Shown piece after piece: positions 1-33,563 of a stretch of DNA of 33,563 nucleotides. The stretch spans positions 1-33,563 of the forward strand of contig JALTBO010000044.1 in NCBI GenBank assembly GCA_027075275.1, read 5' to 3'. This DNA is from Desulfurobacteriaceae bacterium. Lineage in GTDB: Bacteria > Aquificota > Aquificia > Desulfurobacteriales > Desulfurobacteriaceae. Position 1 is the stretch's first letter, and the number at the start of each line of letters is the position of its first letter. A model generated the notes under the pieces. The model was not told the DNA's origin and made no database searches. It saw nothing but the letters and a program-made list of their open reading frames with translations. The position numbers and the translations under genes are program-made.

Positions 1-114
1 GGTGCCCATAGCGGCGGGGAAACACCCGATCCCATTCCGAACTCGGAAGTTAAGCCCGCCAGCGCCGATGATACTGCCCGCGGGAGCGGGTGGGAAAGTA
101 GGGCGGTGCCAGGC
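1..114 (+). rRNA. rrf: 5S ribosomal RNA, 5' end cut by the window edge
   Basis: The sequence has the conserved 5S core, with the block CCGAACTCGGAAGTTAAG near positions 37-54 and the GATGATACTGCC loop near 67-79. The final GGTGCCAGGC (105-114) pairs with the opening GGTGCC and with a few bases that would lie just before the window, forming helix I. Only about 3-5 bases are missing at the 5' end. A 16S-23S operon presumably lies upstream on the same strand, outside the window. Seven T residues follow directly. Confidence 0.95.
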
Positions 115-121
115 TTTTTTT
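105..121 (+). terminator. T-tract after the 5S gene, probable rRNA operon terminator
   Basis: A run of seven T residues (115-121) follows the last base of 5S helix I. The helix I strand could act as the stem, or termination could be processing-dependent. No separate GC-rich hairpin is seen. The next 140 bases are AT-rich and hold no gene, only a small inverted repeat, TTAGAGTT/AACTCTAA, at 243-264. Confidence 0.45.
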
Positions 122-260
122 ATTTGTCTAACTTAAAATCCTCAAATTAACAAAAATTTTTTAAGAAAATTTAAAGTCGCATATCACATTTCAAACAAGC
201 AAAGCTCAAACCATTGAATTTGAAGGTCTAACCCTATCTTTATTAGAGTTATATAAAACT

Positions 261-1247
261 CTAAAGTAAGATCCGAGACATTGAGGCTGTTTGAAAAATC
301 CAGAAGACTAAAGGAAGAACCCAGATATTGAATAGGCAGAACTTCGCTAAAACAAACAGCTGAGCAATGTGAAAGTTCTTAGTCCTCTCATAACTACCAA
401 CATCATTCTTAATCTCCCCAAATATTCCCTCTATAAGCCCTCTGAAGCGATAGAGCTTGTTGGACTCAATAAGCCTCTTTGCTCTTAACCTAACCTCAGA
501 CCTTATACTGTTCCTGAAATTCTCCTTAACCTTGATGTAAGGCCTAAGCCCAACACTTTTAACAAGCTCAATAAACCTAACGCTGTCATAAGCTTTATTT
601 CCTAAAATCGGCTTTCCCCTTAACACATTCAGGGTGAATCCTCTGCTGCCGAGCCAGCGGACTATCTCTTCACCGCTCTTAACCTCATAAGCGTAACTCT
701 GCCCCAGTAGGACAGTCAGAACAAACCGCTTACCGTTTTCAAGATGAATGCTCAAAACCACTGCCTTAACGTGGCTTTTGACCTTCTTTATCTCAGTTCC
801 TCTTAAAACCTTAAGGGGGTAAAGCTCATCATACTTAAACCCAGTTCCATCAATCACTAAAAACTTCACTTCCTTGTGATACTTGCCTAAAAGTCTCCTT
901 GAGATGAAGTTGAGAAAGTCAATGAGAAGGTAAGGTGGAAGTTTTTTGAGCCTGTAGTAGTAAGTTGAGAAGTCCGGGGAGGTTTCTCTTCCGAATACCT
1001 GGACTGACATGAATTCAAGTTCTCTGAATGATAGTTTCCAGGCCACCTGGAGGAAAAGAAGGGTAAGGATTATCTCATCAGGGTATTTCTTGGGTCTTCC
1101 CCTTTTGGTTTTGAAGGGATATAAATATTCAATTAGAGCCTGTCCTCTCCGGTGCATGTAGCGTTTGGTGAGTTTGAGGATTTTGTTGAAATTAAGCTTT
1201 TTTGCTTTCATACCGGAGAGGATAGGCTTTTTTATTTGCTTTGGCAA
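261..1247 (-). CDS. IS4/IS5-like DDE transposase, probably impaired
   Basis: This 328-residue protein would catalyse cut-and-paste transposition of the surrounding IS. The first catalytic Asp is D133 in VIDGTG. The C-terminal signature Y-2-R-3-E-6-K is complete (Y266, R269, E273, K280). The middle position, normally Asp in the D-K-x-Y-D motif, is Asn here (N217 in GNKAYD; codon AAT, one base from GAT), so strand transfer is probably lost. Translation appears to start at TTG 1247, 14 bases inside the IS end; an internal ATG at codon 13 is the alternative. The reading frame runs out through the left inverted repeat and takes its stop codon at 261 from host DNA, so the last eight or so codons are host-derived. 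The assignment to the DDE_Tnp_1 fold is firm; the exact IS family is not. Confidence 0.85.
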   Translation of the reverse strand: MPKQIKKPILSGMKAKKLNFNKILKLTKRYMHRRGQALIEYLYPFKTKRGRPKKYPDEIILTLLFLQVAWKLSFRELEFMSVQVFGRETSPDFSTYYYRLKKLPPYLLIDFLNFISRRLLGKYHKEVKFLVIDGTGFKYDELYPLKVLRGTEIKKVKSHVKAVVLSIHLENGKRFVLTVLLGQSYAYEVKSGEEIVRWLGSRGFTLNVLRGKPILGNKAYDSVRFIELVKSVGLRPYIKVKENFRNSIRSEVRLRAKRLIESNKLYRFRGLIEGIFGEIKNDVGSYERTKNFHIAQLFVLAKFCLFNIWVLPLVFWIFQTASMSRILL

Positions 1248-1262
1248 TTTTCAAACACTCTC
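283..1262 (-). mobile_element. Insertion sequence, IS4/IS5-like DDE element, about 980 bp
   Basis: The left end reads GAGGCTGTTTGAAAA from 283. The reverse complement of the right end (read back from 1262) is GAGAGTGTTTGAAAA, so the ends form an imperfect terminal inverted repeat sharing TGTTTGAAAA. The direct repeat CGAGACATT sits at 274-282 and again at 1263-1271. The identity extends to 11 bases (TCCGAGACATT) if the right boundary is set at 1260. This fits a 9-11 bp target-site duplication and an intact, fairly recent insertion. The single cargo gene is the transposase on the minus strand. The element lies between the 5S gene and a CRISPR remnant. Confidence 0.85.
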
Positions 1263-1275
1263 CGAGACATTTGAC

Positions 1276-1338
1276 AGCCATATCAAAATTTGCTAACACT
1301 TAATTAAGTGTTGAGTTCCTTGACATTTGAATATGGCT
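1276..1338. repeat. Nested inverted repeat upstream of the CRISPR remnant
   Basis: The outer arms AGCCATATCAAA (1276-1287) and TTTGAATATGGCT (1326-1338) are complementary with one bulged base. Between them is a perfect 18-bp palindrome, AACACTTAATTAAGTGTT (1295-1312). Together they could form a long cruciform or a two-part stem. It lies between the IS right end and the first CRISPR repeat, where a leader would be expected. Its role is unknown: operator, terminator or leader protein site are all possible. Confidence 0.6.
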
Positions 1339-1349
1339 TGAGAGGTGGG

Positions 1350-1447
1350 GTTTTAAGCGTACCTATAAGGAATTGAAACACTATATCTTTACGCAGGATT
1401 GCTGTTTTCCTTTGAGCGTTTTAAGCGCACCTATGAGGAATTGAAAC
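1350..1447 (+). CRISPR. Minimal CRISPR remnant: two repeats, one spacer
   Basis: Two 30-bp direct repeats lie at 1350-1379 and 1418-1447. Both begin GTTTTAAGCG and end GGAATTGAAAC, the typical ATTGAAAC 5' handle of type I/III crRNAs. They differ at two positions (repeat 1 has T and A where repeat 2 has C and G, at offsets 11 and 18). The single spacer is 38 bp (1380-1417). The ATTGAAAC end puts transcription on the plus strand with the leader to the left. The IS lies only about 87 bp upstream, so leader DNA may have been interrupted. No cas genes are in the window, so any processing would depend on a cas locus elsewhere. Confidence 0.85.
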
Positions 1448-1498
1448 GGGACTGGCTACTACGTAGCCTGAAAAAGTTTTAATAGCTCTCAAAGGTAG

Positions 1499-2473
1499 CG
1501 AAAACTGAAGGTATGGCTATTTGGTTGTTCTCAAAGATTCGCCATAGATGATGGGAATTACGACTTAATCCCGATAAAGGCTGTTCTTACTACTTATCTT
1601 TATCCTTTTGAAGTAGGAAAATCTGTTCTTATTTACCGGAATAATTGTGTAATAACAAAACTCAATTTCAGAAAGAGGAATTTAATTCTTGCCAATATTG
1701 GAAACTATTATAGGATAGAATTCTCAATTGATTATCTTCTTAAAGAAATAGATCCTTCTCAAACACAGCTAGTTACGATTAATTTTACTGATGATATTGA
1801 TAATCTTTTATCTTTTAAACTTGAACAATTACAGGGCGTTTTAATAACACTTAAAAGTGGAAAGAGATTTCTTTTTGGGGGAAGGGAAATTCTAAACAAA
1901 CTTCCTCACGAAGTCGTAATTTTTGGAGATGAACTTTTCCCAGTAGAAGACAGAGCTGATGAATTACATATTTTAGAAGGTAAAATAAAACTTATTGGAA
2001 AACTTATAGATAACTCTTTTATTCCATTAACAAGAAAGTTTATAAAAAATTTAACAAGAAATTTACATTACTTTCTTAAAATTAAAGGTCCATGGGCAAT
2101 ATTCCACACTTATCCTTCCAAATTTTATTTCGGGAAAATTATAAATAATACTTATTATTTTCTCAGTATAAATACTAACAGAATAGAAAAAGCAAAACCT
2201 GATAAGAATCTTTTGCTTGTTTCTAAATCACTAAGAATACAAAAACGGGTATTTATTGATGTTAAAACAAGCTTACACAAAAATGATATACCAAGCTCAT
2301 CTTCAATCTACAAAATATCGTCAGAAGAACCTATTCCTAAAATTGACTCAAAGTATCATAAAGAAGAAGTAGATGTACCTGAAATTTTCTCCTCAGGACT
2401 ACACCAGGAATTTTCTAATCTGCTTAGCAAATTCATCTTTTATAGAATGTGTAAAAACCAAGAGTCAGGTTAG
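1499..2473 (+). pseudogene. Unknown AT-rich gene with its N-terminus out of frame
   Basis: One reading frame stays open from 1499 to the stop at 2471-2473 (324 codons). It has no ATG, GTG or TTG until a TTG at 2213, which is too late to explain the long open stretch. An ATG at 1513 in the neighbouring frame encodes MAIWLFSKIRHR and then stops. A one-base shift there would join it to the long frame, which continues RFAIDDGNYDLIP and gives a protein of about 319 residues. Either the gene is frameshifted, it uses a +1 recoding event, or it starts at CTG 1505, which has AAAGG nine bases upstream. I do not recognise the protein. It has no clear membrane segment or catalytic motif. The base composition is much more AT-rich than dxs, and GGAGCTCC is absent, both consistent with acquired DNA. 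Its stop overlaps the dxs stop in the opposite direction (TTAG). Confidence 0.6.
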
Positions 2474-4335
2474 AATAAATTTGTTTTAACAGATGAAATT
2501 CTTTCCTTAAGAAGCTTTAATATGCTGTCTCTATCTAATCCAATCAATTTTCTCAGTTCTTCCTGTCTACCATGTTCTATAAACTTATCTGGAATTCCGA
2601 TGTTTATAACTTTTCCGTCATACCAAGAGGATAGAAACTCGTTGACTGCTGAACCGAAACCGCCTTTAACTGTGTTCTCTTCAACGGTAAAAATTATTTT
2701 GAATTTCTGAGCAAGTTTTTTGAGGAGCTCCTCATCTATCGGCTTAACAAACCGGGCGTTAACAACTGAAACGCTTATTCCCTCTTTTTCAAGCTCCTCG
2801 GCGGCCTTTAATGCCTGGTGAACCGGCCAGCCTGCTGCGAGGATTACAGCGTCTTTTCCCTCTTTTAAAATTTCCCAGCTTCCTATGGGTATCTCTTTTA
2901 AGGGCTCCCTTATCGGAACTCCGTATCCTTTACCCCGGGGGTAGCGAACTGCAAAGGGTTTATTGGACTTTACAGCTGTATAAAGAAGATGGCGGAGCTC
3001 CTCCTCATCTTTAGGAGCTGCAACTACCATGTTGGGAATAACTCTGAGGTAGGAGAGGTCAAAGAGGCCGTGGTGGGTTGCACCGTCCTCTCCAACAAGG
3101 CCTGCCCTGTCTATGGCGAAGACTACGGGGAGCTCCTGCAGGGCTACGTCGTGGATTATCTGATCGTAAGCTCTCTGAAGGAATGTTGAGTAGATTGCAA
3201 CAACGGGCTTTAAACCCTTTTTTGCAAGGCCTGCTGCAAAGGTAACTGCATGCTGTTCTGCAATTCCAACGTCAAAGTATCTCTCCGGAAACCTCTCTTT
3301 GAACTTATCAAGGCCGGTTCCAGAGGGCATTGCAGCCGTTATTCCGATAACCCTTTCATCTTTTTCAGCTATCTCTATTAACGTTTTTGAGAAGATTTCA
3401 GTATAGGTTGGAACTTTTTTCTCTTCAGTTTTTGCCTTTTTAGGAGAAACACCGTGGAATTTGTCGGGCCTCTCCTCTGCCGGTTTGTAGCCTTTCCCCT
3501 TTTTGGTTAGAACGTGAACCAGCGTTGGCCCTTTCATCTTTGAGACATTTTGAAGTGTTGTTATAAGAGTTGGAATGTCGTGGCCGTCAATAGGTCCAAC
3601 GTAGCGGAAGCCAAGCTCCTCAAAGAGCATTCCCGGTGGAAAGAGGCCTTTAACTATCAGGTCTTCAACCCGTTTTAAACCTTTGTAAACTCTCTCTCCA
3701 AATATCCTCTTTGTTACTTCTTCTAACCTCTCCTTTGCCTTCCTCAGGTTCTCTCCCGTTGTTAGCTTTGTCAGGTAGTTTGAGATGGCCCCAATGTTCT
3801 TTGAGATGGACATTTCGTTATCGTTAAGGATTACTATCAGGTCTTCCTTCAGCTGGCCGGCGTTGTTGAGCCCCTCGTAGGCCTCTCCTGCCGTGAGAGC
3901 TCCGTCTCCAATAACTGCTATTACGTGCCCATCCTCTCCCTTTAGCCTCTTTCCAACCTTTATGCCGAGGGCTGCAGAGATTGATGTTGAGCTGTGGCCC
4001 GTTCCAAAGGCGTCGTATGGGCTCTCCTTTATTGACGGAAAACCTGAGATTCCTCCGAACTGCCTTAACGTGTGGAATTTCTCCTTTCTCCCTGTAAGGA
4101 TTTTGTAAGGGTAGGACTGGTGGCCAACATCCCACACTATCTCATCCTTCGGCGGGCTGAAAACCTTTAGAAGGGCTAAGGTAAGCTCAACAACACCTAA
4201 AGATGAGGCAAGGTGGCCTCCTGTCTTCTCAACTACCGAAATGATGAACTGGCGGAGCTCCTCAGCTAACTGCTTAAGTTCCTCCTCAGAGAGCTTCTTA
4301 ACGTCTTCGGGTGTGTTTACTCTATCTAAAATCAA
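2470..4335 (-). CDS. dxs: 1-deoxy-D-xylulose-5-phosphate synthase
   Basis: DXS is the TPP-dependent first enzyme of the MEP isoprenoid pathway: pyruvate plus glyceraldehyde 3-phosphate gives DXP and CO2. The protein is 621 residues, the usual length. Visible landmarks are GHQ (71-73), the H114 loop in GTGHSSTS, the TPP/Mg motif from GDG (143-145) to NDN (171-173), and a transketolase central domain with DVGIAEQHAV and FAIDRAGLVGEDG. The start is a TTG at 4335 preceded by GGAGGG at about seven bases. The polyprenyl synthase lies 44 bases upstream, so two isoprenoid steps are co-transcribed with lipid and replication genes. The 3' end overlaps the end of the convergent AT-rich gene by four bases. 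Confidence 0.97.
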   Translation of the reverse strand: MILDRVNTPEDVKKLSEEELKQLAEELRQFIISVVEKTGGHLASSLGVVELTLALLKVFSPPKDEIVWDVGHQSYPYKILTGRKEKFHTLRQFGGISGFPSIKESPYDAFGTGHSSTSISAALGIKVGKRLKGEDGHVIAVIGDGALTAGEAYEGLNNAGQLKEDLIVILNDNEMSISKNIGAISNYLTKLTTGENLRKAKERLEEVTKRIFGERVYKGLKRVEDLIVKGLFPPGMLFEELGFRYVGPIDGHDIPTLITTLQNVSKMKGPTLVHVLTKKGKGYKPAEERPDKFHGVSPKKAKTEEKKVPTYTEIFSKTLIEIAEKDERVIGITAAMPSGTGLDKFKERFPERYFDVGIAEQHAVTFAAGLAKKGLKPVVAIYSTFLQRAYDQIIHDVALQELPVVFAIDRAGLVGEDGATHHGLFDLSYLRVIPNMVVAAPKDEEELRHLLYTAVKSNKPFAVRYPRGKGYGVPIREPLKEIPIGSWEILKEGKDAVILAAGWPVHQALKAAEELEKEGISVSVVNARFVKPIDEELLKKLAQKFKIIFTVEENTVKGGFGSAVNEFLSSWYDGKVINIGIPDKFIEHGRQEELRKLIGLDRDSILKLLKERISSVKTNLF

Positions 4336-4379
4336 AAAGTTTCCCTCCGGCTTTTCTTAAACTCCTTAATAAACTTAAT

Positions 4380-5264
4380 TTAATACTCCCTCTCAACGAT
4401 AAAACGGGCTATGGCCTCTAAAGGCTCTCTCTTATCTTCCGGGAAAATTTTAAGGGAATCAATGGCTTTCTCCACTTCCTCTTCAGCCTTTATCTTTGCC
4501 CCATCTACGCCGAAGATTGTGACAAAGGTAACCTTTCCCTTTTCAATGTCTGAACCGACGTTCTTTCCGAGCTTTTCCTGGTCTCCAACAACGTCTAAAA
4601 CGTCATCAATTATCTGAAAGGCAAGACCTATGTGGTCTCCATACCTCCTTAAGGCCTCAACCTCCTCCTCACTTCCTCCACCTGTAATTCCACCTGAAAC
4701 AACGGAAGCCGTTATTAGCCTTCCCGTTTTGTGTCTGTGGATAAAGAGGAGCTCCTCTAAAGTAACGTCGCTCCTTCCCTCTGCATCTAAATCGCACTGC
4801 TGACCTAAAACCATTCCTAACATTCCGGAAGCCTTAGCTATTTCAGAGATAATCCGAACCTTCCTCTCACAATCAAACTCCCAGTCGGATAGAACCTCAA
4901 AAGCCCTGTTTAGAAGTGCGTCTCCTGCCAGAATTGCGGTTGCCTCGCCGAACTTGACCCAGGTTGTAGGGTGGCCACGCCTTAATGTGTCGTTGTCCAT
5001 TGCAGGAAGATCGTCGTGGATGAGTGAATAGGTGTGTATCATCTCTATGGCGCAGGCGGGAGTAAGGGCATCTTCTATCTTCCCCCCAACTATTTCACAA
5101 CCGGCCATACAGAGTATTGGTCTTAACCTTTTACCTCCAACGGTTAAAGAGTATCTAACCGCCTCGTAGAGTTTCTTTCCAAATTCAGGCTCCGGCGGAA
5201 GGAATTTCAGGATCTCCCTGTCTATCAGTTCTTTCCTCTCTTTCAGGTAGCTCTTAAGCTCCAT
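4380..5264 (-). CDS. ispA: Polyprenyl diphosphate synthase (farnesyl/geranylgeranyl type)
   Basis: This trans-prenyltransferase condenses IPP with allylic diphosphates and acts directly downstream of the MEP pathway. The 294-residue protein has the first aspartate-rich motif DDLPAMD (84-90) after HTYSLIH, and the second, DDVLD (220-224), in FQIIDDVLDVVGD. GGKRLRP (43-49) binds IPP diphosphate. The layout matches bacterial short-chain synthases (IspA-like), but product chain length cannot be read from sequence alone. The ATG start has GAGG seven bases upstream. It sits between plsY (9-base gap) and dxs in one minus-strand transcription unit. Confidence 0.9.
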   Translation of the reverse strand: MELKSYLKERKELIDREILKFLPPEPEFGKKLYEAVRYSLTVGGKRLRPILCMAGCEIVGGKIEDALTPACAIEMIHTYSLIHDDLPAMDNDTLRRGHPTTWVKFGEATAILAGDALLNRAFEVLSDWEFDCERKVRIISEIAKASGMLGMVLGQQCDLDAEGRSDVTLEELLFIHRHKTGRLITASVVSGGITGGGSEEEVEALRRYGDHIGLAFQIIDDVLDVVGDQEKLGKNVGSDIEKGKVTFVTIFGVDGAKIKAEEEVEKAIDSLKIFPEDKREPLEAIARFIVEREY

Positions 5265-5273
5265 TTCTAACCT

Positions 5274-5864
5274 CTACCTGTATTTCTTCTCCTCTCCCTT
5301 TAAAAGCCTTCTTATGTTTGAGTGGTGTTTACCAACTATAACAAGAGCTGTCAGGGAAACCAGTATGAATGAGAGCTCCGAGGGCTTCTCAAATAACCTG
5401 TAGAGGAGAGGGTATGAAAGGGCTGCAGTTATTGAGGAGAGTGAGACGTAACGGGTAAGAAGAAAAACTGTAAGAAAGATAATAAAGGCAAGAAGTGTTA
5501 CCTTAGGTGAAATTACGATGAATGCACCAAGGCCTGTAGCAACTCCTTTTCCGCCTCTAAACTTAAGAAAGGGTGAAAAACAGTGGCCAAGAACGGCAAA
5601 GAGGCCTGAAAGAACCTGATACTCTTCGGGCAGACCTAAAAGTTTAACTGTTAAAACGGGGAGAGCTCCCTTCAGCGCATCTAAAAGAAGAACCAGAGCC
5701 CCGTACTTTTTCCCAAGAACCCTTGAAACGTTCGTAGCCCCTATATTTCCGCTTCCATGCTGCCGAACGTCAACCCCTTTCAGCTTTCCAACAACGTAAC
5801 CGAAGGGAATTGAACCGAAAAGAAAAGGAAGAACCGTTGTCAGTAGAATCAGGTTTATGTTCAT
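5274..5864 (-). CDS. plsY: Acyl-phosphate:glycerol-3-phosphate acyltransferase
   Basis: PlsY is an integral membrane enzyme that transfers an acyl group from acyl-phosphate to glycerol 3-phosphate, the first step of phospholipid synthesis. The 196-residue protein has the family motifs in order: GSIPFGY near 17-23, HGSGNIGATNV near 36-46, GHCFSPFLKFRGGKGVATG in the middle, and HHSNIRRLLKGEE at the C-terminus. Several hydrophobic segments separate them. It is one base from the end of pgsA, so the two phospholipid genes are likely translated from one mRNA. Confidence 0.95.
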   Translation of the reverse strand: MNINLILLTTVLPFLFGSIPFGYVVGKLKGVDVRQHGSGNIGATNVSRVLGKKYGALVLLLDALKGALPVLTVKLLGLPEEYQVLSGLFAVLGHCFSPFLKFRGGKGVATGLGAFIVISPKVTLLAFIIFLTVFLLTRYVSLSSITAALSYPLLYRLFEKPSELSFILVSLTALVIVGKHHSNIRRLLKGEEKKYR

Positions 5865-5865
5865 A

Positions 5866-6387
5866 CTACTGCTCCTTAAGTTCTTTCAGGAACTTTGCGA
5901 AATAGTCAAAGCCTGTATATAGGGCAACAAGGGCAGAAAGTATCAGGAGGAGCTCCCCAAGACTCTTAAACCCGGAAAGAAGCAGAACAACGGAAGCCAT
6001 TATAAGAACAGTTTTCAGCTTCCCTCCTTTAGAGGCCGGAATAACAAGCCCCCGGGAAGCCGCAATGGCCCTCATTCCCGTAACTGCCTCTTCCCGCCCA
6101 ACTATGGTTATAACCGAGTAAGGATCGCACAGTTTTACGTAGGCAAGAGAGATAAGTGTTGAGGAGGTAAGGAGCTTATCTGCAACCGGGTCTAATAGAA
6201 TTCCCAAACTGGTTACAGACTTCTGTTTTCTGGCTATGTAGCCGTCTAAAAAGTCTGTAACGGCCGAAACTATGAAAAGCAACATGGCCAGAAGGAAATG
6301 GCCCTTAACTATGAAAACGACGATGAACGGCAAAAGGAGAATTCTTAAAAGGGTGAGGAAGTTGGGAACTGTCTTTACCCTGCCCAT
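5866..6387 (-). CDS. pgsA: CDP-diacylglycerol-glycerol-3-phosphate phosphatidyltransferase
   Basis: PgsA makes phosphatidylglycerol phosphate from CDP-diacylglycerol and glycerol 3-phosphate in the inner membrane. The 173-residue protein has the complete CDP-alcohol phosphatidyltransferase signature: D45, D48-G49, A52-R53, G62, D66 and D70 in exact family spacing, within DFLDGYIAR and LGILLDPVADK. Hydrophobic helices flank it. The ATG overlaps the dnaN stop by one base (TGATG), indicating translational coupling. Another CDP-alcohol transferase is possible, but length and motif context favour PgsA. Confidence 0.9.
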   Translation of the reverse strand: MGRVKTVPNFLTLLRILLLPFIVVFIVKGHFLLAMLLFIVSAVTDFLDGYIARKQKSVTSLGILLDPVADKLLTSSTLISLAYVKLCDPYSVITIVGREEAVTGMRAIAASRGLVIPASKGGKLKTVLIMASVVLLLSGFKSLGELLLILSALVALYTGFDYFAKFLKELKEQ

Positions 6388-7481
6388 CAGACCTTCATCG
6401 GCATCACAACGTTTTTGAGCTGAGGTTCATCTTCACTGGCTATGAGAACGGGCGTCAGCTCTTCACCGAACTTCATTGTGATGGTTTCTCCGTCAAAGGA
6501 GCTGATAGACTCAATCATGTGGATAATGTTGAAGTTGATGGAAAAGGGCTCCCCTGAATAGTCAACGGGAATTGTTACTTCTGCCTCTTCAGGAGATTCC
6601 CCTTCAACGTTACTCGCCTGAAGCGTGAGCCTGCCATCTTCAAGGTTAAACCGAACAGCCATAACTTCGTCTTTGTCAAAGATGATTGAAACCTCTTTCA
6701 GAGCTGATAGGAGCTCCTCCCTATCGGCAGACATCGCAACAGGGTTGTCCTCAGGAATAACCGCCGTATAGTCTGGATACTCACCCTCTATGAGGGATGT
6801 CCACATAACCGTATCTCCACTGCTGAAGTAGAGCTTGTTACCCTGCTCCGCAACGGAGACCTCCTCACCCTCTCTGAGGACCTTCTTAAGCTCGCTGAGG
6901 GATTTTTTCGGAATGATAGCACTGAACCCTTCAGACGGGATTAAAACCTCGTAGAGGGCCAATCTGTGGCCGTCAGTGGCAACTGCGTGGAGACGGTCTC
7001 CGAGGGAGCGGAGAAGAACTCCGGTTAAAACGTATCTGGCTTCATCTCTACTGGCTGCGTAGGAAACCTTCTTAATTGCCCTGTCTATCTCCTCTGAGGG
7101 AAGGGTAATTGGGTAAGAAGAGGGGAGCTCTATCTCTGGGAACTCGTCAGGTGGAAGGGTAGCAAGTGAAAATCTTGAGTTGGCAGACTTTACAGTGAGC
7201 TTAGAATCTGAAGTCTCAATGTCTATCTCATCTCCTGTGAGGGATGAAAAGAGCTTTGCAGCCTTGTTTGCGTTAACTGTTACCTTTCCTCCCTCCTCAA
7301 CTTCACAGTCTATAACTGTTGAAACCCCTATTTCAAGGTTTGTAGCGGTCAGCCTTAAGGTGTTGTCCTCAGCCTCAAAGAGGATGTTAGAGAGAATGGG
7401 AATCGTTCCCCTCTTATCGGCGGCAGATGAGGCCAGTTTGACTGCATCCCGAGCTTTCAGTTTGCTGACCCTAATTTTCAT
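6387..7481 (-). CDS. dnaN: DNA polymerase III beta subunit (sliding clamp)
   Basis: The ring-shaped clamp tethers DNA polymerase III and other partners to DNA. Its 364 residues match three clamp domains of about 120 residues each. Recognisable stretches are KRGTIPILSNILF (about 23-35), ATDGHRLALYEV in the middle domain and NFNIIHMIESI in the last domain. The ATG has a strong GGAGG seven bases upstream, inside the AT-rich part of oriC. The gene order dnaA-oriC-dnaN is the classic bacterial origin arrangement, and pgsA follows with overlapping stop and start. Confidence 0.97.
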   Translation of the reverse strand: MKIRVSKLKARDAVKLASSAADKRGTIPILSNILFEAEDNTLRLTATNLEIGVSTVIDCEVEEGGKVTVNANKAAKLFSSLTGDEIDIETSDSKLTVKSANSRFSLATLPPDEFPEIELPSSYPITLPSEEIDRAIKKVSYAASRDEARYVLTGVLLRSLGDRLHAVATDGHRLALYEVLIPSEGFSAIIPKKSLSELKKVLREGEEVSVAEQGNKLYFSSGDTVMWTSLIEGEYPDYTAVIPEDNPVAMSADREELLSALKEVSIIFDKDEVMAVRFNLEDGRLTLQASNVEGESPEEAEVTIPVDYSGEPFSINFNIIHMIESISSFDGETITMKFGEELTPVLIASEDEPQLKNVVMPMKV

Positions 7482-7532
7482 TCTTATTCCTCCCTATATA
7501 GAGTATATATACAGTGATTACTACATATATCA

Positions 7533-7544
7533 TAGTAATAATAA
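7533..7544 (-). promoter_or_regulatory. Candidate DnaA-trio element in the unwinding region
   Basis: On the minus strand, reading away from the DnaA boxes, the bases are TTA-TTA-TTA-CTA. These are four consecutive triplets fitting the [C/T]T[A/T] pattern that mirrors the DnaA-trio motif known from Bacillus subtilis origins. It lies in the AT-rich part of oriC. The nearest perfect DnaA box is about 65 bases away, farther than in B. subtilis, so the assignment is tentative. Confidence 0.35.
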
Positions 7545-7545
7545 G

Positions 7546-7566
7546 AGTGCACTTTTTTTGTGCACT
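7546..7566. repeat. Perfect 7-bp stem with T7 loop inside oriC
   Basis: AGTGCAC (7546-7552) and GTGCACT (7560-7566) are perfect inverted repeats separated by seven T residues. The element sits between the candidate DnaA-trios and the box cluster. It has no trailing T-run outside the stem on either strand, so it is not a typical intrinsic terminator. It could be an operator or a structural element of the origin. Confidence 0.6.
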
Positions 7567-7609
7567 TAAGATAAAAATTCTTGCCTCTCTTTGGCTTAAG
7601 CCACAAAAG

Positions 7610-7767
7610 TTATCCACATAGTGTGGATAACTTGCCGATTTTCCTGTGGATAACTGGTGTGGATAACTTTTTCCTGTGGATAACTTCACATTTTCCTCAT
7701 GAGTTATCCACACCTTTTTAGTTATCCACATAATTATCCACATAGTTATCCACACCGGTGTGGATAA
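7610..7767. repeat. Cluster of ten consensus DnaA boxes
   Basis: TTATCCACA on the plus strand occurs at 7610-7618, 7704-7712, 7722-7730, 7734-7742 and 7746-7754. The inverse form TGTGGATAA occurs at 7622-7630, 7645-7653, 7658-7666, 7675-7683 and 7759-7767. All ten match the consensus without mismatch. Three boxes (7722, 7734, 7746) are spaced exactly 12 bases apart in the same direction. The last four lie within the dnaA coding sequence. DnaA-ATP is expected to bind here to start replication and probably to autoregulate dnaA/dnaN. Confidence 0.95.
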
Positions 7768-9142
7768 CTCGGGTTGACCTATCTACCGCTTCCTTTATTT
7801 CAAGCTCTAACCTGTCTAACCTATTCTTCAGCTCCTCATCCTCTTTGAGGAGCTCCTCAACCTTCCTTACAGCGTGGATGACCGTTGTGTGGTCGTCCCT
7901 CTTAAAGGCGGCTGCTATCTGTGTGTAGGGGTAGTTTCCCACCTTCTTGGCCATAAACATTGCTACCTGTCTTGCAAGGGCTACCTGTTTCTTACGGCTG
8001 GGGCTGTCTAAGAGCTCCACGCTTACTTCAAACTCCTTTCCAACCATCTCTTTTATGATTTTCAGCGAAATTTCTTTAATCTTCCTCTCTTTTCTCTCCC
8101 TGTCGTTTTCAGGAAGGAAGAGCTCTTTCACCAGTTTTTCGTTTATAGGTCTGCCCTCTAATGTTGCCTTCGCCTTCAATTTTACGAGAGCTCCCTCAAG
8201 CTGCCTTATGTTTGACTTTATCATCGTTGCAAGGAGCTTTATGACCTTGTCGCTTACTTCTATTCCTTCCTCTTCCGCCTTTCTCTTCAAAATTGCAACC
8301 CTCGTTTCAAAATCCGGAGGCTGGATGTCTGCTATGAGTCCCCACTCAAAGCGGCTCCTGAGCCTCTCTGTGAGGGTTGGTATGTCTTTTGGGGGTCTAT
8401 CACTTGTTAGAACAACCTGCTTTCCTGCATCGTAGAGGGCGTTGAAGGTGTGGAAGAACTCAATCTGTGTTCTCTCTTTTCCACCTATAAACTGGATGTC
8501 GTCTATCAGGAGGACGTCAACGCTTCTGTACTGCTCTCTGAACTTGTGGATGTTGTCTGACTTTAACGCCTCTATCAGCTGGTTCATGAATGTTTCCGTT
8601 GTTGTGTAAACGATTTTCTTCGTGGGATCTTTTTTCAGAATGTAGTTTCCTATTGCCTGCATCAGGTGGGTCTTTCCAAGGCCTACTCCACCGTAGATAA
8701 ATAAAGGGTTGTAAGCCTTACCGGGGTTTTCTGCAACGGCAAGGGCGGCGGCGTGGGCAAACTGGTTGCTTGATCCCACAACGAAGTTCTCAAAAGTGTA
8801 TTTTGGGTTGAGGTTTGAGTTTATTTTAGGAGTTTCCTGAGGAAGTTCTCTCTTTTTCTTCTCTAACAGCTGGAAAAGGTCTGGCTGTTTGGGAGTTTCT
8901 GCCTCTTCGGGAGAGAGGAGCTCCACCTTCAGCTTCTTCTTAAAGGTCTTCTCTGCTGCCTCTTCAAGGAGTTTCAGATACTGCTTCTCAAGAAGGCTCT
9001 TGACAACTTTATCTCTGGTTTTGAGTTTCAGACTTTCGCCGGAGAGCTCTATCAGCTTCAGGTCTTTAAAAAGGTTTTTATAGAGCCCCGGCTTTACCCT
9101 CTTCTTTATCTCCCCCAAAAAGGCCTTAAAAGCTTCAGCCAC
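7718..9142 (-). CDS. dnaA: Chromosomal replication initiator DnaA
   Basis: DnaA binds oriC and opens the DNA. The 474-residue protein has a short N-terminal domain I (about 1-85), a linker, an AAA+ core starting near NPKYTFENFVVG (112-123) with Walker A GGVGLGKTH (151-159) and Walker B VLLIDDIQF, and a C-terminal DNA-binding domain IV with RDDHTTVIHAVRKVEEL. The extreme C-terminus VIHTGVDNYVDNYVDN is encoded directly by DnaA boxes of oriC, so the tail is a by-product of origin sequence. The start overlaps the upstream glycosyltransferase by eight bases. Confidence 0.97.
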   Translation of the reverse strand: MAEAFKAFLGEIKKRVKPGLYKNLFKDLKLIELSGESLKLKTRDKVVKSLLEKQYLKLLEEAAEKTFKKKLKVELLSPEEAETPKQPDLFQLLEKKKRELPQETPKINSNLNPKYTFENFVVGSSNQFAHAAALAVAENPGKAYNPLFIYGGVGLGKTHLMQAIGNYILKKDPTKKIVYTTTETFMNQLIEALKSDNIHKFREQYRSVDVLLIDDIQFIGGKERTQIEFFHTFNALYDAGKQVVLTSDRPPKDIPTLTERLRSRFEWGLIADIQPPDFETRVAILKRKAEEEGIEVSDKVIKLLATMIKSNIRQLEGALVKLKAKATLEGRPINEKLVKELFLPENDRERKERKIKEISLKIIKEMVGKEFEVSVELLDSPSRKKQVALARQVAMFMAKKVGNYPYTQIAAAFKRDDHTTVIHAVRKVEELLKEDEELKNRLDRLELEIKEAVDRSTRVIHTGVDNYVDNYVDN

Positions 9143-10208
9143 CCTTTACCTCCCGGTAGAGCTCTACGTAAGAGTCTACCATTGAAGAGACTGAAAACTT
9201 CTTAAGAATAAGGGAGAAAGCGTTTTCCGTTAACCTCTCTCTCAGCTCTTTATCCTTTACGAGCTTCAGAATTCCCTCAGACAGGGCTTTTGGATTTTCC
9301 GGGGGAACTAAAATTCCCGTCTCTCCGTCCTTTACAGCCTCTACCGTTCCCCCAGCGGCAGTTGCAACTACCGGAATTTTTAAGGCCATTGCTATGAGAA
9401 GGGAGCTCCCCAGTCCCTCGTTCCTTGAGGGTAGAACGAACAGGTCTAAAGCCTTTGTGTAGTTAGGAACGTCTTTAACGAATCCATAGAGAATGAACTT
9501 CCCTTTTAATCCCCTTTTCTCAGTCAGCTTCTCTAAGTGTTTCCTTAACTTTCCCTCTCCAAAAACTACAAACTTTGCAGATGGGAATGCTTTTAAAACA
9601 ATCTCTGCCGCACTTATAAAGTTTGGAATGTCTTTCTGTTCTGTTAAGGCCGCAAGTGTTCCAATTAGAGGTTTTCCTCCGAGCTCTTCCTTAATTTCTC
9701 TAACTTTTTTCAGGTTAAGCCCTCTGTTTATCTCTTCAACGTCCACGGCGGAATGGATTACCGAAACTTTTCCATTCAAAAAGGGGAGCTCCCTCTCTAA
9801 GATCTCCCTGACAGCCTCAGAGATTGCAACAACCCTGTCTGTAAGCCTGTATTTGAGTTTTGTAATTGGGTTTTTCTTCGGCAGGTAGTCAACTCTCCTC
9901 GTGTAAACAACCGGTTTCCTGTGGAACCTTTTTGAAAGTGCTGAAATTGTATGTGCCTTTGCAGAGTGGGCGTGGATGATGTCAAAATTCTTTCCAACGG
10001 CGGCTATTCTGAGGCAGTCTGAAGACTGATTCCCTTTGAGAGGGATAACCTCTATTCTTTCTTCTCTGCACCTCTTTTCAAGCTCGTCTCCGGTTCTGCA
10101 GGCCACTGCCTGTTTAAATCCCTTCTTTTTCAGGCCCTTAACCAGGTAGAGGAGCTGCTGCTCTCCTCCCCGCCATCCCTTTTCTGTGTCAACGTGTAGA
10201 ATTCTCAT
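9135..10208 (-). CDS. Glycosyltransferase family 4 (GT-B fold)
   Basis: This 357-residue protein resembles GT4 enzymes that transfer sugars from nucleotide donors to lipid or polysaccharide acceptors. The N-terminal half starts MRILHVDTEKGWRGGEQ, a typical acceptor-side opening with a glycine-rich loop. The C-terminal half has LIGTLAALTEQKD, VVFGEGK and LFVLPSRNEGLGSSLL. In the usual E-x7-E donor motif the first Glu is E264, but the second position is Ile (I272), an unusual replacement that may affect donor binding. Substrate cannot be predicted; cell-surface glycan or lipopolysaccharide core is plausible. It overlaps dnaA by eight bases and diverges from proS across 50 bases. Confidence 0.85.
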   Translation of the reverse strand: MRILHVDTEKGWRGGEQQLLYLVKGLKKKGFKQAVACRTGDELEKRCREERIEVIPLKGNQSSDCLRIAAVGKNFDIIHAHSAKAHTISALSKRFHRKPVVYTRRVDYLPKKNPITKLKYRLTDRVVAISEAVREILERELPFLNGKVSVIHSAVDVEEINRGLNLKKVREIKEELGGKPLIGTLAALTEQKDIPNFISAAEIVLKAFPSAKFVVFGEGKLRKHLEKLTEKRGLKGKFILYGFVKDVPNYTKALDLFVLPSRNEGLGSSLLIAMALKIPVVATAAGGTVEAVKDGETGILVPPENPKALSEGILKLVKDKELRERLTENAFSLILKKFSVSSMVDSYVELYREVKGG

Positions 10209-10258
10209 GACTCACCGGTTAACTTAATTTTCCGCAAAGTCAAAATTTTGGAGGAGCC
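10209..10258. promoter_or_regulatory. Divergent intergenic region between the glycosyltransferase and proS
   Basis: Only 50 bases separate the two divergent genes. proS has GGAGGAG four to six bases before its ATG. The glycosyltransferase has GGTGAG before its ATG. Promoters for both directions must lie here or inside the opposing gene. No clear -35/-10 pair can be called with confidence. Confidence 0.4.
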
Positions 10259-11965
10259 ATGAGGTTTTCAAGGGCATTTATACCTACGAAGAAGGAGAGC
10301 CCTGCAGATGCGGAAATTCCCAGCCACAAGCTCTTAATAAGAGCTGGATTTATAAGGAAAGTTGCCTCTGGACTTTACGATATTCTACCGTTAGGAGCCC
10401 TTGTTATAAGAAAGATTGAAAGGATTATCAGGGAAGAGATGGATAGGGCCGGAGCTCAAGAAGTAATCCTCCCCATTATGCACCCGGCGGAGCTCTGGCT
10501 TGAGAGCGGAAGGTGGGACGTTTACGGAAAAGAGATGATTAAGTTCAAAGACCGCCACGAGAGGGACTACTCTTTAGCTCCAACGGCCGAAGAGGTGATA
10601 ACAGACCTTGTAAGGAAAGAGATCCGCTCCTACAAAGACCTTCCGCTGAACCTCTATCAGATAGGCAGGAAGTTCAGAGACGAGATAAGGCCAAGGTTCG
10701 GCCTTATGAGGGCCAGAGAGTTCATAATGAAGGACGCCTACTCCTTCCATGCAACAGACGAGGACGCAGAGAGGGAATACTGGAACATGTATGAGACCTA
10801 CTCCCGGATTTTCAGGAGAATGGGGCTTGAGTTTAAGGCTGTTGAGGCAGACACCGGAGAAATTGGCGGAAAGTTCTCCCACGAGTTTATGGTTATTGCA
10901 GATACGGGAGAGGGAAAGCTGGTTTACTGCGAGAAGTGCGGATACGCAGCAAGCACAGAGAAGGCAGAACAACCGAAACCTTCTGTTCCTGAGAATAGAG
11001 AGGAGCTCTTTAAGCCTGTTGAGAAGGTTCATACTCCAAACGTTAAGAGAATAGAGGAAGTTTCAGAGTTCCTGGGAATTCCGCCTGAAAACATTCTAAA
11101 GCTCCTCGTCTACATAGTTGACGGCCAGCCTGTTGCAGTTGCCGTAAGGGGAGACAGGGAAGTTGAGGAGACAAAGCTGAAGCAGGTTTTTAGGGGTAAA
11201 GAGGTTCGCCTTGCAACGGACGAGGAGATAGAGAGGTTCACTGGCCAGCCAAAAGGTTTCCTCTCTCCAATCGGCCTGAAGATTCCCGTTTACGCCGATT
11301 ACTCCGTTATCCCAATGGTTAACTTTGTAGCCGGAGCTGGGGAGAAGGACTACCACCTGAAGAACGTCAACTGGGGAAGAGACTTTGAAGTTAAGGAGTT
11401 TATAGACGTTGCAGAGGTAAGGGGTGGAGACCCGTGCCCGAAGTGTGGAGCTCCCCTCGTTGAGAAAAGAGGCATAGAGGTTGGGCACATCTTCAAGCTC
11501 GGGACGAAATACAGCGAGGCGATGGGAGCTCTCTTTGTTGACGAGAACGGCCAGGAAAAGCCTATGATAATGGGCTGCTACGGGATAGGCGTAACAAGGG
11601 TTATGGCCGCAGCAGTTGAGCAGAACCACGACGAAAACGGAATAATCTGGCCTGTTGAGATAGCTCCCTTTGAGGTTATCGTTATCCCCGTAAACGTTAA
11701 GAACGATGAAATCAGAGAGGTTGCGGAAAAGATTTATGAAGAACTGAAAGAGGCCGGCTTTGACGTTCTGATAGACGACAGAAACGCCCGCCCGGGTTTT
11801 AAGTTCAAAGACGCAGACCTCATAGGAATTCCGTACCAGATAATCGTCGGCAAAGGCGTTAAAGACGGCCTTGTTGAGCTGAAAGAGAGGAAAACCGGAG
11901 AGAGACAGGAAATTGCTATTGGCAGAGTTTTAGAAGTTCTAAAATCCCTGGTATCCAAGAACTGA
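10259..11965 (+). CDS. proS: Prolyl-tRNA synthetase, bacterial type with editing domain
   Basis: This enzyme charges tRNA-Pro with proline. The 568-residue length and layout match the bacterial ProS class. The class II core has motif 2 in GRKFRDEIRPRFGLMRAREF, followed by DAYSFH. An inserted editing domain occupies about 225-405 and includes the stretch VKRIEEVSEFLGIPPENILK. Motif 3 is GCYGIGVTRVMAA, and an anticodon-binding domain ends the protein. Two CxxC pairs (YCEKCGY and DPCPKCGA) flank the editing insert and may bind a metal. It is the only plus-strand gene between oriC and 28 kb. Confidence 0.97.
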   Translation: MRFSRAFIPTKKESPADAEIPSHKLLIRAGFIRKVASGLYDILPLGALVIRKIERIIREEMDRAGAQEVILPIMHPAELWLESGRWDVYGKEMIKFKDRHERDYSLAPTAEEVITDLVRKEIRSYKDLPLNLYQIGRKFRDEIRPRFGLMRAREFIMKDAYSFHATDEDAEREYWNMYETYSRIFRRMGLEFKAVEADTGEIGGKFSHEFMVIADTGEGKLVYCEKCGYAASTEKAEQPKPSVPENREELFKPVEKVHTPNVKRIEEVSEFLGIPPENILKLLVYIVDGQPVAVAVRGDREVEETKLKQVFRGKEVRLATDEEIERFTGQPKGFLSPIGLKIPVYADYSVIPMVNFVAGAGEKDYHLKNVNWGRDFEVKEFIDVAEVRGGDPCPKCGAPLVEKRGIEVGHIFKLGTKYSEAMGALFVDENGQEKPMIMGCYGIGVTRVMAAAVEQNHDENGIIWPVEIAPFEVIVIPVNVKNDEIREVAEKIYEELKEAGFDVLIDDRNARPGFKFKDADLIGIPYQIIVGKGVKDGLVELKERKTGERQEIAIGRVLEVLKSLVSKN

Positions 11966-12001
11966 TAATATCTTAAAGGATTACTTCTTTCTTTGCAGGT
12001 T

Positions 12002-12015
12002 CGGGGAGTTCCCCG
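12002..12015 (+). terminator. Hairpin after proS, possible terminator
   Basis: CGGGG-AGTT-CCCCG forms a five-base GC stem with a four-base loop 37 bases after the proS stop. The tail that follows, TTTTCTTTCC, is only moderately T-rich and begins about 13 bases later, so terminator efficiency is uncertain. The hairpin also marks the edge where base composition drops and GGAGCTCC sites vanish. Confidence 0.45.
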
Positions 12016-12106
12016 GCCTGGATTCCGTTTTCTTTCCTTTCATTGAACCCTCAATACTGTTTCATTAATAAAATGTAAAAGTCACTGCATTCTTTTAAGT
12101 ATTAAT

Positions 12107-12880
12107 TTACAAGCTGTAAGCTATGTATCTTATATTTCTAGTCCAATCATTTGAATGAAGCTCTAAATGTTTCAGATTTAATTGTTTTATATGTTGAACA
12201 AATTTTTCTATTAAGAGAAAGCCAGGGTTTACAATGCGGTTTTTATCATCAGCTATATCAGTTTTTTTGGTCTTATTGCTCTATACTTAAATTGCATCAA
12301 AGCAGTAAGTATACTTATTGAATCGGTGTCATAGCATTCAATCTTATCTATATTAAGTTCCCTTCTGCCAAATCTGTCATGAGTTACTTTTGTTTCCAAA
12401 TTTTACCTAATTCATGTTCTGTCTTTTAATCTTCTAATTGTTTCAAGCTTAATTCTATTTTCATCTAAGTTAACTAAAAATCTTGATGATTTAAATTTAG
12501 TTCCATCTGCAAGTTCAACTTCATTAATATCGTTTTTATTGAGCTTATTAATTGAAACATTTTTATCTCCCAATTTTGCACCATTTGTAATTTCTTTATT
12601 AATATAAGAGTATGCTAATTCAGATAGAAACTCATAGCTTGAAGTGAAATACTTTCTAATTAACCTTTCAAGTCTTGAATTTGTTATTGTATAAGGCTTA
12701 AGAAAACTACCAAGTACAGAAATATAATCAGTACTTGTTCCTTGCCGTATCAGGAATTACGTAATGAAGAATCCATTTTCCATCTCTGTATTGTATCAAT
12801 AAGGGGACAAGATTTCTTGTTTTAAGATATGTTTAACTTTTTTGAATAGGGCTTTACTTTTGTTTAAAATATTTATTTTT
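12107..12880 (-). pseudogene. Decayed AT-rich gene downstream of mcrC
   Basis: There is no intact gene here, but minus-strand frames give continuous protein-like pieces that switch frame. The pieces are FKKVKHILKQEILSP, then YRDGKWILHYVIPDTARNK, then a 110-residue segment running about 12741-12412 (with YISVLGSFLKPYTITN), then HDRFGRRELNIDKIECYDTD, then a final piece ending IRYIAYSL at a TAA (12107-12109). At least four frameshifts or stops separate them. Together they would give about 250 residues. I do not recognise the family. The position right after mcrC, on the same strand and with the same composition, suggests a former last gene of that operon. The remaining 90 bases (12016-12106) show nothing. 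Confidence 0.55.
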
Positions 12881-12890
12881 CTTCTTCTTT

Positions 12891-14198
12891 CTATTGTTTA
12901 ATTCCTCTTATATTAAAAGTTTTCAATATCTCTGTTTTTAATTTTTTAAATATTCTTCTTTTTAAGTGTAGGACTTGAATATCAAGGTTTTCCATATTCC
13001 TGATTTTTTCGTCTTCAATTAGAGTTTTAAGTCCCAATCCTAAAGCTACCAGTTTTTTACTATCTGATATATTCCAGACTTTTTTTTCACCTGGGAGCTC
13101 TGGATATAACAGAACTCCTATCGGAATTTGGATGTTTTTCCTTTCTGTTAAAACATACATGTAGGTGATAACCTGAAATCTGTCTGATTGATACACTCCA
13201 CCCGATTCTGAGGAAGTATTAGAAGGATATTTCCATTTTGTATCTATAACTATGTATTTTCTTCCTCCTATAGGCCACAAAATATCTGGTTTAAGAATGA
13301 AATCTGTGTCTATACTTTCAGTACTCTGAGCTATAAACTCTGGGGAAGATTTAGCTACAAATGATTCAAAGAGTTTATTCATATCGTAAAGAAAGACGAA
13401 AGATGTTCCTTCAGAGCTAGTAAGACTTTTATTAAGGAAAAGTAACCTTGATAGCTGAATAGCCGGCTGATAATGGTTATTCATTCTATCAATATGAACT
13501 TGTTTTAAAGCTTCAACCATGCTTTTAGGAGGAGTGACTCCTAAATTTTTAAGATAAAGAGAAATCTTACTGGCAAGATTTTTTATCTTTGAATTTCTAA
13601 ACCTTGAAGCTACGAATTCTGTAAGTCCTATTAAAATTTGATTAATAAGAACATTTTCAGTAAGTGTCTCCTTTTCTATTACAAATTTAGTTTTTTGGAA
13701 GGGAAATTTCAGTAGTGTTTTTGATAGTAAAATTTTCCCGTTCATACTTTTTGAAATGAGCGTTTCTCTCGCGTAGCTTTTGTAGATTCCCGGTTGGATA
13801 ATCTTCTTTTCTATATAAATTAAAGTCAGAAGAATTACTATTTCAAGAAACGGTATATTGAAGTCTAAGTTTTTAGAGTAGATACTTCCTCCTGCTAGTG
13901 GTTGTTTAGTTAAGTCTAATAGATCATAAAATAGTATAGTTAGCAGTTTTCTTGCATTTAAAATTTCTCTTTGTTTTAATTCCCTGTTATAATTACTATA
14001 AATTTTAGGTAAAATTTCTATAGTTTTACCGCTAGATAAGAGAATAAGGCCGACATACTGACTGAATCTTATTCTCTTATCATCAATTCTTAAATTAAGT
14101 TTAGCTTTTCTATTTAAGAGTTTTAACTCCCTAATTTCCTCATTAGTGAATACATCTCTCTTTATAGAGCTATACTCATAGACTACGAGATGTTTCAT
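12891..14198 (-). CDS. mcrC: McrC-like restriction nuclease subunit
   Basis: McrC proteins bind McrB and supply the PD-(D/E)XK nuclease that cuts DNA carrying modified bases. I place the start at ATG 14198, preceded by AAGGA, giving 435 residues; a longer frame to 14255 exists but would overlap mcrB by 80 bases. The N-terminal part is a beta-rich McrB-binding region beginning HLVVYEYSSIK. The nuclease motif is visible near the C-terminus: D305 in KPDILW, D319-T-K321 in VIDTKWK, then Q343-x3-Y347. It overlaps the end of mcrB by 23 bases, implying translational coupling. The codon and base usage is AT-rich. It contains the only GAGCTC site of the whole 12-20.5 kb island. Confidence 0.88.
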   Translation of the reverse strand: MKHLVVYEYSSIKRDVFTNEEIRELKLLNRKAKLNLRIDDKRIRFSQYVGLILLSSGKTIEILPKIYSNYNRELKQREILNARKLLTILFYDLLDLTKQPLAGGSIYSKNLDFNIPFLEIVILLTLIYIEKKIIQPGIYKSYARETLISKSMNGKILLSKTLLKFPFQKTKFVIEKETLTENVLINQILIGLTEFVASRFRNSKIKNLASKISLYLKNLGVTPPKSMVEALKQVHIDRMNNHYQPAIQLSRLLFLNKSLTSSEGTSFVFLYDMNKLFESFVAKSSPEFIAQSTESIDTDFILKPDILWPIGGRKYIVIDTKWKYPSNTSSESGGVYQSDRFQVITYMYVLTERKNIQIPIGVLLYPELPGEKKVWNISDSKKLVALGLGLKTLIEDEKIRNMENLDIQVLHLKRRIFKKLKTEILKTFNIRGIKQ

Positions 14199-16482
14199 TT
14201 TGTTCCTTGTTTGGGTTGGATTGTGGATTTGCAGTATCGGAAGTAAATCTTTCAAGAATACTGAGAACTCTTTCTTTGTTTTCTTTCATATCAAGGAATT
14301 TAATTTCTCCATATTCATCAATAATATAGTTTTCAATTTCTTCATTTCCTCCTAATATCTCTATCAATGAACTCCAGTCATCGTAAAAGTACTCCTGTAA
14401 AAGAGGTAAAACTTTATTGGCTAAAATAGTAATCAATTCCTCTAACTTCATATTTTGAGGAGTTCTCTTTAAAGGTAAAAAGTATGCATGTCCAATTGTG
14501 AAATCTTTACCCTTCCTCTCTTTTATTTTCTTATTTAATTTCTCCAGGAATTTCCCTATATTTAAGTTTCCAACCCGAATATCATATAACAAAGATGTAT
14601 CAGGCAGAAATTCTTCAAAATTAAACCTTCTTCTTAAAGCAGCGTCAAGCAAGACAATACTTCTGTCTGCAGTATTCATTGTTCCGATAATATAAAGGTT
14701 TTTGGGAACACTAAAAATTTCGCGTGAATATGGCAAGATTAAGCTCATCTCCTCCTCTGAGCCTAACCGTTTTGTTTCTTCAATGAGGGTTATTAGTTCT
14801 CCGAAAATAGATGGAATATTTCCTCTATTTATCTCATCTATTATAAGTACTACATTTTCAGCTTCGTTGAAATTGAAATAGCTCTCTCCTCTGAAGTGTT
14901 TATTCAGGTACTTTTGTACTGTCCGTTTGAGATCTCTGTAGTCTGTAAATCCATTTTTCCTAATTTCTTTGTCTAACGCATACCATAAAGCATGATAAGT
15001 TGCTATCTTAAATATGCCATCTTTTACTTCGTAGTGTATGTTGCCTTCTTCATCTGTTTCAGCCCAAATTCCTTCCATAAATGTTTCGTAAGAAGTAGAA
15101 GGGTGAAATGTTACAAATGCTATTTTCCAGTTCTTATCTTTTGGAGATGTGAAAAGAAGTTTTCTAAACTCACTGGTTACATCTTTAACTTCACCTTTTT
15201 TTATTATTTCAACTGCTCTTTTTCTTACACTGTAAGTTTTTCCCGTTCCCGGAGGACCATAAAAAATTGTATTACAGGGAAATGTTAAAGAGTTTTCAGA
15301 AATAGAGATTTCTGTTGTTATTTCCTGGTTTTCAGTGAAAGCTTCAAAGTTAACATTGTTAGAACTGAGTCTTCTCCTTTCTGAACAATCATTTTCGTCT
15401 TTTTTCCTTGAATTTAATAAGAATGCAATTTCCATCATAGATTCTATACCTAAATCTATTCTTAGTTTGTTGAGTTCTATAAGAAACTGTTCTAAACACT
15501 GGAGGTTTCTGGAATCCTGACCAACGCATCTTTCTTTATTTCCGCTGTAGTTTGGGTTAACTTCTTCTGTAATTTCTTTCCACCACTTTTTAACTACAAC
15601 TGTACCTATATCATCAGATATTGGAATATAAAATTCAGGATTAATAACATGTGCTATTAAAGTAATAAAAGAATTGATATTGCCGTAGCCTTCCCTCTGC
15701 AGTCTTCTTACTTGTGATGTAAAGTTTCTGATACTGATTTCATAGTTGTTTTTATTAGTGTTGATTACTGTATTGACAATTTCTTTTAATGAGTTTTCTT
15801 TGAATAATCTAGAGATATTAGGACTGATTATTCTTACTGAAAAATAAGGTATATTACTGGTAAGTTTACGGTAGCTATCTTTGTTAAATTGGGAATTTTC
15901 TATATAGGACATTATATCTTCTTTTAAGTTGTTAATCGTTTCCCGTAATGACTCTTTTGATTCGTGCCATTTGTTTGAATACAGATGTACCAGCCACTTT
16001 AAGTATTCTCTTTTGACAGGAGGTTTCTTTAAGTATGGTTTTCCTGTTGTTTCGTCTATATCCCAATAACCGTGTTTAGATGGTTCATACAGTTCAAGTA
16101 TTGAATCGTCTGTAATTCGATTGTTATTGACAGCAAATAAACAGTTATATTTGTTAACTACCTGATATGTAGTGTTATATTTACGACTGCAATAATTAAT
16201 GCATGTTTGTTTTATACTTTCATCTATCCATTGATACTTTTCTATTTGCGGAAAGTCTTCTTTTAGAGTTTTTATTATGTATTCTCGTATATCTCTTAGT
16301 TGTGCATATCTCTTAGAGTTTATGTATGAACATGTTAATTGTCTGATTTTATCCTTTAGATTTTCTTTAATTGCATCTGTATTTCTTTCAGTGTTATCCA
16401 GTGAGGTTTGTGAGTTTTGACTCGTTGATACCCTTCCAGAGATTCCTAATCTTTTTCTTAAAGGACTGAAGTCAAAATTCAT
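14176..16482 (-). CDS. mcrB: McrB-like AAA+ GTPase of a modification-dependent restriction system
   Basis: McrB proteins recognise modified DNA with an N-terminal domain and use GTP to translocate and activate McrC. This 768-residue protein has a long, unrecognised N-terminal region (1-400) containing several Cys residues, then the AAA+ motor: Walker A GPPGTGKT (409-416), Walker B VLIIDEINRG (545-554), the family-specific MNTADR (602-607) and the arginine-rich ALRRRF. MNTADR is diagnostic of the McrB clade. The N-terminal region would be the target sensor and shows no EVE, YTH or DUF3578 signature that I can confirm by eye. The ATG follows the HerA stop directly (TAAATG), with GGAGG upstream. 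It overlaps mcrC by 23 bases. Confidence 0.9.
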   Translation of the reverse strand: MNFDFSPLRKRLGISGRVSTSQNSQTSLDNTERNTDAIKENLKDKIRQLTCSYINSKRYAQLRDIREYIIKTLKEDFPQIEKYQWIDESIKQTCINYCSRKYNTTYQVVNKYNCLFAVNNNRITDDSILELYEPSKHGYWDIDETTGKPYLKKPPVKREYLKWLVHLYSNKWHESKESLRETINNLKEDIMSYIENSQFNKDSYRKLTSNIPYFSVRIISPNISRLFKENSLKEIVNTVINTNKNNYEISIRNFTSQVRRLQREGYGNINSFITLIAHVINPEFYIPISDDIGTVVVKKWWKEITEEVNPNYSGNKERCVGQDSRNLQCLEQFLIELNKLRIDLGIESMMEIAFLLNSRKKDENDCSERRRLSSNNVNFEAFTENQEITTEISISENSLTFPCNTIFYGPPGTGKTYSVRKRAVEIIKKGEVKDVTSEFRKLLFTSPKDKNWKIAFVTFHPSTSYETFMEGIWAETDEEGNIHYEVKDGIFKIATYHALWYALDKEIRKNGFTDYRDLKRTVQKYLNKHFRGESYFNFNEAENVVLIIDEINRGNIPSIFGELITLIEETKRLGSEEEMSLILPYSREIFSVPKNLYIIGTMNTADRSIVLLDAALRRRFNFEEFLPDTSLLYDIRVGNLNIGKFLEKLNKKIKERKGKDFTIGHAYFLPLKRTPQNMKLEELITILANKVLPLLQEYFYDDWSSLIEILGGNEEIENYIIDEYGEIKFLDMKENKERVLSILERFTSDTANPQSNPNKEQNETSRSL

Positions 16483-18651
16483 TTATTCCTCCACAAATAT
16501 TGGTGTTAAATCTTCTAGATCTGGTATAGGAGAGAAAATTTCTGTTCTTTCTTCTATAGACTGAGAAGCGATTTTTCCTTTTTTAAGCTCGGTAATTAAC
16601 TCTTTTAGCTTCAATAAGTTAATATTACTTACTACCTGGGCAATTCTATCGTTTGTATTTTCAAACTTTATAGGAACAGGAACAGCTTTTCTATGGAGAG
16701 CATCCACATGGGTTAAAACCATCCACTCTCCAGGAAGATAAGAGAGTGTTTGATCCAGAATGGAGGATTCTATTCCAAAAGCTTCTGCTACTCTTTCTCT
16801 ATCAGTTTTTTTAGGAAGTTTACTTACAAAATAAGTTGCTAATTGCGCAGTGATGCTTGTATCAAGGTACGTTACTCTTTGGGTTGCTATTGCAAGTCCC
16901 AGTCCGTACTTTCTTCCCCTTCTTGCGAGCGTGGTTGCTATCTGTTTTGCTTTTTCTATGGCATTCTTTTCCTCTTTTGTTCCTGAGGGAGTGTAGGGTA
17001 TGAAAAGATCTGCTTCTTCAAAGAGGAAAACTGTTTGAGGACTATTATTGATATGTCCATTTTTGCGAATTTTGTAGAGGGTATTTCCAAAATTATAAGC
17101 AAATTCTCTAATGTTATTGTCATCTTCACTTATCAAAATAAATAGTGAGCCTTTATTGTCATGGCTTTTCATGATGAGTTCCTGAATAGTTATACCGTTT
17201 AGATATCCTGTCATTTTTAATATCTCTTTTGCTAAAACCTGATACTCAACTATAAGTTCCTCTAATTTTGGAAGAATAGAACCGGATAGTTTTTCTATTT
17301 CGTTTGTTTTGTTACCTAAGAGTGTTTCAATTATAAAGTTCAAAGATGGGTCCTTAAGGGAGGCTTTACTATTCTTTAGAAATAACTTAAATGAAGTTAA
17401 AACCTCTAATATTTTCTGAGCTATATAGGGATTAAAGCTTGAATCCAAGAAACCATTCACTTCAAGATATTTGCTTAATATATCAATTAATCTTACTAAG
17501 AGTTCCTTTTTAGCTTTACTTCCTTGGCCAGTAAAGTTTATTTTGTTCAGGGTTTGATACAGATCATTCAAAACTTCTATTACTAATTTGCCATGAGTTA
17601 GGATTCTTACTTTCCCTGTTAAAAGAAGATATTCTGCCAAGAGGTAGATCTTTTCTATTAGGTCAGGTTTAAGTAAAGCTTTAGGAAACGTAGTTCTATC
17701 TATTAGTTCTTTGGAGGCTTGCTTAATAATTTTTTCATTTACTACTCCCCTAAGAAAGAGGCTGAGACTTCCACCAGGGTCATCAAGGAAAACAATTCCT
17801 CCATCTATCTGTAGAAGAACATCTATCAGTAATCCTAAGTATTCGTTATTGATGTCGTAAACAAAGATGTTGGTCGGGTTGTTATCTTTATTTTTTGTTT
17901 CAATAAGTGATTTATAAATGAGGGTACTTATTAGATTACTTTTTCCTGCTCCTGTGAATCCAAATAAGGCAAAATGTCTGTTAAAGAGAGGTTCTTGGTC
18001 TATATATACATCTATATCCGGAAAAATTTTGTGTTTTCCTGCTTTGAATGAAAGCTCTCTCTCTGGGATTTCTCCATTTATAAAGTCATCTAAATACTGA
18101 GGTTCTATTATGTAAACTTTTTCTCCACTTATTGGTAGTTCACTAGTCTTTTTAAAAGCAGGAATTTTTTCTAATCCCAACTCAACTGCTTTTTCTGGAG
18201 TGCATATGATTAGTTCTTCGTCATGGCTTATTGCTTTTACTATAATTTTCAGGGTTTCCTTTTCTGGTTCATAGGCGTGTCTATACCATTCTTCCATGAA
18301 TTTTGAAAATGCTTCTTCTATTAAAAAGTCCTGTGGATTTTCTGAAAGTTCCTTTATCTTATAATGCACTATATCTACATCAATGATTTCAAGGATGGAG
18401 TAATGTTCTTCTAGGTTTTCATATTTTGTTTTTGTATCTGTAACACTTATACTTGCAAAGTTTTTGACTGCAAGGAAAATACCGGGTTTTAGGAGTTTTG
18501 CAACCTCTATGGAGTAAGGGAACCATATTTCATACGTATTCTTACTGGGAATTAGAAATCCATTAAGGAAAATTTCTTTATGTGTTTCCTCTCCTGTTAA
18601 ATCGTATAACGTTTTGAATATTGTCTTTTTTATTTCAGTTAGGGTGCTCAT
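16483..18651 (-). CDS. HerA/FtsK-superfamily ATPase in the McrBC operon
   Basis: This 722-residue protein is a HerA-type (DUF87-like) hexameric ATPase, a class known to translocate DNA and to power nucleases or other effectors. The N-terminal 200 residues are beta-rich and could be a HAS-barrel-like region. Walker A is GFTGAGKS (231-238), Walker B is VFLFEEAD (541-548), and ARRGRKYGLGLAIATQR follows, as in HerA proteins. A long helical insertion (about 300-500) separates the motifs, more than in archaeal HerA. No nuclease motif is seen in this chain and no NurA is next to it. The ATG has GGAGG seven bases upstream, and the stop abuts mcrB. Composition is AT-rich like its neighbours. Confidence 0.85.
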   Translation of the reverse strand: MSTLTEIKKTIFKTLYDLTGEETHKEIFLNGFLIPSKNTYEIWFPYSIEVAKLLKPGIFLAVKNFASISVTDTKTKYENLEEHYSILEIIDVDIVHYKIKELSENPQDFLIEEAFSKFMEEWYRHAYEPEKETLKIIVKAISHDEELIICTPEKAVELGLEKIPAFKKTSELPISGEKVYIIEPQYLDDFINGEIPERELSFKAGKHKIFPDIDVYIDQEPLFNRHFALFGFTGAGKSNLISTLIYKSLIETKNKDNNPTNIFVYDINNEYLGLLIDVLLQIDGGIVFLDDPGGSLSLFLRGVVNEKIIKQASKELIDRTTFPKALLKPDLIEKIYLLAEYLLLTGKVRILTHGKLVIEVLNDLYQTLNKINFTGQGSKAKKELLVRLIDILSKYLEVNGFLDSSFNPYIAQKILEVLTSFKLFLKNSKASLKDPSLNFIIETLLGNKTNEIEKLSGSILPKLEELIVEYQVLAKEILKMTGYLNGITIQELIMKSHDNKGSLFILISEDDNNIREFAYNFGNTLYKIRKNGHINNSPQTVFLFEEADLFIPYTPSGTKEEKNAIEKAKQIATTLARRGRKYGLGLAIATQRVTYLDTSITAQLATYFVSKLPKKTDRERVAEAFGIESSILDQTLSYLPGEWMVLTHVDALHRKAVPVPIKFENTNDRIAQVVSNINLLKLKELITELKKGKIASQSIEERTEIFSPIPDLEDLTPIFVEE

Positions 18652-18662
18652 TAGTTTCCTCC

Positions 18663-20468
18663 TTAAAAGAGAGCTTTTTCGGCTTTTATTTTTCTGATTC
18701 CTTCTTCTATATAGTTTTGTATCTTAAATAACCTGAATAAGTTTCTATCCTGTAAACAGTTTATTACGAAGCTGATATCAATGGAGAAATTGAGTCCCAC
18801 ACCTGAAGTCAATCCAAAGGTTGAGATTCCAACGACTTCTCCATTTTCCTTAACAGTGGGTCCTCCGGAATTTCCGGGATTAATTAAGATTGAATGCTGA
18901 ATTGTTCCTAAGAATACGTGGTGTTCCTCTTTTTCGTTTTCAATGTTGTTGTAGACATGACTTATTATTCCTTCTGACATACTTAAAGCCAATCCGCTGG
19001 GATAACCAAATGCGTAGACTGTTTCTCCCTGCCTTATTTGTGGGGTTCGCCGTATTCCAAAAAATTTGTGAGGTCTTTTAGAGTATAGTGTGAAGACGGC
19101 AAAGTCAAATTTCCTGAATACTATATTGCCTAAAAGGACCTGGTCGTAAATTTCCTTTACGGGAACGTAAACTTCAGAAACTTTAAAATTCTGATTATCT
19201 ATTCTGACGAAAATTCCTATGTTTATATCGTCTCCCTTCTGGTAATATTCAGAAAGCCTGTTTAAAATTGAGTGTATCGCCTGAATATTGTGTAGATTCG
19301 TTAGAAAATAAAGTTTGTAGCCGTGTGGTGTTTTAACTTGCTTGTATATGAAGCATGTTCCTGACACAGTGATGGGGTTGTTTCCTGATTTTCCAGTTAT
19401 GTATATTGGGAAAACACTGTCTTCTGCTATTTCTGTTAATTTTTCTTTTGATGGAGTGTTAAATATTATCCCTGCTGAAGGAAGCTGGAAACTTTCGTTG
19501 ACTGGACTGGTAATATGAGTATTTTGGAGTTTTTCTCTGGGTATATTGAAGTCTTTGAGGATAGTTAGAAGATTGCTTATTAAATTTTGATCTTTGCATT
19601 CCAAGGTTTCAAGTAATTTGAGTAATTTTGCGATTGCTACTGCAAACACAGGAAGAGTGGAAGTGTTACCTGATTGAAAGTAGGAATCTATATTTTTGGA
19701 GATTCTTTTGAGGTTAGGATAAAGTTTTACTATTAACGGGTAAAGGGATTTAACTATGGTTAGTAAATTTTCTTTATTTGTGGTATTGTTGTTTAAGATA
19801 TCTTCAATAGTAAGTATGGTTTTAACGATAATTACTCCCATTTTCTCCAGAATTTCTTCTGATGGTTTAAAGTTCAGGATATAATAGGCAATTTCTTCCA
19901 TTACTATTTTGAGTCCAGAAATTAGAGAGTTTAGTGTCTGATAGTTGGTAGGCGTTCTATCCCTTAAAAGGCTTAAGATATCTCCAGCTATGTCTAAATT
20001 AACTTCAAGTGATAGATTGTTATTTATACTTTTGGCCTGATTTATTAGATTTTTAAAGATATTTACAAGTTCCAGTTCTAAAAATGTTAGAGCTAAATGG
20101 CGAAACGCAGCGCTATGGTTTTGGTTTAGTAATGGTTCTGGATTATCAATGAGTTTCTTTAGCTCATTTTCTATTTCTTCATAGAATAGAGCCAGATAAG
20201 GATACAGATAAACTTTAGCTTCAAGAGGAGATTTAAAGAATTCCTCGTGAGCTGCCAGGTATAAGAGTTGATCAAGTGATTGGAAAATTTCGTTTAGTTC
20301 AATTTTATCAGAGGTTTGTAGTGTAAAGATGAGATTTTTTAATGTCTCTGAGAGCTTGATGAGGTCGGCTTTCCTTATCTTTTCTCCTGAATTTACTATA
20401 TCCATAAGTTTTTCTGTACTTTCTTTAATTTCTTCTATAGAATTTTTGAAATTCTCTTTCTCGTTCAA
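18663..20468 (-). CDS. Helical-repeat protein with C-terminal trypsin-like serine protease
   Basis: The 601-residue protein has two parts. Residues 1-330 are almost entirely leucine-rich helices, resembling a HEAT/TPR-like scaffold or sensor. Residues 350-570 are a trypsin-like (S1C/HtrA-like) protease with the triad H393 (LTNLHNI), D455 (FRKFDFAVF) and S534 in PGNSGGP. GYPSGLALSMSEG precedes the serine loop. No signal peptide or membrane segment is visible, so it should act in the cytoplasm, unlike periplasmic HtrA, and it has no PDZ domain. The start is TTG with AGGAGGG five bases upstream. It is the first gene of the AT-rich operon with HerA, mcrB and mcrC, 11 bases from HerA. A role as protease sensor or effector in defence is inferred. 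Confidence 0.85.
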   Translation of the reverse strand: MNEKENFKNSIEEIKESTEKLMDIVNSGEKIRKADLIKLSETLKNLIFTLQTSDKIELNEIFQSLDQLLYLAAHEEFFKSPLEAKVYLYPYLALFYEEIENELKKLIDNPEPLLNQNHSAAFRHLALTFLELELVNIFKNLINQAKSINNNLSLEVNLDIAGDILSLLRDRTPTNYQTLNSLISGLKIVMEEIAYYILNFKPSEEILEKMGVIIVKTILTIEDILNNNTTNKENLLTIVKSLYPLIVKLYPNLKRISKNIDSYFQSGNTSTLPVFAVAIAKLLKLLETLECKDQNLISNLLTILKDFNIPREKLQNTHITSPVNESFQLPSAGIIFNTPSKEKLTEIAEDSVFPIYITGKSGNNPITVSGTCFIYKQVKTPHGYKLYFLTNLHNIQAIHSILNRLSEYYQKGDDINIGIFVRIDNQNFKVSEVYVPVKEIYDQVLLGNIVFRKFDFAVFTLYSKRPHKFFGIRRTPQIRQGETVYAFGYPSGLALSMSEGIISHVYNNIENEKEEHHVFLGTIQHSILINPGNSGGPTVKENGEVVGISTFGLTSGVGLNFSIDISFVINCLQDRNLFRLFKIQNYIEEGIRKIKAEKALF

Positions 20469-20507
20469 GACTCCCTCCTGATTTATACAACATTAGAGAT
20501 ATTTTAA

Positions 20508-22487
20508 CTAATTTTCTGAAATTTCTGTTAAAACGGGGAATGGAACTGCTAAGCCGCTGATTACTCCACTGCCGGTCTGGAGCGTTGGCAGCAGGGAGGT
20601 TATGTCTCTGCCGGCAAACTCTACAAAGGTTTCTACTGCCTGTAAATCGTTAACGTTGATTATTCTAAACATTGCCTGTGTGTTTGTTTGGGCCAAAACG
20701 TATTTGCTGACCTGGGCTGGCCTCTGGGTGATTACGACAAGGCCTAAGTTGAACTTTCTTCCCTCTGCTGCGATTTTCCTTGCTGTGTTGAGGGCTAAGT
20801 TCTTCTTGTCTGCGGAGACGTCTCCGTAGCTCTTTTCAGGGGCGAAGTTGTGGGCTTCCTCAAGGATTAAAAGTCTTCTGTTTCTATCTTCTCTGTTTTT
20901 GAAGAAGAGCTCCTGCATGAATAGGCCTGCAAGGTTTACCCTTGTCTGCGGGTCTGTTATTTTGTTCAGATTTAGTATGAAGATTAAGGGTTTCGGTTCT
21001 TCGTTGGGGTTAAGGAGCTCCTCCAAACCCTTAATAACCTCTTCCTGATTTTCCCACTTTCCTGATAGGGTTCTGGTAACGTAGGTGTCTGAGATTAGCG
21101 GGTTGTTTCCATCTTCATCTTCTATCTGAGAGAGAAGTCCTTTAAGGTCTCCTGTTTTAAAGCCGGAGCTCCATATATCGGGCTTTACCCACTTGGCTAT
21201 TGTGTTTCTGTTTTTCTTGGCTGTTCTGCTGTTGCCGGAGATTAAATGGCTGTATCCCAGCTCTTTTATCAGCTCTTCAACTTCTTCAGGGTAAATGGGG
21301 AAGAGGGTATCTGAAATTTCCACTTCTTTAATAGTTTTCGGGTTAACTCCCATGTTTATTAGTCCCTGTTTGTATTCGCCGTGGGGGTCTAAGATGAAAA
21401 CTTCCGGCGGGTTTTCTGTTTTAACGGTTCTTTTTATGAAGAGTTTTGTAAAGTGGCTCTTTCCTGAACCTGTTGTTCCGAGAACTGCCATGTGTTTTGT
21501 GATTACTTCTTCAAGGTCTATAAAAACCGTTATGTTGCTGTTTCCCTCTAAATTTCCAATTTCTATTGGAGTTTTCATCTCTTTTCCTGAGAAGTTCTTT
21601 TTCATTACGTTGCTCAGTGTTTCTTTTGATGCTCTATAGACGCCGTTTCCAACGTCAAAGGGTTTTAGAGGTGTCTGGAGCTTCTGGCCGTTAATCTCTC
21701 CGACAACCTGGGCAACTGCTATCCTTACCCTATCTCCGTTCTCGTTGAGGTATGAGTAGGTGGCGGCCTTTTTCCAGCTGTTGTCTTTTCTTCCAGAGAA
21801 TAGGAGTTTGAACTGGTCTAAAGACCCGAAAACCTGAGATTCGCTTCCAGAGAACGGGTTTGCAAAGAATCCCATGTCGTATGAGTAGATGCTCTCAATC
21901 TTTCCTAAGATTTTTCTCTCTCCGTCCCTTACCTCAACGTAGCTCTGTTCTGTGATTTCAGGGTCTAAAAGGATAAACTCAAAGGAGCTTGACTTTACAG
22001 GGTTCAGAGCAAAGCCGATGAGGTCGTCTGAGAAGATAACAGTTCCAGGGTCTTCTTTTATCCTCTCAAAGTAGTCTGTAAGCTCTTTTACCTCCTCTCC
22101 GTCTGACGTGTCGTAGTAGACGGCTACCTCTATGTTTCCCTTTGAGTATTCAGACATTCCGGCCTCTGTAAAGTTGGCAGAGCCTACAACGGCCTTTTGA
22201 TCGTCTACAACTATGAACTTTGCGTGGAGACGGTTGTTGAGGTAGATTTTTCCTCCCTTTTCCCTTATCGTTTTGAAGACCAGCTCGTCTGTTATGAGAA
22301 GGTCGCGGAGCTCCGACCCTCTTAAGATAACCTCAATCTCTATTCCTTTTTCTGGGTCAACGTTCTCAAGGAGCCTTCTTACAAGAGAACCTTTAAGCCA
22401 CGCAGAGGCTATCTTTATGCTCTTTTCTGCTTCTCCTACAATTTTTTCTATCTCTGTGTAGATTTTGTCTCCATTTAAAGTTCTCAT
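20508..22487 (-). CDS. PLD-nuclease/HerA ATPase fusion protein
   Basis: The 659-residue protein joins a phospholipase-D-type nuclease domain to a HerA-like motor. The HKD motif is complete: H88-x-K90-x4-D95 and GSAN at 102-105 (LHAKFIVVD, VGSANFTEAG). A middle beta-rich region (150-300) resembles the HerA N-terminal barrel. Walker A is GTTGSGKS (337-344), Walker B is LLILEEAH (539-546), and ARKIAAEGRKFNLGLVVITQRP follows. A single HKD motif implies dimerisation to form the active site. Fusing nuclease and motor replaces the separate HerA-NurA pair of archaea, so DNA-end processing or restriction is the likely role. The ATG overlaps the stop of the small upstream gene (ATGA). Composition matches the core genome and includes four GAGCTC sites. 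Confidence 0.9.
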   Translation of the reverse strand: MRTLNGDKIYTEIEKIVGEAEKSIKIASAWLKGSLVRRLLENVDPEKGIEIEVILRGSELRDLLITDELVFKTIREKGGKIYLNNRLHAKFIVVDDQKAVVGSANFTEAGMSEYSKGNIEVAVYYDTSDGEEVKELTDYFERIKEDPGTVIFSDDLIGFALNPVKSSSFEFILLDPEITEQSYVEVRDGERKILGKIESIYSYDMGFFANPFSGSESQVFGSLDQFKLLFSGRKDNSWKKAATYSYLNENGDRVRIAVAQVVGEINGQKLQTPLKPFDVGNGVYRASKETLSNVMKKNFSGKEMKTPIEIGNLEGNSNITVFIDLEEVITKHMAVLGTTGSGKSHFTKLFIKRTVKTENPPEVFILDPHGEYKQGLINMGVNPKTIKEVEISDTLFPIYPEEVEELIKELGYSHLISGNSRTAKKNRNTIAKWVKPDIWSSGFKTGDLKGLLSQIEDEDGNNPLISDTYVTRTLSGKWENQEEVIKGLEELLNPNEEPKPLIFILNLNKITDPQTRVNLAGLFMQELFFKNREDRNRRLLILEEAHNFAPEKSYGDVSADKKNLALNTARKIAAEGRKFNLGLVVITQRPAQVSKYVLAQTNTQAMFRIINVNDLQAVETFVEFAGRDITSLLPTLQTGSGVISGLAVPFPVLTEISEN

Positions 22488-22783
22488 TCTTCCTCCTTTT
22501 CCTCCCGCTCATAGAGTATCTTTAACTTTTCCCTCTTTCTGGCCAGTTTTTCCTTTAACTCCTCCATATTTTTCGCTCCAAATATTTTCATCATCCTTTT
22601 TCTATCGTTCTCCGCAAGTTCTTCCTGAGCAGGCTTTATGTATTTTTCATACATCTCTATGACCTTTTTCGGCGGCGGGCTGTTTACTATTGCCTTAAGC
22701 TGTTCGTAGGTGAACCCGCCCTCTATTCTTACTGCGGCGGGAGCTCCCTCCTCAAGTCTTTCCTTTTTCTTCCTCTTTGCCAT
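22484..22783 (-). CDS. Small charged helical protein, unknown
   Basis: The 99-residue protein is rich in Lys and Glu. A basic N-terminus (MAKRKKKERLEEG) is followed by FTYEQLKAIVNSPPPKKVIEMYEKY, then a helix likely to form a coiled coil (residues 55-99). No enzyme motif is visible. It overlaps the PLD-HerA gene by four bases (ATGA), so the two are probably made in fixed ratio. An adaptor, inhibitor or DNA-binding partner of the PLD-HerA motor is a reasonable guess. The start has GGAGG upstream and a GGAGCTCC site lies within the gene. Confidence 0.7.
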   Translation of the reverse strand: MAKRKKKERLEEGAPAAVRIEGGFTYEQLKAIVNSPPPKKVIEMYEKYIKPAQEELAENDRKRMMKIFGAKNMEELKEKLARKREKLKILYEREEKEEE

Positions 22784-22801
22784 TTTCTCCTCCCTTAAAT
22801 T

Positions 22802-23197
22802 TTATTCAACTGGAACCCAGCCCTTCTCGGTCCAGCGGTAGGGCGTGTTGCTCTCTGGCCTTTTCCAGATGAAAAACTCCCTCTCACGGGGCAGATGGTA
22901 GATAAAGGCCTCAACCTCCTCTCCGTTCAGTATGAACTTCTCCAAAGACCTTGTGTAAAAGCTCGGATACCCTTCTAAGTAGTCTAAGTTTTTGAGTGTT
23001 TTCTCATCTACCCGGTAGAGTTCAACTTCTACGGGAGCTCCCTCCTCTCCCGGAACAACTGCCGGGTAGCTGTAGTGTCCAAGGATAAACCTTTTGTGGG
23101 AAATTCCCGTTCCCAAAAACGGAGAGTTTTTTAAAAAGCTGTGATTGTAAAAACCTCTCTTTAGAGTTCCGTAAACAGCTACCGTAAAGGTTTTCAT
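22802..23197 (-). CDS. Gamma-glutamylcyclotransferase-like (GGCT/AIG2) protein
   Basis: The GGCT family cleaves gamma-glutamyl amine bonds and releases 5-oxoproline or a related lactam. The 131-residue protein has the family opening VAVYGTLKRG (YGTL at 9-12) and the catalytic Glu in LDYLEGYPSFYTR (E75). No transporter or glutathione gene is nearby, and the cassette instead holds an N-formylglutamate-amidohydrolase-like gene. Gamma-glutamyl or isopeptide chemistry on a small molecule or peptide tag is therefore possible. Related gene sets with amidoligases have been described, but no ligase is recognisable here. Confidence 0.85.
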   Translation of the reverse strand: MKTFTVAVYGTLKRGFYNHSFLKNSPFLGTGISHKRFILGHYSYPAVVPGEEGAPVEVELYRVDEKTLKNLDYLEGYPSFYTRSLEKFILNGEEVEAFIYHLPREREFFIWKRPESNTPYRWTEKGWVPVE

Positions 23198-23226
23198 CCT
23201 TTCCCTCCTTTTAAAAAGTCCCGGCC

Positions 23227-23901
23227 CTAAAGGGCCAGGGCAACCATTGAGAGGGCTGTTATTACGTGGTCTGTGTATTTAGTTCTGAGGGTTTTAGATA
23301 TTTCCAGTTGGATGACGTTTAACTTCTCTCCAAACCGTTCTTTAACTTCTTCTAAGAACGGATGTCCCTGATATCCGGGAACTTCGCAGCCGATAGGGTT
23401 CTGATTGAGGTCTATACCTCCGGCTTCAAGGAGAACTTCCAACTTCCTCTTGATTCTGTCTCTCAGCTCTACGGGGCAGAGGGTTCCGTGCCTCGTTCCA
23501 AGTATCATCCCGTAGCCTTTTTCGTCTTTGACTCCGTGGATTCCTAAAAGGAGTGTTTCCTCTCTGACTTTTCCGTCCTCTCCTAAAACTCCGAGCTCTT
23601 TCAGAACTCCTTTCAGCTGGTTGAAGAACTCCTCTACGGCCTCTCTCTGGTAGTTTTCAGGGCAGCTGCAGTCAACTCCTGTGTGGTCTGCCGGCCTGTT
23701 AAGGTCTGCAACAACCCTTGAAACCTGTGCAACTATACCGGCAGTTCCTACTCTCCTGTGGAGCTCCCTCACTATCGTTCCCGTGTAGAACTCCCTCTTT
23801 GGTGCTGCGGCGTGGGGAGCCCAGAAGACCACCTTTAAGTCTCTCCTCAGCGGCAGGTAGACGTCGTGGAAACGGGTTTCTTTCAGTCTTCCGCCAACCA
23901 T
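23227..23901 (-). CDS. N-formylglutamate amidohydrolase-like protein
   Basis: The 224-residue protein resembles the FGase family of zinc peptidase-like amidohydrolases. Supporting stretches are VVFWAPHAAAPKR near the start (the family PH-motif), VVADLNRPADH (D-x-NR motif), LLLGIHG (metal-site His) and NVIQLEISKTLRTKY near the end. It shares these with enzymes that release formate or cleave glutamyl amides. Histidine-degradation genes are absent, so a role in that pathway is unlikely. The start ATG has AGGAGGAGG and overlaps the previous gene by 19 bases. It is next to the GGCT-like gene, suggesting joint glutamyl-bond chemistry. The annotation rests on motif similarity read by eye. Confidence 0.65.
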   Translation of the reverse strand: MVGGRLKETRFHDVYLPLRRDLKVVFWAPHAAAPKREFYTGTIVRELHRRVGTAGIVAQVSRVVADLNRPADHTGVDCSCPENYQREAVEEFFNQLKGVLKELGVLGEDGKVREETLLLGIHGVKDEKGYGMILGTRHGTLCPVELRDRIKRKLEVLLEAGGIDLNQNPIGCEVPGYQGHPFLEEVKERFGEKLNVIQLEISKTLRTKYTDHVITALSMVALAL

Positions 23902-24752
23902 TTTTCCTCCTCCTTTAGAAAGTCTGGTTCTTTGAATTTTTCTGGGTCAAAGCCGGCTTTTTTAAACTGCTCTGTCAGTTCTTCGTAAAGTCTTTCAAGG
24001 GCAAACCATCTGTCTTCGTTTAGAGGAACGGCCTGTTTTCTCAGCTCGTAGATGAACTTCCTCAGCTTTCTGTTTTTTACGAGCGGTGCGATTTCCGGCG
24101 GGAGCTCCCCTTCCCTGATAAACCTGTTTACCAGGTATCTGTTCTTGTAGATGAGGTAGGTTTTTACGATGAAAGAGAGGAGAGGAAGTAACCTCTCATC
24201 CTCCCTGTAAAACGTTGCCAAGTATTGTGGAGCAAGTGTTTCTTCTGTTAAGACTCTAAAGAGGTCTCTCAGCCTCTCATCTCCAGAGGAATACCACCCT
24301 TCTGCTATTCCCGGCCTGCAGCCGTAACTTATGTAGATTATCCCGTTGAACCTGAAACCTCTGTTGATTGCCTCTTTTATCTTCTCGTTTGGCTTCGGTG
24401 ATAGAAGGTAAACAGTTGAGAGGAAAGAGGTTATCTGAGCAGTTGGAATCCTCACTGCATAGAAGAACTCTTCAGCACCTCCTACACCTTCTTCGGTATT
24501 ATAGCCCTCCTGCCAGAAACCGCCGTGTTTAACAAACTTGTTTCTATTCTGCTGTTTCTTAATCAGCTCAAGGGCAACCTTTTCAAACCTTTTAATTGCG
24601 TCTTCGTCGTCTATAGTTATGTCGCCCGTTATCAACCTCCATGTTATTTGTTTTAAAAGGTCTATAGCCCTTGATGAAACCCAGTTTGGCGTTTTCTTAA
24701 GCTCTTTTTTTACCTGATTGAGCAAAAACTTCTCGTATTCATCAAGGGGCAT
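23883..24752 (-). CDS. Conserved-looking protein of unknown function
   Basis: I place the start at the ATG at 24752 (GGAGG with seven bases spacing), giving 289 residues; a longer frame to 24818 would overlap the ankyrin gene. The protein is mostly helical. A glycine-rich middle contains KHGGFWQEGYNTEEGVGGAEEFFYAVRIP (written here only to locate it near residues 95-125) and FNGIIYISYGCRPGIAEGWYSSGDERL near 155-180, with conserved-looking aromatic and Gly residues that suggest a ligand or catalytic pocket. No known domain is recognised. It is co-transcribed with the ankyrin gene (10-base gap) and the FGase-like gene (19-base overlap). It could be an unassigned enzyme of the cassette. Confidence 0.75.
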   Translation of the reverse strand: MPLDEYEKFLLNQVKKELKKTPNWVSSRAIDLLKQITWRLITGDITIDDEDAIKRFEKVALELIKKQQNRNKFVKHGGFWQEGYNTEEGVGGAEEFFYAVRIPTAQITSFLSTVYLLSPKPNEKIKEAINRGFRFNGIIYISYGCRPGIAEGWYSSGDERLRDLFRVLTEETLAPQYLATFYREDERLLPLLSFIVKTYLIYKNRYLVNRFIREGELPPEIAPLVKNRKLRKFIYELRKQAVPLNEDRWFALERLYEELTEQFKKAGFDPEKFKEPDFLKEEEKWLAED

Positions 24753-24762
24753 CTTTACCTCC

Positions 24763-26379
24763 TTACTCAAACGGGATGTATCTTTCGGCAGTTTCGGTAA
24801 AAAGTTCCTTGAACTCATCCTTACTCAATCCGTACTTTTCAGGAATAAACGAGATTTCGCTGTAGATTTCCTCAAACCCTTTTCCGCACCCTTCTAAGAA
24901 CCTGACGAGGGCCCTTACAACGTAGAGGAGCTGCGGCCTTGCGTTTTCGGGGAGCTCCGGGTCAACCTCCCTTTCAAAGTAAGCGGTTATCTGGTCTCTG
25001 TATTTGAGGAAGAGCTCTTTCAGGAGAAGTCCAATCTCTAAGTTCTCTTTAGAGGGTTCTAAGAGCAGTGGCAGTTCAACAAGCCCGTGAATCAGCCTTT
25101 TAAGGTTCTCCTTAAGAAGAACTCTCTTTTCAGAGAGCAGGAGCTCCCTCAGGGCTTCTGTTATTAGCTCTCTTAAGGGCTCAATCTCTTCCATCTTTCC
25201 GGAAATCTGTATTCTTTTTAGCCTTTCTACTCCTCCTAGAATGATTTCGGCGGGTAGTCTTTCTATTCTTTCTTCAGGGAGTCTGTAGAGCTCCGCTGAT
25301 AGCTCCAGCTTTCCGTGGATGAGGAGCTCCCTCAGTATCCTCAGGGCTTCTTTTCTGAAGTCCTCGTCTTCCGATTCACTGTAGAGGTAGTTGAAGTCTT
25401 CTCTCATAAGCTCTTCAAACTTTCCAGGAAAGAGAAGGGTTAAGACAAGGGGAAGTTCTGAGGGGACTGCATCGGCTTCATCAAGTTTTGGAGCTATAAG
25501 TTCTAAAATTCCTTCAATTTCCGGATCTTCTTCCTTTAAAGCGTCTCCGCCGGAGCATTTAAGGAGAAGGTGATAGAGAGCTCCTGTAATATCTTCCCAA
25601 TCTTCAGGTGTTAACTCCTCTTTTTCAAGGATTTTCTTAACTATCAGCTCTGTTCTTCTTATCTCTCCCTCTTTCGGAATACAGGTTCCGCAGGGAACCC
25701 AGAGTTCGTCCCTTTCTGGAGCCATCTCAACGAGCCCTTTTAGGACCTCTTCCAACCAATTGTTTTCGTGGTTTAGAAAAAAATCGGTGATTTCCTCAAA
25801 CCCTAAAAAACGGGCGAGGTCTACCGGTTTGAGGCCGTGCTCGTTTTCAATATCAGGGTTGGCTCCAGAGAGGAGCAGGAACTCAACGGCTTCTTTTCTG
25901 TTTCTCTCAACGGCTTTGTGGAGTGGAGTATTTCCCTCTCCGTTTTTCTCGTTTATCTGGTCTTTGAAAAGCTCAAGGACTTGAACCTGCCCTTCTGCAG
26001 CAGCGGTGTGAACCGGGAGATTTCCAAAATTATCGCCGATTTTTTTAAGGAGCTCCCACAGTTTCTCATCGGTTTCTTTCAGAGCTTTTATGAAAGCTAC
26101 GTTTCCTCTTTCAGCGGCAAGGTGAAGGGGAGTTTTTCCGTTTCTGTTTTTTAGAACGCTCATAAGCCTTTTCCGGTCAATTTTTCCATTTGAAACTTTT
26201 TCCTGAAAGTTTTTGATGATTTCAACAGACACTTCGTAATTTCCACAGAGGGCAGCAATGTGTAGGAGAGAGTTTCCGTTAGAGTTTTTAACCGTTGTAT
26301 ACCTTCCGTTTTTAGTTAACTTTTTAACTGTTGAAACATCTCCTGAAACAACAGCCCTTTTTAATACTTCAGAAATCAT
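24763..26379 (-). CDS. Ankyrin-repeat protein with long helical C-terminus
   Basis: The 538-residue protein starts with about five ankyrin repeats (residues 1-200). Their hairpin signatures are NGNSLLHIAALCGN, NGKTPLHLAAERGN, FGNLPVHTAAAEGQ, EGNTPLHKAVERNR and HGLKPVDLARFLGF. Residues 200-538 are leucine- and glutamate-rich helices of unknown fold, with a CGTC pair at 230-233. Ankyrin repeats bind proteins, so this is likely the scaffold or target-recognition part of the cassette. The ATG has GGAGGG three bases upstream. It follows the NADAR gene by 50 bases. No signal peptide is visible. GGAGCTCC occurs several times, so it is not part of the AT-rich island. Confidence 0.85.
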   Translation of the reverse strand: MISEVLKRAVVSGDVSTVKKLTKNGRYTTVKNSNGNSLLHIAALCGNYEVSVEIIKNFQEKVSNGKIDRKRLMSVLKNRNGKTPLHLAAERGNVAFIKALKETDEKLWELLKKIGDNFGNLPVHTAAAEGQVQVLELFKDQINEKNGEGNTPLHKAVERNRKEAVEFLLLSGANPDIENEHGLKPVDLARFLGFEEITDFFLNHENNWLEEVLKGLVEMAPERDELWVPCGTCIPKEGEIRRTELIVKKILEKEELTPEDWEDITGALYHLLLKCSGGDALKEEDPEIEGILELIAPKLDEADAVPSELPLVLTLLFPGKFEELMREDFNYLYSESEDEDFRKEALRILRELLIHGKLELSAELYRLPEERIERLPAEIILGGVERLKRIQISGKMEEIEPLRELITEALRELLLSEKRVLLKENLKRLIHGLVELPLLLEPSKENLEIGLLLKELFLKYRDQITAYFEREVDPELPENARPQLLYVVRALVRFLEGCGKGFEEIYSEISFIPEKYGLSKDEFKELFTETAERYIPFE

Positions 26380-26429
26380 ACTCCCTCCAATAATTTGGTT
26401 TAAAATCCCCCTCCCTCCCAGAAAAACTC

Positions 26430-26894
26430 TTACTTATCTTCTTCTTTTCTTAACTTTTCCCTTACTTCCATCAGAATCTGACCTAAAACATTTTTTCCTT
26501 TATAACCCCAGGGAGAATTCTTATCTTTTTTCTTAAGATTCACTCCCCAGAACTCATCTCCCCAAGTTGTACCTTCAATCAGGATTGCATCACCTGTTTC
26601 CAACAACTTTTTCTTCAACTCCTCATTTCCTGAAAACTTCTTCCAGACCAACTCTCTCATGACATCAACCTTCCTTGATTCCCAACCCTGAAGGAGAGGA
26701 ACCTTTCTTCCCTTTTTCTTTGCCTCCAATGGAGATAGATTCAGAAATTCCCTCCTTCTGTGGGGAGCAGTTTTTGAAGCCTGGTAAGCATTTTCCACAC
26801 TTGGATAGACAAGCCCTTCATACTCAACTTTACATGGGTAGAAATTGGAGAGAAATGAATACTTTCCCCTGAACCTCAGGATCACCTTATTCAT
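26430..26894 (-). CDS. NADAR-domain protein (YbiA-like)
   Basis: The 154-residue protein is a compact NADAR domain, a fold that acts on ribosyl-linked nucleotides; characterised members are N-glycosidases on riboflavin intermediates or remove ADP-ribose from guanine. Diagnostic stretches are YSFLSNFYPCKVEYEGLVYP, VENAYQASKT, LVWKKFSGNEELKKKLLETG and WGDEFWGVN. Length fits a single domain. The ATG has GGAGG ten bases upstream. It lies between the WYL regulator and the ankyrin gene, away from riboflavin genes, which points to conflict-related or NAD-derived chemistry rather than housekeeping. The exact substrate cannot be read from the sequence. Confidence 0.88.
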   Translation of the reverse strand: MNKVILRFRGKYSFLSNFYPCKVEYEGLVYPSVENAYQASKTAPHRRREFLNLSPLEAKKKGRKVPLLQGWESRKVDVMRELVWKKFSGNEELKKKLLETGDAILIEGTTWGDEFWGVNLKKKDKNSPWGYKGKNVLGQILMEVREKLRKEEDK

Positions 26895-26980
26895 TTTTCA
26901 AAAACCTCCAGAACATTTGGTTCAATAGTGAAGATAGGGATTAGCGGGAAGAAATTTTTCCTGAAAATTTGAAGTTTTTG

Positions 26981-28129
26981 TTATTGATTGAATGCTTCTT
27001 TTTTCTGTGAAAGTATCTGCAGAACTCCTTTTTTAAATTCCTCAAACCGTTTAAGGTTCTCTTTCAGGTTGTAGGAGAACTTATCTGCGTTCAGATGGGA
27101 GTAGTTTTCCTTAAGGAATTTCTTGACATCTTTTTCTTTTGCAGTTCTCTTTATCTCCTCGTTTGGCGGGATAACCCTGACAAACTCCTTTGAGAGGAAG
27201 TCGTTGTAGAATGATGGGTGGGTGAAGCCGACTAAGTAAACGGTGTTCTCCTCTGGTATTGAGTGGAACTGGGTTGTGAAGACCTTTCCACCTCTCTTTA
27301 TCTCCCTTGCTGCAAAGGGGGAGAGCTCCACTCCGAATATAAATGGAACCTCGTTTTCGTCTGAAAAGCCTATCCTGTTTCTCCTTGCTTCTTCTATTTC
27401 CGGTTGTGGTGGCTTTTTGATTCCAGCAGGTTCAGAGGGGGCAAGCTTCAGGCTGTGGAGGAGATAAGACCTGAATGGAAACTTCCACCTGCTTCCCTCT
27501 TTTATCGGCTTCAGGGCTCCTAAGTAGAGGTTCCCGTTGAAGAAGAAGATGTTTACAGGCCACAGGTTTCTAACCCGGCCGTCTTTTATGACAGATAAGG
27601 GCTCTGTGTTTATTACCGCCTTTGTGGCCCTTTTGAGGAGCTCCCTGTCAACCTCTGCAAACCTCATTGTGAAACGGGGCTCGTAGAAAAAGGCTTTCTT
27701 TATTACTTTCAGTTTCTCCGGGTCAATCTCCTGAGAGAGCCTCTCTGCAACCCTTACAACCGGCTCAAAGAAGAAGAGGTTTCTGTACTCCTCCGGGATG
27801 AAGCTGAAGAAGATGAGGAAAGAGGTTATCTCCTCCTCGTTGAGGTAGAAGTTCCTCTCCTTAAAAACCCTTTCAGAGATCTTCCATTTAGTTGGCTGTC
27901 TTCCCTTTCCCTCTACCTGTTCAACGATTCCTGCTGCCGAGAGGAAGTTCAGGGCTTTTAAGAGTGTTTTCCTGTTGCTCTCATCACTTTCGCTTAAGAA
28001 CTCCTCTGTTGAGAGCTTCTCCTTCACGTATCTGAAGATTTCCGTTGTTGTCCTCTCAGAGTTTTCCCTTATCAGGTATATGAGGGCTTCAGCTATGAAA
28101 TAGGGCAGCTTGTAGACGTTCCCTTTCAT
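26981..28129 (-). CDS. WYL-domain transcriptional regulator
   Basis: The 382-residue protein has a winged-helix-turn-helix N-terminus (about 1-75; TTTEIFRYVKEKLS and KTLLKALNFLSAAGIVEQVEG). A WYL-type ligand-binding region follows near 165-240, with INTEPLSVIKDGRVRNLWPV, LYLGALKP and FRSYLLHSLKLAP, and then a C-terminal WCX-like region. WYL regulators often control defence loci and sense nucleotides. It is the first gene of the minus-strand run, upstream of NADAR and ankyrin, and diverges from the RecB-like nuclease. The start has GGAGAG four bases before ATG. Controlling the cassette and itself is the expected role. Confidence 0.8.
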   Translation of the reverse strand: MKGNVYKLPYFIAEALIYLIRENSERTTTEIFRYVKEKLSTEEFLSESDESNRKTLLKALNFLSAAGIVEQVEGKGRQPTKWKISERVFKERNFYLNEEEITSFLIFFSFIPEEYRNLFFFEPVVRVAERLSQEIDPEKLKVIKKAFFYEPRFTMRFAEVDRELLKRATKAVINTEPLSVIKDGRVRNLWPVNIFFFNGNLYLGALKPIKEGSRWKFPFRSYLLHSLKLAPSEPAGIKKPPQPEIEEARRNRIGFSDENEVPFIFGVELSPFAAREIKRGGKVFTTQFHSIPEENTVYLVGFTHPSFYNDFLSKEFVRVIPPNEEIKRTAKEKDVKKFLKENYSHLNADKFSYNLKENLKRFEEFKKGVLQILSQKKEAFNQ

Positions 28130-28187
28130 TAAACTCTCCGTGCTAATATATTAAACGCACTAATTTTAGCCGTTAAAGGGCGTTTTG
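28130..28187. promoter_or_regulatory. Divergent promoter region of the WYL regulator and nuclease
   Basis: The gap is AT-rich and contains an interrupted inverted repeat, GTGC (28140-28143) and GCAC (28157-28160) around TAATATATTAAAC. This could be an operator for the WYL protein. AAGGG precedes the nuclease start. No clear sigma-factor hexamers can be named. Confidence 0.35.
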
Positions 28188-29003
28188 ATGATAAGCTACG
28201 AGAAGATTGTCTCTTTAGACCACTTAAGGCCCTGGTCTTTCTCAAAAGTTCAGAAGGCGAAGAAGTGTCAGTATGAGTTCTTCTTCAGGTACGTTGAGAA
28301 GATTGAGCCCCTTACCCGGGCAGATTTTCTGATTCTTGGAAGCGGCGTCCACTACGTTCTGGAAAATGCCCTTAATACCGTTTTTAAGGATGGAAGGCCG
28401 ATAAGGAAGGAGCTCCTTTCAGATTTTGCCCTCCAGTTTAAGGAGATGGAGCCTGAAGCCGACGTTTCGCTCATTTCTTCTTTCTTTCCAAACATCGTTA
28501 AGTTTGTAAACGGCCAGCTGAGAAGGGTTGAAGAGAGCTCTCTTGTCGCCTCAGAGATTGAGCTGGCAGTGGACGACTCCTTTAACCCTGTAAGCTACAG
28601 TTCCGATTCGGTTTTCATGAGGGGGAAACTGGACTTTATCTTCTCTAAGGGAAATACCCTCTACATAGTTGACCACAAAACCAGTAAAAGCTGGGAGTTC
28701 AACAATAAAATAAAGACGCAGCTCAGGTGGTACGCCCTCCTTGCAAGCGTTAAGTATCCTCAGTTTGAGCGGTTTGCCTTAGAGGTTCACAACGTTCGTT
28801 ACGGAACGGTAAACAGGGTAATCTTTAACCTGAGGGAGCTCTCCCTCTTCAGGAGAAACCTTATTCCTAAAATCTTCTCCGTTGAGGAGGAGCTGGCGGG
28901 GAAGAGTTTTGGGGAGCTCCAGCCAAACCCTTCAGATTACAACTGCCGGTGGTGTGAGTACAGACACGTCTGCCCGTTGGCGGAGAGGGAAAATGGAGAA
29001 TAG
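28188..29003 (+). CDS. RecB/Cas4-like PD-(D/E)XK nuclease with Fe-S cluster cysteines
   Basis: The 271-residue protein has all core motifs of RecB-family nucleases: H55 in GVHYVLE, D149 in GKLDF, D162-x-K164 in VDHKTSK and Q178-x3-Y182 in QLRWY. Four cysteines, one N-terminal (C27 in KKCQYEFFFRY) and three C-terminal (C253, C256, C262 in CRWCEYRHVC), form the Fe-S pattern of Cas4 and AddB. It should cut single-stranded or end-resected DNA. No helicase, cas1 or cas2 is nearby, so it is a stand-alone repair or defence nuclease. I prefer the ATG at 28188 to the TTG three bases earlier. Its end overlaps the next gene by 11 bases. Confidence 0.9.
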   Translation: MISYEKIVSLDHLRPWSFSKVQKAKKCQYEFFFRYVEKIEPLTRADFLILGSGVHYVLENALNTVFKDGRPIRKELLSDFALQFKEMEPEADVSLISSFFPNIVKFVNGQLRRVEESSLVASEIELAVDDSFNPVSYSSDSVFMRGKLDFIFSKGNTLYIVDHKTSKSWEFNNKIKTQLRWYALLASVKYPQFERFALEVHNVRYGTVNRVIFNLRELSLFRRNLIPKIFSVEEELAGKSFGELQPNPSDYNCRWCEYRHVCPLAERENGE

Positions 29004-29331
29004 TGATAAAGGTTTCTTTTCTATCCTCTTTGACATTTCGTTTAAGAGCTTCATTACATTAAGGCTTGTAAGCGTTCTTTACGTTTTCTCCATTATCTTC
29101 TGGTTTTTGGTTTCAATTGCCCTTTTCGGGGCTTCCCTCTTCACCCGTTCTCTTATTCACGTTGTTCTCTACTTCTTCGCCTCCATCTTCCTCTTTTTCG
29201 GCGGGGTTATCTTCTCAAGGCTCAGCCTTGAAACCCTGATAGTCCTTTTCAGGATTGCGGAGAACACAACTGAGATAGCCGAAACCCTAAAAGAGCTTAA
29301 ATCTGAAAGAGATCGTCGTCTCCAAAAGTGA
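28993..29331 (+). CDS. Small membrane protein, DUF4282-like
   Basis: The 112-residue protein starts at ATG 28993, inside the end of the nuclease gene. The pattern FFSILFDISFKSFITLRLV followed by two hydrophobic helices (about 24-46 and 52-75) and a charged C-terminal helix (ETTEIAETLKELKSERDRR-like) fits the DUF4282 family of small membrane proteins of unknown function. A longer frame from 28882 exists, but its first 37 codons are an out-of-frame copy of the nuclease gene. The gene overlaps the end of convergent dnaB by 35 bases. The 11-base overlap with the nuclease suggests joint translation. Confidence 0.7.
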   Translation: MENSDKGFFSILFDISFKSFITLRLVSVLYVFSIIFWFLVSIALFGASLFTRSLIHVVLYFFASIFLFFGGVIFSRLSLETLIVLFRIAENTTEIAETLKELKSERDRRLQK

Positions 29332-30748
29332 AGTCCTCTTCCGGCGGGGAGCTCTCCTCCTCAAAGACGGGCGGTTGAACCTCCTCTGCAGGTTCTTCCT
29401 TAACGGTTTCAGTCTTAACAAGGTTTGGATCCGGGTTCTCAAAACGGGTTAAGTCCTTTATGAAGGCCAGCTTAACGGGTCCCGTTGGGCCGTTCCTCTG
29501 CTTCGCAATGATTATCTCTGCAATTCCTTCCTCTTCAGGGTCTGGGTTCTTCTTGTAGAACTCCGGCCTGTGGATAAACATAACGATGTCAGCGTCTTGC
29601 TCTAACGATCCGCTTTCACGAAGGTCTGAGAGCTGGGGCCTTTTGTCTGCCCTGTGTTCAACCTGACGGGAAAGCTGGGAGAGTGCAATTACCGGAACGT
29701 TGAGCTCCTTTGCAAGCGCCTTTAAAGACCTTGAAATTTCAGATACTTCCTGCTGACGGCTCTCTGTTCTCTTTATTCCCCTCATGAGCTGAAGGTAATC
29801 AACGATTATCAGATCTAATCCCCTTTCGCTCTGGAGCCTTCTGGCCTTTGCCCTCATTTCCAGAATGGAAATTCCCGGAGTGTCGTCTATGTAGAGTGGT
29901 GCCTGAGATATTCTGTCGGCGGCTTCAACAAGGAGCTCTATCTCCTGCGGCTTTAAAAACCCGCTCCTTATCCTGTGGAGAGGAACCTTTGCATCCTGGG
30001 CTAAGAGCCTTGTTATGAGCTGCTCCTTTGTCATCTCTAAGGAGAAGAAAGCGACGGTCTTTCCTTCCATTACTGCAACGTTGTAGGCGATAGATAGAGC
30101 AAATGCCGTTTTACCCATAGAGGGCCTTGCTGCAAGGATTATCAGGTCTGACGGCTGAAGACCCGATGTCATCTGGTCTAACTGGAAAAACCCCGTTGGG
30201 AGCCCCGTTACCATTTCCCGGCGGGTGGCCAGCTCCTCTATCTGGCCGATAATTCCGGGGATTACCTCTCCAACGTGAACGAGGGAGTTTGTTATCCGGT
30301 CTTCAGAGAGGGAGAAGACCTCCTTTTCCAGCGTCTCTATCAGTAGATCCGGGTCAGGTGTCTGTTCAACAAAGTCGTTTATCTTCTTCCCGAGGTCAAC
30401 AACTCTCCTCAGAAGTGCTTTGTCCTTTACAACCTTGCAGGCGGACTCAAACTTCTCGTAGCTCTCAAGGGCGTACTCAACCAGCATTGAGAGGTAGTCT
30501 TCACCTCCAACTTTCTCAAGGAGTCCCCTCTTCTGGAGCTCGTCTTTAAAGGAAATCTCGTTCAGCTGTTTCTCCGTGTAGCCCTCTGCTATTAAGTCCC
30601 TTATGAATCTGAAGAAGTTTCTGTGTTCAACTTTGAAGAAGTCTTCTGGGGTGAGGAGCTCCACCCCCCTGAATGTAAAAGAAGGCTGAACTATCATAGT
30701 TCCGAGAACTGAGTACTCAGCTTCCAGGTCAAAGAGCTTCTCGCTCAA
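29297..30748 (-). CDS. dnaB: Replicative DNA helicase DnaB
   Basis: DnaB is the hexameric helicase that unwinds DNA at the replication fork. The 483-residue protein has the N-terminal DnaB domain (1-150, beginning LEAEYSVLGTM) and the RecA-like motor with Walker A ARPSMGKTAF, IIVDYLQLM, SQLSRQVEHR and FIHRPEFY. The C-terminus has an acidic tail ending FGDDDLFQI, possibly a partner-binding peptide. The start is TTG at 30748 with AGGGAGGA upstream, overlapping the trpE stop in TTGA. No intein is visible, as the RecA core is continuous. Confidence 0.97.
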   Translation of the reverse strand: MSEKLFDLEAEYSVLGTMIVQPSFTFRGVELLTPEDFFKVEHRNFFRFIRDLIAEGYTEKQLNEISFKDELQKRGLLEKVGGEDYLSMLVEYALESYEKFESACKVVKDKALLRRVVDLGKKINDFVEQTPDPDLLIETLEKEVFSLSEDRITNSLVHVGEVIPGIIGQIEELATRREMVTGLPTGFFQLDQMTSGLQPSDLIILAARPSMGKTAFALSIAYNVAVMEGKTVAFFSLEMTKEQLITRLLAQDAKVPLHRIRSGFLKPQEIELLVEAADRISQAPLYIDDTPGISILEMRAKARRLQSERGLDLIIVDYLQLMRGIKRTESRQQEVSEISRSLKALAKELNVPVIALSQLSRQVEHRADKRPQLSDLRESGSLEQDADIVMFIHRPEFYKKNPDPEEEGIAEIIIAKQRNGPTGPVKLAFIKDLTRFENPDPNLVKTETVKEEPAEEVQPPVFEEESSPPEEDFTFGDDDLFQI

Positions 30749-32220
30749 GCCAGTCCTCCCTCTGCCAATTCAACGGCCTTAAAGAGAGCTCTCGCCTTGT
30801 TCAGGGTCTCCTTTGCCTCAAGCTCTGGAACAGAGTCTGCAACGATTCCTGCTCCTGCCTGAACGTAGACCTTGTTCCTTCTTACTATTGCCGTTCTGAT
30901 GGCAATGGCTGTGTCCATGTTACCGTCAAAGGAGAAGTAGCCAACAGCCCCTGCGTAAACTCCCCTCTCAGAGGGCTCCATCTCGTCAATTATCTCCATT
31001 GCCCGCACTTTGGGAGCTCCCGAAACCGTTCCGGCAGGAAAGCAGGCCCTCAGAACGTCAAAGGCGTCCCTATCCTTCCTCAGCTTCCCTATAACGTTTG
31101 AGACTATGTGCATAACGTGGGAGTATCTCTCTATAACCATAAGGTCTGTAACTTTAACGGTTCCCGTTTCTGCAACCCTTCCAACGTCGTTCCTTGCAAG
31201 GTCAACGAGCATTATGTGTTCTGCTCTCTCCTTCTCGTCTGAGAGGAGCTCCTCCTCTAACCTCTTATCCTCCTCCGGCGTCCTTCCCCTCCTCCTTGTT
31301 CCCGCTATGGGCCTTGTCTCAATAACGCCGTTTTCAACCCGAACGAGAACTTCAGGAGAGGCTCCAACTATCTGAAAGTCCTCGTAGTCTAAGTAGTACA
31401 TATAAGGAGACGGGTTAACGTGCCTTAAAGCTCTGTATAGGGTTAGAGGGTCTGCGTAGAAAGGCTTTTCAAAACGGCGGGAGAGGACAACCTGGATGAT
31501 GTCTCCGGCTTTTATATACTCCTTTGCCCTATCAACCATCTCCATAAACTGGCCGTCTGGAACGTTTGTCTCCCAGCTGGAAGATGACTTAACGGCCTTA
31601 ACTTCGGGCAGTTTTGACGGCGTTTTGAGGAGCTCCTCAATCCTCTTTAACCTCTCCTCAGCTCTTCTATACTCGTTTTCAATTTCTCCCTTCTCTGTGA
31701 ATACAAAGGAGATAGCAGTTATCAGGTGGTTAACGTTGTCAAATATGAGGAGTGCTTCGGGCAGAGAGAAGACCATGTCGTAGAGGTAGGAGTCTTCCTT
31801 GTTTGGATTCACATTTACCCTTGGCTCAAAGAACTTAACGGCATCGTAGGCAAGGTATCCGAAGAACCCACCCCACAGCTTTGGCAGGTTTCCCGGGTTG
31901 TAGGGCTTAACAGATTTAAAAACAGACTTTAAGAGGTCTAAAGGGTCTTCAACGCTTTCAACCCTAATTCTTCCTAATCTGTTTACCTCTCCAAACTTCT
32001 CTTTGGACTTAACTGTTATCAGCCTTCCAAGGCCAATTACAGAGAACCTTCCCCACTTCTCTCCACCCTCAACGCTCTCAAGGAGCATGTTGGCTCCCAG
32101 TTCTTTCAGCTTCATAAAGGCAGAGAGGGGAGTTTCAAGGTCTGCTAAAAACTGTGTGTAGAGGGGAAACAGGTTAAACCCTTCTGCCGAAAGCTCTTTA
32201 ACCTTTTCAAGGTTTACCAT
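30745..32220 (-). CDS. trpE: Anthranilate synthase component I
   Basis: TrpE converts chorismate to anthranilate with ammonia supplied by TrpG, the first step of tryptophan synthesis. The 491-residue protein has an N-terminal domain with the LLESVEGGEKWGRFSVIG stretch, part of the Trp feedback site, and the chorismate-binding domain with IVGASPEVLVRVENG, RPIAGTRRRG, DLARNDVGRV and SGAPKVRAMEIIDE. No trpG lies next to it; dnaB follows instead with a four-base overlap. There is no clear attenuator-like leader in the 103 bases upstream. PabB is the alternative, but the N-terminal domain favours TrpE. Confidence 0.92.
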   Translation of the reverse strand: MVNLEKVKELSAEGFNLFPLYTQFLADLETPLSAFMKLKELGANMLLESVEGGEKWGRFSVIGLGRLITVKSKEKFGEVNRLGRIRVESVEDPLDLLKSVFKSVKPYNPGNLPKLWGGFFGYLAYDAVKFFEPRVNVNPNKEDSYLYDMVFSLPEALLIFDNVNHLITAISFVFTEKGEIENEYRRAEERLKRIEELLKTPSKLPEVKAVKSSSSWETNVPDGQFMEMVDRAKEYIKAGDIIQVVLSRRFEKPFYADPLTLYRALRHVNPSPYMYYLDYEDFQIVGASPEVLVRVENGVIETRPIAGTRRRGRTPEEDKRLEEELLSDEKERAEHIMLVDLARNDVGRVAETGTVKVTDLMVIERYSHVMHIVSNVIGKLRKDRDAFDVLRACFPAGTVSGAPKVRAMEIIDEMEPSERGVYAGAVGYFSFDGNMDTAIAIRTAIVRRNKVYVQAGAGIVADSVPELEAKETLNKARALFKAVELAEGGLA

Positions 32221-32280
32221 ACTCTCGTCTCCGGTGAGTAGTTGCAGGTTTTAAGTATATTCCTGCAGGCGGAATTTTCC

Positions 32281-32341
32281 TTGCTCTCTTTTCAGCAGGA
32301 ATACTATATTAGCACTGTTAAGAGTGCTTTTGGAGGAGCTT
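32281..32341 (+). promoter_or_regulatory. Toxin-antitoxin promoter with palindromic operator
   Basis: A plausible -35 TTGCTC (32281-32286) and -10 TATATT (32305-32310) are 18 bases apart. An inverted repeat AGCACT (32311-32316) / AGTGCT (32323-32328) with a six-base spacer overlaps the expected transcription start. GGAGGAG (32331-32337) is the ribosome-binding site. The palindrome placement fits autorepression by the antitoxin or the toxin-antitoxin complex, as known for Phd/YefM families. Confidence 0.55.
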
Positions 32342-32590
32342 ATGATTATTACGGCAAACGAGCTTAAAAGGAGAGGAGTTTCCTACGTGTCAAAGCTCCT
32401 TGAAAAGTTTGAAAATGTTTTCGTTACAGTTAGAGGCAAAAAAAAGTATGTAATTCTTAAAGTAGAGGACTACGAGAGGCTGAAAGAGCTGGAGCTTGAA
32501 AACGCCATAAGGGAGGCCGAAAGAGACCTGAAAGAGGGGAAATACACCGTTGAGTCTGCCGAGGAGCACTTTAAGAGGCTTGGAATTTGA
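32342..32590 (+). CDS. Phd/YefM-like antitoxin
   Basis: The 82-residue protein begins MIITANELKRRGVSYVSKLLEKF, followed by VFVTVRGKKKYVILKVEDYERL. This is the compact DNA-binding fold of the Phd/YefM family, with a helical, charged C-terminus that would wrap the toxin. I use the ATG at 32342, five bases after GGAGGAG. An in-frame GTG at 32324 would place the ribosome-binding site inside the gene and is rejected. The stop overlaps the toxin start (TTGA). It should repress its own promoter through the palindrome upstream. Confidence 0.85.
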   Translation: MIITANELKRRGVSYVSKLLEKFENVFVTVRGKKKYVILKVEDYERLKELELENAIREAERDLKEGKYTVESAEEHFKRLGI

Positions 32591-32862
32591 CAAAATACAG
32601 GCTGATTTTTACCGATAGCTACCTTAAGAGGGAAGAGAGGTTTTTAAAGAGACATCCAGAGCTGATTGACAGGTATAAAAAGGTTTTGAAGCTCCTTGAG
32701 CTGAATCCAAACCATCCTTCACTAAGGCTTCACAAATTTAAGGGAAAGCTTTCAGGTAAGTACTCCGTTTCCATAACTATGAGCTACAGGATAATTTTGA
32801 CCTTTGCAGTTACCGAAAAGGGAATTGTTCTAATTGATGTTGGAAGCCACGATATCTACTAA
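32587..32862 (+). CDS. RelE/ParE-superfamily toxin
   Basis: The 91-residue protein is a RelE/ParE-like toxin, probably an mRNA interferase of the YafQ/YoeB kind. Visible features are a basic helical N-terminus (LKREERFLKRHPELIDRYKKV), the central HKFKGKLSGKYSVSITMSYRIILTF region written here in part, and the C-terminal GSHDIY with the family's His and Tyr. The start is a TTG overlapping the antitoxin stop by three bases, which ties its dose to the antitoxin. Activity against ribosome-bound mRNA is inferred from the family. Confidence 0.85.
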   Translation: MTKYRLIFTDSYLKREERFLKRHPELIDRYKKVLKLLELNPNHPSLRLHKFKGKLSGKYSVSITMSYRIILTFAVTEKGIVLIDVGSHDIY

Positions 32863-32875
32863 AAGGGGAGCTCCC

Positions 32876-33563
32876 ATGAAAGTGAGCGAGTTTGACTACC
32901 ACCTTCCGAAAGAGCTTATAGCCAAGTTCCCCGTTGAGCCCAGGGACTCTGCAAGGCTCTTAGTTCTGAATAGAAAAACCGGAGAGGTAGAGCACAGAAT
33001 TTTCAGAGACATCGTTGACTACCTGAACCCTGGGGATCTACTGGTAATAAACGACACGAAAGTAATTCCCGCAAGGCTTTTTGGAAAACTTGAAACAGGC
33101 GGAAAAGTGGAAGTTCTCCTCGTCCGCCAGGTTGAGCCAGACGTGTGGGAGGTTATGGCAAAGCCTGCAAGGAAGCTGAAAGAGGGAAAGAGGGTTATTT
33201 TTGACGGGGAGCTCTCTGCCGTAGTTCTCGGCTATGCCGGAGAGGGTAAAAGGCTCTTAAAGTTCAACCTGACCGGAGATAAAACCTTTATGGAAAAGCT
33301 CTCAGAAATCGGCCACGTTCCACTTCCACCCTACATAGAGAGGGAGGAGAGGCCTGAAGACAGGGAGAAGTACCAAACAGTTTTTGCAAGGAAAGAGGGG
33401 GCAGTTGCCGCTCCAACTGCAGGATTGCACTTTACAGAGGAGCTCCTTCAGAAACTAAAGGATAAGGGCATTATAATAAAACCGGTTACGCTCCATGTTG
33501 GCCCCGGAACTTTTAAGCCCGTTAAAGTTGAAAACGTTGAAGACCACAAGATGGACTACGAGA
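32876..33563 (+). CDS. queA: tRNA preQ1 ribosyltransferase-isomerase, 3' end beyond the window
   Basis: QueA transfers and isomerises the ribosyl moiety of S-adenosylmethionine to preQ1-modified tRNA, making epoxyqueuosine. The first 229 codons are present. They contain the typical opening KVSEFDYHLPKELIAKFPVE, INDTKVIPARL, PLPPYIERE and AAPTAGLHFT, all strongly conserved in QueA. The ATG follows AGGGGAG by about six bases, within a GGAGCTCC site. Only 13 bases separate it from the toxin stop, so it is likely co-transcribed with the toxin-antitoxin pair unless a promoter lies inside the toxin gene. Confidence 0.96.
   Translation, partial: MKVSEFDYHLPKELIAKFPVEPRDSARLLVLNRKTGEVEHRIFRDIVDYLNPGDLLVINDTKVIPARLFGKLETGGKVEVLLVRQVEPDVWEVMAKPARKLKEGKRVIFDGELSAVVLGYAGEGKRLLKFNLTGDKTFMEKLSEIGHVPLPPYIEREERPEDREKYQTVFARKEGAVAAPTAGLHFTEELLQKLKDKGIIIKPVTLHVGPGTFKPVKVENVEDHKMDYE

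Follow-up and report, generated by a model that had tools for sequence, protein, structure and literature searches.

Some bacteria have binding sites of DnaA, the replication initiator, within the 3′ end of dnaA itself. Replication of a minichromosome in Campylobacter jejuni requires 120 bp of the dnaA 3′ end carrying two DnaA boxes, and the cited part of that study describes an origin lying partly within a coding region as previously unreported (PMC6052347). In Bdellovibrio bacteriovorus, as outlined in the cited excerpt, two of the eight DnaA boxes are in the 3′ end of dnaA, ahead of the stop codon (PMC5124646). Two other descriptions, likewise cited in part, concern origin architecture more generally. 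Escherichia coli oriC has two oppositely oriented groups of boxes that carry facing DnaA pentamers (PMC10316083), and the rule for the basal unwinding system (BUS) places a DnaA box with at most two mismatches 0 to 16 bp from the DnaA-trios (PMC8287927).

The locus described here lies in a stretch of 33,563 nucleotides, the whole of which was analyzed and is referred to below as the window. Like C. jejuni, it has boxes inside the dnaA 3′ end at a dnaA-dnaN origin, but the passages cited for C. jejuni describe two boxes of divergent consensus, whereas the loci of the family examined here have four or five, nearly all exact, which form an added tail on the protein (PMC6052347). Similarly, the two boxes reported in the Bdellovibrio excerpt contrast with four of ten in the window, where they encode a repeat tail (PMC5124646). 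As in the cited account of E. coli oriC, the window boxes fall into two groups of opposite orientation, but all of them match the consensus exactly (PMC10316083); by analogy, two opposed groups of DnaA molecules would assemble on the array. The C. jejuni and Bdellovibrio precedents mean that boxes at this place in dnaA were already known, and it is the near-perfect multi-box tail that is new: its scale of four or five boxes, its occurrence throughout a clade, and its probable gain on a second occasion. Among the best-matching titles in the open-licence PMC literature, we found no box-coded DnaA end or C-terminal extension other than that of C. jejuni, and no study of an origin from the Desulfurobacteriaceae.

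Results

An array of exact DnaA boxes at the dnaA-dnaN junction

An exact-pattern scan of the window revealed ten copies of the DnaA box TTATCCACA within 158 bases (Table 1). The earlier note on this DNA had claimed ten perfect boxes in such an interval, three of them at a 12-base period, and the scan agrees, with the boxes starting at 7722, 7734 and 7746 keeping that period exactly. Read on the dnaA strand, the boxes are oriented + - - - - + + + + -, an order that is identical on either strand. When up to one mismatch was allowed, the window held 15 sites versus a mean of 6.17 in shuffled sequences, and 15 was reached in none of 100 shuffles. The draft genome, which comprises 136 contigs, has 24 exact boxes, 10 of which are in the array, and a reversed-pattern control gave 10 sites across the whole draft; no second cluster was present among the matches listed for this genome.

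Table 1 Features of the dnaA-dnaN junction in the window.
Feature	Position	Strand	Basis or remark
dnaN	6387..7481	-	ORF translation and Pfam
AT-rich presumed unwinding region, 128 nt	7482..7609	none	GC 0.30
DnaA-trio-like run TAGTAATAATAA	7533..7544	+	Polarity as described for single-strand DnaA binding
GTGCAC-N7-GTGCAC element	7547..7565	none	Fixed distance from array
Array of ten exact DnaA boxes	7610..7767	none	Pattern scan
Starts of exact DnaA boxes	7610, 7622, 7645, 7658, 7675, 7704, 7722, 7734, 7746, 7759		Pattern scan
Six non-coding boxes	7610..7717	none	Pattern scan; dnaA stop to presumed unwinding region
Four boxes within the dnaA reading frame	7722..7767	none	Starts 7722, 7734, 7746, 7759
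dnaA, 474 aa, C-terminal tail encoded by DnaA boxes	7718..9142	-	Pfam Bac_DnaA and Bac_DnaA_C
Tail VIHTGVDNYVDNYVDN	7721..7768	-	Four boxes translated as VIH once and VDN three times

The locus was compared with those of 22 genomes assigned by the grouping tool to a single family, which we take to be the Desulfurobacteriaceae (Aquificota). The dnaA gene was found in 19 of these; G005, G007 and G014 gave no dnaA match, and two weak matches, L028 and L029, were excluded as not dnaA. That the array consists of chance repeats or is an artefact of assembly has a negligible probability, and this reading was dropped, as no point was found in its favor: shuffled sequences fall short of the number of sites in the window even when one mismatch is allowed, and arrays of this kind recur in 19 genomes that were assembled separately.

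The presumed unwinding region

As in a dnaA-dnaN oriC, the box cluster is accompanied by an adjoining AT-rich region, here situated between the array and dnaN. On the dnaA strand this region contains the trio-like run TTATTATTACTA, whose four units compare with the minimum of three DnaA-trios for a BUS and were matched in none of 500 shuffles. Runs of at least three units were found at 15 of the 19 family loci and are absent from the other 4. The window thus resembles the BUS, as defined in the cited text, in having a trio run of the right polarity beside the array, but where the BUS has a box next to the trios the window has a GTGCAC pair instead (PMC8287927). No box with at most two mismatches lies 0 to 16 bp from the trios in the window, and the best box-like sites in the 40 nt before them have three mismatches at a distance of 21 nt and four at 14 nt. 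With its array, AT-rich stretch and trio-like run, the region looks like a dnaA-dnaN origin, as judged from its sequence.

The position of the pair beside the trios is shared across the family. At 18 of 19 loci, two TGCA motifs 13 nt apart begin 53 to 54 nt from where the last array box starts, two of the 18 having one TGCA arm only; the reference box was chosen by alignment in seven loci, and was the last exact box for two of g7 and a box with one mismatch for the five of g3 and g4. The 43 nt separating the pair from the array have a mean identity of only 36% among 12 representatives. The exact GTGCAC pair pattern was present in 12 of the 22 family genomes, with one occurrence in G000. In G006, twin DnaA boxes (TTATCCACAATTCCACAGCC) followed by trios are found where the others have the TGCA pair, and Clostridia resemble G006 in having twin DnaA boxes and then trios at a comparable place. 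Runs of at least four trio units were detected at 33 of 79 loci from other phyla, mostly following twin box-like sites and a GC-rich gap, the preceding sequence being assessed by eye. We tentatively suggest that the family has its own type of origin, in which the unwinding-distal half of the scaffold lies in dnaA and the GTGCAC pair replaces the twin DnaA boxes bordering the trios; the pair might be recognized by DnaA, as weak sites with a TGCAC core, or by another origin protein.

The tail of DnaA

Translation of dnaA terminates in VIHTGVDNYVDNYVDN, and it is the last four boxes of the array that encode this tail, as the earlier note had read it. The Bac_DnaA_C match ends at residue 428, the alignment of most homologues reaches only to approximately residue 445 to 452, and in the AlphaFold2 model (mean pLDDT 80.9, pTM 0.41), made from an alignment without tailed relatives, residues 461 to 474 have a pLDDT below 50. 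These results indicate that the tail is an extension beyond domain IV, also in keeping with the earlier note. The alignment used, A1, had 23 rows, none of them tailed, and the structure prediction therefore says little about the tail itself. Left out of A1 were L054, whose stretch contains stops, and L072, L084, L085 and L102, which were not tested singly.

Tailed and untailed relatives

The earlier note had offered two alternatives, that the origin and the end of dnaA had grown together or that the tail has a role, and had proposed comparing DnaA ends and stop positions in related species. In that comparison all 19 family loci had a box array, which is coding at 11 of them and non-coding at 8. 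As in the window, with its four, boxes lie before the dnaA stop at those 11 loci, which belong to genera g1, g5 and g7 and to G008 of g2; G001 has five coded boxes, and in G004 and G015 a fourth coded box, changed at one position, accompanies three exact ones. At the other eight loci (G006, g3, g4 and g6), the first exact box follows the start of the stop codon at a distance of 4 to 18 nt, and these genomes keep 6 to 12 exact boxes as non-coding DNA.

In five of the eight untailed genomes (G006 and four of g3), an in-frame TAA directly precedes V/L-I-H, so that translation continued past it would give VIH or LIH, with which the tail begins. Of the 11 tailed genomes, 8 have GAA, CAA or AAA as the equivalent codon and 3 have CGA, so that mostly a single base change would convert one state into the other. 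In the remaining three untailed genomes (g4 and g6), dnaA ends in a different context. Since coding and non-coding arrays alike are kept, and in five of the eight untailed relatives a stop in frame directly before the first box separates the two states, the first of the two alternatives, merging of the origin with the gene end, is supported.

On a dnaA tree from which the tail had been trimmed, the clade of g1, g5 and g7 is tailed throughout (10/10), and a second clade of nine members (clade B) is tailed only in G008. The fewest changes of tail state on this tree is two. The sequences suggest a second, independent gain in G008, the likeliest history being one gain in the first clade and this one, although the tail of G008 may have been retained, with several losses elsewhere in its clade. 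With the root and the branching of clade B weakly supported, the change of state may have been gain or loss of the tail.

Codon use inside and outside the boxes

Across the 11 tailed genomes, the codons within the boxes are invariant (GTG 33/33, GAT 33/33, ATC 11/11 and CAC 11/11), and a second codon occurs in none of the eight in-box columns. By comparison, among 40 upstream codons of domain IV in the same genomes, more than one codon is used in 14 of 16 columns with an invariant residue (Fisher p = 6e-5, which is descriptive only because columns and genomes share ancestry). Only two changes were found in boxes, both nonsynonymous, AA to AG, exchanging N for S. Outside the boxes the linker residue varies between Y, F, S and H, and the asparagine whose third codon base lies outside the box has become lysine in 4 of 33 places. 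Frozen codons in the boxes together with variable linkers point to constraint on the binding sites and not on the peptide. The earlier note had named, as a result that would count against it, relatives with the same tail and synonymous changes that destroy the boxes; these were sought in the 11 tailed genomes and are absent.

Frame keeping was also considered as a sign of tail function. The coded boxes are spaced 13, 12 and 12 in all 11 tailed genomes, and some short non-coding spacings differ by one base, which could hint that the frame is being kept, but the non-coding intervals 23 and 54 do not vary within the tailed clade either. Constant coded spacing does not therefore discriminate, and since fixed spacings are not peculiar to coded boxes, this candidate was rejected. 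No linker codon has turned into a stop in the 11 tailed genomes, among which few such changes were available.

Box-coded ends outside the family

The survey of other families drew on 104 matching genomes, of which 13 were omitted for partial or split matches; L101 and L150 were excluded because the C-terminus was not matched. From 50 Thermaceae genomes, 48 (L201-L248) remained after removal of G159 (no match) and G180 (split match). An exact box within the last 90 nt of dnaA was found in none of 90 other members of the phylum, in 5 of 79 loci from other phyla, and in none of the 48 Thermaceae, with 0.12, 0.10 and 0.02 boxes, respectively, expected from single-base shuffles. The five positives were four Candidatus Omnitrophota (L069, L105, L111 and L120) and one Clostridia MAG (L106). 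Their boxes lie in the last 35 nt of dnaA, with translations such as LVDK, IVDK, TVDN and LWI. From their sequences, we regard these as independent and milder overlaps; judging by the counts, boxes overlapping dnaA are uncommon, but a lesser version has arisen outside the family.

The Thermaceae loci resemble the window in having many exact boxes straight after dnaA, with a minus block followed by a plus block, and differ from it in that the final 90 nt of the gene contain no exact box. Approximately 6 to 11 exact boxes lie downstream of dnaA in these genomes, and in 27 of 48 the distance between the first base of the stop codon and the start of the first box is exactly 7 nt.

Discussion

The above considerations make it very probable that a putative oriC lies between dnaA and dnaN, that its boxes are conserved for DNA binding, and that the tail is their unavoidable and tolerated translation. 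By comparison with known origins, DnaA would bind the ten boxes as two half-arrays of opposite orientation, the AT-rich stretch adjoining the array would open, and the trio-bearing strand would be held by DnaA. The dnaA stop would have come to lie inside the array because the tailed clade lost, or never acquired, an in-frame stop just ahead of the first box. The frame stays open because a box has a stop in only one of its six readings and the 12-base period preserves the frame. The boxes would then be maintained for DNA binding, with their translation tolerated at a flexible end of DnaA. Most likely, the box-coded tail is a readthrough into origin DNA that is constrained as DNA, and a harmless by-product.

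Two other explanations were weighed against this one. The tail could have a function as protein, for example in contact between DnaA molecules, in binding a partner, or in turnover, with the boxes kept partly for the peptide. The frame and the 13/12/12 spacing conserved in every tailed genome would fit such a function, as would the near-identical tail given by the probable second gain in G008. It is nonetheless improbable, given that the boxes show zero synonymous variation, residues outside them change freely, N to K included, and 8 of 19 family members have no tail; the low pLDDT at the C-terminus is a weaker point against it, in view of the alignment used. The comparison of codon use inside and outside the boxes gave no support for protein-level selection, and the second alternative of the earlier note, a role for the tail, is not borne out.

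The overlap could instead be regulatory, with DnaA on the coded boxes blocking transcription from dnaA into dnaN, a form of autoregulation. Four boxes do lie at the end of dnaA, and dnaN is the next gene in the same direction, but a non-coding array between the two genes would act alike, so the overlap itself adds nothing to a regulatory reading, which we consider unlikely as the explanation of the overlap. A regulatory role could hold alongside the by-product explanation.

In the window, a single stretch of DNA forms an exact protein-binding array and at the same time encodes the end of the protein that binds it, a clean natural case in which, because close relatives carry the same array uncoded, constraint on the DNA can be separated from constraint on the protein. 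The family also provides comparative support for the claim, made for C. jejuni, that part of an origin can be coding sequence.

Elsewhere in the window, a 328-aa ORF at 261-1247 resembles an IS5-type transposase by eye. A low-GC block occupies 12891-22487, with GC near 0.30 from 12 to 20 kb, and is possibly a defence island. Inspected by eye, the block appears to contain a McrBC-type GTPase-like gene (14176-16482), two HerA-like ATPase genes (16483-18651 and 20508-22487), and a gene for a trypsin-like protease (18663-20468).
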